From: Salinispira pacifica
Lineage (GTDB): Bacteria; Spirochaetota; Spirochaetia; DSM-27196; Salinispiraceae
Direction of reading: 5' to 3'
Assembly (NCBI RefSeq): GCF_000507245.1
Contig: NC_023035.1
Coordinates: 1,129,001 to 1,193,000 of the forward strand
Length of the DNA: 64,000 nt
Under the pieces are notes generated by a model. The model had not been told where the DNA came from and did not search any database. It worked only from the letters and a program-made list of their open reading frames with translations. Position 1 is the stretch's first letter. Each line of letters begins with the position of its first letter. Made by a program: the position numbers and the translations under genes. Shown piece by piece: positions 1 to 64,000 of this stretch.

Positions 1-722
1 TTCCCGGTGAGCTCCGCAGCAACCCCGGTGTAGAGGGCGATGAGGCTTCCGTCCACCAGTAGATGATCATGGAACACTCCGGGATTGGTGGGGACAATTT
101 CAATCCGGGGCTTCTTCCGTTTCAAAATCGAGGAAAGGCTGTCCGCAATGAGATGAGGCCAGATGGTCGGACCGATGAGGCGCAGCAGGTCGTCCTGCCC
201 CCATTCGGCGAAACAGCCCATCACCTCCCTGCTGGTATCGCTCTGGGTGCCGATGTGGTAACTGCTCTCCACGCTTTCCACGCTCTGCTCCCACATGAGG
301 CCTGGACTCCCGATGCTTTTTTCTGTCTGGCGGTAAATCTGCTGGGGATCGCTGAGGGTTTCCGGCAGCGGATCATACTCCTCGTACTGGATCTGGATGA
401 GGCGCTCGCAGGAGTTCAGCAGATCCTCACTTTCCGCCACCAGCAGGGCAATCGGCTGGCCGAAGTAGTGCACCTGATTGCCCGAGAGAACCGGCAGCTC
501 TTCACCGAAAAGACGAAAGCTGGTCTCTCCGGGAATATCCTTCTGCTGGATCAGATACGCCCCCAGGGAAATAAACTCCGGATCCACCAGTATTGAAACA
601 ATGCTGCCCCTGAGAATGGTCGAACGGATAATTCTGCAATACCAGCCGTCCTTCAAAGGATAATCCTGAAGGAACATGCTGTTGCCCGAGAGAATATCCC
701 GGACGCTGCGCTTATTCTTCAT
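1..722 (-). CDS. Xanthine dehydrogenase-family molybdopterin-binding subunit, N-terminal part (runs off window)
   Basis: This is the first 240 codons of an open frame that continues past the left edge with no stop. The translation reads like the N-terminal half of the large subunit of molybdenum hydroxylases (xanthine dehydrogenase/aldehyde oxidase family): a short leader, then RIIRSTILRGSIVSI, and later VLSGNQVHYFGQPIALLVAE, which is the conserved 'GQPIALVVAE' region. These enzymes hydroxylate purines or aldehydes with a molybdopterin cofactor, together with FAD and 2Fe-2S partners not visible here. The ATG overlaps the stop of the upstream DegT gene (ATGA), so translation is probably coupled. 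It is odd to find such an enzyme coupled to a polysaccharide aminotransferase. The substrate cannot be told from this fragment. Confidence 0.75.
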   Translation of the reverse strand, partial: MKNKRSVRDILSGNSMFLQDYPLKDGWYCRIIRSTILRGSIVSILVDPEFISLGAYLIQQKDIPGETSFRLFGEELPVLSGNQVHYFGQPIALLVAESEDLLNSCERLIQIQYEEYDPLPETLSDPQQIYRQTEKSIGSPGLMWEQSVESVESSYHIGTQSDTSREVMGCFAEWGQDDLLRLIGPTIWPHLIADSLSSILKRKKPRIEIVPTNPGVFHDHLLVDGSLIALYTGVAAELTG

Positions 723-2182
723 ATGCCTCTGTAAAAAGTATCTCCGATTTTCAGAGCTTCTTCAATTATTCTCTCTGTTTCTTCCCCGCTGAGGGAGGGA
801 AAAATGGGCAGACTGATGCTTGACTGGTACGATTCCAGGGCGTTGGGGAAGTCCCCGGGCTTCAGTCCCAGGGATTTCCCGTAGTAGCTCATCAGGTGGA
901 GGGGAATAAAATGGACGCTGCTCCCGATTCCCTTCTCGGCCAGTCTGGCAATAAACTCATCCCTGCCGATGCTCAGTTTGTCCAGCCGCAGCCGGAGGCT
1001 GTAGATATGCCATGAGTGGGTGAACTCTCCGCCGCCGGCTTGGCCGGTTTCCATCAGGCTGTCATCACCCAGCTCAAGGAGGTCTTCCGCTCCGGGGGGC
1101 AGGCTGCACCAGTCCCGGCCTGCAAAGGCCCGGGCGTAGCGTGCTGCAATCCGCCGGCGCTTCAGCAGGAACTCATCCGCCCGCTTCAGCTGCACCCGCC
1201 CGATGGCCGCCAGAATATCCGGCAGATTGTACTTGAACCCCGGGAGCACCACATCGTACTCCCAGCCCCTTCCGGGTGTGGTGTAGCGGGACCACACCTC
1301 CCGGCTGATCCCGTGGAGACGCAGGCGCTTTACCCGTTCAAGCAGCGCTTCATCCCTGCTGATCAGCATCCCCCCCTCGCCGGTGGTTATGGTCTTGTTT
1401 GCGTAGAAGGAGTACACGCCGAAGCGGCCTCTGCTGCCCTGTATCCCGCCCGGTATCCCGGGCTGTATGCCGGGCCGGGGTCCACCCTGCATCGCCGGTT
1501 GTGTTTCGTTCCTTCTGCTGCCGCCGGGCTGCCGGGCCGGGAAGCTGTGGGCCGCATCCTCCACCAGTTCGATTCCTGCATTCCTGCAGATATCCTCTAT
1601 ATCGTCACCCCGGTGTTCATAGCCCGCAAAGTGCACGCTCATCAGCCCCCGGACCTTCCGGGAGCGCCACCGGGATGCCAGCAGGGCCTCGGCCCGGTCG
1701 GGATCCAGATGATACCCTCCCGGAGCACAGTCCACAAAGCGGGGTTTCAGCCGGTTGTACAGCACAGCATTGGCGCTGGCGGCAAAGGTGTAGGGGGACA
1801 GAAGAATTTCACTGCCTTCGGGAAGTTCCAGGGCCGCCAGTCCCAGATGCAGCCCGGCGGTTGCCGAAGAAAGTGCCACAGAAGAAAGCGCTGCCGAAGA
1901 AACTGCCACGGAAGAAGATGCCACAGAAGAAACCGGGGCCGGCCTGGACTCAGCCCTTTCAGGATCAGACCCCGCCGATTCAACATCCGCACCTGCCGGT
2001 GTCATCCCCGCCCCCGCCGATTCAACATCCGAGATGAACCGGGTGAACTCCTTTTCAAACTCCAGGGCCTGGGTGCCGGTGGTAAGCCAGCCGCTTCTCA
2101 GTACCTTGAGTACCGCCTCCTCTTCCTCTTTTCCCAGCAACGGTCTGGAGTAGGGGATCTGAGCTTCAGAATTCCGGTTCAT
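719..2182 (-). CDS. DegT/DnrJ/EryC1-family PLP aminotransferase with low-complexity insertions
   Basis: The family transfers an amino group to a keto-sugar nucleotide for surface polysaccharide synthesis. Seen: N-terminal PYSRPLLGKEE and SGWLTTG, the SSATAGLHLGL loop near residues 105-115, VEDAAHSF near 207-213, and the PLP-lysine motif SFYANKTITTGEGG with Lys263. The protein has 487 residues, whereas the family is usually about 370-400. The excess lies in three low-complexity inserts: Ala/Ser/Val-rich about residues 52-105, Pro/Gly/Gln-rich about 217-251, and Gly/Leu-rich about 370-400. The rest aligns by eye with the family, so the inserts sit in loops and the enzyme may still fold. The start overlaps the end of the dehydratase gene by 17 bp. 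It is probably co-expressed with the LoaP-like regulator upstream. Confidence 0.88.
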   Translation of the reverse strand: MNRNSEAQIPYSRPLLGKEEEEAVLKVLRSGWLTTGTQALEFEKEFTRFISDVESAGAGMTPAGADVESAGSDPERAESRPAPVSSVASSSVAVSSAALSSVALSSATAGLHLGLAALELPEGSEILLSPYTFAASANAVLYNRLKPRFVDCAPGGYHLDPDRAEALLASRWRSRKVRGLMSVHFAGYEHRGDDIEDICRNAGIELVEDAAHSFPARQPGGSRRNETQPAMQGGPRPGIQPGIPGGIQGSRGRFGVYSFYANKTITTGEGGMLISRDEALLERVKRLRLHGISREVWSRYTTPGRGWEYDVVLPGFKYNLPDILAAIGRVQLKRADEFLLKRRRIAARYARAFAGRDWCSLPPGAEDLLELGDDSLMETGQAGGGEFTHSWHIYSLRLRLDKLSIGRDEFIARLAEKGIGSSVHFIPLHLMSYYGKSLGLKPGDFPNALESYQSSISLPIFPSLSGEETERIIEEALKIGDTFYRGI

Positions 2183-3707
2183 CGGGGTACTCCTTCAGAC
2201 TGGGCAGATATTTTCGCATGATGCTTCGCAAAAGGCGGCGGTTGCGGTATTGTTCGGGAAATTCCCTGCTGCGGTAGCACAGGGGCTGCAGTTCGGTCAT
2301 GAGGGCCTCGACATCCACCCGGTTCTCCCTGGCGCTGACCCGCTGAATGCCGGGGAATTCCGTCAGCTCGCTGGTTTCCCCGTCGTCATGGAGACGCTCC
2401 TCCAGTTTTTCCCCGGGACGGGCGCCGATGAACTCGAAGGTGATATCCTTGTCCGGTTCAAAGCCGTAAAAACGGATCATCTGTTCTGCAAGATCCCGGA
2501 TCATCACAGGTTCTCCCATCTCCAGGGTGTACAGGGTGCCGCCGGTGCCCACACCTCCGGCTTTCAGAACCAGACTGGCGGCTTCGGGAATGGTCATGAA
2601 AAAGCGGCGCATCTCCGGATGGGTGATGGTTACCGGCCCTCCGGTGAGAATCTGTTTCTTGAAAAGGGGTACAATGCTTCCCCGGGAACCCAGTACATTT
2701 CCGAACCGGACCACCATAATGTCGTTGTTCCGGCTTTCCTCCCCCCTGCTGAGCACCAGTTCCTCCGCCAGCCGCTTGCTGGCTCCGTAGATGCTGGTGG
2801 GCTCAACAACTTTGTCGGTGGAGATCAGTACCAGCCGGGCCCCGGACTGGCTCTTCAATGCATTCAGAAGATGTGCCGTGCCGAACAGATTATTCTTCAC
2901 CGCCATCACCGGATTATGCTCCATCATGGGAACATGCTTGTAGGCGGCGGCGTGAAACACCACATCGGGCTTGAGCCGGGGAATAATAAAGTCCATATAG
3001 TCGGGGTCCTGCAGTTCGCCGATCACCGGCACGATGGTGGCTTTTTCCCCCACACCCTCCTGCTGAAGGAGGCGCAGTTCCCTGTCTATTTCATAAATGC
3101 TGTTCTCCCCGTGCCCGAAGAGGTAGAGCCGGCTGGCCCCTCCGTGGAGAAGCTGCCGTGACAGTTCGCTGCCGATGCTTCCCCCGGCGCCGGTTATCAG
3201 CACCCGCTTTCCTCTGAGGTAGCTGATACTTTCTTTCAGGCCGATCTGCACCGGCTTGCGCAGAAGAAGGTCCTGGGGATCAATCTCCCGGGTTTGAACC
3301 AGGTGTGCCGTTCCCTCGATGATCTGCTCCATGTCCGGAAGAATCTTGATGGTGCTGAACTGCTGACGTTTCAGCTGGAGAAATATCTCCCGAATTCTGT
3401 CCCTGCTCACCGAAGGCATGGCAATGATCGCCATATCGTCACCTCTGGGTTCAAGCATGGGGATAATATCATTTACCGGACCAAACACGGGGATGGCATC
3501 GATATGGCTTCCGATTATCTCATTATTATCATCCAGATATGAGGCGACGTTTCCGAAAATCCCTTTCCGCTCAATCTCCCGTGCCAGGGTCTGACCGGCA
3601 AACCCTGCGCCGATGATGTATATCCGCCCCTTCGGATTTTCATGATGTGAACTGCTCACCTCGCTGCTCCCTTGTTTCCTGTATCGGATGCTTTCCGCAT
3701 CGGACAT
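2166..3707 (-). CDS. CapD/WbpM-type nucleotide-sugar 4,6-dehydratase/epimerase, soluble short form
   Basis: This polysaccharide biosynthesis protein acts on UDP- or other NDP-sugars to give a 4-keto-6-deoxy intermediate, the logical substrate for the DegT aminotransferase that follows. Two Rossmann parts are visible: GAGFAG at residues 33-38 (CoA-binding-like domain) and GAGGSIG at 173-179 (NAD-binding SDR domain). HAAAYKHVPMMEHNP near 252-266 and STDKVVEPTSIYGASK ending at Lys311 are family signatures. The length is 513 residues, whereas membrane-bound WbpM/CapD proteins have about 600-660 with N-terminal transmembrane helices; none are seen here. The catalytic position that is Met in many long members is Tyr307 here, as in short FlaA1/PseB types. 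The exact sugar product is unknown. Confidence 0.88.
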   Translation of the reverse strand: MSDAESIRYRKQGSSEVSSSHHENPKGRIYIIGAGFAGQTLAREIERKGIFGNVASYLDDNNEIIGSHIDAIPVFGPVNDIIPMLEPRGDDMAIIAMPSVSRDRIREIFLQLKRQQFSTIKILPDMEQIIEGTAHLVQTREIDPQDLLLRKPVQIGLKESISYLRGKRVLITGAGGSIGSELSRQLLHGGASRLYLFGHGENSIYEIDRELRLLQQEGVGEKATIVPVIGELQDPDYMDFIIPRLKPDVVFHAAAYKHVPMMEHNPVMAVKNNLFGTAHLLNALKSQSGARLVLISTDKVVEPTSIYGASKRLAEELVLSRGEESRNNDIMVVRFGNVLGSRGSIVPLFKKQILTGGPVTITHPEMRRFFMTIPEAASLVLKAGGVGTGGTLYTLEMGEPVMIRDLAEQMIRFYGFEPDKDITFEFIGARPGEKLEERLHDDGETSELTEFPGIQRVSARENRVDVEALMTELQPLCYRSREFPEQYRNRRLLRSIMRKYLPSLKEYPDEPEF

Positions 3708-3752
3708 ATCAGCCTCTCACCGCTCATTCATAGCGATTGTCCTGAACGGGCT

Positions 3753-4286
3753 TTATTCCTGAACATCGGCAGAATTCTGCTTTTTCATGTCATGAAATGA
3801 GAAATCCACTTCAAAGGTCCGGTCATACATATCCAGCCGCACCCGGGCCCGTCCTTTTCTCCGGTCCACCTTCACAATGGAACCTTCAAGTCCCTCCAGG
3901 GGTCCCTGAATCACCTGTATCCGGTTGTTTGTATCAAACTGAACGGCGGAGGAACCGAGAACTTCCCCGTTCCGCAGCAGTCTGGAAAGAAGTTCCCGTT
4001 CCCCTCTGTTCAGGGGGAGGGGGTGGAGGCTGTCCGGCAGAATACGCAGTGCAGAATCGATGGTTCTGATGCTCTCCAGATAATTCTTTTCCAGATGTTC
4101 GGTTTCCAGGAAGATATATCCCGGAAAAAGGATATACTCTTTTGTGAAGTGCCGGCCCTGTTTGCGGATTTTCATGTGCCGGCGGGGAATGTGTACATGT
4201 TCTGCCAGCTCGGGATGTGCCAGTACAAGCCTCTTCCGCAGCTGATCTTCATTGCCGGAGAGACACTGGAGAACGTAAATTTCCAT
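3753..4286 (-). CDS. NusG-family antiterminator, LoaP/UpxY/RfaH-like
   Basis: The 177-residue protein has the NGN domain of NusG paralogues: MEIYVLQCLSGNED at the start, FPGYIFLE near residues 54-61, and a C-terminal KOW-like part with QVIQGPLEGLEGSIVKVDRRKGRARV. Such paralogues bind RNA polymerase and suppress termination within one long operon, usually for polysaccharide or specialised metabolites. It is the first gene of the minus-strand run NusG-like, CapD-like, DegT, which fits that role. General NusG usually lies near secE/rplK, which are absent here. The 45 bp gap to the next gene and the 103 bp divergent gap upstream would hold its promoter and leader. Whether it is closer to LoaP or RfaH cannot be settled by eye. 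Confidence 0.82.
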   Translation of the reverse strand: MEIYVLQCLSGNEDQLRKRLVLAHPELAEHVHIPRRHMKIRKQGRHFTKEYILFPGYIFLETEHLEKNYLESIRTIDSALRILPDSLHPLPLNRGERELLSRLLRNGEVLGSSAVQFDTNNRIQVIQGPLEGLEGSIVKVDRRKGRARVRLDMYDRTFEVDFSFHDMKKQNSADVQE

Positions 4287-4389
4287 CGTTTTTTGAACCT
4301 ATCACTAAAAATCCCTTTCAGCAACTGGAGATGTCAACTCCCGCTACAGTCCCCGCCTCTTCTGCCGACATTGAGAGAGGAGGATTCTC

Positions 4390-4920
4390 ATGAAAATTCA
4401 AAAATTCCCTCTTGGTCTCGTAATATTGCTTTTGCTCATTCCCGGTTTCGGGCTTCATGCGGGAACCGTGATGATCAGTTATGACCTGGTTCTAAACGTG
4501 CACAGTGAACTCATTTCATCCCGCTATATCAGGGAAACCAGTGTGGATGTTGAATCGGGGATTATGGACGATCTGTTCGATAAGGGACATATTGTATTTA
4601 ACGCCCCGGGGGAAATTTATGAGGACGGTTCACAGCTTCCCGGCGAGGCTGAAACCCAAAGCCTTCTGGCCAGGCGCAGCAGAATAGCCCGGGAAGGGGG
4701 AGCGGATACGCTTATTTACCTGCGTCTGTTTTTTGACGGACAGAATGAAAGCAGTATCCAGCTCACATCCCTTGAATACGAAATTATCCGTGTGCGGGAT
4801 GCCCTTGCCACGCTTGCAGATTCCAGCATTGAATATGAGGTTGAACCGCCTCTGCAGATAAACGGATACGAGGCTTCAAGAATATTTCTTAACCGCATCG
4901 CTTCGGCGAGCTTATTTTAA
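4390..4920 (+). CDS. Exported hypothetical protein, 176 aa
   Basis: I do not recognise the family. A clear signal peptide is present: positive MKIQK, a hydrophobic stretch, then a likely cut after GLHAG near residue 26. The mature part is mixed alpha/beta without Cys or a lipobox, so it is probably periplasmic. A strong ribosome site (GAGAGGAGG about 10 bases upstream) supports the ATG. The gene ends 16 bp before the RlpA/SPOR gene, so the two are probably co-transcribed and may work together in the envelope. Confidence 0.65.
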   Translation: MKIQKFPLGLVILLLLIPGFGLHAGTVMISYDLVLNVHSELISSRYIRETSVDVESGIMDDLFDKGHIVFNAPGEIYEDGSQLPGEAETQSLLARRSRIAREGGADTLIYLRLFFDGQNESSIQLTSLEYEIIRVRDALATLADSSIEYEVEPPLQINGYEASRIFLNRIASASLF

Positions 4921-4936
4921 GCTGAGGGGAAATTGC

Positions 4937-7624
4937 ATGAAACGATACATAAGATACATCAGTTTGATATTAATTTTGATACTTTCGGGACTGCCGCTGG
5001 CCGCCCAGGAGATCTATGAAGGTCTTTCCGCCCGGAGCAGGCCCGGCGAATTTCCCGAAGAGGGCTACTACGCCGCCAGCAGCAGTTTCTCCAGAAACTC
5101 ACTGGTGGAGGTGCGCAACCCCGCCAACGGCGAAAGCATACGGGTGATCATCGTTGACGATCTCAACGAGCCGGGCATCTTCCTGCTGCTGTCCCAGGAG
5201 GCGTCCCAGGCCCTGGGTGTTGAACGCACCAACCCCATCAACCTCATCGCCAGCCCCATCAGCGTACCCGGCCTGGCCTCGGTGGACTCGGGCAGTGACC
5301 TTCCCTTCAGCCCAGACCCGGACCAGAACCCCGGTGCGGAGATCTCCGACCCCAACCGTTTTGTGTTTGACCCGGGTGCGGATATTCCCGAAGTGGATAA
5401 TCCTCTTCTCCGCCCCGACGGGGATGATTCCTCCGCCTCCCCTGACTCTCAACAAGATCAGGACGGTACCCCCGGGGAGCCGCCGGTTCGGCGCAGCGAT
5501 CAGGCGGCGGAAATACCCTCCGACGACGCACTGGTAATTCTTGAGGAACTCAGCGAACCCGAATATGAGGAGTTTTTTCTTTCACGCAGCGGACTTGAAG
5601 CCACTGAAGAATCCCCCGAGCCAACGCCCGAACGAACGACAGAAGAAACCACAGAGCGAACGCCCGACCAAACCACAGAACCGGCACCGCAACAGACACC
5701 GGCACAGACACCGGACCAGCCGCGGATAGCCGAAACTCCAGACCGGTCCTCACGGGACGCGGAAGAATCTCCCGCCCCCCGGGGAACCCGCCGGGGACTC
5801 AGCGAAGGGGTAGGGGAAATCCGTGAGGATTCAATCCGCGGCGATCTGCCGTACACGGGAAACCTGGCATACAGGGAAATGGAGCCCGAGGCAGGAGAAC
5901 CCACCCGTCCCCGGGGCATCTTGGAGGCGATAACCCGTATCCAGGACGGCAGCAATGCCGTCAGCCCCGATTTCACAATTACCAAGCCCGATTATGTGTT
6001 CTGGCCTCCGGAATATGATCCTGAACAAATAAACGCCCCCCAGCCGGAGCCTGAAAGCGGTATTGCCCAGCTCCCCGAGGATGCAGCTCCCGCTGAAGAT
6101 CCGATTCAGGAGGCGCAGCCGCCGGAGGATCCTCAGGTACAGTTCACAGACCAACCGGAAGAACCTATTGAAGACACAGTCCCGGATCCTCTGCCCGAAT
6201 CCCGGACCGCAGAAAGCCAGGAGAGCCCCGAGGCTGATGACAACGGCTATGCCCGGGAACTTCTTGCAGACCCCGGACAGGAATGGATCCGGCGGATACG
6301 TGAACGTTATCCCGACCGGAACCTCTTTCTCCCTCCTGCAGGAGGGGAAGCATCCGGGACCGTTCCCCGCATCACCAGCGATGATGAAGAGCTGGAAGAT
6401 TTACCCCTGGCGGAAGCCGAAATGGATTTGAGCCGCCTTGCATCTGATGAGACGGTGGAGGATGATCTCCAGGAACTTCCTGGAACCGATTTTGAAGACG
6501 ATCTTCCGGCCATGGACTTTCTCCGCTACGATGCCAGCGGGGATCCGGAGGTTCCGGCGGCCGATGCGCTTCCATCTCCCGATGCCGGGGGCGACGAAAC
6601 CGCCGAGGATTCCAACATCCGTCTTGCTTCACCGTCTCCCCGGCCCCTGGATGAGCATACAGTACCCCTGGCTCAGTACAGCGACCCCAGACCCGGTATT
6701 CCTTTCTCCCGGATCAGTGCCGCACCCCGGAATCTGGACAATATCGTGGGAGAAAGCGAACCTGCAGTTGCCGGAGAACAACGTCCTGCGGATCCTCTTC
6801 CCCGTCCTGTTGCCGAGTCCGGGGAAAACCCGCAAATCGGTCACGAGCCGCTGGAGAAACAGTACGGTATAGAAGCGGGCATACTCCGACTCTCCGCCGA
6901 AGAACCACGCCTTGCCGATTCAGAGCCACCCGAACCCGGTGAAACACGGGTTGCCGCAGAAGCTCCGGCGAAAGAAGACGAGCCCGCTGAAGAAACCGTG
7001 GAAACTCCCCTGGATGGGGAACGGCCCGAAGATGTGATAATTACCATGGAAGAAGCGGAATTTCGAAGTCCTGAGTTAAAGGAAACGGAAGCCGAAGATG
7101 ATTCGGTTGCCCTCAGCGAACCAGGTGCCCGGGAAGAACCTGTGGACGAAGAGCCTGCAGAAAGAGCTTCTGAAGAATCCGGAGAAGAGGCTCCTGATCT
7201 GCTTGTGTATCTTGAAGAGAGTGAACCCAGATCTCCCGCCCCCCGGCCCGGAGAAGGCACCGATGAACCCGAAGAGCTGAAACGGCCGGCCGCTCCCTCG
7301 TCAACCGCTTCTGCGGGAGATGATCTGCCGGACCGAAATTGGGCGGAAGCCAACCTCCCGCTGGTGAACACGCTTCAATCAGGGGGATACTATCTCCAGG
7401 TGGGAGCGTTCGCCAACCCCAGAAGCGCCAAGCGGATGGTGGAAGAAGTGGCGCCGGGATATCCCCTGGCAGTGCTGCCGGTGGACAAAGCCGCAGACAG
7501 CGCCGGAGCATCCAGTATTTACCGCGTATTTGTGGGACCGTTGAACAATGACGAAAAAGGAACCGTTCTCTACTGGTTCCGTGCCCGAGGGTACAACGAT
7601 GCTTTCATCAGGGAAGGGATCTAA
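4937..7624 (+). CDS. RlpA-like double-psi beta-barrel protein with long acidic linker and C-terminal SPOR domain
   Basis: The 895-residue exported protein starts with a signal peptide (MKRYIRYISLILILILSG, cut near LAAQ). Residues about 45-105 resemble the RlpA double-psi barrel: YYAASSSF, then VEVRNPANGESIRVIIVDD and a following 'LSQEASQALGV' corresponding to the 'LS.AAA..LG' signature. The last ~75 residues are a SPOR domain (YYLQVGAFANPRSAKRMVEE to VFVGPLNND...FRARGYNDAF), which in known proteins binds denuded septal peptidoglycan. Between them lie about 700 residues rich in Pro, Glu, Asp, Ser and Thr with no fold visible, including a TPE/TEET-like repeat near residues 230-265. RlpA proteins are usually 200-400 residues and act as lytic transglycosylases or division-linked factors. 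It probably acts at the cell wall; whether the catalytic Asp/His pair survives is unclear. Confidence 0.8.
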   Translation: MKRYIRYISLILILILSGLPLAAQEIYEGLSARSRPGEFPEEGYYAASSSFSRNSLVEVRNPANGESIRVIIVDDLNEPGIFLLLSQEASQALGVERTNPINLIASPISVPGLASVDSGSDLPFSPDPDQNPGAEISDPNRFVFDPGADIPEVDNPLLRPDGDDSSASPDSQQDQDGTPGEPPVRRSDQAAEIPSDDALVILEELSEPEYEEFFLSRSGLEATEESPEPTPERTTEETTERTPDQTTEPAPQQTPAQTPDQPRIAETPDRSSRDAEESPAPRGTRRGLSEGVGEIREDSIRGDLPYTGNLAYREMEPEAGEPTRPRGILEAITRIQDGSNAVSPDFTITKPDYVFWPPEYDPEQINAPQPEPESGIAQLPEDAAPAEDPIQEAQPPEDPQVQFTDQPEEPIEDTVPDPLPESRTAESQESPEADDNGYARELLADPGQEWIRRIRERYPDRNLFLPPAGGEASGTVPRITSDDEELEDLPLAEAEMDLSRLASDETVEDDLQELPGTDFEDDLPAMDFLRYDASGDPEVPAADALPSPDAGGDETAEDSNIRLASPSPRPLDEHTVPLAQYSDPRPGIPFSRISAAPRNLDNIVGESEPAVAGEQRPADPLPRPVAESGENPQIGHEPLEKQYGIEAGILRLSAEEPRLADSEPPEPGETRVAAEAPAKEDEPAEETVETPLDGERPEDVIITMEEAEFRSPELKETEAEDDSVALSEPGAREEPVDEEPAERASEESGEEAPDLLVYLEESEPRSPAPRPGEGTDEPEELKRPAAPSSTASAGDDLPDRNWAEANLPLVNTLQSGGYYLQVGAFANPRSAKRMVEEVAPGYPLAVLPVDKAADSAGASSIYRVFVGPLNNDEKGTVLYWFRARGYNDAFIREGI

Positions 7625-7860
7625 TCCCTTCCCTTCCGGGCAACATAAAACCCGTAGCTCACAAAATCGCTGTAGGTTTTATAGAGCCGGATATCCTCTT
7701 TTTCGGCTTCGACCACACTTCCGGCTTCTTCCGAGTAATGGTGAAAGATCGCGCTCGCTTCACTGGAAATCACAATAATGATCATACATGCCAGTATGAG
7801 GATATGTACCCGGATATTTACCTCCCATTGAGGCGGCGCCCCAGGGCGCTCCTGCTGCAA
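7621..7860 (-). CDS. Possible small membrane protein, 79 aa
   Basis: This frame has one convincing hydrophobic helix (VHILILACMIIIVIS) followed by a charged tail. It converges on the RlpA-like gene with a 4 bp overlap at the stops. The only start near the frame beginning is TTG; the first internal ATG lies inside the helix. No family is recognised. It may be real, as the interval has no other gene, but support is weak. Confidence 0.35.
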   Translation of the reverse strand: MQQERPGAPPQWEVNIRVHILILACMIIIVISSEASAIFHHYSEEAGSVVEAEKEDIRLYKTYSDFVSYGFYVARKGRD

Positions 7861-8150
7861 GACTCGCCTGATAAAATATGATAATCAAGGACAGTCCGGA
7901 AAAAATATATGCTGATACTTCTTGTGACAGGCTTATTTCTCCTTGAAATTGGGTTCATGTTGTATACGAGCAACAGATGCAGGATCTACACAATGGCAGA
8001 TGTGTAATTATGTTACACATGACGTACTGTTACGTTTTTACCCGGATACATTACCCAAATTACACTCAATAATTCGAGAATATACCCCTTTTTTTCAGCT
8101 ATATAATCAATTTATTCAAAAATTCAGAGACTTTTTATTACCCGGTGCAG
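7861..8150. other. AT-rich intergenic control region upstream of the efflux operon
   Basis: No credible gene. The stretch contains the palindrome at 8000-8020, an adjacent dyad (ACGTA-N4-TACGT, 8022-8035), a further TTACAC half-site near 8061, and TGTTG...CAACA near 7954-7971. It is best read as a binding region for the operon's own NtrC-type regulator, and it also holds the upstream side of the small minus-strand frame. Confidence 0.55.
8000..8020. promoter_or_regulatory. Perfect palindrome, candidate enhancer site (UAS)
   Basis: The arms ATGTGTAA (8000-8007) and TTACACAT (8013-8020) are perfect 8-base inverted repeats around a 5-base spacer. The centre is about 168 bp upstream of the start predicted from the sigma-54 element, which is within the usual range for NtrC-type enhancer sites. 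A shorter dyad ACGTA-N4-TACGT follows directly. Binding by the regulator encoded at 14125-15504 is inferred. Confidence 0.55.
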
Positions 8151-8168
8151 TTGGCACGAAAGCTGCAT
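8151..8168 (+). promoter_or_regulatory. Candidate sigma-54 (-24/-12) promoter
   Basis: TTGGCACGAAAGCTGCAT matches the sigma-54 consensus TGGCACG-N4-TTGCW at all but one informative base, with GG (8153-8154) and GC (8165-8166) exactly 12 bases apart. The operon it precedes ends in a sigma-54-type AAA+ activator. A problem remains: transcription would begin near 8178, at the TolC start codon, leaving no leader or ribosome site. Confidence 0.6.
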
Positions 8169-8178
8169 GTGCTTGGCT

Positions 8179-9702
8179 ATGAAAACGAGAACAATATTTT
8201 TAGGATTTCTCAGCATCATGTTCCTCTTTTCCGGGCTTTTTTCAGCCGCTTCCCAGGAGTCAGAGGGAAGCGGCTGGAATTCTTATTCCCGACTGCGGGA
8301 AGCATGGATGAATGCTGACCTGGATATCAGGCTCAGTGAATTGAAGTTGCAAAATCAGGAACGGGACTTTGCTTTGGCAAACACAGGCTTGGACAACAGC
8401 GTAGAGCTCGGGCTGGGCGGAACTCAGCAGAAAGGGATTTCTCTGGAGAGGGAAAATGACGGAGATTCGCTGAATTTTGGAGCCAATCCGTATGCAAATT
8501 TGCTTCTGGGTGATGAGCATCAAAGCAGCGCCTCACTGTCTGCACAGCTGAACCGTAGCGGATCGGGAAGTATCTCCATCAGCCCCAGGATTTCATTATC
8601 CCATAGTTTCAGCGACATTTTCGGCGCGGATACAGCAGATCCCGAGGATGTACAGCAGTTGCTGAACCTGTACCTCTCCAGGTTGAATGTGATGAGAAGT
8701 CGTTTGGACAGCGAAATCAGCCTGCTGACTTCAATCAACAATATGTGGAGTCGCAAGCTCGATATTGATGCTGCGGAATATCAGCTTGTGAATTTACTGG
8801 AAGACCGTGCTGATGCTGTGAACCTTTTGGGCTATGCAGAAGACAGTAGCTATATTGCCGATCTTGATTATCAGATTGGGGAGAGCAGACGCAGGTTTGA
8901 GTATCTTCAGCTTCTGCTTGAGCAGGATATGAATAGCCTACACCGGAACAGCGGCATCATGCTGGAAACAGCCGTCCTTGAGAGGATTGTCTCTGAAGAG
9001 TTTATCCAAGAAGCGCTGCCGTATGAAGCTGATGTGCCGGAACCGCAGCAGTTCACCGACTATCAGACTGCAATGTTTGAACTGAAACTGGCGGAACGTG
9101 AACTTCAGGACTTCCTGGAAGCGGATGAAACAAAGCTTGGGCTGGGTATTGAGGCGGAAACAGAGTTCAGCGACGGGCAGACGCTTTCGAGTCAGGTTGC
9201 CGCCGGTATCAGTCTGGATGTGGGCACAGGACTGTCTGTTTCCTTGGATGTCGGATACTTTAACAGCAATAATCCGAATCCACAGAATACTCCATATGCC
9301 GGTGTGAATCTTTCTTGGTCTTCCAACAGTCGGCAAAGCAGTGAAACGCTTCAATATGAACAACTGCAACTTCAACTGGAACAGGCAGAATACAGTTTGC
9401 AAAGCGTTGAGGAACGTTTGCGCATCCAAAGCCTGTCCTTTGAAAACCAACTATTGGATTTGCGCCTCCAGCTATCGAATATTGATGATCATTTGGACTC
9501 ACTTGCTGTGAAACGGGATGAAACTCTCAGTTCTCTATCCGACGGGGTTGCTTCACAGAATGAAATCCGTGATATCGACCGCAGTATCATGGAGATCAGA
9601 GGCAACAGGAAAAGCATTCAAATTGAATTGCTTATCCTTCAAAAAGAGATGCAATCTGCCACTGTTAATCTCATTGATCAAAACACAACACAGGAACAAT
9701 AA
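8179..9702 (+). CDS. TolC-family outer-membrane efflux protein
   Basis: This is the outer-membrane channel of a tripartite exporter. The product has a signal peptide (MKTRTIFLGFLSIMFLFS, cut near FSAASQ) and long helical segments rich in Leu, Gln and Glu alternating with strand-like parts, typical of the outer-membrane factor fold; the C-terminal half has a long coiled-coil-like stretch (EQLQLQLEQAEYSLQSVEERL). It has 507 residues from the ATG at 8179. The in-frame ATG at 8167 would lie inside the sigma-54 element and adds MCLA before the signal peptide, so I prefer 8179. No Shine-Dalgarno precedes either. It is the first gene of a six-gene operon with fusion protein, ABC ATPase, permease and two-component system. 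Confidence 0.8.
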   Translation: MKTRTIFLGFLSIMFLFSGLFSAASQESEGSGWNSYSRLREAWMNADLDIRLSELKLQNQERDFALANTGLDNSVELGLGGTQQKGISLERENDGDSLNFGANPYANLLLGDEHQSSASLSAQLNRSGSGSISISPRISLSHSFSDIFGADTADPEDVQQLLNLYLSRLNVMRSRLDSEISLLTSINNMWSRKLDIDAAEYQLVNLLEDRADAVNLLGYAEDSSYIADLDYQIGESRRRFEYLQLLLEQDMNSLHRNSGIMLETAVLERIVSEEFIQEALPYEADVPEPQQFTDYQTAMFELKLAERELQDFLEADETKLGLGIEAETEFSDGQTLSSQVAAGISLDVGTGLSVSLDVGYFNSNNPNPQNTPYAGVNLSWSSNSRQSSETLQYEQLQLQLEQAEYSLQSVEERLRIQSLSFENQLLDLRLQLSNIDDHLDSLAVKRDETLSSLSDGVASQNEIRDIDRSIMEIRGNRKSIQIELLILQKEMQSATVNLIDQNTTQEQ

Positions 9703-9728
9703 ATATGGAAATGCAACAGGAGAAATAT

Positions 9729-10841
9729 ATGAAAAGGAACGCTTCGAAGACATGGAAAATCATTATCATCCTGACGGTGGTTGCGGGACTTGCCACTGCC
9801 GGCAGCATAGCAGCGGTGAGTATGTATCGTCAGTCATCTGCAACTTCAGGACTCTCGGATGCCAGGCGATATTCAGTAAACCAGGTATCATACTCCCAGA
9901 CCATTGAAGCCAGTGGTAATATAGAAGCCTATCAGGCTGAAAGTTATGCAGCCCCTATGGCCGGAGAGGTTGAAAATATCTATGTTGCAGAAGGTGATCA
10001 GGTGGCTCAGGGCCAAATGCTTGCAGATCTGAACGACCTGTCACTCCGGTATGAACTTGCGTCCATAGAGTATGATATTTCACAGGCACAGTCGAATGCC
10101 CGACCAAGAGAGCTGGAGCTGCTAGAAATGAAGAAGGAGATGGCTGAATCGGAAATTTCAGATACCAAAGTGAGCGCTAAGTTCGCAGGGCTGGTATCTG
10201 ATGTATTCGTAAACGAAGGGGATAATGTGGCTCAGGGTGCGGAGCTGCTCCGTGTAATAGATCTCAGTATGATGAAGGCAATGGTGCCAATTGATGAGAT
10301 CGACGTCCCCCTGCTGGAGGAAGGTCAGCGGGTCGAGTTCATTTTTGATGCGTATCCTGATCTTCGATACAACGGATATGTTGCACATGTGCCCAGGGAA
10401 GCCTCGGTCACCAGCAACGGTATCGCCGTACTGGAAGTGGAGTTGATTCTTTCGGATCCCGATTCTGCAATAATTCCGGCTTTTACGTTTACAGCTGAAA
10501 TATACGTGAGTGACAGCGAAGATATTCTTGTGGTTGATAAAAGCGCAGTATTCATTCGGGACAATGACGGCAGTCGTGGAATGGCCATGCGAGTTGACGA
10601 GCAGACGGAAGATCCCCAGCCGGTACGAGTCGAAGTTGAATCCTATGATGCCGACAGGTATCGGGTACTAAATGGGTTGGAAGCAGGTGATGAACTCATT
10701 TCTCCGCAATCTCTTATGGACGCCCGTGGAGATATAGGCGGAGGTTTTTCGCTTCCGGGAATGGGCCGGAACATGAATGGAGGCGAACGACCTGTACCAC
10801 CTCAGGGAAGCGGAACTGCCCCTGCCGGAAGGAGAAATTGA
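9729..10841 (+). CDS. Periplasmic adaptor (HlyD/MacA-like membrane fusion protein)
   Basis: The adaptor bridges the inner-membrane ABC permease and the TolC channel. It has an N-terminal anchor (KIIIILTVVAGLATAGSIAAV), a split biotinyl-lipoyl-like hairpin domain (GNIEAYQAESYAAPMAGEVENIYVAEGDQVAQGQMLADL, later KFAGLVSDVFVNEGDNVAQG), and beta-barrel/membrane-proximal parts ending in a Gly/Pro-rich tail. The helical hairpin is short. I start at 9729 because AGGAGA lies five bases upstream; earlier in-frame ATGs at 9705 and 9711 lack a site. The gene begins 26 bp after tolC, and its TGA overlaps the next ATG by one base. Confidence 0.87.
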   Translation: MKRNASKTWKIIIILTVVAGLATAGSIAAVSMYRQSSATSGLSDARRYSVNQVSYSQTIEASGNIEAYQAESYAAPMAGEVENIYVAEGDQVAQGQMLADLNDLSLRYELASIEYDISQAQSNARPRELELLEMKKEMAESEISDTKVSAKFAGLVSDVFVNEGDNVAQGAELLRVIDLSMMKAMVPIDEIDVPLLEEGQRVEFIFDAYPDLRYNGYVAHVPREASVTSNGIAVLEVELILSDPDSAIIPAFTFTAEIYVSDSEDILVVDKSAVFIRDNDGSRGMAMRVDEQTEDPQPVRVEVESYDADRYRVLNGLEAGDELISPQSLMDARGDIGGGFSLPGMGRNMNGGERPVPPQGSGTAPAGRRN

Positions 10842-11518
10842 TGTATCCGGTTATCAAAACAGAAAAATTAAAGCGTTACTATAATATGGGTGATACCACC
10901 GTCAAGGCCCTGGACGGAGTGGATATTGAGATTCATTCCGGAGAAATGGTTTCGGTCATGGGGCCGTCAGGGTCGGGAAAATCCACTCTTATGCATCTGG
11001 TGGGCTGCCTGGACAGTCCCAGCCACGGCAGCATTTTAATTGACGGGGAAGATATCAGTGCATTCAATGAAGCACAATTGGCTGCAATCAGGAACCGGAA
11101 AATCGGTTTTGTTTTTCAGCAGTTCAATCTGCTTTCTAAAACTACTATCCTGGATAATGTGGCCACGCCCCTGATGTATGCACGGGTAAACGCTGCTGAA
11201 CGTCACCGAAGAGCTGAGAATGCTCTGGTGAGGGTGGGACTGGGTGATCGAATTTATCATCGGCCGAATGAGCTCTCCGGAGGTCAGAGACAGCGGGCTG
11301 CCATCGCCAGAGCACTGGTAACCGAACCGAGCCTGATCCTGGCGGACGAACCCACCGGTGCACTGGATAGCAAAACCGGCGAACAGATTATTGAATTGTT
11401 TCATGAGTTGCACAAAGAAGGGAACAGTTTCCTGGTAGTTACCCATGACCCCGAGGTGAGCGCTGAGTGCCAGCGGACCATCCGTCTACGGGATGGCGTG
11501 ATAGAGGAGGCCGGATAA
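10841..11518 (+). CDS. ABC transporter ATPase, MacB/LolD type
   Basis: A cytoplasmic ATPase that powers the exporter by mechanotransmission rather than by a substrate channel through the membrane, as known for MacB/LolCDE. Seen: Walker A GPSGSGKST, Q-loop VFQQFNLL, signature LSGGQRQR, Walker B LILADEPTGALD and H-loop VVTHD. The length of 225 residues is normal for a stand-alone LolD-like subunit. The ATG at 10841 follows GGAGA with good spacing and overlaps the adaptor stop (TGATG). Its stop overlaps the permease ATG. The permease is a separate gene, unlike fused MacB. Confidence 0.93.
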   Translation: MYPVIKTEKLKRYYNMGDTTVKALDGVDIEIHSGEMVSVMGPSGSGKSTLMHLVGCLDSPSHGSILIDGEDISAFNEAQLAAIRNRKIGFVFQQFNLLSKTTILDNVATPLMYARVNAAERHRRAENALVRVGLGDRIYHRPNELSGGQRQRAAIARALVTEPSLILADEPTGALDSKTGEQIIELFHELHKEGNSFLVVTHDPEVSAECQRTIRLRDGVIEEAG

Positions 11519-12705
11519 TGTTTCTGGAGAATGTTCGCCTTGCAATGCAAAGCTTTATAAGTAATAAGATGCGTACGTTGCTCTCGGTACTGGGTATTGT
11601 TATCGGTGTCGCGTCGGTGATCGCGGTTACTTCATTGGGAAACAGTGCCACTCAAAGCATCCAGAGACAGATTGCGTCAACGGGATTGGAAAGTCTCACG
11701 GTGATGCCCAGGGGGTTTTCAAGGGAATTTGAATCAAACTTCACTGTGGAACTCGCAGATTCAATGTTGGCCAATGTGGATGGAGTTGAATATGCCGTAC
11801 CCATCAATAACAGTAACGTGTACATCCGTTCAGGTTCCAACAGCTGGAACGGAAGCGCAAATGCGGTGTTTCCTGAGTACGCCGAAGTATTTGACTATGA
11901 TACTGCTGAAGGCAGCTTCATCAGCACCGATATGAACCAAAGCGCCGACATGACTCTGATTCTTGGAAGTGAGGTTGCAGATGAGCTGTTTCCCGATGGA
12001 GATGCCATTGGCCGTTATGTCCGGGTCTTTTTAGGCAGAGGCAGCAGAAGTTTTAAGGTGGTAGGGATCATGGAGACCAGAACCGCAAGTTTCGGTCAGT
12101 CCTTCGACTCTGTGGTTTATATGCCCTACAACACCTACGCTCAGCGCTTCAGCGGCAGTGATATAGTGGGTGCGTTTGCCCTGGGCACTGCCGAGGGAGC
12201 AGATGTGCTGGCAATCGCGGATGAATTGGAGGCGTTTTTGACCTCTCGGCTGGGTGAAGACAGCTTCCGGGTTATGAGCCCAGCCACCATAGCCGAAGCG
12301 GCCAGTTCTGTTACCGAGACCCTCCAACTGGTGCTGGCCGGCATTGCCGCTATTTCACTTCTGGTGGGGGGGATCGGCATCATGAACATTATGCTTGTGG
12401 CTGTAGCGGAACGCACAAGAGAAATCGGGGTGCGCAAAGCTCTGGGGGCGAGTCCTGCGTTTATCCGCAGCCAGTTTCTAATGGAGTCCGCCAGCCTCAC
12501 AATGATTGGAGGAATCATCGGTATGCTGCTGGGCTTAGGTATCTCGGTTTTTGCAGTCAATGCATTCGGCTGGGAGTTCATTCCTAGCCTGTCTGCAATT
12601 GTCCTGGCAGTGGCATTTTCTGCGGCCATAGGTATCTTCTTCGGATACTACCCGGCCCATAGAGCCAGTACCCTGGATCCGATAATTGCCTTAAACTATG
12701 AATAA
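11518..12705 (+). CDS. FtsX/MacB-type ABC permease
   Basis: This is the inner-membrane subunit of the efflux system. It has one N-terminal helix (MRTLLSVLGIVIGVASVIAVTSLG), a periplasmic MacB-PCD domain of about 230 residues, then three C-terminal helices starting with LVLAGIAAISLLVGGIGIMNIMLVAV. The family motif VAERTREIGVRKALGA is present. The ATG at 11518 overlaps the ATPase stop (TAATG) and sits behind GAGGAGG; a longer in-frame start lies inside the ATPase gene and is unlikely. The substrate may be a peptide, antibiotic or lipid-linked molecule and cannot be named. Confidence 0.92.
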   Translation: MFLENVRLAMQSFISNKMRTLLSVLGIVIGVASVIAVTSLGNSATQSIQRQIASTGLESLTVMPRGFSREFESNFTVELADSMLANVDGVEYAVPINNSNVYIRSGSNSWNGSANAVFPEYAEVFDYDTAEGSFISTDMNQSADMTLILGSEVADELFPDGDAIGRYVRVFLGRGSRSFKVVGIMETRTASFGQSFDSVVYMPYNTYAQRFSGSDIVGAFALGTAEGADVLAIADELEAFLTSRLGEDSFRVMSPATIAEAASSVTETLQLVLAGIAAISLLVGGIGIMNIMLVAVAERTREIGVRKALGASPAFIRSQFLMESASLTMIGGIIGMLLGLGISVFAVNAFGWEFIPSLSAIVLAVAFSAAIGIFFGYYPAHRASTLDPIIALNYE

Positions 12706-14128
12706 TATGAAGACAAGAAATCGCCAGGGCGTCAGTATTAGACAATTGAACATCCCCTTGATAGGAGGGTACCTCCTGATCAGCCTGCTTCTATTCATGA
12801 TGTTTTTCGGGACAGTCCGCCGGAATGCAATTCTGGACCGACTGCTGTTTGAGCAGGAATTCGCCAGAGTTTTATCCATGTCCAGAATCATGCCGATGCT
12901 GGAGGGGCAGGCAAGTCTTGAGGAAATTAATGAGATGTCACCTTTGGAAATCTACGGTGCTGCCTTGTACGACCATGAAGGTGAAGTGCTGTTCGGCATG
13001 GGGGATATTCCTCCAAGTCTTATGCCACTGGAGGAAACTGACACTAAATACCAACGACAAAACTCGGGTTCCACAATCATATATATGCGTACATTCACAG
13101 ACGCTCCCAGGCCGCCTCAGTATCTGGATCCATTCCCGTCCCTCCGCAGCCGGCCTTCTGATACCGGTGAACAGAATGGAAACGGCGGAGCTTCAGAAGA
13201 CAGTGACAGAAGTACACCTCCGGGATTTAACCGTGAAGGGAGGCGGCAGATTTTGCCTGCCACGGTGTATCTCAGTGCATCAATGCCACGTTCAGCTCCC
13301 GGAGCGTCGAGAATATGGATGCTGTACGCAATATTGGAAATCATACTGGCCGTTCTTTTAGCCGCCCTGGGCCGAATGTATATTAAAAACAGGGAATATC
13401 GGGAGCAAATAGAGGAACAGAGGCACTTGGTTCATCTTGGAGAAGCAGCCAGGACCCTAACTCATGAAATTAAAAATCCCTTAAGTGCCATCGGTTTGCG
13501 TATGAGCATCCTTAAAAAGACCACGGGAGAGAATACCAGAGAGGATCTGAATATAATCCAGGAAGAAGTGGACAGGCTGAATGACCTGAGCAGCAGAATC
13601 CGGGAGTTTTTAAAGAACCCTGCCGGTAATCCCGGCACTATACATCTTCAGGATTATCTTCCCGAGCTGATCAAACGGATGCCCGAACATACATCATTTG
13701 AAGACAACCTGCCGGAAGATACAGCCTGCATTGTCTCCATAGATGAGAGCCGTCTGCGGTCCATCCTGGAAAATCTCATCCTTAATGCACATGAAGCCAA
13801 TAGATCCGGCGACAATGAAGATATGCCTGTAAAAATACTTCTTGAGCAAGGAAAGCGGAATTATGTACTGAGAGTTCAGGACCGGGGGAACGGAATAGAC
13901 AGGGAGAACAGAGAACGGATTTTTGACCCTTTCTTTACAACCAAAACCAGGGGGTCGGGTATTGGGCTTTCCATCGCCAGACAGTTTGCCCAGGCTGCCG
14001 GTGGAAGTCTTGAGTATCATCCCAGAGATGGAGGCGGGAGTGAATTTATCCTTACTCTTCCATCTTCATCGCGTGAAGCGGGTTCCCTAAGGAAGCACAA
14101 AGGGAGAAATGTAGTGGAGCAGGAATGA
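12698..14128 (+). CDS. Sensor histidine kinase (HisKA/HATPase) of the efflux operon
   Basis: A membrane kinase with two helices (about residues 22-43 and 205-228) bracketing a ~160-residue extracytoplasmic domain that includes a Pro/Gly/Asn-rich stretch. The cytoplasmic part goes straight into HisKA (ARTLTHEIKNPLSA, phospho-acceptor His256) and a HATPase domain (N box NAHEAN, G1 DRGNGI, F box FDPFFTTK, G2 GSGIGLSIA). There is no HAMP or PAS domain. The first ATG overlaps the permease stop; an alternative ATG at 12707 is equally possible. It ends in an ATGA overlap with the regulator gene, its obvious partner. It probably senses envelope stress or the pump substrate. Confidence 0.92.
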   Translation: MNNMKTRNRQGVSIRQLNIPLIGGYLLISLLLFMMFFGTVRRNAILDRLLFEQEFARVLSMSRIMPMLEGQASLEEINEMSPLEIYGAALYDHEGEVLFGMGDIPPSLMPLEETDTKYQRQNSGSTIIYMRTFTDAPRPPQYLDPFPSLRSRPSDTGEQNGNGGASEDSDRSTPPGFNREGRRQILPATVYLSASMPRSAPGASRIWMLYAILEIILAVLLAALGRMYIKNREYREQIEEQRHLVHLGEAARTLTHEIKNPLSAIGLRMSILKKTTGENTREDLNIIQEEVDRLNDLSSRIREFLKNPAGNPGTIHLQDYLPELIKRMPEHTSFEDNLPEDTACIVSIDESRLRSILENLILNAHEANRSGDNEDMPVKILLEQGKRNYVLRVQDRGNGIDRENRERIFDPFFTTKTRGSGIGLSIARQFAQAAGGSLEYHPRDGGGSEFILTLPSSSREAGSLRKHKGRNVVEQE

Positions 14129-15504
14129 CAGTTCTAATAATCGATGATGAAAAAAACATACGGGAATCTCTTTCGAAACTGCTTGAAATGGACGGTTTCT
14201 CAGCTGAGGCCGCCGACCACCCGGTTCTTGCCCAGGAGATGCTTGAAGCAAAAACATATGCATGCATCCTGCTCGACCTGCGCATGCCGGATATTGATGG
14301 GCTGGAAATGCTTGACTGGATAAAACAGCGGGGGATCCAGACTCCGGTTATGATGATGTCAGCGCATGGGGACATACAGGATGCCGTGAGTGCTCTGCAC
14401 AAAGGCGCAATGGATTACCTGGTAAAGCCCTTCGACATAGATGAACTTCTGATACGAATGAAACGCATAATAGAAGCTCATCAGACGAGTCTGCGTTTAC
14501 GGGCAGGAATAATTGCCGCAGAATCATCCGGTACCCCAACTCTCCAGCTGCGAAATCCTGGTATGCTCGAACTCCAGCGCATCATCAACAAGGCTGCACC
14601 CACAGAGAGCACTGTGCTGATTACCGGCGAAAGCGGTACGGGAAAAGAAATTACCGCCCGGAAACTACATGATCTAAGTACGCGCAAAAAGGGCTGCTTC
14701 ATACCTGTAAACATTGCAGGAATTTCTGAACAATTACTGGAAAGTGAACTCTTCGGTTACGAGAAGGGGGCATTTACAGGTGCAGAAAAGCAGACTCCGG
14801 GTATTTTTGAGGCTGCTGAAGGAGGGACAGTATTTCTGGACGAAATTGGAGAAATGAGTATCAATCTCCAGGCGAAACTGTTGAGAGTGTTACAGGAAAG
14901 AAAAATTCGCCGTGTGGGAGGGGTACATGAAGTTGCTGTTGATGTACGCATCCTGGCCGCAACAAATCGAGATCTTGAGACCATGGTATCAAGAGAACAG
15001 TTTCGTGAAGATCTGTTTTACCGCTTGAATGTGTTGCGCATTTCCATTCCTCCGTTGCGTGAAAGAAGGGAAGAAATACCTGAACTGATTGGAAATATCA
15101 TTGCTAAAATATGCCGCAAGCTAGGGCGGCCGCATCCAGATCTCAGTGATGAAGCATTAGCCGCGTTGAAAGCGTATGATTATCCGGGGAATATCAGGGA
15201 ACTTGAAAACCTGCTGGAACGGGCATTAATACTCTGTGAAGGAAATTCAATCGGACTTGCCGACTTCCCGGGCATTGCCTCGGCATCCAGAAAACACAGT
15301 TCCACAAAGCAATACAGGAATGGTCACCCGCCTGGAGATGGCGAGATGAATAGTATATTCGATGGGAGTATGAAAGACATTGAGCGAAGAGCACTATCCG
15401 CAGTGTTGGCAAAACATATGGGAAACCGCAGCCGGAGCGCAGAACAGCTTGGTATCAGCAGAAAAACACTCATTTCAAAAATCAAAGAATACGGTCTGGA
15501 TTGA
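14125..15504 (+). CDS. NtrC-family sigma-54-dependent response regulator
   Basis: Three domains in order: receiver (acid pocket Asp7/Asp8, phospho-acceptor Asp51 in LLDLRMPD, the conserved Lys in YLVKPFD); AAA+ domain with Walker A GESGTGKE, the sigma-54 contact loop GAFTGA and Walker B GGTVFLDEIGEM; and a C-terminal Fis-type helix-turn-helix (RSRSAEQLGISRKTLISKIKEYG). The length of 459 residues is normal. All parts needed for activation of sigma-54 polymerase are visible. With the -24/-12 element and the palindrome upstream of tolC, it most likely activates its own operon, giving positive feedback. An IS element begins 22 bp after the stop. Confidence 0.94.
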   Translation: MTVLIIDDEKNIRESLSKLLEMDGFSAEAADHPVLAQEMLEAKTYACILLDLRMPDIDGLEMLDWIKQRGIQTPVMMMSAHGDIQDAVSALHKGAMDYLVKPFDIDELLIRMKRIIEAHQTSLRLRAGIIAAESSGTPTLQLRNPGMLELQRIINKAAPTESTVLITGESGTGKEITARKLHDLSTRKKGCFIPVNIAGISEQLLESELFGYEKGAFTGAEKQTPGIFEAAEGGTVFLDEIGEMSINLQAKLLRVLQERKIRRVGGVHEVAVDVRILAATNRDLETMVSREQFREDLFYRLNVLRISIPPLRERREEIPELIGNIIAKICRKLGRPHPDLSDEALAALKAYDYPGNIRELENLLERALILCEGNSIGLADFPGIASASRKHSSTKQYRNGHPPGDGEMNSIFDGSMKDIERRALSAVLAKHMGNRSRSAEQLGISRKTLISKIKEYGLD

Positions 15505-15525
15505 GATGGTTCTGACGCAATATTT

Positions 15526-17144
15526 AGGGCCTCCTGAAAAAACCCTATGCTGCCATATTACCATACCCCAATACCACGGGGTAATGAGACTTCGGAATTT
15601 TTCGGCTGCGTAACATAGCTATGATCAAGACGTAAAAAAGATCCTTCCGAATCTTTTCCAGGTTCATCACCAGCATGATCATGGCCACCTGCGATTCACT
15701 GGTCTCAGCAAGCTTTGTCATTAATCGACCCATTGAGTACCGTCGTTTGGCTCTGCCGAATGTCCCTTCTACGGCGATTCTATCCAGCTCATCCTGACGG
15801 GCCAGCTTCTTTCGTTCTCGATTTTCTCCACGATCTTTCGGTGGACGACCAAGCGGCGGACCGGATAATCTGATTCCCCGTTTCTTGCACCAATTTCGGT
15901 TGTCCCTGGTGCGGTAAATCTGATCGGCGTGTATTGATTCCGGATACACGCCATATCTCTGTTTGTAATTTTCAGCCTGCATGTCTAAATCACCAGACTC
16001 GTTGTATGGATCCCATGAACAGCGATCGATGAACATGTACCCGTCAATATTGGCGGATGAAATCTTCATGCCGAACTCAACCGGGGTACCGGCTTTTCCC
16101 CTGACTATGGGGCGAATATGGGGTTGGGATATGCTCACGATCCGGCCTGACATTCGATGATCTTTGTTTTCATACATCAGGGCCTGCTGGCGAAAGACTT
16201 CTGAGATCACCAGCAGATTCCGGTACTGCTGCCGAGACAGGCTATTCAAGCCGACTACCGTCGCTAATTGCTCTATGTGCCGGAGATTACGGCGTATGTA
16301 CCCCAGCTGCTTGCGTATTGCTTTGCGAATCTTGTTCTTGCTCGCTTTGCGCTTTTTGATGACCGCCAAAAAATCCTTTCGCGCCCTTTGCCGGTATGTT
16401 CGGGGTTTTGTCGCCCCTTGGGCCGTTTTGCGTGAAGAACGTCTATGATGGTTTCCAGTTTTGTCCGGCTCTCATTTAAAAGGGAAAGGTCTGTGGGATA
16501 TCGAATATCACCGGGTACGCAGGTGGCATCAATCAGAAGCTTTCCGTTGTTTTCTACCTCAGGATTTTCTTCTTTTTCAGCTTCCGTATCATCTTCAGTT
16601 TTTTTTTACGTTCTTCGGCAATAATCAATTCATTTGCGTGAGTGATCATGTCCATGCTGATTCGCTTTCTGAAATGGACCATCATTGATGGATCAAAAGG
16701 AGCCTCATCTTGGTACCCCTGCATTCCGATGAGATATTGCAGGTAAGGCGTCTCACGAATCTGCTCCACGGTTTCCTCATCTGTAATTCCTAATTTTTCC
16801 TTTATAATCAGGGCACCCAATGCTGTACGGAAACGGATCGCCGGAGCGCCTTGCCCGCTTTCGATAGCAAACTGTGAGGCATATTCTGCTTCTAAATCTT
16901 CCCAGGGAATTAAATCAGCAAGCTGTACCCAGCGGTTATTGGGGTTCAGTTTGCCTCCAAATGGGAGATAGAAATCTTCAAATGAAAGCTGCGTTTTGTC
17001 CTCAGTTCTATACATAATCCCTCCCGCCAAGAAAACAGGTGCAAGGGTTTTTGCCTGGTTTTCGCAAAAACCGTGCACTTCATACACAAATCCTAGCAGT
17101 ATTTCATTTATATGTATAGGGTTAAGGTTTTTTCAGGAGGCCCT
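15526..17144 (-). mobile_element. IS5-type insertion sequence, copy A (1619 bp)
   Basis: The ends are the inverted repeats AGGGCCTCCTGAAAAAACC and its complement. The 4 bp sequence ATTT borders both sides (15522-15525 and 17145-17148), a target duplication. Four copies exist in the window. Copy A differs from copy D by one missing G in a G5 tract near 16408, which accounts for its length of 1619 rather than 1620 bp. It sits between the efflux operon and the DUF2784 gene. Confidence 0.93.
15545..17015 (-). pseudogene. IS5-type DDE transposase, copy A, frameshifted
   Basis: The start ATG at 17015 follows GGAGGG. The first frame gives the DUF772-type N-terminal domain (FGGKLNPNNRWVQLADLIPW to DPSMMVHFRKRI) and ends at 16554. 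The DDE domain lies in a second frame (LLIDATCVPGD, HADQIYRT, VEGTFGRAKRRY) ending at 15545. The frames meet at an A9 run (16599-16607), suggesting a -1 frameshift in the active element. A further 1-base deletion near 16408, absent from copies B, C and D, breaks the second frame, so this copy is probably inactive. Confidence 0.85.
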
Positions 17145-17167
17145 ATTTATGGAGGGAGTGATTGAGC

Positions 17168-17602
17168 TTAATGCCGGCGTCGCAAGCTTGAATACCGCAG
17201 ATAATCCCGGACATTCAGCGTAAGCGTCATCACAATGATCAGCACAAATACAATCGTAGTGACCCGTTGAGTCAGCAGATAGGGCGGATACAGCCCGGTC
17301 AGTTCTATAATGAGAAACTGGATGTAGGAATTGTGCAGCGGAGGTTTTCCAAGCAAAGATCGAACATTCCAGTGCCAGTCGGTCCAGAAACAGTAGCCGA
17401 AACCATGCCAGTATCCCAGAACTACCCATGAGAAAATGGTTAGAAGAACTGTAATAAGATGGATGCGGCGGGTTTTTACAAATCTCCACCCGACAATAGT
17501 GAATAGAATAAACAGTGTATGAAAAATGAGGGAGATATTGTCAAATGTTGTGGATTGAAAAAGCAAACCATACCGCCTAAGCCGCTTCATCCAGAACACC
17601 AT
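17168..17602 (-). CDS. DUF2784-like membrane protein
   Basis: A 144-residue protein with four hydrophobic helices. The pattern LIFHTLFILFTIVGW followed by GYCFWTDWHWNVRSLLG resembles DUF2784, a small inner-membrane family of unknown role with a 'CPLTxWE/TDWHW' motif. It stands alone between IS copy A and a decayed fusion gene transcribed the other way. No function is assigned. Confidence 0.72.
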   Translation of the reverse strand: MVFWMKRLRRYGLLFQSTTFDNISLIFHTLFILFTIVGWRFVKTRRIHLITVLLTIFSWVVLGYWHGFGYCFWTDWHWNVRSLLGKPPLHNSYIQFLIIELTGLYPPYLLTQRVTTIVFVLIIVMTLTLNVRDYLRYSSLRRRH

Positions 17603-17679
17603 CCTTGCAGAACACGCCCTGAATGACCTTGGGTATGAGCTTATACCCTTTCAATTTCTTCCATTTTAAATTTACAGAA

Positions 17680-19895
17680 AGAATCTTACACTACCGGGAT
17701 TTATTCAGTTTGCCGACTTTCTGCCCATCGCCTACAATCAAATATTCTCAGAGATGGGCAGTATGTATTGGCGCACCGAAGGGGCCTGGGAGGCCCCGGT
17801 ACTGCTGATGATCACATCAGGCGGCTACAAGCCGGGGCTTGGACCGTTTCACGCATCGAGCCTGGAGGCTTTCGGTGTGCATACCCCGGGAATTGATGTG
17901 GTTATGCCTTCAACCGCCGGCGATGCGGCGGGCCTCTTGAACAGCATATTCCGCACCAACAGACCGACTCTGTTTTATTATCCGAAAAACTGCCTGAACG
18001 ACCGTGAAAGCACCACCAGCACCGACATCGCAGATCACTTTGTTCCGGTGGGCAAGGCCTGTCTGGTCAATGAGGGCAGCGACATCAGCCTTATCGGCTG
18101 GGGCAATACGGTCTCGCTGATAAAAAAGCCGGTGCGGCTCTGGAATCATAAGGGATATCTGCTGAAATCATCGACTTAAGAAGCCTTTCCCTCTGGGATG
18201 CCGATGCGGTCTGCTCATCGGTGGCTAAAACCGGCCGGGTGATCATTGCCCATGAAGACAACAAGTTTTCGGGCTTCGGTGCGGAAATCCTGGCCGAACT
18301 CTCAGAGCGCATGGATGCTCCCTTTGCAGCCCGGCGGGTTGTCCGCGACACACCTACGTTCCCTGCAACTTCGGCAATCAGCTCGAAGTATTGCCATCCT
18401 ACAAGCGGATTCTCGAGACCGCCGTTGAAATGCTCGGCGGATCGTTGAGCTGGAAACTGGACGGCGCAGTTCGGGCCGGAGAGTTTGTGATTGAAGCAAT
18501 CGGTTCCAGCCCGTCGGACGAGATGGTCACGGTTATTGAGTATCTGGTATCGGAAGGCGATACGGTGGCCGACGGCCAGATCGTGGCCAGTGTGGAAGCT
18601 GACAAGGCGGTGACCGAAATCGCCTCGCTAACATCGGGAACGGTTATAGGCTTTCTGGCAGAGGAGGGTGTCGAGGTCGCCGTCGGCAAGGGGCTTATAC
18701 GGCTCAAGTCCGATACTGAGATTATCGCCAAACCTCCCACCAGGGAAGAACCGGGAACGCCGATTATCAGCATCGCTCCATCGGCCCTCCGTCCCGTTGT
18801 GACAGCCACCGTTTCCGCCGGAGCTGGAGCTGCGGGCAGTACAGCGACTGCTTCAGCGGACTATGAAGCTGCGGCAAGCCCCGCCGGTGAAACATTCACC
18901 GTGGGTATTGCGGGAGTCGCGTCGAGCATCGGTACCCGGGTAGTAACCACGACGGAAATCTCTGAAATGTGTCCTACCTGAAGTCCGGAAGATATCGTCA
19001 AGCGCACCGGCATTCACAGCCGTCACAGGGCCGACGATTCCCAGTCCGCCCTGTCCATGGCCGTGGACGCAGCGGTCAAGATAATCGATGAGAAAAATAT
19101 CGATGTACGCAAGCTGGCCGGTATCATCTGCTCGACGGGTACTCCCGAAGAAATTACTCCGTCGATGTCATGCCGAATTCTCGACGAATTAAGCCGCCGC
19201 TATGCCTCGCCGGATTCGGAGCACAGCGGCGAAAGCTCTGATGAACTGGAAATGCCGGCGTTTGACATTTCTGCTGCCTGCTCGGGCTACCTGTACGGTC
19301 TCCAGCTCGCCTACGATAAGCTGCTAGCCGGGGACCGGTCAAGCCCATTCTGCTGATCACCAGCGAACTGCTTTCCCGCCGCCTCGATACCTCCGACCCG
19401 TCGACAGCCCCCATCTTCGGCGATGCGGCGACGGCTACCCTGGTGGCTGCAGCAGGTCAGGGGCAGGAAATAGGCTATCGCATACACCGTCCGTTGACCC
19501 TGGCCTCCGGCGACCGCGACAGGGTATTGACGGTACCCGCAGATGAATCGGGGATGATTCAAATGGATGGGCCGGCGGTGTATCAGAAGGCGGTGAAGGC
19601 GATGATGGATTCGCTGAGCCGGGCTGCCGAAGCCTCCGGCTTTGATGCAACTGCTCTGGAGCTGATAGTTCCTCATCAGGCGAACCAGCGAATTATTAAT
19701 GCGGTTCGTCAGAGGATGAAGCTGGACAAAAGCAGGGTATTCTCGATGATCGCCGAATACGGCAATACATCGTCCTCCACCATTCCGCTTTGTCTGGAGA
19801 AGCTTGCCATCGATAAGGTTGCACCTGCAACCATGGGATTAACCGCGTTTGGAGGCGGTTATACCTATGCGGCTGCTGTTTTGGAAAAGATGTAA
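17680..19895 (+). pseudogene. Decayed fusion: E1 beta (2-oxoacid dehydrogenase) - lipoyl domain - ketoacyl-ACP synthase III
   Basis: Three recognisable parts follow one another on the same strand with several frameshifts and stops. About 17680-18410: transketolase-like E1beta (FIQFADFLPIAYNQIFSEMG, HTPGIDVVMPSTAGDA, GRVIIAHEDNKFSGFGAEI). About 18470-18720: lipoyl-like domain (GDTVADGQIVASVEADKAVTEI, with Lys at the modification site). About 18890-19895: KASIII/FabH (FDISAACSGYLYGL with the active Cys, LIVPHQANQRI, EYGNTSSSTIPL). Breaks are seen near 18136, 18162, 18350, 18980 and 19340, and the E1beta N-terminus is missing. Such a fusion could load a branched or unusual acyl starter from a 2-oxoacid straight onto a condensing enzyme; that is an inference. 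Confidence 0.8.
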
Positions 19896-20007
19896 CTGTT
19901 TGCAGGGTGCACCCAAAAGGTGTGAACAAGACAGTACTGCGGCAGGTCGGCGATGCAGAACGTACATCGCCGACCCGGCCGGGTACCCGCCAGTTACAGG
20001 GTTATAA

Positions 20008-21999
20008 TTATACGAGGGTGATTTCCACCTGCTGTGAATCATCTGTACTGTCAAAAGCCAGGTACACGGTAAAGCTGCCTGCTTCTGACACCCATCTTTT
20101 CTGTTCCGTGCTGTAGAACATAAATGCTTCGGGGGGCAGGGTGAAATCGATCTCTCTTTCTTCTCCCGCCTCCAGTTCCAGTTTTGAAAAGGCCTTGAGC
20201 TCCCGGGGAGGCCGGGCAACACTGGCTTCCTGGTCTGAAACATAGAGCTGAACCACGGTTTTTCCCGCTCTCTTTGCGGTGTTTTTTACCGTGCACCGAA
20301 TGCGTGCCGATTCTCCCTGTCCTATACGGGGAGTATCTGTTGCGGCATTGCTGATTTCGAAGCTGCTGTATGATATACCAAACCCGAAGGGAAACAGCGG
20401 TTCGATGTTCTTTTGCTGATACCAGCGGTAGCCCACAAAGACGCCTTCCTTGTACTCGATATCGTAGACGTCTCTCTTGTGCTCCTCCTGGTCATTCCAG
20501 CCGCGGTACAGTTCTTCGCCCTCTGGTATGTAGCCGTACCCCGGAGAGTCACTGAATTCCTTCTCTATGGTTATGGGAAGCCGTCCCGAGGGATTGAGGC
20601 GTCCGGAAATAATCCCTGCAATGGCAGCATAGCCGTTCTGGCCGGGGTACCAGCCGTAGAGTATTGCCGCAACATCATCGGCCCAGGATGTCATGCGGAT
20701 GCCCCCGCCGGAGTTCACCAAAACCAGAGTTCTTTTATTGGACCGACAGCAGAGACTAACAAGATTCTCATCGTCTTTCGTCAATTCAAACGCCCGGTCC
20801 CAGCCTTCGCTGTCCAGGGTGCCGGTACTCACAAGGACCGTGTCGGCGGTAGAAAGATCCTCGGATGTGGGAGTTGCGGCGAAGTGCAGGCGTCCGGGGA
20901 ATTCACTTTCGAGGGCTTGGCGGAGGCTGATGTGATTAAAGCCTTCGACTTCAGCTGCACCTCCGCCTTTGGGAATGGTATCGAGGAATTTTCCGCAAAC
21001 CAGTATTTTGCCCGTGCCATCGAGGGGAAGAAGATCATTGTTTTTCAGCAGTACCGCACCCTCCTCGACGGTTTTACGGGAAATCTCTTCGTGGGCTGGC
21101 AGATTCTCAACGAGTTCGTTTTTTTTAAAATCGCTGTCGTACAGATTCATCGCGATGCATGTTTTTACAAGACTGATGACCATTCTGTCGATCTCCGATT
21201 CTTTGATTTTCCCCTCATCAAGAAGCCTGGGAACAGCCTGGAGAATTTTGGAGGCGGGCATTTCGAGGTCCTGTCCGGAGTGGACGGTTGCTTCTGCATC
21301 TTCAATTGCCCACCAATCGGTCATGACCAGCCACTGGAAGCCGAGTTCCTCTCTGAGAATTCCTGTGATGAGTTCACGGTTTTGACTGCACCATTCACCG
21401 TTGAACTGGTTATAGGCGGTCATTACCGCTTTCGCCCCCGCCTCGACTCCTGCCTTGAACGCCGGCAGGTATATTTCGCGAAGTGCCCGGTCATCGACGA
21501 CGGAGTTACTTTTTCTGCGGAAGTAATCGGTGTTATTGGTAATAAAATGTTTGATTGTGGCAACTACTCCGTTGCTTTGCACACCTTTTACAAATCTTTC
21601 GATCATGCGGGCGGCCAGATACGGGTCTTCGCCGAGGTATTCGAAATTCCTCCCTGACTGGGAGTGGCGGTAAATATTCATTCCCGGACCGAGAAGTATT
21701 CCCACACCGCCGGCGCGGGCCTCCTCGCCCACCGAGCGTGCGTATTCTTCACTGATTTGGGGGTTCCAGCTTGCTGCCAGACATGACATTGAGGGGAATG
21801 CCACCGATTTCTCCAGGCAGGGGGTCATCGGTTCATCCAGCCAGTCGTGGCGTATGTTTATTCCCTGACTGGCATCGGCCATAAATACTTCCCTGATTCC
21901 AAGTCGTTCCACTTCACGTGTGAAAAATCCCCGGGTCCCACCGATGAGCAAGAGCTTTTCATCGAGGGTCATCTTTTGTACGAGTTCCTGTGCGTTCAA
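20008..21999 (-). CDS. Glycoside hydrolase family 3 (beta-glucosidase-like)
   Basis: The 663-residue enzyme hydrolyses terminal beta-linked sugars with retention. Seen: N-terminal TIM-barrel domain with KHFITNNTDYFRRKSN, the nucleophile motif VMTDWWAIEDAE (Asp228), the (alpha/beta)6 sandwich domain with YGWYPGQNGYAAIAGIISG, and a C-terminal fibronectin-III-like domain (FPFGFGISYSSFEIS). No signal peptide is present, so it is cytoplasmic and would act on imported oligosaccharides. It is divergent from the ABC importer and shares a control region with it. GH3 enzymes vary in sugar specificity (glucose, xylose, GlcNAc), so the sugar is not assigned. Confidence 0.93.
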   Translation of the reverse strand: MNAQELVQKMTLDEKLLLIGGTRGFFTREVERLGIREVFMADASQGINIRHDWLDEPMTPCLEKSVAFPSMSCLAASWNPQISEEYARSVGEEARAGGVGILLGPGMNIYRHSQSGRNFEYLGEDPYLAARMIERFVKGVQSNGVVATIKHFITNNTDYFRRKSNSVVDDRALREIYLPAFKAGVEAGAKAVMTAYNQFNGEWCSQNRELITGILREELGFQWLVMTDWWAIEDAEATVHSGQDLEMPASKILQAVPRLLDEGKIKESEIDRMVISLVKTCIAMNLYDSDFKKNELVENLPAHEEISRKTVEEGAVLLKNNDLLPLDGTGKILVCGKFLDTIPKGGGAAEVEGFNHISLRQALESEFPGRLHFAATPTSEDLSTADTVLVSTGTLDSEGWDRAFELTKDDENLVSLCCRSNKRTLVLVNSGGGIRMTSWADDVAAILYGWYPGQNGYAAIAGIISGRLNPSGRLPITIEKEFSDSPGYGYIPEGEELYRGWNDQEEHKRDVYDIEYKEGVFVGYRWYQQKNIEPLFPFGFGISYSSFEISNAATDTPRIGQGESARIRCTVKNTAKRAGKTVVQLYVSDQEASVARPPRELKAFSKLELEAGEEREIDFTLPPEAFMFYSTEQKRWVSEAGSFTVYLAFDSTDDSQQVEITLV

Positions 22000-22067
22000 G
22001 GGGTCCTCCCGGCGCAGCTGTGCGCCTGTATGATTTTCTATTGTTGCGACTACTGGTGTGTCATCTT

Positions 22068-22082
22068 ATTTAGTTTACGTTA
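22068..22082. promoter_or_regulatory. Operator-like motif, GH3 side
   Basis: ATTTAGTTTACGTTA; its complement TAACGTAAACTAAAT is nearly the same as TTACGTAAACAAAT at 22284-22297 on the other side of the divergent region. Two related copies, one by each gene, suggest one regulator for both; the ROK protein at 28071 is the obvious candidate. Confidence 0.5.
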
Positions 22083-22254
22083 TACAACAAATATTGAGCC
22101 GTCAAGCAGGAGTTTTACTTTTTTGTGAAAACCCTTGTGAGAAGAGCAGCAGACGAATCATTATGCACCAAATCGTTGCATATATGTGTATTTTTGGCAG
22201 TAAATACCGTCATTTATGCCGAGTAAATAGTGCATAACAGAAATAAAATAATTG

Positions 22255-22297
22255 TTGACAGTTTTTAAAATGTGAATGTAGGATTACGTAAACAAAT
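22255..22297 (+). promoter_or_regulatory. Sigma-70-type promoter with overlapping operator-like motif
   Basis: TTGACA (22255-22260), an 18-base spacer and TAGGAT (22279-22284) form a plausible promoter for the transporter operon. The motif TTACGTAAACAAAT (22284-22297), with core palindrome TTACGTAA, begins at the -10 element and would cover the start site, as expected for repression. A wider inverted pair TTATGCAC (22161-22168) and GTGCATAA (22230-22237) lies upstream. Confidence 0.5.
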
Positions 22298-22378
22298 TAT
22301 GAGGGCGTGTTCCGGAAGCGATTTTTGGAGTTCGGCTCTCACAAAACACCTCTTCGGAGGAAAAGGAAGGGAAGAGTG

Positions 22379-24070
22379 ATGAAAAAGCTTGCTCTGCTTG
22401 TTCTCATGAGTGCAGTGGTTTTCTCAGCCGTGTTTGCCGCTGGTGGTGCCGAAGCCGCATCAAGCGACAAGGTTGTGCTTACTGCTCTAATTGATTCGTC
22501 AGACGGATGGATTAGGAATTTCAATCCCTATGCATCCGGTGCATACCAGTACAACCACGGTTTCACCCTGGAGTACATTGCCCTCTACGACCCGCTTAAC
22601 AACAACCGCGAAATCCCCTGGCTTGGAGAAGAAATCAGCATGAACGATGATTTCACCTCCATCACCGTTAAGCTTCGCGAAGGTGTAAAGTGGAATGACG
22701 GGGAAGATTTCAATGCCGATGACGTGGTGTTCACCTACAAGATCAGCCAGGATCATCCCGAAATCGACCGTCAGGGTTACTGGGGCGACAACGGTAAGCT
22801 CCTCGATGTTGTCAAAATCGATGAATACACCGTGCGCTGGGACCTGCGCAGCGCCAATCGCTTTGCTCCCACCGACATCTTTGCAGAAGTTCAGATGATT
22901 CCCGAGCATGTATGGAGTGAAGTTGCAGAACCCGCAACCCATGTGCTGGAAAGCCCCATTGGTACCGGCCCCTTCACCGAAGTTGTTGAGTTCACTCCCG
23001 AAATGGTAGTGCTCGGTCGGAACCCCTACTACTGGAATGCCGATGACCTGGAAATCGACGAAGTACGCTTTCCTCAATTCAACGACAACGCTGCAGCACT
23101 CGCCCTCCTCGAAAGCGGCCAGGTGGACTGGGCACATATTTTTATTCCCGACATCGAAAAAACCTATGTACAGGGCAATCCAAATCGTAAGTACTGGTAC
23201 GGTAAAAACGACGGCGTACGCCTCGCGTTCAACCACATGACCAAAAACGAAGGTAACCGGGAAGCATTCTTTATTCCCGAGTTCAAGAAGGCTCTCTCAA
23301 TGGCAATTGACCGCCAGGGCATCATCGATTCAGCCGTATTTGGCTATCTCGATCCGGTAGTACCCCCGGTAACAGGTCTTCCTCCGGCTCTCTGGGGTAG
23401 CAGAAATCCCGAAGCTGATGCAATTACCAACCGCTATGCCGAATACGACCTCGACGCAGCCCGCGAAATTCTCGCTGAAGCCGGTTTTCAAGACGTCGAC
23501 GGCGACGGATGGGTGGAAACTCCCACAGGTCAGACCATCGAATTCGAAATCCTTTCTCCTGCGGGCTGGAGCGACTGGAACGACGGTGCAGTAATCGCAG
23601 CTGAAGGTTTCCGGGCTATCGGTGTCAACGCATCTGCCAAAGCTCCCGACCTCGGTGTAATCATCGAAAGCTGGGAAACCGGCGACCACGATGTTCTGTA
23701 TGCCGGCTACGGAAAGTCTGCCAACCCCTGGAAGTTCTACTTCGACACCATCGGCGACAGCAGCCGCGTTCTGACCCAGACCTGGTGGTCGGTAACCCAG
23801 ACCAACTACGTAAACGAAGATATCAATGCCCTCATCGACCGTATGCCCTCAGCAAGTGACGCCGAGCTCAAGGAAATTACCGATGAAATCGAGCTGTTCT
23901 TCGCAGAAAACATGATCAACATTCCGCTGTTCTACAACGGTCTGTGGTATGTATACAGCACTGAGCGCTTTACCGGTTGGTCTACCGAAGACAATCCGGT
24001 AATCGAGCCCGCCCTCGCGGACCACGATGTAAAGCTTTACCACCTGATGCAGCTGAGCCCGGTTAAGTAA
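22379..24070 (+). CDS. ABC transporter substrate-binding protein, family 5
   Basis: A periplasmic binding protein of the oligopeptide/oligosaccharide SBP_bac_5 family. It has a signal peptide (MKKLALLVLMSAVVFSAVFA). Family features: WLGEEISMNDDFTSITVKLREGVKWNDGEDFNADDVVFTYK, FKKALSMAIDRQGIIDSAVFG and the C-terminal INIPLFYNGLWYVYSTERFTGW. It has 563 residues from the ATG at 22379, which lies behind GGAAGGGAAG; the longer upstream frame has no site. It heads a five-gene importer operon with a ROK regulator and a divergent GH3 enzyme, which suggests a beta-linked oligosaccharide ligand, as known for relatives in Thermotoga and other saccharolytic bacteria. Peptide uptake remains possible. Confidence 0.92.
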   Translation: MKKLALLVLMSAVVFSAVFAAGGAEAASSDKVVLTALIDSSDGWIRNFNPYASGAYQYNHGFTLEYIALYDPLNNNREIPWLGEEISMNDDFTSITVKLREGVKWNDGEDFNADDVVFTYKISQDHPEIDRQGYWGDNGKLLDVVKIDEYTVRWDLRSANRFAPTDIFAEVQMIPEHVWSEVAEPATHVLESPIGTGPFTEVVEFTPEMVVLGRNPYYWNADDLEIDEVRFPQFNDNAAALALLESGQVDWAHIFIPDIEKTYVQGNPNRKYWYGKNDGVRLAFNHMTKNEGNREAFFIPEFKKALSMAIDRQGIIDSAVFGYLDPVVPPVTGLPPALWGSRNPEADAITNRYAEYDLDAAREILAEAGFQDVDGDGWVETPTGQTIEFEILSPAGWSDWNDGAVIAAEGFRAIGVNASAKAPDLGVIIESWETGDHDVLYAGYGKSANPWKFYFDTIGDSSRVLTQTWWSVTQTNYVNEDINALIDRMPSASDAELKEITDEIELFFAENMINIPLFYNGLWYVYSTERFTGWSTEDNPVIEPALADHDVKLYHLMQLSPVK

Positions 24071-24101
24071 TCCCGATTACACCGGACAAAGGACGATAAA
24101 A

Positions 24102-25100
24102 GTGAAGTACATATTTAAAAGATTGGGTTTTTACCTGATAGCTTTTATTGCCGCTGTAACGATCAATTTCTTTCTCCCCCGGCTTATGCCGGGGGATCCT
24201 GTTCAAATGTACATGGCCCAGCTCTACAATACCAGCGGCACTGTCAATTCCGAGACCATTGCTGCAGTGGAAAAACTCTTCGGATTTGATCAGGAACGGA
24301 CCCTCATAGAAAGCTATTTCAGTTACATTGGCAATATTTTCCGCGGAAACTGGGGAACATCCTTCAGTCAATTTCCCCTGTCAGTGACAGATGCCCTGCA
24401 GCGCGGTCTGGGATGGACAGTGTTCCTTATGGGGACAGCGCTTATCGTTTCATTTACTCTCAACACCCTGCTCGGCATTGTTGTTGCCTGGCGAAGGGGC
24501 AGTAAACTGGATTCAGTTCTCACTGTCGGAGGTCAGCTGATGGGTAATATTCCCGCGGTTGTTGTTGCCCTGCTGCTGAGTTTTACGTTTGCCCGATCTG
24601 AGATGCTCGGAATTTTTCCATCCGGTTATGCGGTAACGCCGCTGTTCAGACCGGCAAATTTTTTCCAATATGCCCTTGATGTGGCATACCACGCCTTCCT
24701 GCCGGTGATGTCTATAGTGCTTATCAACTTCGGCGGAATTATGGGAATGCGTGCAAATATGATAAATCAGCTTGGTGAAGATTTTATCACCATGGGCTGG
24801 GCCAAGGGCGTGCCTGATCGCAAGGTTATGTTCGGCTATGGCGCGAGAAATGCCATGCTGCCGGTTGTTACAACCTTTGCCATGCAGATCGGGTTCCTTC
24901 TCGGCGGTTCCCTCATTACTGAAATAGTGTTTAATTATCCGGGACTCGGAAAGGTGATGATCGGTGCACTCGATGCCCGGGACTACCCGCTTATGCAGGG
25001 TATTTTGCTGATGTCCACCATACTGATGCTTTCGGCCAATTTCCTTGCCGATATAGGACTGCTGGTTCTCGATCCGCGGCTGCGGAAGCAGGGGAGGTAG
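24102..25100 (+). CDS. ABC permease, DppB/OppB type
   Basis: Inner-membrane subunit with six predicted helices and the N-terminal pattern of DppB (FKRLGFYLIAFIAAVTINFFLPRLMPGDP). The cytoplasmic coupling loop MGWAKGVPDRKVMFGYGARNAMLPVVT is the EAA-type motif that contacts the ATPases. The start is GTG with a weak AAGGA upstream. The length of 332 residues is normal. It pairs with the DppC-type gene four bases downstream. Confidence 0.92.
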   Translation: MKYIFKRLGFYLIAFIAAVTINFFLPRLMPGDPVQMYMAQLYNTSGTVNSETIAAVEKLFGFDQERTLIESYFSYIGNIFRGNWGTSFSQFPLSVTDALQRGLGWTVFLMGTALIVSFTLNTLLGIVVAWRRGSKLDSVLTVGGQLMGNIPAVVVALLLSFTFARSEMLGIFPSGYAVTPLFRPANFFQYALDVAYHAFLPVMSIVLINFGGIMGMRANMINQLGEDFITMGWAKGVPDRKVMFGYGARNAMLPVVTTFAMQIGFLLGGSLITEIVFNYPGLGKVMIGALDARDYPLMQGILLMSTILMLSANFLADIGLLVLDPRLRKQGR

Positions 25101-25104
25101 GCCT

Positions 25105-26082
25105 ATGAACTTTAAACAGACAATACGGCGTTCCGGGGTTTTTCTCAGAGATAATCCCAAGGCGACCACAGGAATATTCCTGCTGACAATAATTCTCGTC
25201 CTTACCATGGGAGCTCCGCTTTTCACCGACTTTGATCCCATGTTTAGAACACAAAACTACCGGGTTGAACCGAATGACGAGCACTTTCTTGGAACGACCC
25301 AGCTCGGTCGTGATGTGTGGGCCCAGACCCTTTACGGTGGGCGGACATCACTGCTGGTCGGCGTCCTTGCCGGTCTGATCGCGGTAAGTCTCAGCACCAT
25401 CATCGGTATTACCGCGGGCTACTTCGGCGGCATTGTGGACGGGATTATTACCACCGGGATTAATATAATCATGGTAATTCCCAACATACCCCTATTGCTG
25501 GTGCTCGCCTCTCTAATGGGCGGCGTAACGCCTGTGATGATCGCGGTGATTATCGGCTTTACCTCATGGGCATGGGGTGCCCGGGTTCTGCGCAGTCAGA
25601 CCATGAGCATTCGCAACCGGGAATTTGTTTATGCGGCAGAGACCCTTGGTGAGACAAAAATCCGTCGGCTCTTTGCCGAAGTTATGCCCAACATGCTCTC
25701 AATGATGAGTTCGGGCTTTGTCGGTACGGTGATCTACGCAATTATGGCCCAGGCCACACTGGAGTTCCTCGGTTTTGGCGACCTTCTCTCGGTTACCTGG
25801 GGAAACATGCTTTACAATGCGGACAAAACTGCTGCCCTGCAGGTCGGCGCATGGTGGGAGCTTCTTGGACCCTGTCTTGCACTGATCATGCTGGGTTCCG
25901 GACTGACGCTTATCAACTTCTCCATAGATGAACTGTCCAACCCCAAGCTCAAGGCACAACGCATCATGGCCGGGTATTACAAAGAAAAGAAGAAAGAGGA
26001 ACGGCTTGCTGAGCGGCATGCCCGCCGCGCTGCGGCAAACGGCAGTGTTCTTCCAACCGACGGTGGAGGGATTAAAGAATGA
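25105..26082 (+). CDS. ABC permease, DppC/OppC type
   Basis: The second inner-membrane subunit, 325 residues with about six helices and the typical opening FLRDNPKATTGIFLLTIILVLTMGAPLF and GTTQLGRDVWAQTLYGGRTSLLVG. The coupling motif YAAETLGETKIRRLFAEVMPN is present. The charged tail after residue 295 (KEKKKEERLAERHARRAA) is longer than usual. It overlaps the next gene by four bases (ATGA). Confidence 0.92.
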   Translation: MNFKQTIRRSGVFLRDNPKATTGIFLLTIILVLTMGAPLFTDFDPMFRTQNYRVEPNDEHFLGTTQLGRDVWAQTLYGGRTSLLVGVLAGLIAVSLSTIIGITAGYFGGIVDGIITTGINIIMVIPNIPLLLVLASLMGGVTPVMIAVIIGFTSWAWGARVLRSQTMSIRNREFVYAAETLGETKIRRLFAEVMPNMLSMMSSGFVGTVIYAIMAQATLEFLGFGDLLSVTWGNMLYNADKTAALQVGAWWELLGPCLALIMLGSGLTLINFSIDELSNPKLKAQRIMAGYYKEKKKEERLAERHARRAAANGSVLPTDGGGIKE

Positions 26083-27050
26083 AGAATGTACTCGAAGTAA
26101 GCAATCTCTCCGTCGATTATGTGACCCTCAACGGAAGCGTCCGGGCCGTTGACGATGTGAGCTTTTCCATCGGCGAAGAGCAAAGCCTCGGTCTGGCAGG
26201 TGAGTCGGGATGCGGCAAGAGCACCATCGCATACTCACTCATGAGGCTCCATCGGCCTCCCGCATTAATTGCAGAAGGCGATATCCGGCTGGGCGGAGTG
26301 GATGTGCTTGCCCTCAACGACGAACAACTGAGAATGTTTCGCTGGCAGCAGGTCAGCATGGTGTTTCAGTCGGCGATGAACTGTTTAAATCCGGTGGTCC
26401 GCCTGGAAAAGCAGTTTTTTGAAATCTTCCGTTACCACGGTATTACCAAGGACAAGGAAGATGCCCGGCAGAGATCGGCAAGGCTACTCGAACTTGTGGG
26501 CATACCCTCCGACCGTCTGCGGGATTACCCCCATCAGTTTTCCGGAGGAATGCGCCAAAGGGCGGTAATCGCCATGGCACTGGCCCTCCGGCCCCGGCTT
26601 CTCATTCTCGACGAGCCGACCACTGCCCTCGACACCGTTGTTCAGCGCGATATTCTCCAGCGGGTCTACGAATTAAAGAAGGAATTCAAGTTCTCAATTC
26701 TTTTTATCACCCACGACCTGAGTCTGATGATGGAATTCTGCGATATCGTTGCGATTATGTACGCCGGTAAAATCGTCGAACAGGCTCCGGCGCAGACCAT
26801 ATTACACACACCAAGGCATCCTTACAGCTACGGGCTGAAGAACTCATTTCCCAGCCTTCAGGGCGACATCGAATATATGGAAGGCATACCGGGATCGCCC
26901 CTCGATCTTAAAAAAATACCCAAGGGCTGTCGCTTTGCGGCCCGTTGTTTCAAAGCCACCGATGTGTGCCGTGAGCTTGTTCCCGAGCGCCGTCATGTAG
27001 GCGACGACTTCTTCGATTGCCACAATCCCCTTCAACCGAGCGAGGCATAA
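26079..27050 (+). CDS. ABC transporter ATPase, DppD/OppD type
   Basis: Cytoplasmic ATPase of the importer with Walker A GESGCGKST, Q-loop VFQSAMNCLNPVV, signature FSGGMRQRA, Walker B LLILDEPTTALD and H-loop FITHD. The C-terminal oligopeptide-type domain has the Cys pattern CRFAARCFKATDVC that binds an iron-sulfur cluster in some relatives. The length of 323 residues is normal. It forms a heterodimer with the next gene product. Confidence 0.94.
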   Translation: MKNVLEVSNLSVDYVTLNGSVRAVDDVSFSIGEEQSLGLAGESGCGKSTIAYSLMRLHRPPALIAEGDIRLGGVDVLALNDEQLRMFRWQQVSMVFQSAMNCLNPVVRLEKQFFEIFRYHGITKDKEDARQRSARLLELVGIPSDRLRDYPHQFSGGMRQRAVIAMALALRPRLLILDEPTTALDTVVQRDILQRVYELKKEFKFSILFITHDLSLMMEFCDIVAIMYAGKIVEQAPAQTILHTPRHPYSYGLKNSFPSLQGDIEYMEGIPGSPLDLKKIPKGCRFAARCFKATDVCRELVPERRHVGDDFFDCHNPLQPSEA

Positions 27051-27052
27051 CT

Positions 27053-28036
27053 ATGGAGAAAGAAGTACTTTTCTCAGTAAGAAATCTCACCATGGACTTT
27101 ACCATCGGCGGGAAAACATTATTTTCACGGAGCCGGACGCTGCGGGCCCTCAACGATATCAGCTTTGATATTCACAAGGGCGAGTCGCTGGCCGTTGTGG
27201 GCGAATCGGGGAGCGGCAAATCGACGATCTGTCGAATCGCCATGGGATTCTACAAGCCCACCGAAGGGGTGATGAAGTTTGAGAACATGGACGTTCACAA
27301 ACTCAGTCCTGCGCAGAAACGCATATACAAACAGCGCTCCCAGATGATCTTTCAGGACCCCTTTTCGTCATTAAATCCCCTTCACAATATCTATTATCAT
27401 CTCAAGCGGCCCCTGCAGTTGTATTATAAAATGAGCCGGAATGAGATGAGGGAGCGGATGGATGAGACTCTTGAACTGGTTGGACTTGTTCCGGCCCATG
27501 AGCAGGGGCAGAAGCATCCTCATCAGCTTTCGGGAGGACAAAAACAGCGGGCTTTTCTCGCGCGCATTCTGGCGGTCGGCGCCGATCTTATTTTTGCCGA
27601 TGAGCCGACCTCAATGCTCGATGTCTCCATTCGCCTCGGCGTACTCAATCTCATGAATCGCCTCAAACGCGATCTTGGCAAGTCCTTCCTCTACATCACC
27701 CACGACATCGCAACTGCCCGATATTTTTCCGACCGGATTATTGTACTATATGCCGGACACATGGTTGAATGGGGGGATGTTGATATGGTTGTGAAGGAAC
27801 CGAAGCATCCCTATACCCGGCTCCTGGTTTCTGCTGCACCCGATCCCGAGCGGGAAGGACCTGCAGAGCTCGAAGTCCGCAAGGACGAGGAAACCGAAAT
27901 AACAATGTGGACCCCCGAGCGGACAGGCTGCCCCTTTTACAGCCGATGTCCGGTTGCTGAAGACCGATGCAGGCAACAATTCCCCGAAGCACGGGAGGTC
28001 GATCCGGGTCGCTTTATCCGCTGTATACACGGTTGA
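27053..28036 (+). CDS. ABC transporter ATPase, DppF/OppF type
   Basis: The second ATPase: Walker A GESGSGKST, Q-loop IFQDPFSSLNPL, signature LSGGQKQRA, Walker B LIFADEPTSMLD and H-loop YITHD. The C-terminus carries CPFYSRCPVAEDRC, the same type of Cys cluster as in the DppD partner. I place the start at 27053, two bases after the dppD-like stop; the longer frame overlaps the upstream gene and has no merit. The product has 327 residues. Confidence 0.93.
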   Translation: MEKEVLFSVRNLTMDFTIGGKTLFSRSRTLRALNDISFDIHKGESLAVVGESGSGKSTICRIAMGFYKPTEGVMKFENMDVHKLSPAQKRIYKQRSQMIFQDPFSSLNPLHNIYYHLKRPLQLYYKMSRNEMRERMDETLELVGLVPAHEQGQKHPHQLSGGQKQRAFLARILAVGADLIFADEPTSMLDVSIRLGVLNLMNRLKRDLGKSFLYITHDIATARYFSDRIIVLYAGHMVEWGDVDMVVKEPKHPYTRLLVSAAPDPEREGPAELEVRKDEETEITMWTPERTGCPFYSRCPVAEDRCRQQFPEAREVDPGRFIRCIHG

Positions 28037-28070
28037 TCTGAATAGCTGCGATCAGGGTGGAGGAAGATTT

Positions 28071-29243
28071 GTGAAGGATTACACAAAAGGAGAGAAGACC
28101 AGTCTGAATTTCCACCGCGTCCTCAACAGCATATGGCTGAACGAGGGAGTCAGCAGAGTGGAACTCAGCAGGGAGTTGAACCTTGACAAGGCAACCGTCT
28201 CGGTTATTGTGAGCTCTCTGATGAACAACAACCTGGTTCTCGAGGCCGAAAAACAGAATACTTCCTCCAGACCCGGCAGACAGCCGGTGGGTCTGGAAAT
28301 CAACCGCTGTTTTGGAGCTGTTGCCGGCATAGAGCTTCACATAGACCGGATTAACTGTGTGATTTCGGATATGCACCACAACATCCTGGACAGCATCAGT
28401 CTAGAAGGCAGAGTTGACAGAAAGAACATTGATTACAAGCTGCTTAGTCTCATCGATCACATTAAAAAATTGAAGAGCCTTAACGGTATGCCCCTGCTCG
28501 GGGCCGCTGTTGCTATTCCTGGACTTGTGGATAGCGAAAACGGGATTATCTTAAAAGCACCGGCAATCGGTCTGTGGGACGAGAGCTATGATTTTTCAAA
28601 GCGTGTCGCCGCCCGGGCCGATATTCCTGTTCTTCTCATAAATGATGCCAACGCCTGCGCATCGGGAATCCTTTCATCTCATCGCCGCAATCGTTATGAC
28701 AGCTTTCTCTTTGTGTATCTCGGTTTTGATCCGGTCCAGGACAAGCTGGAGGGCGAAGTTGATCATCCGGGAATCGGACTGGGTATTGTCCTCAATGGCA
28801 AACTTCATATGGGGCCTAAGGGCAGTGCGGGCGAGTTTCAGACCATCGGTTACCGCAGCAACCGGGTGAATCAGTTTAATCTCACCCTCGATGAAATACA
28901 CAACTACCGCCATTCAGAGGAAATCCAGATCAAGGTCGCAGACGACATCGCCAGCCACCTGGGCTTTTTGGTAAATGTGCTGAATATAGAACAAATTTTC
29001 CTTGGCGGAGACCTTGCGTATTACCATCCCAGCCTGGAGGGACGATTGAAGCGTGCAATCGACGAAAGCTGGCCTTACGACAAACCTGTTCCATGCGCTG
29101 TGAACTTTTTATACGACGAACACTTCCTTCCTGCAAAGGGTGCCGCCGGCATGCTGCTGGACCGCCTGTTCTCAATACCCGACGTCCTCGATGAAAACAA
29201 CCTAGCCATACTCAAAGACGCGATCAAAACCGCCGCCGGTTGA
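28071..29243 (+). CDS. ROK-family transcriptional regulator
   Basis: A repressor-type ROK protein: a winged helix at the N-terminus (GVSRVELSRELNLDKATVSVIVSSLMNNNLV) joined to a sugar-kinase-like ROK domain (LLGAAVAIPGLVD, LLINDANACASGIL, GIGLGIVLNGKLHMGPKGSAGEFQTIGY). The start is GTG at 28071 behind GGAGGAAG. The length of 390 residues is typical of XylR/NagC-like regulators. The usual ROK zinc Cys cluster is not visible. As the last gene of the importer operon it probably senses the imported sugar and binds the paired TTACGTAAAC motifs at the divergent promoters. Confidence 0.9.
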   Translation: MKDYTKGEKTSLNFHRVLNSIWLNEGVSRVELSRELNLDKATVSVIVSSLMNNNLVLEAEKQNTSSRPGRQPVGLEINRCFGAVAGIELHIDRINCVISDMHHNILDSISLEGRVDRKNIDYKLLSLIDHIKKLKSLNGMPLLGAAVAIPGLVDSENGIILKAPAIGLWDESYDFSKRVAARADIPVLLINDANACASGILSSHRRNRYDSFLFVYLGFDPVQDKLEGEVDHPGIGLGIVLNGKLHMGPKGSAGEFQTIGYRSNRVNQFNLTLDEIHNYRHSEEIQIKVADDIASHLGFLVNVLNIEQIFLGGDLAYYHPSLEGRLKRAIDESWPYDKPVPCAVNFLYDEHFLPAKGAAGMLLDRLFSIPDVLDENNLAILKDAIKTAAG

Positions 29244-29424
29244 CGGTAATTATCGTCAAGCTGTTTTACCAGCTATCCTTCCCATGATACAAAAGTAAAC
29301 GGGAATGATAAAATTCTCCAATTTTTTATGAAAGATTAGCCTGTCCGATTTTAGCCTGCGTTACAGGCGTGAGGACAGTTAGCGGGAAAGAACAAGGTGG
29401 TGGTATGAAAACTGAACAGCAATT

Positions 29425-30473
29425 AGGGCCTCCTGAAAAAACCTTAACCCTCTACATATAAATGAAATACTGCTAGGATTTGTGTATGAAGTGCACGGTT
29501 TTTGCGAAAACCAGGCAAAAACCCTTGCACCTGTTTTCTTGGCGGGAGGGATTATGTATAGAACTGAGGACAAAACGCAGCTTTCATTTGAAGATTTCTA
29601 TCTCCCATTTGGAGGAAAACTGAACCCCAATAACCGCTGGGTTCAGCTTGCCGATTTAATCCCCTGGGAGGATTTGGAAGCAGAATATGCCTCACAGTTT
29701 GCTATCGAAAGCGGGCAAGGAGCTTTGGCGATCCCTTTTCGGACAGCTCTTGCAGCCCTGATTATCAAGGAAAAACTGGGCATTACTGATGAAGAAACTG
29801 TCATGCAAATCCAGGAAAACCCTTATCTGCAGTACCTGATTGGCATGCAAGGTTACCGGGATGAAGCGCCGTTTGATCCATCGATGCCTGGTCACTCGCT
29901 ACGCTCGTTGCCCGGCCGTGCATCCGGGATGACGCACTTCAGGAAGCGAATCAGCATGGACATGATCACTCACGCAAATGAATTGATTATTGCCGAAGAA
30001 CGTAAAAAAAACTGAAGATGATACGGAAGCTGAAAAAGAAGAAAATCCTGAGGTAGAAAACAGCGGAAAGCTTCTGATTGATGCCACCTGCGTACCCGGT
30101 GATATTCGATATCCCACCGATCTTTCGATTTTAAACGAGAGCCGGGAAAAACTGGAAACCATCATAGACGTTATTCACGCAGAACGGCCCAAGGGCGCGA
30201 CAAAACCCCGAACATACCGGCAGAGGGCGCGAAAGGATTTTTTGGCTGTCATCAAAAAGCGCAAAGCGAGCAAGAACAAGATTCGCAAGGCAATACGCAA
30301 GCAGCTGGGGTACATACGCCGTAATCTCCGGCATATAGAGCAATTAGCAGCAGGTGTCGGTTTGAAAAGCCTGTCACGGAAACAGTACCGGAATCTGCTG
30401 GTGATCTCAGAAGTCTTTCGCCAGCAGGCCCTGATGTATGAAAACAAAGATCATCGAATGTCAGGCCGGATCG
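29425..30473 (+). mobile_element. IS5-type insertion sequence, copy B, 3' end lost
   Basis: Begins with the same terminal repeat (AGGGCCTCCTGAAAAAACC) as copies A, C and D and matches them up to GGCCGGATCG, then stops abruptly at 30473 where unrelated, IS3-linked sequence starts. The distal ~570 bp and the right repeat are missing. It carries the 42 bp insertion also seen in copy C and an A8 run at 30004-30011. Confidence 0.9.
29554..30473 (+). pseudogene. IS5-type transposase fragment, copy B
   Basis: It has the N-terminal domain (FGGKLNPNNRWVQLADLIPW) and the start of the DDE domain up to the MSGRI motif, so it lacks two of the three catalytic acidic residues. The first frame ends right after the A8 run with KKN and a stop. 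It diverges more than the other copies (for example VMQIQENPYLQYLIGMQGYRDEA), so it is probably an older insertion. Confidence 0.88.
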
Positions 30474-30511
30474 GAATATGTCAACATAGATTTCGCGTTC
30501 TTTGAAATAAA

Positions 30512-31549
30512 TCAACCTACCTTTTCAGCTCTTTGTTCATTCACTCTGTCTTTATGATCGGGGTTAAGGATCACCGTGTGATTTCCTTCCCAGGTACGGG
30601 GGGATCTAGTTCCCCATCGCTCCGGATACCGAGCCCAGGCCTCTTTCATGGTCTGATTTCTTTTCTGGAACAGTATATCATCTTCACCGGCTCGCCGTTG
30701 TGCCGGCGTTACATAACCCAGTGCTGAGTGAAGATGCTGCATATTGTACCAGTGTACAAATGCGGCGAACCAGTCCCTGGCTTGATGAATGTCCTCAAAG
30801 CGGCCCGGATATTTGGTGCTGTATTTCAGTGTTTTGAAAAAGGTTTCGATGAATGGATTATCATTGCTCACTCGTGGGCGACTGTAAGAGTTTGAAACTC
30901 CCAGGGTGTATAATAGCCCCAGCAGACTCAGCCCTTTCATCGGATTTCCATTATCCGAATGTAAATGGGCACCCTTTAGATTGAGTCGCTTCGAAAGCTG
31001 CGCAAACAGATCTCGGGCAAGCTGCTCATCCTCTCGATCATGCACTTCCCATCCGACAATAGATCGGTCGAAAATATCGATGATGACGTAGGCAAACAGG
31101 AATATGCCTCGAACTGATGTGTGTAGCCACGTAATATCCCAGCTGTATACCTGATTGGGGCCTGTGGCGACTACCTGCGGCGGTTTGCTTGCCATCCGCT
31201 TCGGCCGGGTGTTGCTTCGGTGGTGTACCATATTTCGTGCTCGAAGGACACGGTACATTGTGCTCTCAGATGCCAAGTAACTGCCTTCCTGGGCGAGAAT
31301 TGCGACAATCTCATGCGGAGTTATATCTTTGAATCGCTAACTCGTACACAGGCGGAGAATCTGTTCCCGTTCATCATCGGTAAGCTTCCGCACTACATTC
31401 TTGGCAGCACCCTTGCGTTTATCTTCAGTGCCGCCGGAGCGCCAGTTTTGCAGGGTCCGGGGTGAAATGCCCACCATTTCACATGCTTTCCTTTGCCGGG
31501 CACCGGCACCCACGGCACTGTCTATGGCTGCTATGACTGATTCTTTCAT
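30512..31549 (-). pseudogene. IS3-family transposase orfB with internal stop
   Basis: The frame starts with a helix-turn-helix (QRKACEMVGISPRTLQNW), then an in-frame TAG at 31337-31339 (LRLCTS-stop-RFKDITPHEIVAIL), then the integrase core: WDITWLHTSVRG, HSDNGNPM and NDNPFIETFFKTLKY with the D,D,E triad. Without the stop the protein would be about 345 residues, normal for this group. Reading through the stop is possible but mutation is simpler. Confidence 0.82.
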
Positions 31550-31560
31550 CTCCTGAGAGA

Positions 31561-31779
31561 TTAATCGTCCTCGTCGTCCTCCAAGATTTGATGGAGTTTT
31601 TTTTTCAGGGTGACTAGTGCTGCCATCTCGGCTAAAGCTTTATCTTTTCGGTTCAGCTCTTTTTCCAGTTTTTTAATGCGCTTCTTGGCATCCTTAAGGC
31701 TTTGCTTGTCTTTATTGTTTTTGTCAGCCACGGTTTCTCTGAGCTCCTGTTGCCATAATTGTAAATGCTCAGAGTGCAA
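31561..31779 (-). pseudogene. IS3-family orfA, N-terminally truncated
   Basis: The frame encodes HLQLWQQELRE and a charged coiled coil (KRIKKLEKELNRKDKALAEMAALVTLKKKLHQIL), the usual end of IS3-type OrfA proteins. The helix-turn-helix expected before it is missing; the sequence upstream runs into the truncated membrane protein. It lies in a different frame from orfB, as usual in this family. Confidence 0.7.
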
Positions 31780-31815
31780 TCCTTTTTCCCGAATCCAGGG
31801 GCCGCGATCTTCTTA

Positions 31816-32228
31816 AATCTTGCGCTCCGGTATAACAACCTATCATTCGCCAGTGGCACCACCGGGACGCCCAGCATCCAGGTTATGCTGATAAACAGGG
31901 CAATATAGAAAGGCATTTCGAGAAGACGCAGAACGGTTTTTTCCTGTAGGTCAAATTTTCCATCCTGTTGTTTCCATAATGAACGGAAAACGGTGGAGAC
32001 ATAGATGATAATGGCTATGAAGGCCAAAATGACAGGCAGAATCTGATTAAACAGCCGAATCACCGGATACCGGGAGACTGAATCAATCTGGGCAAGAATA
32101 CGGGATTCGATCATCAGGGCCGCCAGAGGATCAATTGATTTTATGGCGGCGATGTTGACTCCCACCACGATAACGGGAATTGAAAGTAAGGCAAGTCTCA
32201 CCTTCATCAGTCTGCTGATTTTACTCAT
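31816..32228 (-). pseudogene. Membrane protein N-terminus cut by IS3 element
   Basis: About 138 residues remain (MSKISRLMKVRLALLSIPVIVVGVNIAAI to LANDRLLYRSARFKKI), with three or four hydrophobic helices. The pattern of paired helices and a following soluble part resembles the membrane region of spirochaete adenylate/guanylate cyclases, but the diagnostic domain is lost, so the identity is a guess. A continuous frame reads on into IS sequence (to 31653), which is not native. Confidence 0.55.
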
Positions 32229-32672
32229 GGCGTCCCCTTTTACTTCCGCCGGTTATCTTTTTGATAAAACCATCGGGGGTTTTCCTTTAAAGTGCTGTGC
32301 CGGGGAGCACGCTTCCTGCGGAAAAAGCACCTTTATCTTCTTTCTGGAGTTTCTTCGGATATCTTAATCCATAGGCAGAGACAATTCATTGATCCAGGTT
32401 AATTAAAATTGAAGAAGGCGGAGCCGATGTTGCGACTACCGATGGTGAAATCTTCGTTGGTGATGGAAATTGGCTTCGATAATAATCACCCCAGGATTCT
32501 GGCTCCGGTTCTGGCGGAGCAAATTGCTGACCTATGACCGGAAGAGGTGCTATAATGGAATCAAGCGCTGAGTCCAAAAAGGTCTACTCTTTGAATTTTG
32601 GGTTGATCCACCTTTTGGCGCTACTGGATAAGGCCTCAATTTCAATCGCGGGACGGAGGGTATTATTTTAAA
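32229..32672. other. Intergenic, no supported gene
   Basis: Short frames only. A 63-residue minus frame at 32386-32577 is Pro/Ser/Glu-rich and looks like a gene fragment rather than a gene. The right end should hold the promoter of the two-component operon at 32673, but no strong -35/-10 pair was found. Confidence 0.4.
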
Positions 32673-33827
32673 ATGTTAAAGAGGTTGCCGAACTTCAGGG
32701 AAAACCATCGGCAGATAATCAGTTTTACCATCGTTTTTTTCATACTTTTGATTATTTTGTATCCATTAACGACCGGTATGCACAACTCCCTGGGAATTCA
32801 ACGATTCTGGAACGATAATACCGCCAAATGGCATGAATGCCTTGCCGCGTCCCTCCCGGAGGAGGATGGAGCCCTATCCCCCGTCAGTACAGCTGCTCCT
32901 CTGAAATCTATGGTAGACCGTTTGGAGGGGGAAGATTTTCAGGCTCTTATGCGGTTTTCCCCTGAACTTGCTGCATCTGTAGAGGCTTTTACCGCTCTGA
33001 TTCATAAAACGGGAACTCCTGGTACCATGGGAGAACTGTTGGAGATTGAGATTCACATCGATAAGGTCGCAGACGTCATTGAAAACCTGGCGGCACTGCA
33101 GGTTTCAGCCTTCGAGACTCTTCTTTTTACCAGTTTTATCCTCACCGCCTTCTTGGTTTTCTTCTATGGATACCAGGGAAGACAGTTGGCCGTTGCCATG
33201 GAGAAGAAGCGTCGGGCTGATGAAATGAAGCACAGGGTTACCGCTATTCATGAAACCGAGCGTAAAAAGCTGGCCCGGGACCTGCACGACGGAGTAAGTC
33301 AGAACATCGCCCTGGCTCGGATGTCCCTGGATAGGTTCCCCGAGGGGAACGCCAAGGTACAGCTGCGGCTGAGCCTGGACAAAACTTTTCAGGAACTTAG
33401 GAATATTTTATATGACTTGCGGTCCACCGAAATTAGTGAGACTTCCCTGGATGATCTCATACGGAGAGAATACAACAATTTTCAGGACCAATATGAATTG
33501 ACCCTTAAGTTAGATCTTCAACAGGATGTTTTTCCCCGTTGGAAGGAGGACCATCTTACCCAATGTATCCGCATTCTCCAGGAAGGGCTGGTAAATATTA
33601 TACGCCATTCCGGGGGAAAAAAGGGGGAGGTGTCACTCCGCTGCTCCGCCGGAAAGGTTATACTCCTCATTAAAGATGAGGGCCGGGGAATAAAAGGAGG
33701 TATACCGGGCATGGGCATCACCGGGATGAAGGAGCGTACAGCCCTTCTCGGTGGAACCATTTCCTGGAAAAGCCCCGGAGGTAAGGGTACTGAAATTCAA
33801 TTAACCATTCCGGAGGTTCTTTCATGA
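32673..33827 (+). CDS. Sensor histidine kinase, NarX/DegS (HisKA_3) type
   Basis: Two helices (about residues 17-34 and 150-168) enclose a ~115-residue extracytoplasmic helical domain. Then a dimerisation/phospho-acceptor region ETERKKLARDLHDGVSQNIALARMSL with His205, and a HATPase domain (QEGLVNIIRHS, DEGRGIKGGIPGMGITGMKERTALLGG). There is no HAMP. The length is 384 residues. It overlaps the response regulator gene by four bases. The signal is unknown; an ECF-like membrane protein and a lipoprotein lie next to it. Confidence 0.93.
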   Translation: MLKRLPNFRENHRQIISFTIVFFILLIILYPLTTGMHNSLGIQRFWNDNTAKWHECLAASLPEEDGALSPVSTAAPLKSMVDRLEGEDFQALMRFSPELAASVEAFTALIHKTGTPGTMGELLEIEIHIDKVADVIENLAALQVSAFETLLFTSFILTAFLVFFYGYQGRQLAVAMEKKRRADEMKHRVTAIHETERKKLARDLHDGVSQNIALARMSLDRFPEGNAKVQLRLSLDKTFQELRNILYDLRSTEISETSLDDLIRREYNNFQDQYELTLKLDLQQDVFPRWKEDHLTQCIRILQEGLVNIIRHSGGKKGEVSLRCSAGKVILLIKDEGRGIKGGIPGMGITGMKERTALLGGTISWKSPGGKGTEIQLTIPEVLS

Positions 33828-34474
33828 ATATACTTTTTGTCGATGATCACACCATCTTTCGGGAGGGCGTGGCCAGTTTTTTTACCGAGGACAAGAAGTG
33901 TAAATCTCTCTTTACCGCCGCCAATATTGATGATGCCCTGGCTATCTTAAGAAATGAGCCGGTGGATCTGTTGATAACAGATCTTAATTTCCCCGAGAGA
34001 AGCGGATTTGAATTGCTTGAAAACCTGCAAGGCGAGGCTATAGAGATTCCTGTTATAGTTCTATCAATGCTGGATGATATGGAAACGGTGAAAAAGGTTC
34101 TTAGTTTGGGGGCCCGGGGGTATATCACAAAAAGTTCCGGGTTTGAATCCCTGTCAAGGGCTATAAAGGAGGTATCTACCGGAGGATACCATTTTGACCA
34201 GCAGATTTTAAGCCTCCTGGTAAAATGTGCTGTTAAACAAGTGAAAAAAGCGGATTGTAACGGCTTTGATGAGACGGCTTTACTTGACCTCTCGGAGCGG
34301 CAGCGGGAGGTGTTTCTCCTGCTGGCGAAGGGGATCAAGATCGAAGAGATTGCCGAAAAGCTCTACATAAGCCTGAAAACCGTTGAAAACCACCGAACCC
34401 AGATATACAAAAAACTGGGAGTTAGTGACCGCTTGGAGCTTCACAGACTTGCTGAAGAATGTCAATTAATTTGA
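33824..34474 (+). CDS. NarL/FixJ-type response regulator
   Basis: Receiver domain with acidic pocket (FVDDH), phospho-acceptor Asp53 (ITDLNFPERSG), the conserved Ser and Lys (IVLSML, GYITKSS), and a C-terminal LuxR helix-turn-helix (LSERQREVFLLLAKGIKIEEIAEKLYISLKTVENHRTQIYKKLG). It has 216 residues. ATGA overlap with the kinase shows a cognate pair. Its end overlaps the convergent gene at 34462. Confidence 0.95.
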   Translation: MNILFVDDHTIFREGVASFFTEDKKCKSLFTAANIDDALAILRNEPVDLLITDLNFPERSGFELLENLQGEAIEIPVIVLSMLDDMETVKKVLSLGARGYITKSSGFESLSRAIKEVSTGGYHFDQQILSLLVKCAVKQVKKADCNGFDETALLDLSERQREVFLLLAKGIKIEEIAEKLYISLKTVENHRTQIYKKLGVSDRLELHRLAEECQLI

Positions 34475-35148
34475 TCTAAGGGGTTATTGCCTTTTCGGGT
34501 TCCCTTGTTCAAGAGGGGGTGCTGTAAGATGGCATAACTCACCAAGGCAGAAAAGACCTTGTCCAAAATGTTTGAGATCATTCCCGCCCAGAAAAGGGCG
34601 GTGACAAAAGACCGTCCGGTCACAATAAGCCCCATCACCAGTTTGTCGATTCCGTGAACTTTTGTTACACCGCTGAAGAGATAAAAAGAGATAACCGACC
34701 CCACCACACCATTGATTAGGGCGGCGAAAAGACCCAGCCATAGAAAGCCCGTTACATTTTTTAAAAAATCCCGTTTTTTCATGAATGCGGCAATCATTAC
34801 GGTCAGGATATGACAGATTACAAAGGGAAAGAGGGTTTGACTGGTTAGGGCCAAAATTCCGTTGGTGAGCACGGCGGTTGCCAGACCCGGAAGGAGTCCG
34901 AAACTGACCGTTACCACCATAGAGAAGAGGCTGTCCATATAGAGGGGAATCCCGATCTTTCCCACCAAACTTGCCAGAAGAACATTGAGGAGGGCGGCAA
35001 TAAAAACCGCCGGTAGTATTTTCAAAGGGATAACAGACTTCACCATGCAGCGAAGTATAACCAATAATAGAACAGAAAGCCATTCTGTCTGGAGCTCATC
35101 GGGATTCCAGCGGGATTTTTTCCCAAAAGAATGAGTGGTTTCACTCAT
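34462..35148 (-). CDS. ECF-type S-component-like membrane protein
   Basis: A 228-residue protein with six or so helices. The stretch GIPLYMDSLFSMVVTVSFGLLPGLATAVLTNGILAL resembles the core of ECF transporter substrate-binding (S) components, which have a 'PL.LD...T...A...GP..G...G...N' pattern. No energising A or T component lies nearby, so it would use a shared module or have another job. The product converges with the NarL-type regulator by 13 bp. Assignment is by resemblance only. Confidence 0.55.
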   Translation of the reverse strand: MSETTHSFGKKSRWNPDELQTEWLSVLLLVILRCMVKSVIPLKILPAVFIAALLNVLLASLVGKIGIPLYMDSLFSMVVTVSFGLLPGLATAVLTNGILALTSQTLFPFVICHILTVMIAAFMKKRDFLKNVTGFLWLGLFAALINGVVGSVISFYLFSGVTKVHGIDKLVMGLIVTGRSFVTALFWAGMISNILDKVFSALVSYAILQHPLLNKGTRKGNNPLDQIN

Positions 35149-35228
35149 TGCGCCAAGGGGTGGGTTGTTTCTACAATTAACTCCGAAGAGTTGTATCCAT
35201 TAACAGATTAGATTCCAAAGGAGTATGT

Positions 35229-36503
35229 ATGTTACGTAAGTTGCCAATTCTGATTCTTTTTGTTCCTCTCTTTTTTTCCTGCCGGCTGTTTGGGCCTGAT
35301 ACCTATGAACTTTCCGTGTCCGTGGAGAGTGGGTCCGTATCCCCCAGCTCATCGGTGATAAGTAGGTATATTATCGAGACAATAACCGATGATTCCTATT
35401 ATAAGGCAGACCGGCAAGATGCCACCAAAGGAGCGTTGGTAAACAGTTTTACCCCTGAAGAATTCGTTCTAAATTTGGACCTTCTTAAACTCTACACATC
35501 TTCAGAATCAGCCTCCATTACACCTCTTCGAAGTAACCCCGATGGGGCCATAATTCCTCGACATGTCAACATTAAAAAAGCGGATAGTTTTGTCCGGGAT
35601 TTTCAGGTTGCTGGCGCCGAATGGGATGGTATTTACATGCAGTTTCTCCCGGGTGTTGGTATTGAAGGAACCGGGTTGTACGAGGGCGACCGGATGAACG
35701 TGATGAGCTATATAGCCCTTGATCTAGGGCCGGATTACGACGGCATCCTTCTTCCAAATGAGATGCCGCAGGATGGATCCAATTATCAATTAAACCTGCC
35801 CGATATGAATTCTGATCTTCATTATTTTCAGTTTTCCGATGTTCAACCTTTTGATGTTGGTGACGGTTTCCTCAGCTACCTGATTATCGGCAGCGATGTT
35901 GAACAGAGTGGTATTCAAAATCCCTCCGGTGAAATGCCCCCTGCGGATCAAGGATATTGGGAGTTGCCAGGAGGATCTGGAGGAACCAGCGGCAATGCGG
36001 TCATGGTGTTCAAGCCGGGTCCCGCCTTTGATTTTAGTCAATACGCCAAACCGGAAATTGTTTTCGTTTGGGATGTAAACAATCTTGTGGAAGTTTGGGA
36101 TGCCGGCACCCCGAACAGGGCTGACGATATCGTTACTTTTAAACTTGATAACCCCTTTCCGGTAGGATTGGAACTACAGGAGAAGGATGATCCTTCGGCA
36201 GGAACTGCTGATTCTGTTCCTCCTGGATCCGTAGTCGGTGCGGCCATTTCTGGAAGGTCCACACACAACACGTTATTGTGGATTAACCCTTCAGATGATG
36301 ACTTTAAGGAAATCGTTATTGTCAGGAAAGAAGGGTCTGCTCCGGTCGATGAAAATGATGGGATGGAAGTATACAGGGGATATGAACCAAACTTTTGCGA
36401 TACCGATGTGACATCAGGCGTACACTATTTCTATAAAATCTTCGCTCTTGACTATTCTGACAATCTGTCAGTGGGGGTTGATGTCGATAGGACTGTAAAT
36501 TAA
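35229..36503 (+). CDS. Putative lipoprotein with C-terminal fibronectin-III-like domain
   Basis: A lipobox follows a short hydrophobic leader (LPILILFVPLFFSC, Cys18), so the protein should be lipid-anchored. The middle (residues about 30-300) is Asp/Gly-rich, beta-type and unrecognised. The last ~80 residues (VPPGSVVGAAISGRSTHNTLLWINPSDDDFKEIVIVRKEG to YFYKIFALDYSDNLSVG) look like a fibronectin-III domain common in spirochaete surface lipoproteins. AAAGGAG lies upstream of the ATG. A strong terminator follows at 36622. Confidence 0.7.
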   Translation: MLRKLPILILFVPLFFSCRLFGPDTYELSVSVESGSVSPSSSVISRYIIETITDDSYYKADRQDATKGALVNSFTPEEFVLNLDLLKLYTSSESASITPLRSNPDGAIIPRHVNIKKADSFVRDFQVAGAEWDGIYMQFLPGVGIEGTGLYEGDRMNVMSYIALDLGPDYDGILLPNEMPQDGSNYQLNLPDMNSDLHYFQFSDVQPFDVGDGFLSYLIIGSDVEQSGIQNPSGEMPPADQGYWELPGGSGGTSGNAVMVFKPGPAFDFSQYAKPEIVFVWDVNNLVEVWDAGTPNRADDIVTFKLDNPFPVGLELQEKDDPSAGTADSVPPGSVVGAAISGRSTHNTLLWINPSDDDFKEIVIVRKEGSAPVDENDGMEVYRGYEPNFCDTDVTSGVHYFYKIFALDYSDNLSVGVDVDRTVN

Positions 36504-36621
36504 GGTTGCGCGCTAACTCTCTCCCAAAGGGGAGAGAAGTAAATATTTTGGTACACTGCCTTCGGCGTGGGCGGTGAATTCTATTTATAACAATTAATAA
36601 AATCATTCAACTACCGATTTT

Positions 36622-36658
36622 GGGGAGTGTCTTTTACGAAGACACTCCCCTTTATTTT
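36622..36658 (+). terminator. Rho-independent terminator
   Basis: A perfect 12-bp stem GGGGAGTGTCTT / AAGACACTCCCC with a 5-base loop, followed by TTTATTTT. It lies 118 bp after the lipoprotein stop and would end that transcript. Confidence 0.9.
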
Positions 36659-36736
36659 CCCTCCGGACGTCATCAGCAATAAGTGGTAGGATGGATGGGA
36701 TATTCCGTCTGTGACGAATTATAAAAGGAGCCCCGA

Positions 36737-36768
36737 ATGAAATATTTAACTTTCACCAGTATAGTGTT
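36737..36768 (+). pseudogene. Start of a gene cut by an IS91-like element
   Basis: AAAGGAG, seven spacer bases and ATG begin a frame MKYLTFTSIVL, which looks like the opening of a signal peptide, but after about ten codons the sequence runs into the IS91-like fragment and stops. The site and start suggest a genuine exported-protein gene whose body has been lost. Confidence 0.45.
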
Positions 36769-36770
36769 AT

Positions 36771-37507
36771 GTGTACGCTCAGCAAACGCTTAATTTTTCA
36801 TCTGTTTCAGAATCACAGTATATACCACGTGGCCGGAATGAGCTTCACCGGATTTTCGAGCAACATTTTTCTGATTTCTGTTCTGAATACGACATGAAGT
36901 ATGCAACAGATTATGGCAAATTCCGTCTGCAAAGAATTGAGAACGCAGGAGAGAAATTTATTACCTGTGGCGATTATCTACACGGAATCGCACGCATCCG
37001 CTGTCAAAACAAAGATTGCGGCTATGACTATTTCAGACCATTTTCCTGTAAAGGGTTTTATCTCTGCCCATCCTGCAGTCAGAAACGAACATTGCTGCTT
37101 TCTGAACATTTCACTGAAGAGGTGTTCCTTGATCTTCCCTGGCTGCATGGCCGAGCAGGAAACCGCAGGTTTCCGACCAGGCCCCATCGACAGTTTGTTT
37201 TTACCCTTCCGAAAGTCCTTCGGCTTATCTTTCGCCGCAACCGCACACTCTTTGCCAAAGTTTCACGGTTAATAAACCAGCTCATTTCCGATTTTTATTC
37301 ATATGTAACCGGAAGGACTATTCGTTTTGGAATGATCGTAGCACACCAGACTTTCGGTGATTAAAGGTGCGTACCGCAGCAGCATGTGCTGATGCGAGGA
37401 ACGCACCGACAATGCTTCGTTGGAACCCGCATTTCCACTGCATCGTTCTTGAAGGAGGCTTCGACCAGGATGGCCAATTCTTTTATATTCCATTTTCCGA
37501 TTTAAGT
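36771..37507 (+). pseudogene. IS91-type (Y1/HUH) transposase remnant
   Basis: The first ~195 residues match the zinc-binding N-terminal region of IS91/ISCR transposases: CGDYLHGIARIRCQNKDCGYDYFRPFSCKGFYLCPSCSQKRT with its Cys pairs, then QFVFTLPKVLRLIFRRNR. A stop at 37362 coincides with a 42 bp palindromic insertion, after which the frame resumes (RWNPHFHCIVLEGGFDQDG) until IS copy C begins at 37508. The catalytic tyrosine region is missing. Confidence 0.82.
37366..37407. repeat. Small nested palindrome inserted in the IS91-like gene
   Basis: Outer arms GGTGCGT (37366-37372) and ACGCACC (37401-37407), inner arms CAGCA (37380-37384) and TGCTG (37387-37391). It lies exactly where the transposase frame is broken between FGD and RWNPHFH, so it looks like a small palindromic insertion, similar in style to REP/RPE elements. 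Confidence 0.6.
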
Positions 37508-39168
37508 AGGGCCTCCTGAAAAAACCCTATGCTGCCATATTACCATACCCCAATACCACGGGGAAATGAGACTTCGTAATTTTTCGGCTGCGTAGCATAG
37601 CTATGATAAAGACGTAAAAAAGATCCTTCCGAATCTTTTCCAGGTTCATCACCAGCATGATCATGGCCACCTGCGATTCACTGGTCTCAGCAAGCTTTGT
37701 CATTAATCGACCCATTGAGTACCGTCGTTTTGCTCTGCCAAATGTCCCTTCGACAGCTATTCTATCCAGCTCATCCTGACGGGCCAGCTTCTTTCGTTCT
37801 CGATTTTCTCCACGATCTTTCGGTGGACGACCAAGCGGCGGACCGGATAATCTGATTCCCCGTTCCTTGCACCAATTCCGGTTGCCCCTGGTGCGGTAAA
37901 TCTGATCGGCGTGTATTGATTCCGGATACACACCATATCTGTGCCTGTACTTTTCAGCCTGCATGACTAAATCACCAGACTCGTTGTATGGATCCCATGA
38001 ACAGCGATCGATAAACATGTACCCGTCAATATTGGCGGATGAAATCTTCATGCCGAACTCAACCGGGGTACCGGCTTTTCCCCTGACGATGGGTCGAATA
38101 TGGGGTTGGGAGATACTCACAATCCGGCCCGATATTCGATGATCTTTGGATTCATACATCAGTGCCTGCTGGCGAAAGACTTCCGAGATAACCAACAGAT
38201 TCCGGTACTGCTGCCGAGACAGGCTATTCAAGCCGACTACCGTCGCTAATTGCTCTATATGCCGGAGATTACGGCGTATGTACCCCAGCTGCTTGCGTAT
38301 TGCCTTGCGCATCTTGTTCTTGCTTGCTCTGCGCTTTTTGATGACAGCCAAAAAATCCTTTCGCGCTTTCTGCCGGTAGGTTCGGGGTTTTGTCGCCCCC
38401 TTGGGCCGTTCTGCGTGAAGAACGTCTAGGATGGTTTCCAGTTTTTCCCGGCTCTCATTTAAAAGGGAAAGGTCTGTGGGATATCGAATATCACCGGGCA
38501 CGCAGGTGGCATCAATCAGAAGCTTTCCGTTGTTTTCTACCTCAGGATTTTCTTCTTTTTCAGCTTCCGTATCATCTTTCGTTTTTTTTACGTTCTTCGG
38601 CAATTATCATTTCATTTGCCCGGGAAATCATGTCCATGCTGATTCGCTTTCTGAAATGAACCATCCCGGATGCACGGCCGGGCAACGAGCGTAGCGAGTG
38701 ACCAGGCATGGATGGATCAAAAGGAGCCTCATCCTGGTACCCCTGCATTCCGATGAGATATTGCAGGTAAGGCGTCTCACGAATCTGCTCCACGGTTTCC
38801 TCATCTGTAATTCCTAATTTTTCCTTTATAATCAGGGCACCCAGAGCTGTCCGAAACTGTATTGCCGGAGCGCCTTGCCCGCTTTCGATAGCAAACTGTG
38901 AGGCGTATTCTGCTTCTAAATCTTCCCAGGGAATTAAATCAGCAAGCTGTACCCAGCGGTTATTGGGGTTCAGTTTGCCTCCAAATGGGAGATAGAAATC
39001 TTCAAATGAAAGCTGCGTTTTGTCCTCAGTTCTATACATAATCCCTCCCGCCAAGAAAACAGGTGCAAGGGTTTTTGCCTGGTTTTCGCAAAAACCGTGC
39101 ACTTCATGCACAAATTCTAGCAGTATTTCATTTATATGTATAGGGTTAAGGTTTTTTCAGGAGGCCCT
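37508..39168 (-). mobile_element. IS5-type insertion sequence, copy C (1661 bp)
   Basis: Both terminal repeats are intact. Its length equals that of copy D (1620) plus the 42 bp insertion minus one A in the A-run. The flanks AAGT and ACTT are not direct repeats, unlike copies A and D, which suggests that recombination between IS copies has replaced one side. It separates the IS91-like remnant from the attC-like site at 39200. Confidence 0.93.
37527..39039 (-). CDS. IS5-type DDE transposase, copy C (two frames)
   Basis: Start at 39039 behind GGAGGG. The first frame carries the N-terminal domain with the 14-residue insert PGHSLRSLPGRASG between DPSM and MVHF and ends at 38572. The second frame is open from 38603 to 37527 and holds the complete DDE domain (DATCVPGD, HADQIYRT, VEGTFGRAKRRY). 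The A-run here has eight A (38582-38589), so joining the frames needs a +1 or -2 shift rather than the -1 of copies A and D. Activity is doubtful. Confidence 0.8.
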
Positions 39169-39199
39169 ACTTTGGAAACGGAATAATTTCGGGGCCGGG

Positions 39200-39245
39200 C
39201 TATTAACGTGCCTTGACGGCGGGGGGCCTTATATGTGTTATGTAG
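39200..39245 (-). other. Short attC-like site (cassette end)
   Basis: On the minus strand, eight bases after the DUF6933 stop, CTACATAAC begins a ~46-base stretch ending AAGGCACGTTAATAG. CTACATAAC is the exact complement of GTTATGTAG at the other end of this gene group (40491-40499), as expected for the R'' and R' cores of one integron cassette. The inner pairing is weak and the length short, so it may be degenerate. Confidence 0.5.
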
Positions 39246-39252
39246 CTCATTT

Positions 39253-39798
39253 TCAAATTTCTTCACTTAATTCTTTTAACTTTTCAATTGGGAAGAACCC
39301 ATCTCCAGAGCATAGAACCGGTGTCTCATTCAATCTCTTATTCAAAAAGTAATTATTCTTCGATTTATTGTTTGGATCAGGAAGATCTATTCGCTCCAGA
39401 TAATATGGAATCATTAGCATAAAATCATTCATCGAACCCAATACGCTTCTGCTATGGGTTTTAACCAAATTTACTTTCGCAGTGCTGGATCCAAGTAGCT
39501 TTTCGATTTGAGTGTCAGTAAAATTTTCTATTCGTAAATTTTTAATAAGATTGTGGATAAACAGATCATCAAAATTGCGAAGATCTTCTTTGATTATATT
39601 GAAGAGAAGAAATGAGAATCTACTAAGATCATGAGTGAAAAGAATTGCTTTGCGGCGATTAAAATAGGTTAGGTTTGAATGCCAAAAATGAATTGAGCTT
39701 ATTGTTTGTTTGGGTAATGCTTTGAAGGACACTTCTTTAATCTGATCCTGAATCTTTTTCGTGCACCCAATGGTAATCTGATTTCCTGAATTATTCAT
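39253..39798 (-). CDS. DUF6933-like protein, third gene of the toxin-antitoxin operon
   Basis: A 181-residue protein from the ATG at 39798, which overlaps the VapC stop by eight bases. Seen: ITIGCTKKIQDQIKE, then IHFWHSNLTYFNRRKAILFTHDLSRFSFLLFNI, a pattern I associate with DUF6933 (usually 'W..NL..I.RRK...FT...T.FS.L'). The role of this family is unknown. Its tight coupling to a VapBC pair suggests an accessory part of the toxin-antitoxin module or a cassette passenger. The longer frame to 39855 overlaps vapC and is not preferred. Confidence 0.65.
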   Translation of the reverse strand: MNNSGNQITIGCTKKIQDQIKEVSFKALPKQTISSIHFWHSNLTYFNRRKAILFTHDLSRFSFLLFNIIKEDLRNFDDLFIHNLIKNLRIENFTDTQIEKLLGSSTAKVNLVKTHSRSVLGSMNDFMLMIPYYLERIDLPDPNNKSKNNYFLNKRLNETPVLCSGDGFFPIEKLKELSEEI

Positions 39799-40207
39799 AC
39801 GCGAAAATATTCCTAATCTTTTCTTTGTCGATGGTCCGGTAAATATAATAATCATTATCGATTGTTATAATTTCCTTGATATTCAATTTTTCAGAAATAA
39901 AAACCAGTGATGCATCTGCAAGATCCATTGGAATATCTGAATATTTTTCTGAGAGAGAAATAATCCTATCCAAACCTTCGTATTTTATTTCTTCAATTAT
40001 TATGCCTCCAAGCCTAATCCATCTTAGAAAGTCAATTTGAGCCTGAACATTGAAAGAGAGCATGTGAGACACTTCAGTGATAACCGGCCAGGTACTTATT
40101 AATCTTCCTTTATAATTTTTAAGGAAATCAAAGATCGATTGGTAATATTTATCATTTTTATTAAAAAGTGCGATTAAAGGACCAGCATCAATGAGAGTGT
40201 TTTGCAT
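39791..40207 (-). CDS. VapC-type PIN-domain toxin
   Basis: PIN ribonucleases cleave specific RNAs and are held in check by the paired antitoxin. Seen: the first acidic residue in TLIDAGPLIALF (Asp7), WPVITEVSHML with the conserved Glu, MDLADASLV with the second Asp, and ITIDNDYYIYR near the end. The 138-residue length is normal. The gene overlaps the antitoxin by 20 bp and the DUF6933 gene by 8 bp. Confidence 0.88.
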   Translation of the reverse strand: MQNTLIDAGPLIALFNKNDKYYQSIFDFLKNYKGRLISTWPVITEVSHMLSFNVQAQIDFLRWIRLGGIIIEEIKYEGLDRIISLSEKYSDIPMDLADASLVFISEKLNIKEIITIDNDYYIYRTIDKEKIRNIFAYE

Positions 40208-40433
40208 TGAGCTGTTCCTTTAGCCGGTATTTATATTCTGAGGAGAGATTTGAACCTGCGCCATATTTTCCAAAAAATTCGAGGCCTAATTCATAAGGTG
40301 GTTTAGATTGATAATGAAATTCGTAATATTCTGAAATTGCTTTTTTGATAATTTCTGATTTAGTAGTTTTTTCTACTTCTATTATTTGAGCAAGCTTATT
40401 ATCAATTTCATCATTTAAGCGGACAGTTGTCAT
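40188..40433 (-). CDS. Ribbon-helix-helix antitoxin
   Basis: An 81-residue protein: MTTVRLNDEIDNKLAQIIEVEKTTKSEIIKKAISEYYEF is a typical RHH fold that binds DNA as a dimer, and the remaining tail would wrap the toxin. GGAGG precedes the ATG. It is first in the operon, and its promoter overlaps a palindrome, fitting autoregulation. Confidence 0.88.
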   Translation of the reverse strand: MTTVRLNDEIDNKLAQIIEVEKTTKSEIIKKAISEYYEFHYQSKPPYELGLEFFGKYGAGSNLSSEYKYRLKEQLNAKHSH

Positions 40434-40443
40434 TCAATCCTCC

Positions 40444-40482
40444 GTATTACGTATTGTAATACTAGTTTGGATTGAAAATCAA
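40444..40482 (-). promoter_or_regulatory. Promoter and operator of the toxin-antitoxin operon
   Basis: Minus strand: TTGATT (40477-40482), an 18-base spacer and TACAAT (40453-40458). The -10 lies inside a perfect palindrome GTATTAC-N5-GTAATAC (40444-40462), the expected operator for the RHH antitoxin. The cassette thus carries its own promoter, as toxin-antitoxin cassettes in integrons usually do. Confidence 0.7.
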
Positions 40483-40490
40483 TACTAAGT

Positions 40491-40613
40491 CTACATAACG
40501 TCCGCATCAGCTGCAATTTTGTCCCGAAGGGTTGGCGTAGTTTTTGAAATGAGCGAAGCGACTTCAAAAACTATGACAAAAAAATTGTCAGTTGCATGCG
40601 TTTGTTATATGGC
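40491..40613 (-). other. attC integron recombination site (VCR-like, 123 bp)
   Basis: On the minus strand, 61 bases after the res stop, the site starts CCATATAACAAACGCATG and ends GATGCGGACGTTATGTAG. The outer cores (ATAAC/GTTAT) and inner boxes (CGCAT/ATGCG) pair, with further imperfect pairing inward (CAATTTTTTTGTC with GACAAAATTG; TAGTTTTTGAA with TTCAAAAACTA) and a GC-rich loop. The 5' and 3' ends closely resemble Vibrio cholerae repeats (TATAACAAACGCC...GGGCGTTA), and the length is similar. No integrase gene lies in the window. Confidence 0.75.
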
Positions 40614-40674
40614 CCTCTGATTTACAACCTTCTTCCGCGCCCCCACCGAAGCACAGGACGTGCGGAGGTGGTTC

Positions 40675-43287
40675 TTATTCAACAAGAGTTTTAAAACTAT
40701 CATCAAACTCCTGCTTTTTAATTCTTTCATTGTAAAAAGGCATTCCTAATATATTAAAGTCCTTATTCTTCCAAAGAACCTCTATTTTATGTTGATCTTT
40801 AAGCTCTTTCAGAAAATCTTCTTTCCATTTATCTGTTTGTATTAGATGTTCGCCTTTTGGTTCAATAAAAACTTGATACTGGATGCTTATATCCTGTTCC
40901 TTTTTAGATAGGAAAAGTAGGAAGTCTGGTTCAAAGGGTCTTCCATCTTGGAAATTGAATATTTGGAAGTGTTTTTCATTTCTAACAAGATAAACAGTAT
41001 CATATTTTTCTTTTAACTTTTCATACATTTTATCAATATAACGAACCAAGTATTTTTCTTCAGAAGTTCCATAATTCTCATTGAATACATACCAATCTTT
41101 CTCAGATAGATCCATTTTAAGCTCGGTATTTCTTGTTTCATTCTGACCGATACCATACTCCTGATCGCCGCTATCATTCACATATATATTAAGTCGTTTG
41201 TTTTTCAGTTTCTTTTTAATATAATATGGTTCAAATTTTTTGGTTCCTTTGAATTCTACATTTTCACTGGAAATAGTATGACTAACTTTTTCCAGAACCT
41301 CTATAAGAATTTTGAGCTCAACTTCGGGCCTTAGTTCATTAAGAACGGACTCTGGCCCTTCTAATTCTATAGAAACATTCTTAAGATAATCTTCTGAGAT
41401 AATAAACTCGCTTATTGATTGAATATTGGGGAGAAAAGACTTCAAATTATTAAAATGGTAAAAATCAAGTTTACTAAGTGCTTTTCTAACTACTCTATTA
41501 TCAAAATCCGAAATTTTGAAATCTTTGATTTTATAGGTTCTATTTCCAGAATCTTCACTTTCAAAGATTGCTGTCGCAATTCCATAGCCGGTTTGCAATC
41601 TTACTTTGTGTGTTTGCTTTGTTATAGTTGTCGGTAATGAAAAGATGTCCTTCCGGTCATTTTCAATTTTTTGATTCAAGAAAACTAATCCATTATTATA
41701 AAAATCACTTTCTTTGAAATCAAACTTCAGATCTAATTGAATTTCTCTCGATTCCTTCGGTTTTATCCCCATTTCATGTAAGGCTTCATTCAGCTCATGT
41801 ATATATTTAGGGTTATAAGCACTGTGATAATAGAGTTCTTCGCAGATACGGAGCTCATTATCAATATCTTCATCATATTTTCTCTGGAATTTTGGGTCTG
41901 TTATATCCAGAGAAAAGGGACAATAACGAGCACCTCTTCCTATTAGCTGGGCTTCCGAAATGGTTGTTTTTCCAATTTGTCCTGTTTTAGTATTCTTATC
42001 TCGGGTATTATACAGTCGCACAATATCAAAAAGATTGAGAACATCCCAGCCTTCATTCAGCATATCAACAACAAAGATAGCCCTGTATTCATTATCAGGG
42101 TCTTCGAGTGTGTTTACTGCAATCTGCTTTTCTTCTGATTCGGATTTACTATTTACAACAATACATTTATCTTCTGAAAAATCCTCTTTTATCTCATCAA
42201 CAAGGCTTTGTATGTTGATATTATTATCTTTTATGTAACTAAAGACTTCTTTAATTGAATTGTCTGCTGTAGCTGAATTAAGTTTATTAATATCGGATAT
42301 TTTAAGTGTTTTAATCTTGTCTGTAAACTCGTCAAAGAACAATTTACTATCGTCAATTTTTTTCGATTTAAGCAGCACAACAGGTTTAATATGGAGTCTG
42401 TTCTTCTCGAATATTTTTCTTCTAAACTGGCTCAACAGACAGGCTTGCAATGCTCTGTCAATATTGCTTATGTCCGCTTGCAGAACTTTCACCTCTTTTG
42501 AATAACCATCAAGTCGGAACTGTTTTAGAGAGTAGTCGAACAGTATTTTATCAAAATATTTATTTGCCACATCTTCATTTGATAAATCAGCGGTTGCCGT
42601 AAATTCCAATAATAGGTTTTCAATGTTTGAGCGAAAAATCCTGTTTACCGTACCTTCCCATGAAGTAACTTCTTCAAACAGAGTCTTTGTTAAATCTTTT
42701 TTTCTTTTTGTTTCAGCATTGATATGGTGTGCTTCATCGGATATTAGAACGATTTTTTTATCAGAGAAATCTTCATAGGTTAAAGAATTTTCTCTCGGAG
42801 TGTTTAGCCTTGAATGTAGTCCCTGAATTGTTGTAAAGACAATGTTGATATCATCTTCATTTACTGCCTGAAAGTTATCTACCTCCTTAACCGTCACCTG
42901 TTTGCTTGAAAAACTAAGTGATTCCGCAAACAGATATTTAATTGAAGCCGGATTAAGAAAGTTTTCCCTTGTTTTGTTGATGATATTTGTACTGTTTACA
43001 AAAAACAGAAAGTTGCGATAACCCTGTTCATAGAGATACAAAATAAGCCCTGCCATTATCAGGGTCTTACCACTTCCGGTTGCCATGTGAAACAAAATCT
43101 GAGAAGGTTTTTGTCTGATAGTCTGGTTATTGTAATAAAACAGAAAGCGTGAAAAAGCTTCTTCCTGATATGGTCTTAGTTCAAAAGTCGAATTAAGATT
43201 AGACTTTATGCTTTCAGGTATTTCCGGTAATGTCTGCCCCAGTTCTTTAAATGCAGTTATTTTTTGCTCTAAGGTTTGTCCATTCAT
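40675..43287 (-). CDS. Type III restriction enzyme, Res subunit
   Basis: The 870-residue protein has a superfamily-2 helicase core: Walker A MATGSGKTL (about residues 68-76), DEAHH box (ISDEAHHIN), and motif VI-like STISEAQLIGRGARY, followed by a C-terminal region with the endonuclease-like PDFLLFLSKKEQ...FIEPKGEH (a PD-ExK pattern). Known Res subunits translocate or slide and cut DNA only in complex with Mod. It overlaps mod by four bases (ATGA). The gene is AT-rich and seems intact, but Mod is broken, so restriction is probably lost unless another Mod substitutes. Confidence 0.93.
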   Translation of the reverse strand: MNGQTLEQKITAFKELGQTLPEIPESIKSNLNSTFELRPYQEEAFSRFLFYYNNQTIRQKPSQILFHMATGSGKTLIMAGLILYLYEQGYRNFLFFVNSTNIINKTRENFLNPASIKYLFAESLSFSSKQVTVKEVDNFQAVNEDDINIVFTTIQGLHSRLNTPRENSLTYEDFSDKKIVLISDEAHHINAETKRKKDLTKTLFEEVTSWEGTVNRIFRSNIENLLLEFTATADLSNEDVANKYFDKILFDYSLKQFRLDGYSKEVKVLQADISNIDRALQACLLSQFRRKIFEKNRLHIKPVVLLKSKKIDDSKLFFDEFTDKIKTLKISDINKLNSATADNSIKEVFSYIKDNNINIQSLVDEIKEDFSEDKCIVVNSKSESEEKQIAVNTLEDPDNEYRAIFVVDMLNEGWDVLNLFDIVRLYNTRDKNTKTGQIGKTTISEAQLIGRGARYCPFSLDITDPKFQRKYDEDIDNELRICEELYYHSAYNPKYIHELNEALHEMGIKPKESREIQLDLKFDFKESDFYNNGLVFLNQKIENDRKDIFSLPTTITKQTHKVRLQTGYGIATAIFESEDSGNRTYKIKDFKISDFDNRVVRKALSKLDFYHFNNLKSFLPNIQSISEFIISEDYLKNVSIELEGPESVLNELRPEVELKILIEVLEKVSHTISSENVEFKGTKKFEPYYIKKKLKNKRLNIYVNDSGDQEYGIGQNETRNTELKMDLSEKDWYVFNENYGTSEEKYLVRYIDKMYEKLKEKYDTVYLVRNEKHFQIFNFQDGRPFEPDFLLFLSKKEQDISIQYQVFIEPKGEHLIQTDKWKEDFLKELKDQHKIEVLWKNKDFNILGMPFYNERIKKQEFDDSFKTLVE

Positions 43288-44192
43288 GCTTTACCGCCAT
43301 AGAACTTGTGATTCAGCTTTTTATCTTCATCGCTGATACTGTAATCAACATCATCTATTTCAGAATATGGTACATAGAGCATATTTTTATCAAGCGTTTC
43401 AATAAGAAAGCGTTTCTGATCTTTAAAGGGAAGTTTTTCAAACTCGTCTATACTGGCATTGATTGTTTTGATGTCCACTTTGTAGGAGATAAATGCTTTA
43501 TCCTGCATTTTTTTCCAGATTTTGAGTAATGATTTTGCGTCTTTAGTTTCATTTATTTTATCAATATATTCTTGGTTAGCTTTTGAAAGCTCGCAGTAAG
43601 TGAAAGAACCGCCACCTTGCCATTTAACATCTTTGGAAACACCTGTTTGATCATAGTTATTTGAAGGTATTAATTCATCATTTTTTTCAATGTTTTTACC
43701 AATAACATTTTGCAGTCTTATAACAGAATCGTTCTTTCCATAATCTAATTGTTCAATACCTATAAATCTGCGATTCATTTTTAAAGCTACGGCACAAGTT
43801 GTACCTGAACCTAAATGATAATCAAGTACGATATCATTTTCGTTTGTAAATGTTGAGATTAATATCTTTAGGAGCTGTTCAGGTTTTTGACCGTTAGGAA
43901 AACTTACACCTCCTTCTCTTGTAACATTATTCCAATTTAGTTTATTCCATAGAGTTCCTAACTTTTCCTTTTTGTATAAATTATTATCTTCAATAATAGT
44001 GACATTTGAAAACCAACTTACTAATCTTTTTTTAGATCCTACAAAATGAACAGTTGTTTTTTTACCTTTATTTTTCCCTGATGTAGGGTAATATTCAATG
44101 TAATATAAATTTTCATCCTTACCTGTAGCTTCCTGTACTCTTGTTCTTATAGATGTTTGAGCATTTTCTGTCGTAAATCACTGCTGTCCGGT

Positions 44193-45347
44193 TTAATTTC
44201 CAGCCCCCTCAAAAAGCCAAAGATTTGATGAAATAGGGGAAGGTGGAGGCGGATGAAATAATTCGGAGATATCCCGGCGATCCAGAATGGTTAACTTGAG
44301 GACCTGCATTATTTTTTGAAACGTCGATTCAATTCCATGTAGTACCTTCATCATCCAAATGAGAACATACACAATTAATGCTATCCAGATTTGACTCCAT
44401 ACTGCATTCTTACTCGTTCCGAAGAAAGTTTTAATTTTCAGATTTTGCTTGATCCATTTAAAGAATAGCTCAACCTGCCAGCGTTCCTTATAAATATCCG
44501 CGATCTCATGTGCTGGCAAGTCGAAGTTGTTTGTGAGAAAACGGTATACCTTCCCATGCTCCGGATCTTTATACGTAACCACTCGGATCAGGTCGGGATA
44601 GTTTGCTTCGGCACTATCTTGGGTAAACTTCATCCAAGCATCTTCAAGTACCGGCCCATCGGGATTCTTATGGTATACAAGAGTTGTTCTCACCCTGGCA
44701 TTCTTCTTTAATCTGGTTACGAATGTAACGTCATCTAATTGCAATTTGTGAAATGACTTATAGTTATTATACCCCCGATCAAAAACCATAATATCTCCCT
44801 TCTTGCGGGGAAAATCTAAAAGCGTATTCGTCTCATGGAGTTTACCGGTACTCAGCTGTACATAATTTGGTAGTGCGCTGTCACTGTTATAGCTGGCGTG
44901 CAGTTTTATTGCCCCCTTTGTTGTACGAAACTGAGCCCAGTCATAGCGCGAGAGGCAGAGGTCGATTGTCGTGGCATCAATGATTTGCAAGGGATTGCGA
45001 AAACGGTGGTTCGGCGTATGCATTGTACCTGCCTGACCAAGGAGCTGATAAAATAAATCCTTAAAGATATCACTGCTGCGTTTTGCCAGGGCATCAGCGA
45101 CAGTGGATTTTTTTACCGGCGCCATGCCGGCATGATAGAGTTTAGCATGCTGGGAGTGCATGGTTGCTATGACTTCATTCAGACTGAATGCCTGTGAAAC
45201 TTGTGCATAGGTCATTGTTTTAAGAAGAAGATCTGTGGAGAGGGTCCGTATTCCTTTATCTCCATCGTGCAAATCGACAATTTTCTTGAAATCATATCGT
45301 GAAATGACGCTATTCAATGTGCCAAGCACCGTGCTATACTTTTTCAT
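44193..45347 (-). CDS. IS4-family transposase
   Basis: A 384-residue DDE transposase with the first Asp in IDATTIDLCLSRYDW, the second in VFDRGYNNYKSF, and the YREK signature YKERWQVELFFKWIKQNLKIK holding Glu. The coding frame fills the element up to the left inverted repeat. It looks intact. The distal inverted repeat survives beyond the inserted copy D, so the composite could still move in principle. Confidence 0.92.
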   Translation of the reverse strand: MKKYSTVLGTLNSVISRYDFKKIVDLHDGDKGIRTLSTDLLLKTMTYAQVSQAFSLNEVIATMHSQHAKLYHAGMAPVKKSTVADALAKRSSDIFKDLFYQLLGQAGTMHTPNHRFRNPLQIIDATTIDLCLSRYDWAQFRTTKGAIKLHASYNSDSALPNYVQLSTGKLHETNTLLDFPRKKGDIMVFDRGYNNYKSFHKLQLDDVTFVTRLKKNARVRTTLVYHKNPDGPVLEDAWMKFTQDSAEANYPDLIRVVTYKDPEHGKVYRFLTNNFDLPAHEIADIYKERWQVELFFKWIKQNLKIKTFFGTSKNAVWSQIWIALIVYVLIWMMKVLHGIESTFQKIMQVLKLTILDRRDISELFHPPPPSPISSNLWLFEGAGN

Positions 45348-45430
45348 GCTAGTAATTTCCTTTTGTGTAATGGTTTAGTGGTAAACACATTATGCACAGA
45401 TAAAAGGCAAATTACTAGCTTTTTTTATTT

Positions 45431-47050
45431 AGGGCCTCCTGAAAAAACCTTAACCCTATACATATAAATGAAATACTGCTAGGATTTGTGTATGAAGTAC
45501 ACGGTTTTTGCGAAAACCAGGCAAAAACCCTTGCACCTGTTTTCTTGGCGGGAGGGATTATGTATAGAACTGAGGACAAAACGCAGCTTTCATTTGAAGA
45601 TTTCTATCTCCCATTTGGAGGCAAACTGAACCCCAATAACCGCTGGGTTCAGCTTGCTGATTTAATTCCCTGGGAAGATTTAGAAGCAGAATACGCCTCA
45701 CAGTTTGCTATCGAAAGCGGGCAAGGCGCTCCGGCGATCCGTTTCCGTACAGCATTGGGTGCCCTGATTATAAAGGAAAAATTAGGAATTACAGATGAGG
45801 AAACCGTGGAGCAGATTCGTGAGACGCCTTACCTGCAATATCTCATCGGAATGCAGGGGTACCAAGATGAGACTCCTTTTGATCCATCAATGATGGTCCA
45901 TTTCAGAAAGCGAATCAGCATGGACATGATCACTCACGCAAATGAATTGATTATTGCCGAAGAACGTAAAAAAAAACTGAAGATGATACGGAAGCTGAAA
46001 AAGAAGAAAATCCTGAGGTAGAAAACAACGGAAAGCTTCTGATTGATGCCACCTGCGTACCCGGTGATATTCGATATCCCACCGATCTTTCGATTTTAAA
46101 CGAGAGCCGGGAAAAACTGGAAACCATCATAGACGTTCTTCACGCAAAACGGGCCAAGGGGGCGACAAAACCCCGAACCTACCGGCAGAAAGCGCGAAAG
46201 GATTTTTTGGCGGTCATCAAAAAGCGCAGAGCAAGCAAGAACAAGATGCGCAAGGCAATACGCAAGCAGCTGGGGTACATACGCCGTAATCTCCGGCATA
46301 TAGAGCAATTAGCGACGGTAGTCGGCTTGAATAGCCTGTCTCGGCAGCAGTACCGGAATATGCTGGTGATCTCGGAAGTCTTTCGCCAGCAGGCACTGAT
46401 GTATGAATCCAAAGATCATCGAATGTCAGGCCGGATCGTGAGCATATCCCAACCCCATATTCGCCCCATAGTCAGGGGAAAAGCCGGAACCCCGGTTGAG
46501 TTCGGCATGAAGATTTCATCCGCCAATATTGACGGGTACATGTTTATCGATCGCTGTTCATGGGATCCATACAACGAGTCTGGTGATTTAGTCATGCAGG
46601 CTGAAAAGTACAGGCACAGATATGGCGTGTATCCGGCATCAATACACGCCGATCAGATTTACCGCACCAGGGATAACCGAAATTGGTGCAAGGAACGGGG
46701 AATCAGATTATCCGGTCCGCCGCTTGGTCGGCCACCGAAAGATCGTGGTGAAAATCGGGAACGAAAGAAGCTGGCTCGTCAGGATGAGCTGGATAGAATA
46801 GCTGTCGAAGGGACATTTGGCAGAGCAAAACGACGGTACTCAATGGGTCGTTTAATGACAAAGCTTGCTGAGACCAGTGAATCGCAGGTGGCCATGATCA
46901 TGCTGGTGATGAACCTGGAAAAGATTCGGAAGGATCTTTTTTACGTCTTTATCATAGCTATGCTACGCAGCCGAAAAATTACGAAGTCTCATTTCCCCGT
47001 GGTATTGGGGTATGGTAATATGGCAGCATAGGGTTTTTTCAGGAGGCCCT
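45431..47050 (+). mobile_element. IS5-type insertion sequence, copy D (1620 bp)
   Basis: Complete copy with both terminal repeats and the 4 bp duplication ATTT (45427-45430 and 47051-47054). It is the best reference copy: A9 run present, no 42 bp insert and no G deletion. It is nested in the IS4-type element, so it arrived after it. Confidence 0.95.
45560..47031 (+). CDS. IS5-type DDE transposase, copy D (programmed frameshift likely)
   Basis: The start ATG at 45560 follows GGAGGG. Frame 1 encodes the DUF772-like N-terminal domain and ends at 46021. From an A9 run (45968-45976) the -1 frame is open (TEDDTEAEKEENPEVENNG, then LLIDATCVPGD, HADQIYRT, VEGTFGRAKRRY) to 47031. A -1 slip on the A-run gives one protein of about 490 residues, as in several IS families with slippery A tracts. 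All DDE motifs are visible. This is the copy most likely to be active. Confidence 0.85.
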
Positions 47051-47290
47051 ATTTAACCGGACAGCAGTGGTCGTAAATATTTTTTCATAGTATTTGGTGT
47101 ATACATCTATCTCAGAAATGTTCTCTTCCTTAGCCAATCTACTAATACTTTTTGTTTCGTAGTTTTCAATTTTATATACTTCTATATCATTTCCATAACC
47201 ATCTTTTATTGTTTTAAAAGTAACCGTCAATTTACCAGGCCCTGCACAACCTGAGCTTTAGATGGAATAATTCTTCCACATGGAGGAATT

Positions 47291-47593
47291 ATGGATAAAA
47301 AAGTAGAGAAATGGAAGGCTATCACCGATCAATGGCGGGAAAGTGGACAAACCCAAAAGGAGTTCTGCCGAAATCACGAAATCAAGCTTTCAACGCTACA
47401 TTACTGGATGAAGCGGGTTAAGAATTCCATGACCAGTGAATCTCCAAATCGGGATCTGGTCCACATTGAACCGAAGGGGCGCATGGCTTCTTCCAATGAT
47501 ATAGTAATAGAGATTGATCGAAGGTTTCGCATCATGGTGCCGGATAGAATCTCCTCCGAACGTCTGCAAGCAGTTTTGGCGGCATTCCGGTGA
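47291..47593 (+). CDS. tnpA: IS66 TnpA-like accessory protein
   Basis: A 100-residue protein starting with a helix-turn-helix of the IS66 TnpA type (KWKAITDQWRESGQTQKEFC, LSTLHYWMKR). GGAGG precedes the ATG. It is required with TnpB for IS66 transposition, although its mechanism is unclear. It overlaps tnpB by four bases. Confidence 0.88.
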   Translation: MDKKVEKWKAITDQWRESGQTQKEFCRNHEIKLSTLHYWMKRVKNSMTSESPNRDLVHIEPKGRMASSNDIVIEIDRRFRIMVPDRISSERLQAVLAAFR

Positions 47594-47937
47594 TTCCTGA
47601 TCTGTCCCAACTGGATATTTATGTCCGTCCAGGTGTTACTGATATGCGCAAGCAGGTGAACGGTTTATCGGAAATTGTCGAGCAGAAGATGAACCACTTG
47701 GCCATGTCTGGATCCTTGTTTCTGTTCTGCAATCGGAACCGGAGATTACTCAAATGTATCTGGTGGGACCGCAACGGGTTCTGTCTGTGGCTCAAGCGGT
47801 TGGAAAAAGACCGCTTTCCCTGGCCGGACACCGAGGAACAGGCAAAGCAGATCACCACAGCCCAACTACAGATGATTCTGGACGGCATTGATTTTTGGCA
47901 CGCCCATAAGGCAATTGAGTATGTCGAATGTAACTGA
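47590..47937 (+). CDS. tnpB: IS66 TnpB (Orf2)
   Basis: A 115-residue protein with the family signature LDIYVRPGVTDMRKQVNGLSEIV and LFLFCNRNRRLLKCIWWDRNGFCLWLKRLEKDRFPWP. The annotated start is GTG or an early codon overlapping tnpA. It is typical in length and order within the element. Confidence 0.93.
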   Translation: MIPDLSQLDIYVRPGVTDMRKQVNGLSEIVEQKMNHLAMSGSLFLFCNRNRRLLKCIWWDRNGFCLWLKRLEKDRFPWPDTEEQAKQITTAQLQMILDGIDFWHAHKAIEYVECN

Positions 47938-47980
47938 AATGACTTCCCTCAACTGCTGAGTCCATGCTAGAATTTAGATC

Positions 47981-49561
47981 ATGTTGAGCGCAGCGGAGAT
48001 TGAACAGTTACCAGACGCAGTCAAGACCCATATAACCGCACTGGACTCCCGACTTGCTGAGCGCGAACTAGAAATCGAAGACCTTCAGGAACAACTTAAA
48101 CTGGCCCGGTTTCGAAAGTTCGCCCGCACCAGCGAGTCCGCTTCTGACCTGCTGCAGACGATGCTGTTTGAAGAGTCGCAGGTCGCCTCGACACCGGCAG
48201 ATGATACGGATGCCACAGACACAGTTACAACAGTCACGTCTCATACCCGAAAGAAACGGGGGCGAAAACCATTATCCGATGACCTACCGAGGGTCGATGT
48301 CATCCACGACATCCCGGAAGACGAGAAGCACTGTGGATGCGGTCATGAGCTCTCCAAAATCGACGAAGAAGTCAGTGAAAAACTGAAAACCATCCCCGAA
48401 CAGTTTTTCGTCGAACGGCATATACGGCCCAAATATGCCTGCCGTAAATGTGAAGGTTCCGGGGACGAAGACAAACCGGTGTTCCGTATTGCTCCGGTTC
48501 CTCCGTCCATCATCCCTAAGAGTATTGTCACCCCGGAGCTTCTGGCATTCATTATTCAGAACAAGTTTGTCGATCATCTACCCTTTTACCGGCAGGAAAA
48601 GCGCTTTGAACGGGTTGGAGCGAGAATCAGCCGGCAGGATATGTCAAATTGGCAACAGAAAGCGTACGAGCTACTGAAACCCTTTAAAACCCTCATGAAA
48701 GCGCAGATTCTGTCCGGATCGGTCGTTCAGATGGATGAAACCACCGTCCAGGTCATGAATGAAGAGGAAAAATCCAATACCAGTAAATCGTATATGTGGC
48801 TCGCAAGAGGAGGCCCGCCTGATAAAAAGGTGGTGGATTATGAATATCACCGAAGCCGCGGGTCAGACTATGCAAAAAATTACCTCAAAGAATTCTCAGG
48901 CTACTTACAAACCGACGGGTATGTTGGATACGAAACAGCTCTCAAGAACCGGAACGATATCGTACATGTTGGCTGTATGGCTCATATTCGCCGGAAATTC
49001 TTCGAAGCAGGCAAGTCATCAAAGAAAGCCGGAAGCGCTCATGAGGCGGTTTCGAAAATCGCCAAGTTTTACCGTATAGAGAAAGAACTGCGTAGCCTTG
49101 ATCTGTTAGATGAAGAATTTATCTCTGAACGCAAGGCACGAATTGCACCGGTAGCCAAAGATTTCAAAGCATGGCTCGACAAGAAAGCCCTGAGCATTCG
49201 CCCCACCAGTGCCACTGGTCAGGCAGTAAGTTATGCGCTCTCGCAGTGGGACAAGATCATGAAATATCTCGAACATCCTCAGCTCACCCCGGACAACAAC
49301 AGTTCGGAAAATGCTATTCGTCCTTTTGTGCTTGGACGCAAGAACTGGCTATTCAGCGGGAGCCCACAGGGGGCAGAATCCTCCTGTTTCATGTTCTCGC
49401 TCATCGAGACTGCCAGACAGAATGGTTTGAACCCCTACGGCTATCTGGTTCATGTATTCACCCGTGCACCAGAGATTGCCCTTTCTGGAAAATGGGAAGA
49501 ATTACTGCCCTGGAACATTAAGGACGAACTCTTGGAAATGAAGTCGATTTTACAGGCTTAA
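47981..49561 (+). CDS. tnpC: IS66 transposase TnpC
   Basis: A 526-residue DDE transposase. Seen: an N-terminal coiled coil (ERELEIEDLQEQLKLARFRKFARTSE), a zinc-like Cys region (HCGCGHELSKI, KYACRKCEGSGDEDK), the core with VVQMDETTVQV and YLQTDGYVGYETAL, VGCMAHIRRKFFEA, and a C-terminal DNNSSENAIRPFVLGRKNWLFSGSPQGA. It looks intact. Its stop lies 12 bp inside the right end. Confidence 0.95.
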   Translation: MLSAAEIEQLPDAVKTHITALDSRLAERELEIEDLQEQLKLARFRKFARTSESASDLLQTMLFEESQVASTPADDTDATDTVTTVTSHTRKKRGRKPLSDDLPRVDVIHDIPEDEKHCGCGHELSKIDEEVSEKLKTIPEQFFVERHIRPKYACRKCEGSGDEDKPVFRIAPVPPSIIPKSIVTPELLAFIIQNKFVDHLPFYRQEKRFERVGARISRQDMSNWQQKAYELLKPFKTLMKAQILSGSVVQMDETTVQVMNEEEKSNTSKSYMWLARGGPPDKKVVDYEYHRSRGSDYAKNYLKEFSGYLQTDGYVGYETALKNRNDIVHVGCMAHIRRKFFEAGKSSKKAGSAHEAVSKIAKFYRIEKELRSLDLLDEEFISERKARIAPVAKDFKAWLDKKALSIRPTSATGQAVSYALSQWDKIMKYLEHPQLTPDNNSSENAIRPFVLGRKNWLFSGSPQGAESSCFMFSLIETARQNGLNPYGYLVHVFTRAPEIALSGKWEELLPWNIKDELLEMKSILQA

Positions 49562-50635
49562 ATTTACGCTTACTTTTAAAATAAATACCTGGGCTACTAT
49601 TTAACAAAACAGAAGTATATTTAAAACTAGTGCCTTCTTCTTTCATTTCTTTTAAATATTCTTGAAAGGGTAGCATTAAATATTGCTGCTCAACAAATTG
49701 AAAGTCATTAAAGTTTTTAGTATATATATGAATAGTTTCATGGGATTTCTGAAAGCTCTTACCTGCATGTGTACCGCTTACACCTGCAGTTTTAGTTTTT
49801 ATAACTATTGAATTTATATAATTCTCATCATTGAAAACATTATCCATTAGAACTTTAAGATAGCCTTGTTCGTTCTCATCACAATGGACACATAGCACTC
49901 CATCTCTTTTAAGTAATTCTTTTGCAAGCATTAAGCGATTTCTCATAAATGTTAACCAAGTGGAATGGTTGAAGTTGTCATTGTATTTAAAGCTATCGCT
50001 ACCAGTATTATACGGAGGATCAATGTAAATAAGTTTTACTTTCTCCCGATAATTCTTTAAAATTGAAGAAAGCCCTAAAAGATTGTTTCCTTTTATTATC
50101 AGATTATCTTTTTCAGAAACTTCCTCAACTGTATGTTCACCATCTTTATCAAACTTTTTCCAATTAGTTAAAACCTTCGGGCTTAAAAGTCTATCAATCT
50201 CATCAGGAGCAAGGGTTTCATTCCAGAATATTTCATCCCGCTTTGCATCTTCTTTATCCTGTCTACCTTCCAGCACACAGTCTTTATACGGCCAGCTTAA
50301 AACAACATCTTTTTTTTCGGTGATGTATTCATCATCTGTAGTGAGTCCGACTTTATTCTTGAAAGCAGTGTAAGAGTCGGGCAGAAATTGTTTATTGCTG
50401 ATAAATTTCTGGAATTTTATCTTATCAAAAACAAATGTGCCTTCAATATCCTGAAAGAAATGCTTTTTTATCTTTTTGTCTGAAAGAAGAAGCTTTATTA
50501 GCATCGGTTCAAGCTTTAATGCGTCTTCAACAATGACGTTTTTTAGTATTCTTCCTTCTGAGGTGTATTTTTCTTCTTTTGAAAAAAGTTTGGTTAAATC
50601 TTCAAGTAAATTCTGCATATTGTTCCTCTGTTAAA

Positions 50636-52375
50636 TCAATCCTTCTTTTGGAGAAGGTTGGTAATTTTTTCTTTCAAATCTTGTATTTTTTCTTCTGATA
50701 TTTCATTATTTGCCAGCTTTGATAAAGCTGTCAAAGGTTTAATATCTTTCCTTTTAGGTGCTTCGTACCCTAGAAATGACTCCATATCTACATCAAAGAA
50801 GTCTATTTCGCATGTAAAATCGTTTTTGTTACTTTTAATATAATTGTTAATTTCTTCCTGACCGATTTTTTCACCATCACCGTCATAAAGTACAGAATGA
50901 TTTATACCAAGCTCTGAAAAAAGATTCATATATCGATGTATGTTGAATTTACCCATGGAATCTAATACATAAATCTGCTTTTTTTGTAACTCTTCCCAAG
51001 AATTAGCTATAAGATAATCAAATATTACTTTTTCAGTTGCACCTTCACAAATCAATACATGTTTGGCGAAAAAAGCTGATGCTCTCTCTGTATCAAGCCA
51101 TAAAGCATATCGGAAACTTTCATCATCAATCTTCTTAAGAATATCTGGAGTTTCTTCACCAAGGTGCTTATTATTTATAAATTTAATCAGTTTCGGGTCA
51201 CTACTATCATTTACTAATAAATCTGAAAAATACTTATACATGCCTGTATTCGTATCCCATAACTTTTCAAGAACTTCATTCTTTATTTGATATATTGATG
51301 TTCTTCCGCTGTTTTTGTTTACTTTTATTATAGATGGCAACTGATTGATGTTCTTACTTACGAATGTTGTGGAATGAGTTGTTATCAATATTTGATTTTC
51401 TTTTGAAAGTCTCTTCAGACTTAGATTTAAATATTCCTGTTGTGAAGGGTGTAAAAAAGCCTCTGGCTCTTCGAATAGCAACAAGGTGAAATCAGGGTTG
51501 AAATCCTTTTTCTTTGGTGTTTTCTTGTCCACATATTTACTGCTTAAACGAATGAGAGTATACATAATGTGCCTCTGTAATCCCTGGCCTAAATTATCAA
51601 TATCGACTTCTGAATCCTTGAGGTTTCTATCAGTTACATAGTGATTTAGAAGGTTTTTTACTATATCTTCCGGTTTTATTGCATTAATTTTAAAACCAAA
51701 ATCTATTTCCCAATGAGAAATCTGCTCATTGATATCCTGAACAAGGCTGTTTAGAGAGAACTCGTCTCCTTCAGATTCATCTTTAAATTCTTTATTGAAA
51801 TCTTCAAGAGCTGTGTTTAATTGCGAGTAGGAAGGGCTATTTGAAACAATTTTCTTGAAAACAAAGTTTGTTATGTCTCTTAATGGGGATGGGCCAGATA
51901 GTTTTAAAGTGTCAGAAGTTTTAGACATTTCAGGGATGTAAATAGCAGAACCCAATTTAGCGGAAGATATGTTTTTCGCCCCATAAAATTGATTCTTAGA
52001 TAATTCACCCTTTTCATAAGCAAAAATATTGCTATTCTTCGAATCAACCCGTTCTTTATCATCAGATTTAAAATATCTTCTGACTTTCAGAACCTTATCA
52101 GTAGTTTTATATTCTTCTTTGATAAGTTCATTTTCTTCATCTGACAAGATAAGAGTTAATTCAATCCACGATTCTTTATCATCAGTATCGAACTTGGGAA
52201 AATCTTTCTTGTCATTGTATTTAGTACCACCTTCTTCATAAAAAACTCGAAGTGCGGAAATTACATTTGTTTTGCCAGCATTGTTTTCACCGACTAATAG
52301 ACTAAAGGCATCAAGATCGAATGATTCTTCTTTAATTGACCTGAAATTGTGAATTTTTACAGTTTTAATTTTCAT
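50636..52375 (-). CDS. OLD-family ATPase with TOPRIM nuclease domain
   Basis: A 579-residue AAA-type ABC-like ATPase: Walker A GENNAGKT (residues 29-36), a signature-like LGQGLQRH, Walker B LLLFEEPEAFLHP, H-motif TTHST. The C-terminal TOPRIM part has LICEGATEKVIFDYL (Glu) and VLYDGDGE (DxD). OLD nucleases degrade DNA and serve in defence (phage P2 Old, GajA of Gabija). The gene ends 17 bp before mod, so OLD, Mod and Res form one operon of AT-rich genes. No UvrD-like GajB is present. A joint defence role with the type III system is inferred. Confidence 0.9.
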   Translation of the reverse strand: MKIKTVKIHNFRSIKEESFDLDAFSLLVGENNAGKTNVISALRVFYEEGGTKYNDKKDFPKFDTDDKESWIELTLILSDEENELIKEEYKTTDKVLKVRRYFKSDDKERVDSKNSNIFAYEKGELSKNQFYGAKNISSAKLGSAIYIPEMSKTSDTLKLSGPSPLRDITNFVFKKIVSNSPSYSQLNTALEDFNKEFKDESEGDEFSLNSLVQDINEQISHWEIDFGFKINAIKPEDIVKNLLNHYVTDRNLKDSEVDIDNLGQGLQRHIMYTLIRLSSKYVDKKTPKKKDFNPDFTLLLFEEPEAFLHPSQQEYLNLSLKRLSKENQILITTHSTTFVSKNINQLPSIIKVNKNSGRTSIYQIKNEVLEKLWDTNTGMYKYFSDLLVNDSSDPKLIKFINNKHLGEETPDILKKIDDESFRYALWLDTERASAFFAKHVLICEGATEKVIFDYLIANSWEELQKKQIYVLDSMGKFNIHRYMNLFSELGINHSVLYDGDGEKIGQEEINNYIKSNKNDFTCEIDFFDVDMESFLGYEAPKRKDIKPLTALSKLANNEISEEKIQDLKEKITNLLQKKD

Positions 52376-52726
52376 TTCATACCTTCTTCTTTCTTAGCCC
52401 GGCATGGACGCCGGGCTTCTTAGGGCGCGGTCTCTATGTCCATTTCTATTTATTTATATCATATTTTCTCTATTTTGAAAAATTTTGTCCATATAACATA
52501 TTTATTAAACCCAATTCTCTTATCAATCGAAAAATAACATATCTCGAAATAAGTTTTTAAAACGAATATTGGCTATTTTATTATTAAATCCACGGTTTTG
52601 CAAGTTTTGATCAAAACGTCATTCACGACCGGTTATTACCTGTTCCTGATAATCAACGACCCGATCCGGAAATCTGACACATTACTTCAGACTAAACGCT
52701 CCGAATATCAAACAGCCCTGCGGGAC
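52376..52726. other. Intergenic region with hairpin and possible cassette end
   Basis: No gene. A perfect hairpin AGCCCGGC-N6-GCCGGGCT lies at 52396-52417, between the OLD gene start and its presumed promoter. CCATATAAC at 52489-52497 is, on the minus strand, GTTATATGG, the exact partner of the R'' core of the attC at 40605-40613, so it may be the start of a large integron cassette. Sequence beyond it does not look like another attC. Confidence 0.5.
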
Positions 52727-53095
52727 TCACCCGCTGAGCACCCTTCGCATGAATTCCACCCTCCTGGGCGCAAAGTTCACGACATAGCCGAGGCTGCACC
52801 CAGAAATGCGCAAATAATTCAGCAACTGAGCCTCGTGCTGTTCATTCAATGCGGCTACCGCCTTTACCTCCACCACAATACACCCGTTTACAACAAGGTC
52901 TGCGTAGTACTCTCCAACTACTTCCCCCCGAAACAACACCTCAAACTGCTGCTCATAGCCTACCGTGCACCCCAGCTCCCGAAATGCCATGTACAATGCA
53001 TTGTGATACGGCTGCTCCAAAAGACCCGGACCCAATTCACGGTGAACTGAAAACACTCCGTCTAAAACCGTCTTCGACAACTCCTCATACAGCAT
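52727..53095 (-). CDS. GxxExxY-type PD-(D/E)XK-like protein
   Basis: A 122-residue protein with LGPGLLEQPYHNALYMAF (the GxxExxY motif) followed by YADLVVNGCIVVEVKA (an E-x-K nuclease-like core) and EAQLLNYLRISG. This small family is common in Bacteroidetes, spirochaetes and others; its role is unknown though a PD-(D/E)XK fold is predicted. The ATG at 53095 lies behind GGAGG; the longer frame to 53143 is not preferred. Confidence 0.85.
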   Translation of the reverse strand: MLYEELSKTVLDGVFSVHRELGPGLLEQPYHNALYMAFRELGCTVGYEQQFEVLFRGEVVGEYYADLVVNGCIVVEVKAVAALNEQHEAQLLNYLRISGCSLGYVVNFAPRRVEFMRRVLSG

Positions 53096-53290
53096 GGCTG
53101 CCTCCTTTTTTCTTCCCCCGCACCGGAACGAAGGAATGGTCAAGGCCCCGCAGAAGGCGGGAGCGAAGCGTGCCTTGAGGATTCCTGAGTGAAGGACATA
53201 ATAAAAAAAGGGGAGGGCAGGAACATGTAACCCGCCAATTTAAAAAAACTTCAGGATAGGAAATCCTGTACAGTTACATGTCGCGCTCTG
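53096..53290. other. Intergenic region with inverted repeats
   Basis: No gene. CAAGGC (53141-53146) and GCCTTG (53172-53177) form an outer stem around a GC-rich inner part. ACATGTAAC (53223-53231) and GTTACATGT (53273-53281) are perfect 9-base inverted repeats enclosing a smaller stem AGGAT/ATCCT. The second could be an operator or a small structured RNA. Confidence 0.4.
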
Positions 53291-53511
53291 TCGCGCCCGT
53301 CGCGGTCACCGCATCAAGCAAATCATCCGGCTGACAACATCCCGGTGTCTGCATACCACCACAAAAGCCACTGCTGTACGCTGCAACCGTCACCTTGAGC
53401 ACTTCACGCCGAAATTCCCCCGGTCCTTAACATCCCGTGCACCTACCTGTCGCGCCCCGTACATCTACATCTCGCGCCCGTCGCGGTTCCCATCAAAAAA
53501 ATACACAACCC
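53291..53511. repeat. ~210 bp direct repeat, copy 1
   Basis: Shares long identical stretches with 54591-54790 in the same orientation, including GTCGCGGTCACCGCATCAAG, CTGCAACCGTCACCTTGAGC and CATCCCGTGCACCTAC. Copy 1 has about 20 extra bases near its end (an additional GCGCGA-type unit). Neither copy encodes a consistent protein. It lies downstream of the radical SAM gene. Confidence 0.8.
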
Positions 53512-53614
53512 AAAGCTACCTTCAAAAATTCACATATTTCCCTGCTGGATCCCAATCCGTGCTCCTAAGCGGAACCGCCGGCGGTGAAACATGGCAACAG
53601 TCCGAATAACGCTC

Positions 53615-54589
53615 TCATGTAGCGGTGAAAAATACACCCCGATCAAGAGTCACCGAAGTAATCTGTCCTTTGGCCTCCAGAGTTCCCAGGTACTTATTGA
53701 TCTCATTTGTATGAATTCCCAGAAATGCGTGTAAATCTTCAAGAGTGCACGGCCGCCGTGCGATAGTTTCCAAAATGGCAGACTCAACATCACCGTCATA
53801 CGACTCAATGGCTGAACGATCCTGAGGCAGTGCAATAATCTCCACATTGGGCATGTTCCAATACTCACGAATATCCTGCAAATCCTGTACGCTGAGGGGA
53901 ATCAAATCTGCAACAACACCCGGGCGATCCAGGGTATTCAGCTGGACGCGGTCAGGATCGATATTCTTAATTGCCGTCTTCAACAAATCCAGCTCATCCT
54001 TCGAATCGTTAAACCCTTTCAGGAACAGAACCTCCAGCCAAACCTCACCGGTGAACTCCTTCCGCAGGTCCATGACTCCCTGAATACAGGCTGCTACATC
54101 CAGTTCCGCTGTCGGCCGGTTGATTCTCTCGAAAACCTTCTGACTGGCTGCATCCAGGGAAGGCAGGATAACATCCGCAGCAAGGATCGACTCCCGAACC
54201 TCCGGATCAGATAACAGAGTTCCGTTGGTGAGAATAGCCGTTCTCAAGCCGGGGTAATGTGTTTTGATCCAGGTTAAAACATCACCAATCCGGCTGTTGA
54301 GCGTCGGTTCCCCGGAACCCGAAAAGGTGATGAAATCGATACGGGGAGTCCCCTTCAAACACTGCTCCAGTTCTGAAATAACCCGATCGTACCGTATGTA
54401 TTCCATTCTCTCCAGAGTAAGCTTTGTGGTTTTCCCCACCTCACAATACACACAATCCAGGGAGCATACTTTTTTGGGCACCAAATCTATGCCCAGGGAC
54501 ATCCCCAACCGCCTCGACGGCACTGGTCCGAAAACATACGTATACTTCTCTGCCAAAACAAACCTCTCTTCGCTTATCTGTTGCGCCAT
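53615..54589 (-). CDS. Radical SAM protein with C-terminal winged helix (COG0731-like)
   Basis: The 324-residue protein has the opening YVFGPVPSRRLGMSLGIDL, then the cluster motif CSLDCVYC (Cys42, Cys46, Cys49), the GGE-like FSGSGEPTLN and AILTNGTLL for SAM binding, and a C-terminal ~65-residue helix-turn-helix (ARRPCTLEDLHAFLGIHTNEINKYLGTLEAKGQI). Relatives are annotated as Fe-S oxidoreductases of unknown substrate. It is flanked by two copies of a ~210 bp repeat. The start at 54589 is ATG just before repeat copy 2. Confidence 0.88.
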   Translation of the reverse strand: MAQQISEERFVLAEKYTYVFGPVPSRRLGMSLGIDLVPKKVCSLDCVYCEVGKTTKLTLERMEYIRYDRVISELEQCLKGTPRIDFITFSGSGEPTLNSRIGDVLTWIKTHYPGLRTAILTNGTLLSDPEVRESILAADVILPSLDAASQKVFERINRPTAELDVAACIQGVMDLRKEFTGEVWLEVLFLKGFNDSKDELDLLKTAIKNIDPDRVQLNTLDRPGVVADLIPLSVQDLQDIREYWNMPNVEIIALPQDRSAIESYDGDVESAILETIARRPCTLEDLHAFLGIHTNEINKYLGTLEAKGQITSVTLDRGVFFTAT

Positions 54590-54590
54590 G

Positions 54591-54790
54591 TCCCGCCCGT
54601 CGCGGTCACCGCATCAAGCAAATCATCCGGATGACAAAAGACCGCTGTCTGCATACCACCGCAAAAGACCCCGCTGCCCGCTGCAACCGTCACCTTGAGC
54701 ACTTCACTCCGAAATTCCTCCGGTCCATAACATCCCGTGCACCTACATGTCGCGCCCTGTAGTGCCTGTCGCGGTTCCCTCCAAAAAAAT
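54591..54790. repeat. ~200 bp direct repeat, copy 2
   Basis: The second copy of the element at 53291-53511, directly upstream of the radical SAM start codon. A recurring short unit, roughly GCGCGACATGTAGGTGCACGG on the minus strand, occurs once here and two to three times in copy 1. A duplication that carried the promoter region of the gene is one explanation. Confidence 0.8.
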
Positions 54791-54903
54791 CCCAATCCCG
54801 CGGTCCCTTCATGAAACCGTGGTCTGACAGGCCGGACACATTGCTCAGGATCAGGTTTTTTCGTATCCTTGGCAAGAATGCTCATCACCTCCAAGGAAAA
54901 AAT

Positions 54904-56166
54904 ATGACCGATCTCATGGAAAATATCCTTACCAACCTCGGATTATCCGTCTCCACCGCCGTCATCCTGGAAAAGTCGCTGTTTGTACTCGCCGTTTTGC
55001 TGCTCAGCTGGCTCGCCGATATAATCAGTAAGAAAGTCCTTCTGAAAGTCCTCACCGATCTCACCAGAAAAACAGCCGCCACCTGGGATGACATCATCGT
55101 AAGACGGGGCGTTTTCAAGAATCTGGCCCACTTCGCCCCCGCACTCGTTCTGTACTTTCTCCTTCCTGCCATATTTACACAGTCCGGTGACATTCTGGCC
55201 GTAATTCAGCGCATAATCCTCGTCTACATGGTGGGGGTTACCGTGCTCGTGCTGGACTCCCTGCTCAGCGCTGTTCAGCACATTTACCAGGGCTATGAGG
55301 TATCCAAAAACCGTCCCATTAAAGGCTATATTCAGGTGGGGAAAATTGTGTTGTACGCCATCGGTATGGCCCTGATGATCACCACCCTGCTGAACCGCTC
55401 CCCCCTGGGCCTGTTATCGGGTATCGGCGCCCTGTCGGCGGTCATCATGCTGGTCTTCCGGGATTCCATCCTGGGCCTGGTCTCATCCATCCAGCTCACC
55501 GCCAACAATCTCATCCGCATCGGCGACTGGATAGAAGTCCCCCAGTTCGGTGCCGATGGTGATGTGGTGGATATCACCCTGCAGACTGTGAAGGTGCAGA
55601 ACTTCGACAAAACCATAGTCACCTTTCCCATCTATGCACTCACCAGCTCCAGCTTCCGGAACTGGAGGGGCATGGCCGAGGCCGGCGGCCGGAGAATTAA
55701 ACGCGCCATTTCCATGGATATCAACACCATCAGATTTTTAACCGAGGAAGAGATGGACAATCTTCAGAAGATATCCCTGATCAGCTCCTACCTGAAACAA
55801 CGGCGGCAGGAAATATCTGAACATCGCAGTGAAGATCCTCCCGGCGGCGGTCTGGCGAATACCCGCCGATTAACCAATATCGGTACATTTCGTGCCCATG
55901 TGGCCGCCTACCTCAGCGCCCATCCTCAGATCAGCAATGAAATGACATTTCTGGTGCGGCAGCTTCCCCCGGGACCCACCGGACTGCCCATTGAAATATA
56001 TGTCTTCAGCCGGAATACCATATGGGCGATTTATGAAAGCATTCAGGCTGATATTTTTGACCACCTTCTGGCGGTGGCTCCGGAGTTCGGGCTTCGGGTG
56101 TACCAACAGCCCGGCAGTTACGACATGTCCCGGATATTCGATTCCGTTCATCCCCGAAGCTCATAG
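54904..56166 (+). CDS. MscS-family mechanosensitive channel (YbdG-like)
   Basis: An inner-membrane channel that opens under tension and releases solutes. The 420-residue protein has five or so helices (for example SLFVLAVLLLSWLADIISKKVL, LAVIQRIILVYMVGVTVLVL) and the pore-lining/beta-domain stretch GLLSGIGALSAVIMLVFRDSILGLVSSIQLTANNLIRIGDWIEVP. The large C-terminal domain fits the YbdG subgroup. I use the ATG at 54904 (AAGGAA upstream); the longer frame to 54811 is less likely. Confidence 0.92.
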   Translation: MTDLMENILTNLGLSVSTAVILEKSLFVLAVLLLSWLADIISKKVLLKVLTDLTRKTAATWDDIIVRRGVFKNLAHFAPALVLYFLLPAIFTQSGDILAVIQRIILVYMVGVTVLVLDSLLSAVQHIYQGYEVSKNRPIKGYIQVGKIVLYAIGMALMITTLLNRSPLGLLSGIGALSAVIMLVFRDSILGLVSSIQLTANNLIRIGDWIEVPQFGADGDVVDITLQTVKVQNFDKTIVTFPIYALTSSSFRNWRGMAEAGGRRIKRAISMDINTIRFLTEEEMDNLQKISLISSYLKQRRQEISEHRSEDPPGGGLANTRRLTNIGTFRAHVAAYLSAHPQISNEMTFLVRQLPPGPTGLPIEIYVFSRNTIWAIYESIQADIFDHLLAVAPEFGLRVYQQPGSYDMSRIFDSVHPRSS

Positions 56167-56329
56167 CCCTCCCGCTGTACTCGGGAACCGGCGGCAGTGT
56201 CCGGCTTCCCGGGGATGAATGAAAACCGCTGATCCCGGTAGCCAATGGTCCGCTCAACTTGGTATCTTATCCCCATGGCCGATACAAAGCACCCCATCAC
56301 GGCTTTCGCCTGCTAATCAAGGAGCACTC

Positions 56330-58357
56330 ATGTCCCCGAACACAGACCCCCGCACCCGCATGGATGAACTGGTAGAACAGCTTCAGCACCACGAATACGC
56401 ATACTATGTTCTCAGCCAACCGGAAATAACCGACCGTGAATACGACAACCTCTACCATGAACTGGAAACGCTGGAGAAAGAGCAGCCCGACATCAGGAGA
56501 GCTGACAGCCCCACCAGACGTGTAGGGTCTGACCTGAGTTCCCAGCTTCCCGAGGTTGACCACAGTATTCCCGTCCTCAGTCTGGATAAGGCCTACGGCA
56601 TCGATGAAATCCGCCAATGGATACGCCGCTGTGCCAAAGGGCTCTCCCATCCCTTCCACATAATAATAGAGGAAAAAATGGACGGCTCATCCCTGGTGCT
56701 GTATTACCGCGGTGGCGAACTGGACATGGCCGTAACCCGGGGCAACGGCAGAGTCGGCAACGACATCACCGAAAATGTGCGCACCATCCGCATGATCCCC
56801 CTGCGGCTGAGCAGGAACGTGGATGCGGCGATCCGGGGTGAAGTCTATATGACGGTGAGCGATTTTCAGGCCATCAGCGGGGAAGGGGAGTACGCCAATC
56901 CCCGGAATTTCGCCAGCGGAACCTTGCGGAGAATCAAAAGCCGGGATGTGGCACGGGTTCCCCTGCGCTTCTTTGCATACGAACCCTACGGCGAGAGTTT
57001 CGGCGACTCTCATGAGGATAATCTGAGGCAGCTCAAGGAGCTGGGACTGGTGGTAAATCCCCACCAGACCAGAATTCCGGTGGATGGGGAAGACGAGGAT
57101 TCTCTGGCCCGGGCCATCACGGAAATAGAGAAATATCTGGATATGAGCACCCGCCGCAGAGGCGATCTGGACTACGAAATCGACGGCATGGTGCTGAAGA
57201 TCGATGAGATTCCCTTCCGGGAGGAGCTGGGCTACACCGGCCATCATCCCCGCTGGGCCATCGCCTACAAATTCGAAAGCCCCCGGGGCGTAACCACCGT
57301 AAACAGCATAGACGTTCAGGTGGGACGAACCGGCCGCATCACCCCGGTGGCCCGGATAGAACCGGTGTTTGTGGGCGGCACCACCATCTCCAATGTGACC
57401 CTCCACAATCAGGACTATATTTCCGCCCTGAGCCTTGCTCCCGGCGATACGGTTGCGGTAAGCCGGCGGGGAGACGTGATCCCCGCAATTGAGGAAGTGG
57501 TTGAAAAGGGGGAAGGGGAGCATCCCCTGTGGACCATGCCCGAATCCTGCCCGTCCTGCGCTACCGCATTGGAAAAAACCGGAGCCCATCACTTCTGCCC
57601 CAATTTCGACTGCCCCGATCGTCAGAAGGGGCGGCTGATCTTTTTTACCGGCCGTAATCAGATGGATATTGATAATCTGGGCTCGGAGACGGTGATCACC
57701 CTGCTGAAAGAGGGGCTGATTTCCGATGTTCCCGACCTTTTTCGCCTGAATTATGATGATATTGCCGCTTTGGAGGGCTTTGCCGAGAAAAAAGCCGAGC
57801 TGATACGCCAGGGGATCGATGCCGCCCGGCACCGGCCCTACCGGCAGGTGCTTGTGAGCCTGGGCATCCACGATCTGGGACCGAAAATGGCCGAGCTTCT
57901 TGAGGAGGCAGGCTACCGCAGCATCGATCAGCTCTACGAACTGATTGACCGGGGCGGGGAGGCCGAGCTGACCGAAATTAAGGGGATCGGGGAAAAAACC
58001 GTGGAAACCGTGGTTGAGCAGCTGAAGGAACCCAGAATGCGGGATATGATCGCCGAACTGAAGGATGTGGGCCTGAATTTCCAGGCTGAAGAACCTTCCC
58101 CCGCCGGTGATCTGCCCCCACAGATCTTCCGGGACCAGAGATGGTGCGTAACCGGAAGCTTTGAGACCTTCAAACCCCGATCTTCCGCCATGGAAGAGGT
58201 GAAACTCCGGGGCGGGGAAGCGGTGAGCGATGTGAGTTCCAAAACCACCCATCTCCTTGCCGGAGAAAAAGCCGGCAGCAAGCTGGAGAAGGCCCGAAAA
58301 CTGGGTGTCCGGGTTGTCAGCGAAGAAGAATTTCTGGCCATGCTGAAAGAATCCTGA
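56330..58357 (+). CDS. ligA: NAD-dependent DNA ligase
   Basis: The enzyme seals nicks in replication and repair with NAD+. In order: domain Ia (YYVLSQPEITDREYDNLYHEL), adenylation domain with active Lys116 in EEKMDGSSL, OB fold (DVQVGRTGRITPVARIEPV), Cys4 zinc finger (CPSCA...HHFCPNFDCP), helix-hairpin-helix repeats and a C-terminal BRCT domain (WCVTGSFETFKPRSSAMEEV). The 675-residue length is normal from the ATG at 56330 with AAGGAG seven bases upstream. The active-site flank reads EEKMDG rather than the more usual ELKIDG. Confidence 0.96.
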   Translation: MSPNTDPRTRMDELVEQLQHHEYAYYVLSQPEITDREYDNLYHELETLEKEQPDIRRADSPTRRVGSDLSSQLPEVDHSIPVLSLDKAYGIDEIRQWIRRCAKGLSHPFHIIIEEKMDGSSLVLYYRGGELDMAVTRGNGRVGNDITENVRTIRMIPLRLSRNVDAAIRGEVYMTVSDFQAISGEGEYANPRNFASGTLRRIKSRDVARVPLRFFAYEPYGESFGDSHEDNLRQLKELGLVVNPHQTRIPVDGEDEDSLARAITEIEKYLDMSTRRRGDLDYEIDGMVLKIDEIPFREELGYTGHHPRWAIAYKFESPRGVTTVNSIDVQVGRTGRITPVARIEPVFVGGTTISNVTLHNQDYISALSLAPGDTVAVSRRGDVIPAIEEVVEKGEGEHPLWTMPESCPSCATALEKTGAHHFCPNFDCPDRQKGRLIFFTGRNQMDIDNLGSETVITLLKEGLISDVPDLFRLNYDDIAALEGFAEKKAELIRQGIDAARHRPYRQVLVSLGIHDLGPKMAELLEEAGYRSIDQLYELIDRGGEAELTEIKGIGEKTVETVVEQLKEPRMRDMIAELKDVGLNFQAEEPSPAGDLPPQIFRDQRWCVTGSFETFKPRSSAMEEVKLRGGEAVSDVSSKTTHLLAGEKAGSKLEKARKLGVRVVSEEEFLAMLKES

Positions 58358-58519
58358 TCAGCATCGTCCCCCGGGCACATCCCGCTGCCGCCCGGCGGCT
58401 GACCGGGTTCGCCACGGCCGCTATCCATCGGCCGCAGGCTCTCTGCGCCTCGGCCGCTAACCGGGGGCTCTCCCCGACCGATAGCCGCCGCTCGGCGGTT
58501 CCACAGCGTTTTCCGGCGG
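58358..58519. repeat. GC-rich repeats between convergent ligA and sfsA
   Basis: Several imperfect copies of a short motif like CGGCCGCTAACCGGG and GGCGGCTAACGGCC in both orientations, giving many possible stem-loops. There is no gene. It may act as a bidirectional terminator, but no T-tract is obvious. Confidence 0.4.
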
Positions 58520-59662
58520 CTAACGGCCTTGCAGCTGTTCCAGGCTGATACGGTGGCGCAGCTGGAATATGCTGCGGTTCAGCTGGGGAATGTGCAGCGG
58601 GTTGCCGGGGAAGGCGAACTGCCGGTTCTCTGCATCCCCAAAAGCATGGCCGGAAGCATGGCCGGAAGCATGCCCGGCCCACCGGTCCAGCAGCTCATGA
58701 AGGCGTTGGGCGGTCTGCAGGATTTCAGAGGCCCTGCTTCGCATGGGAATGCGGACCCTGCCGGCCCCCCGGCCCGTCGCCGATCCCGGCCCTGTTGTTC
58801 TTCCTGTTGCTCTTTTCGGTGCTTTGTTCAGTGCTCTGCTTAATTCCCCGGGGTGAATCGAAACTCCAGCCTGCCATCGCTTTTCTTCAGGGAGATATTC
58901 CACGTCCAGGATCAGTCCGGCGTCTTCCCGGACAAGTTCTTTTACCCCCTGAAGCAGAAGCCCGGGTTCCGCCGGAGGATCTCCGGTAAGGAGGGTGCGC
59001 CCGTCGTCTTCGCTTCGGGTGATAACGCTCCGGATGCTCACCCCTTCCTCCCGGGCTCTGATCAGGGTGAGGGCGAACCGGGGATCGTTGTGGTAATTGG
59101 GAATAACATACTCCGGGCTGCCGTGGTTGATCACAAACAGAAGAAGGCCGCGGATCCCTTCGCTCTTCTGAAGCTCCATGAGAAGTTCCAGATGTTCACA
59201 GGCACGGATGCTCGGCGCATCGGGGAACATGGCCGCACCTGCTTCCACAAGGCTGCATGATTTCACCTCGGCCATCCAGGAATCCGTACCGTTCTCAAAC
59301 GCCAGATCCAGACGGTGATCGCCGGATTTCACCTCCCTGCGCAGTCCGGAAGCATGGGGAAACAGGGCGGGAACCGCCAGTTCGGCGGCCGCAGAGTTTG
59401 CGGCTGCGCTTACCATTGGAACCCAGGCCTCCCCGTGGCGCAATGCAGCCAGAGACCAGGGCAGTTTGCGTGCGGGGTTGGAGTGCTTCTCCAGAAGAAC
59501 CTCTGTGCCCGGAAGGTACAGTTCCAAAAGCTTGCCGGGATTGGGCGCATGAACGTCGGTTTCGAAGCCCTCTTCATGGATCACCCGGATTACAAAGCGG
59601 TTTTTTCTGAATAAAAAACGGCCCCGAGAATGGGGCCGGAATAATTGAATCGCATCTTTCAT
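58520..59662 (-). CDS. sfsA: SfsA-family nuclease with C-terminal extension
   Basis: The first ~230 residues match SfsA (sugar fermentation stimulation protein, a DNA/RNA nuclease-like fold): RFLFRKNRFVIRVI, HAPNPGKLLELYLPGTEV, LDLAFENGTDSWMAEVKSCSLVE and FPDAPSIRACEHLELL. The family is usually 230-240 residues; here 380, with an extra ~145 residues containing an Arg/Gly/Thr-rich part (ATGRTTGPGSATGRGAG) and a GHASGHASGHAFGD repeat. The extension is unrecognised. A terminator-like hairpin lies inside its first codons. fabZ lies 41 bp upstream on the same strand. Confidence 0.85.
   Translation of the reverse strand: MKDAIQLFRPHSRGRFLFRKNRFVIRVIHEEGFETDVHAPNPGKLLELYLPGTEVLLEKHSNPARKLPWSLAALRHGEAWVPMVSAAANSAAAELAVPALFPHASGLRREVKSGDHRLDLAFENGTDSWMAEVKSCSLVEAGAAMFPDAPSIRACEHLELLMELQKSEGIRGLLLFVINHGSPEYVIPNYHNDPRFALTLIRAREEGVSIRSVITRSEDDGRTLLTGDPPAEPGLLLQGVKELVREDAGLILDVEYLPEEKRWQAGVSIHPGELSRALNKAPKRATGRTTGPGSATGRGAGRVRIPMRSRASEILQTAQRLHELLDRWAGHASGHASGHAFGDAENRQFAFPGNPLHIPQLNRSIFQLRHRISLEQLQGR
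59613..59638 (-). terminator. Terminator-like hairpin inside the start of sfsA
   Basis: On the minus strand: CGGCCCC-ATTCTC-GGGGCCG followed by TTTTTT. It lies about 10 codons into sfsA and about 65 bp after the fabZ stop, so it would end fabZ transcripts and could attenuate sfsA. Confidence 0.65.
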
Positions 59663-59703
59663 TTCTGCAAGCTTACCCCATATGGCCGGGGCATTGAAGG
59701 GGG

Positions 59704-60129
59704 TTATGCCGGCGCATCACCCACCAGGCACATCCACTCCGCTTCAGCGGCCACTTCGTCTCCCACATAGGCAACTCCGGACTGCTTCAGCATCTTCGGG
59801 CTGATGCGGTTGTTGGTAATTTCGAAGCGCACCTTTTCATCCGGGCGAACCTGCCGGCGGAATTTCACCTTGTCGATGGTGGCCAGGAAAAAGAGCTTGT
59901 CATCTTCAAGCACTCCCGCCTGACGGACTCCTGCGCCTCCGCACTGAGCCATGGTCTCCACCAGGATTACGCCGGGAACAACCGGGTACTGGGGAAAATG
60001 TCCCTGAAAAAAGGGCTCGGAGGATGTGTACACCCGGGTGGCAACGATGTTTTCCTTACCGGCTTCCACGAGCTCATCCACAAAGAGGAATGGTTCGCGG
60101 TGGGGCAATAATTCTTTGATATCTCTCAT
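59704..60129 (-). CDS. fabZ: 3-hydroxyacyl-ACP dehydratase
   Basis: A cytoplasmic hot-dog-fold enzyme that dehydrates 3-hydroxyacyl-ACP in fatty acid elongation. Seen: LLPHREPFLFVDEL at the start and the catalytic segment GHFPQYPVVPGVILVETMAQ with His44 and Glu58. The 141-residue length is normal. It is divergent from the acc operon, so two steps of fatty acid synthesis share one control region. Confidence 0.95.
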   Translation of the reverse strand: MRDIKELLPHREPFLFVDELVEAGKENIVATRVYTSSEPFFQGHFPQYPVVPGVILVETMAQCGGAGVRQAGVLEDDKLFFLATIDKVKFRRQVRPDEKVRFEITNNRISPKMLKQSGVAYVGDEVAAEAEWMCLVGDAPA

Positions 60130-60191
60130 ATGACAACTCCCTTGTCTGATAGTTCGATGGGGATCTATTCGTGACGCATCCCCTTGTTCTG

Positions 60192-60221
60192 AGTGTAGCA
60201 GTTTTTTTGAATCAGATTCAA
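60192..60221 (-). promoter_or_regulatory. fabZ promoter with overlapping palindrome
   Basis: Minus strand TTGAAT (60216-60221), an 18-base spacer, TACACT (60192-60197). The -35 is half of a perfect palindrome TTGAAT-CAG-ATTCAA (60207-60221), reminiscent of fatty-acid-regulator operators of the TTTGA-type, and lies between fabZ and the acc operon. Confidence 0.5.
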
Positions 60222-60240
60222 GAATAACACCCGGATTTTA

Positions 60241-60269
60241 TTGACAGCCCATAGGCGAAATGATAGCGT
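60241..60269 (+). promoter_or_regulatory. Possible acc operon promoter
   Basis: A perfect -35 TTGACA at 60241-60246. The -10 at the right spacing is weak (TAGCGT at 60264-60269). The operon start at 60324 has a good ribosome site (AAGGAGG). Confidence 0.35.
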
Positions 60270-60323
60270 CTTTAATTATCCGTCAGCTAATCCCCGGTGG
60301 AACGTCCAAGGAGGTCTTTACGA

Positions 60324-60818
60324 ATGGATATGAAGGATATTTTCGAACTTATTGATAAGTTTGATGAAAGCGGGATATCAGAAATCCGCTATAAAACCGA
60401 ACAGGAAAGCATTACGTTGAAAAAAGGGTCTGAACCCCAGGTATTTCACAGCAGCCCCGTATATCAGCCGGTCCCCGGAGCCATGGGCTCCCTTCCCCCG
60501 CAGCATGATGCCCAGACTTTCCCTTCAGTGAATACTGATGCAAGGGAACAGAAATCAACTGATGCTGCAACGGATGGAGCCGAAACCATCACTGCTCCCA
60601 TTGTGGGCACCTTTTACCGCTCCCCTGCACCGGACAGTCCTCCCTTTGTGGACGAGGGCAGCACGGTGAAGGCCGGGAGCACCATCTGTATAATTGAAGC
60701 CATGAAGGTTCTCAATGAACTTGAAGCGGATTTCGATATGGAAGTCGTGAAGATTCTGGTGGAGAACGGTCAGATGATTGAATACGGAACTCCCCTGTTT
60801 GAGGTGAAACGCGTATGA
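60324..60818 (+). CDS. accB: Acetyl-CoA carboxylase biotin carboxyl carrier protein
   Basis: The carrier swings biotin between carboxylase and transferase. The C-terminal biotinyl domain has the biotin-lysine motif IEAMKVLNE and the 'thumb'-like PIVGTFYRSPAPDSPPFVDEG. The N-terminal ~75 residues (DMKDIFELIDKFDESGISEIRYK) bind the carboxylase and lead to a Pro/Thr-rich linker. It has 164 residues from the ATG at 60324, nine bases after AAGGAGG. It overlaps accC by four bases. Confidence 0.95.
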   Translation: MDMKDIFELIDKFDESGISEIRYKTEQESITLKKGSEPQVFHSSPVYQPVPGAMGSLPPQHDAQTFPSVNTDAREQKSTDAATDGAETITAPIVGTFYRSPAPDSPPFVDEGSTVKAGSTICIIEAMKVLNELEADFDMEVVKILVENGQMIEYGTPLFEVKRV

Positions 60819-62137
60819 TCAAGTCCATACTCATTGCGAACCGCGGGGAGATCGCTGTTCGGGTAGTACGGGCTTGTAAAGAAATGGGGATCACCTCGAT
60901 TGTGGTATATTCAGAGGCTGATGCCCACTCTCTTCCGGTCCGTCTTGCGGACAAAGCGGTCTGCATAGGTCCTCCCCCCAGCTCTTCCAGCTACCTGAAA
61001 ATGGAAAATCTTATTTCTGCAGCGGTTCTCAGCGGAGCCGATGCAGTCCACCCGGGTGTGGGCTTTCTCAGCGAGAATGCCAATTTTGCCCGTGAAGTGG
61101 AAAAGGCCGGCCTCATCTGGATCGGCCCCCATCCCGACACCATCGCCCGGATGGGCGATAAGGTCCAGGCAAAGCTTACTGCCAAACAATACGGCGTACC
61201 GGTAATCCCCGGTCTTGAAGGGTCGGTGGAAGACCCCGAAGCGGCAAAAAAAGCCGCCGATGAGATGGGGTATCCGGTAATTATCAAGGCTGCATCCGGC
61301 GGCGGCGGTAAGGGAATGCGGATTGTACGGGATCCTGAGGATTTTATCGGAACCCTGAGAATTGCTTCGAGCGAAGCCCAGGCTTCGTTTAACGACGGCA
61401 CGGTCTATCTTGAAAAGTATCTGGAAAACCCCCGTCATGTTGAAATACAAATTCTGGGAGACAGCCACGGCAATGTGGTTCACCTGGGCGAACGTGACTG
61501 TTCCTGCCAGGAAAACCATCAGAAGCTGGTGGAAGAAAGTCCTTCCACCGTTGTCACTCCGGAAATGCGGAAGAACATGGGCGAAGATGCAGTCCGCCTG
61601 TTCAAAGGGCTTGAGTACTGCGGTGCGGGAACCATCGAGTTCCTGGTGACCGAAGGCGCCTATTATTTCATGGAAGTAAACGCCCGTGTCCAGGTTGAGC
61701 ATCCGGTAACCGAAATGGTCACCGGTGTGGATATCATCATGGAACAGATCCGGGTTGCCAGCGGTCTGGAGCTGGGTATCCGCCAGGAAAATGTACGCCT
61801 GGACGGATACGCCGTGGAATGCCGGGTGAATGCCAAGGCCCCGGGAAAAATCAGCGATTATCTTCCCCCGGGAGGCTACGGCGTACGGGTTGAAAGCTTC
61901 CTGTACAACGGCTACAGCGTATCTCCGTTCTACGATTCCATGGTTGCCAAAGTAATTTGCTATGCACAGACCCGGGATGAGGGGCTGGACCGGATGAACC
62001 GGGTGCTGGACGAACTGATTCTGGTGGGCATTCCCACCAATATCGATATCCAGAAGAAGATCATCAATTCAAAGATCTTTCGAAGCGGAGAGTACGGCAC
62101 CGATGTGCTGACTCACATCCTTGCCGAGGAGGATTAA
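60815..62137 (+). CDS. accC: Biotin carboxylase
   Basis: Carboxylates biotin on AccB with ATP and bicarbonate. Seen: SILIANRGEIAVRVVRACKEMG, ADAVHPGVGFLSENANFA, ATP-grasp glycine loop GGGGKGM (residues 162-168), GERDCSCQENHQKLVEE (family SxQRRxQK region; here CQENHQK) and FMEVNARVQVEHPVTEMVTG. The 440-residue length is normal. It is translationally coupled to accB. Confidence 0.96.
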   Translation: MIKSILIANRGEIAVRVVRACKEMGITSIVVYSEADAHSLPVRLADKAVCIGPPPSSSSYLKMENLISAAVLSGADAVHPGVGFLSENANFAREVEKAGLIWIGPHPDTIARMGDKVQAKLTAKQYGVPVIPGLEGSVEDPEAAKKAADEMGYPVIIKAASGGGGKGMRIVRDPEDFIGTLRIASSEAQASFNDGTVYLEKYLENPRHVEIQILGDSHGNVVHLGERDCSCQENHQKLVEESPSTVVTPEMRKNMGEDAVRLFKGLEYCGAGTIEFLVTEGAYYFMEVNARVQVEHPVTEMVTGVDIIMEQIRVASGLELGIRQENVRLDGYAVECRVNAKAPGKISDYLPPGGYGVRVESFLYNGYSVSPFYDSMVAKVICYAQTRDEGLDRMNRVLDELILVGIPTNIDIQKKIINSKIFRSGEYGTDVLTHILAEED

Positions 62138-62141
62138 TCAG

Positions 62142-63020
62142 ATGGCAGATACCAGAGTGGCAAAACTGATTCAGAAGATATTCCGGAAAAAGATGAAATT
62201 CAGCGATTTTTCCGTTGCCGATGACCGGGGATTTCTTCAGAAAGAGCATAAATGTCCTAGCTGTAATGCCCAGCTGGATTCCGAGCTGCTGAAACAGAAC
62301 TTCTATGTATGTTCCCAATGCGGCCATCATTTTCGGATATCCGCACCCGAGCGGCTGCGCTTTCTGGCGGATAACGGCGAATACCAGGAATTTTCATCTG
62401 ATCTTCAAACGGTGAATCCCCTGGAATTCCCCGAGTATGAAGAAAAGGTAAAGAAGAGCCAGCAGAAAACCGGACTGAACGAAGCGGTGCAGACGGTGTT
62501 ATGCCGCATTGAGGGCCGGGAAGCGGTTGTGGGTATTATGAACTTCCAGTTTCTCGGAGGAAGCATGGGGTCAGTGGTGGGCGAAAAGATTGCCCGGGCC
62601 ATTCTCCTTGCAGCACAGCGGGGTTTGCCCTGTATTCTTTTTACCGCATCCGGGGGAGCCCGTATGCATGAAGGGATTTTTTCCCTCATGCAGATGGCAA
62701 AGACTTCACACGCGGCGGCCCTTCTTGAGCAGGTGGGCCAGCCCCTGTTTATTGTGCTCACCGACCCCACAACAGGGGGAGTAACCGCCAGTTTCGCCAT
62801 GCTGGGAGATGTGACCCTGGCCGAGCCCAACGCCCTGATCGGCTTTGCAGGTCCACGGGTTATTGAAGGAATCATGAAGCAGAAACTTCCCATCGGCTTC
62901 CAGCGGGCGGAGTTTCAGCAGGAGAAAGGCTTTGTTGATAAAATTGTTCCCCGGTCCCAGCTTCGCAAGACCCTGGCATTTCTCATAGATGCACACAGCT
63001 ACGAAGGGGGGAAGGCCTGA
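62142..63020 (+). CDS. accD: Acetyl-CoA carboxylase carboxyltransferase subunit beta
   Basis: The beta subunit of the transferase that moves the carboxyl group to acetyl-CoA. It has the N-terminal zinc ribbon CPSCNAQLD...CSQCGHHF and a crotonase-type core (FTASGGARMHEGIFSLMQMAKT, LTDPTTGGVTASFAMLGD, GFAGPRVIEG). The start ATG at 62142 lies behind GAGGAGG; the longer frame overlaps accC. It has 292 residues. Its stop overlaps the accA start (TGATG). Confidence 0.96.
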   Translation: MADTRVAKLIQKIFRKKMKFSDFSVADDRGFLQKEHKCPSCNAQLDSELLKQNFYVCSQCGHHFRISAPERLRFLADNGEYQEFSSDLQTVNPLEFPEYEEKVKKSQQKTGLNEAVQTVLCRIEGREAVVGIMNFQFLGGSMGSVVGEKIARAILLAAQRGLPCILFTASGGARMHEGIFSLMQMAKTSHAAALLEQVGQPLFIVLTDPTTGGVTASFAMLGDVTLAEPNALIGFAGPRVIEGIMKQKLPIGFQRAEFQQEKGFVDKIVPRSQLRKTLAFLIDAHSYEGGKA

Positions 63021-63991
63021 TGCGTGACAGAGAACTTCAAAAACGAATTCGCGAACTGAAAAATCTTGCTCATGTAAAGCAGATAGATATAAACGACGAT
63101 CTCAACCGGATAAGCGCAAAGCTTACCGGGGATGGTCCGGGGTCCATGGATGCCTGGCAGAGAGTAACTCTGGCCAGAAATCAGGACAGGCCCAATGTAC
63201 TGGAATACATCGGCAAGATCTCCGACAGTTATGTGGAACTTCACGGTGACCGCCTCTTCGGTGATGACCTTGCAATGGTGGGCGGAATCGCCAAAATCGG
63301 CGGGGTTCCCTTCACATTCATGGGCCACCAGAAAGGCCGCACCATGAAGGAAAACCTGAAGCGAAATTACGGCTGGGCCCATCCTGAAGGCTATCGAAAG
63401 GCTCTCCGCCTTGCCCGGCAGGCGGAAAAATTCCGACGCCCCATTCTCACCCTCATAGATACCGCCGGAGCGTATCCGGGAATCGGCAGTGAAGAACGGG
63501 GCATATCCGAAGCCATTGCCACAAACCTGAAGATGTTTTCTGTCTTGAAAACGCCCATCATTGCCATAGTAATCGGTGAGGGCGGGTCCGGTGGCGCACT
63601 GGGAATCGGCGTCGGCGACAGGGTGTTCATGCTGGAAAATTCCACCTACTCGGTTATCAGTCCCGAAGGATTCGCGTCCATTCTTCTGCGGGATGCCAAG
63701 AAGAATCAGCTTGCCGCAGATCTCATGAAGATGACCGCACCGGACCTTCTGAAATTCGGAATTATCAATGGAATTATCCCTGAGCCTCCCTCCGGAGCCC
63801 ATAACGACCCGGACTTTGTGGCCAGCCGGCTGAAGGAAACCATCATCACCTCCTACCAGGAGCTGAAAGATAAGAAAATGGAACAGCTCTTGAAAGAGCG
63901 GAGCCAGAAGCTGCTTTCCCTGGGAGAATTCCACGATCCCCATAACGGACAGGAAGACAGTTTTTTCAGAAAACTGTTCCGCTTCCGATAA
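63020..63991 (+). CDS. accA: Acetyl-CoA carboxylase carboxyltransferase subunit alpha
   Basis: The alpha subunit of the transferase. Seen: LEYIGKISDSYVELHGDRLFGDD, FMGHQKGRTMKENLKRNYGWAHPEGYRKALRLA, LTLIDTAGAYPGIGSEERG and VIGEGGSGGALGIGVGD with the oxyanion glycines. The length of 323 residues is normal. It completes an accB-C-D-A operon, which puts all four subunits in fixed order and likely equal supply. The stop lies nine bases before the window edge. Confidence 0.96.
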   Translation: MRDRELQKRIRELKNLAHVKQIDINDDLNRISAKLTGDGPGSMDAWQRVTLARNQDRPNVLEYIGKISDSYVELHGDRLFGDDLAMVGGIAKIGGVPFTFMGHQKGRTMKENLKRNYGWAHPEGYRKALRLARQAEKFRRPILTLIDTAGAYPGIGSEERGISEAIATNLKMFSVLKTPIIAIVIGEGGSGGALGIGVGDRVFMLENSTYSVISPEGFASILLRDAKKNQLAADLMKMTAPDLLKFGIINGIIPEPPSGAHNDPDFVASRLKETIITSYQELKDKKMEQLLKERSQKLLSLGEFHDPHNGQEDSFFRKLFRFR

Positions 63992-64000
63992 CCGCGGCAT

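Follow-up and report, generated by a model that had tools for sequence, protein, structure and literature searches.

A decayed gene of Salinispira pacifica belongs to a family of single-chain E1–lipoyl–ketosynthase III fusions that may start fatty acids without acyl-CoA

In a 64,000-nucleotide stretch of the Salinispira pacifica genome (NC_023035.1, positions 1,129,001 to 1,193,000; hereafter the window), the remains of a 2-oxo acid dehydrogenase E1beta, a lipoyl domain and a FabH-like ketosynthase III (KASIII) directly follow one another. This raises the question of whether the three parts once formed a single protein, in which an acyl group released by oxidative decarboxylation could pass straight to a condensing enzyme, or whether deletions have merely brought separate genes together. 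The genome is a single contig of 3,782,798 bases, and positions 17697-19895 of the window (plus strand) correspond to a 5′-truncated, frameshifted E1beta–lipoyl–KASIII gene that is spread over three frames. The features of this region are as follows:

15524..17154, minus strand: multi-copy insertion sequence of about 1.63 kb (own-genome DNA search; transposase-like ORFs)
17697..18364, plus strand: E1beta remnant, C-terminal part of the pyrimidine-binding domain and Transketolase_C (PF02779, PF02780; tblastn with intact relatives)
18484..18705, plus strand: lipoyl domain, in the frame shared with the end of E1beta (PF00364, 3.1e-13; frame translation)
18706..18897, plus strand: linker with a conserved KPxTREEPGTPxI stretch and an Ala/Pro-rich part, without an E2 catalytic domain (frame translation; alignment)
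18898..19895, plus strand: KASIII remnant, with a TGA at 18979-18981 and a frame change near 19323-19341 (PF08545, PF08541; frames; residue comparison)

Pfam searches with the unrepaired pieces recovered, on the plus strand, Transket_pyr (5.2e-7) followed by Transketolase_C (2.3e-5) in the E1beta part and, downstream of it and in order, Biotin_lipoyl (3.1e-13), ACP_syn_III (1.1e-4) and ACP_syn_III_C (1.5e-21). Similarity to intact relatives extends from about 17697-17700 up to the stop codon at 19893-19895, with 58-65% identity of the E1beta remnant within 17700-18149 (tblastn), and the whole of E1alpha, together with roughly 80 N-terminal residues of E1beta, is missing on the 5′ side. The frame changes near 18113-18152, 18343-18352 and 19323-19341, together with the in-frame stops TAA (18149-18151) and TGA (18979-18981), bear out the frameshift decay noted in a preliminary description of this DNA. 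That description had also held that the three parts leave no room for separate genes, which agrees with the ORF 18391-18981, unrepaired and open further upstream: it takes in the end of E1beta, the lipoyl domain and the start of KASIII. Its account of an E1beta–lipoyl–KASIII fusion was correct as far as it went, but it missed an N-terminal E1alpha, which has been lost from the window copy. The codon of the lipoyl lysine is found at 18604-18606, within EADKA, the same Lys being present in all 38 intact relatives, and the KASIII remnant still codes for Cys (19279-19281), His (19674-19676) and Asn (19764-19766). At the positions of FabH Trp32 and Arg151 it has Asp (18991) and Pro (19398), respectively, and at position 87 Thr.

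With four whole or partial copies of the same ~1.63-kb insertion sequence in 64 kb (15524-17154, 29421-30473, 37507-39176 and 45430-47051), the window is an insertion-rich, decaying stretch. The other window copies are 89-97% alike to the first, for which a DNA search of the own genome found 16 further places matching over at least 1.4 kb at 89% identity or more. Since about 540 bases separate this first copy from the start of homology, it has not been shown that the insertion sequence caused the truncation. Between the two lies a 144-aa ORF (17168-17602, minus strand), membrane-protein-like by eye; for part of its DNA, two further genomic sites gave matches of 68-71%.

When the read-through window piece was used as a query among named genomes, eight loci were retrieved, from six spirochaete assemblies, Marinobacter halodurans and Xenococcus PCC 7305; relatives outside Spirochaetota come solely from this search. 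A sample of 198 Spirochaetota genomes included five with open frames of 1,116-1,210 aa, and the arrangement was matched in 66 of 297 Spirochaetia genomes (E <= 1e-60). A single frame of at least 1,060 aa is present in 55 of these 66, whereas ten are interrupted by contig ends and one is S. pacifica. The ten positive genomes without such a frame were checked singly, and in each the matches run into contig ends; the possibility that some members consist of separate genes was accordingly dropped. The relatives, on whose form the preliminary description had made its interpretation depend, are thus fused and not encoded by three genes. In all seven proteins tested, one ORF of 1,109-1,209 aa contains, above the Pfam cut-offs and in this order, E1_dh, Transket_pyr, Transketolase_C, Biotin_lipoyl, ACP_syn_III and ACP_syn_III_C. 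Neither the E2 catalytic domain (PF00198, E <= 0.001) nor an E2 peripheral subunit-binding domain was found in any of these seven intact fusions. In the chain, KASIII occupies the place of the E2 acyltransferase. Chance can be excluded as the origin of the arrangement, because the same order recurs in 66 of the 297 genomes and because a second, nearly complete copy exists in the S. pacifica genome itself.

The fused KASIII domains and those of the two S. pacifica copies group together in a single clade (support 100/100), within which the two S. pacifica copies are sisters (100/100). Distances between the E1 parts correlate with those between the KASIII parts (r 0.82), and none of 2000 permutations gave a value as high. 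The correlation and the single clade are what would be expected if the parts had been fused once, long ago, and passed on together. The Marinobacter fusion groups with that of a spirochaete (G130), inside the spirochaetes, and by this placement the gene has probably been transferred; the Xenococcus fusion is placed apart from all others. Horizontal spread on plasmids was considered and rejected: among 72,556 plasmid records, 1,064 show matches to portions of the fusion and none covers 80% of it. By eye, the ORF tables revealed no conserved neighbourhood and no evident fatty acid genes around the spirochaete fusions; two loci (L014 and L015) share genes on either side of the fusion, L015 having aconitase upstream and SelR downstream. 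Downstream of the Xenococcus PCC 7305 fusion and in the same orientation lie genes for a short-chain dehydrogenase, a fatty acid hydroxylase, an aminotransferase class I/II plus GNAT protein and an AMP-ligase (L020:9550-15677), a set that looks like a lipid-making or lipid-tailoring cluster of the sphingolipid or amino-lipid type.

The second S. pacifica copy is nearly full length (G000:C1:813828 to about 817290, minus strand; L051:7823-11315 equals G000:C1:813822-817314). Compared with its relatives, it has suffered two deletions of one base, both within C or G runs, which distribute it over three frames. Single-base changes in such runs are typical of real mutation and of sequencing error alike. 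The assembly was made from PacBio data with Illumina and 454 checks (PMC4511686). Over 686 codons the two copies show a dN of 0.29 and a dS of 1.49 (dN/dS about 0.2), and therefore both must have been under selection for a long time, the window copy having decayed late. From its sequence, the window copy is to be regarded as a dead paralogue of an E1alpha–E1beta–lipoyl–KASIII single-chain enzyme, and as a late pseudogene. The same source lists iso-C15:0 (11.7%) and anteiso-C15:0 among the fatty acids of S. pacifica and reports S. asiatica and S. dissipatitropha as being without iso-C15:0 (PMC4511686). Given that S. pacifica makes iso- and anteiso-C15:0 though both copies are broken in the assembly, either the fusion is not needed for branched acids there or the second copy works. 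No match to the fusion was obtained in two of the three other genomes of the S. pacifica family (G235 and G272), and a partial fusion was found in G456, a member of that family that is 57% complete.

Residue conservation was counted in 38 aligned fused proteins. The lipoyl Lys and KASIII Cys112, His244 and Asn274 are kept in all 38, as are a conserved Glu and His of E1beta and the thiamine-site Asn of E1alpha; the E1alpha His is present in 35, the remaining three being gapped. We presume these E1 residues to be catalytic. In FabH, the adenine of CoA is held between Trp32 and Arg151, and the pantetheine by Arg36 and two Asn (PMC4606726). Neither Trp32 nor Arg151 occurs in any of the 38 fused KASIII domains, position 32 being Asp, Glu or Gly (34, 2 and 2 proteins) and position 151 Pro, Phe, Ala or Val (32, 3, 2 and 1). 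The residues on the pantetheine/ACP side are retained, namely Asn247 and Arg249 in 38 and Arg36 in 35 proteins. The controls comprised 35 other KASIII-like proteins of Spirochaetota (29 loci, five same-genome controls and one second ORF); 32 of them have both Trp32 and Arg151, and in the remaining three His244 and Asn274 are missing as well. FabH of five fusion-carrying genomes has both clamp residues. Three KASIII-like proteins of S. pacifica (L008, L010 and L011) were seen to be without the KASIII His and Asn. Position 87 is Thr in 34 and Ser in 4 of the fused domains, and Phe in 25 of the 35 controls; a small residue at this position of FabH goes with larger acyl groups.

With the clamp lost and the catalytic and ACP-side residues kept, KASIII retains what is needed for malonyl-ACP and for catalysis, not what is needed for acyl-CoA. 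Loss of the clamp would be expected if the donor were the adjacent lipoyl arm; this argues against CoA without arguing positively for lipoyl, and an ACP-bound donor would also be possible. Moreover, the 38 fused proteins are not independent, since they belong to one clade, and their agreement represents one event that has been kept, not 38.

An AlphaFold2 prediction from the 38-protein alignment had a mean pLDDT of 84 and a pTM of 0.65, and hence the domains can be trusted but their arrangement cannot. The modelled KASIII part resembles E. coli FabH with a Z of 43 (43.4 to 9ka6) and an rmsd of 1.9 over 310 residues. For the modelled E1beta part, the Z scores to the branched-chain E1beta of Thermus (41.3) and human (41.2) and to a pyruvate E1beta (Bacillus PDH, 41.1) amount to a tie. 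This part is 39% identical to the Thermus branched-chain E1beta, and the solved E1 nearest by sequence is the Thermus 2-oxo acid E1. There is at most a weak hint that the fusion E1 is slightly closer to branched-chain than to pyruvate E1, and its specificity is inferred.

As for possible partners, an E3 scoring above the curated cut-off was found in all ten fusion genomes checked, and an ordinary E2 in all ten genomes examined and in 65 of the 66 fusion genomes at E <= 0.001. The stand-alone E1alpha of four genomes and E1beta of two genomes that were tested all reach the curated pyruvate dehydrogenase cut-offs, and the E2s of two genomes lie just under theirs; the fusion E1 scores far below. 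The fusion is therefore not the ordinary pyruvate dehydrogenase of these cells. Five of the ten genomes (G006, G049, G202, G217 and G243) encode, besides the fusion and near an E2, an E1-like ORF of 819-837 aa, which is perhaps an E1alpha-E1beta fusion of another 2-oxo acid dehydrogenase. In addition to the fusion, the other five (G000, G130, G142, G096 and G208) show a stand-alone E1alpha (330-354 aa) and nothing more, except that two of them also have an E1 of 939-989 aa. The short E1_dh matches in G130 and G142 resemble halves of a transketolase, as judged from their first residues only. It follows from the E1-like ORFs that the fusion is not always the sole remaining candidate for branched 2-oxo acids, and, with an ordinary E2 in all ten genomes, branched acyl-CoA could have another source. 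The idea that the fusion is the sole source of branched acyl groups was consequently dropped as a general claim.

We propose that E1alpha/beta with thiamine diphosphate would decarboxylate a 2-oxo acid, that reductive acylation would put the acyl group on the chain's own lipoyl lysine, and that the lipoyl arm would hand it to the KASIII cysteine without an E2 domain passing it to CoA. KASIII would then join the acyl group with malonyl-ACP to give a 3-oxoacyl-ACP that enters fatty acid synthesis, and the E3 of the cell would re-oxidise the dihydrolipoyl group. The architecture, its intact occurrence, the conserved catalytic residues, the loss of the CoA clamp and the presence of E3 in the genomes checked are observations, whereas the reactions are inferred. 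That the fusion is a single-chain starter enzyme of this kind, leading from a 2-oxo acid via lipoyl and KASIII to condensation with malonyl-ACP without acyl-CoA, appears to us probable, although every step is inferred and no biochemistry is available. The acyl hand-over to a condensing enzyme, already suggested in the preliminary description, is supported by the loss of the clamp with catalysis kept and by the absence of a detectable E2 domain; a direct transfer from lipoyl to KASIII is likely, again by inference and with no reaction demonstrated. The substrate is the least certain element. Branched-chain 2-oxo acids (from Leu, Ile and Val), giving iso and anteiso starters, are the likeliest and a reasonable guess. 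We incline, if only a little, towards the more complete proposal, that of a CoA-independent branched starter enzyme with lipoyl as the direct donor, which arose once, when KASIII replaced the E2 module and the CoA site was lost, and which is usual in one order of free-living spirochaetes.

The same hand-over might instead start from pyruvate, in which case acetoacetyl-ACP would be made and straight-chain fatty acids started without acetyl-CoA. E1beta does score against the pyruvate-type models PRK11892 and PRK09212 as well, and the fold of Bacillus PDH E1beta is nearly as close as that of Thermus (Z 41.1 vs 41.3). However, that job is taken by the stand-alone E1alpha and E1beta that reach the pyruvate dehydrogenase cut-offs, from which the fusion E1 is far removed, and Thr/Ser at position 87 is unlike most FabH; we hold pyruvate to be an unlikely but not negligible substrate. 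It is also conceivable that KASIII takes the lipoyl-bound acyl group and yields another product, by non-decarboxylating transfer or as a ketone or polyketide-like lipid. The lipid-tailoring set behind the Xenococcus fusion would fit such a role, as would the solitary position of the spirochaete fusions, with no evident fatty acid genes nearby by eye, but the Cys-His-Asn triad is complete in all 38 proteins and the ACP-side residues of decarboxylating FabH are kept, which makes this rather doubtful.

An arrangement serving co-regulation only, with E1-lipoyl and a separate E2 making acyl-CoA and KASIII using CoA independently, would be compatible with the ordinary E2 of nearly all fusion genomes (65 of 66, E <= 0.001); we consider it improbable, given that the CoA-adenine residues are gone in 38 of 38 proteins and the subunit-binding domain is absent in seven of seven. 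Finally, deletions between three once-separate genes could have produced the appearance of a fusion in the window copy, given its decay and the insertion sequence nearby. This has practically no chance of being right, since 55 genomes have an uninterrupted frame of at least 1,060 aa and the window copy falls inside that clade; it is refuted by the intact fused relatives.

With the 2-oxo acid dehydrogenase complexes (branched-chain E1 of Thermus thermophilus, PDB 1UM9; pyruvate E1p/E2p/E3), the fusion shares the E1alpha/E1beta domains, the lipoyl lysine motif and, by inference, the thiamine/lipoyl chemistry; unlike them, it carries E1alpha, E1beta and lipoyl on one chain and has a ketosynthase at the place of the E2 core. 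Its KASIII equals FabH (E. coli 1HN9, B. subtilis FabHA) in fold (Z 42-43), Cys-His-Asn triad and HQAN-RI motif, but is without Trp32 and Arg151, has Thr/Ser for Phe87 and is joined to its presumed acyl supplier. Mycobacterial KGD consists of an E1o fused to an E2o-type acyltransferase domain. Matched in the structure comparison (PDB 2YID, 8P5R), it is likewise a natural single chain in which a thiamine-dependent 2-oxo acid E1 is combined with another catalytic domain, the extra domain being an acyltransferase in KGD and a carbon-carbon bond forming ketosynthase in the fusion. In Bacillus and Streptomyces, branched fatty acids are primed by the Bkd complex and FabH, with free acyl-CoA between separate proteins; the proposed overall outcome, from a 2-oxo acid to a branched 3-oxoacyl-ACP, is the same.

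In the textbook view, acyl groups leave 2-oxo acid dehydrogenases as CoA thioesters and KASIII is loaded from CoA. Literature searches, several of them on narrow or peripheral topics, turned up no account of a fusion of E1, lipoyl domain and KASIII. Through its residue signature (Trp32 and Arg151 absent, Thr/Ser at position 87) the claim can be tested directly on a single purified protein, and, if it holds, a self-contained loading module would be available to enzyme engineers. Oxidative decarboxylation and fatty acid initiation would then be united in one machine, which would suggest a way for free-living spirochaetes to set the choice of starter unit without a free acyl-CoA pool.
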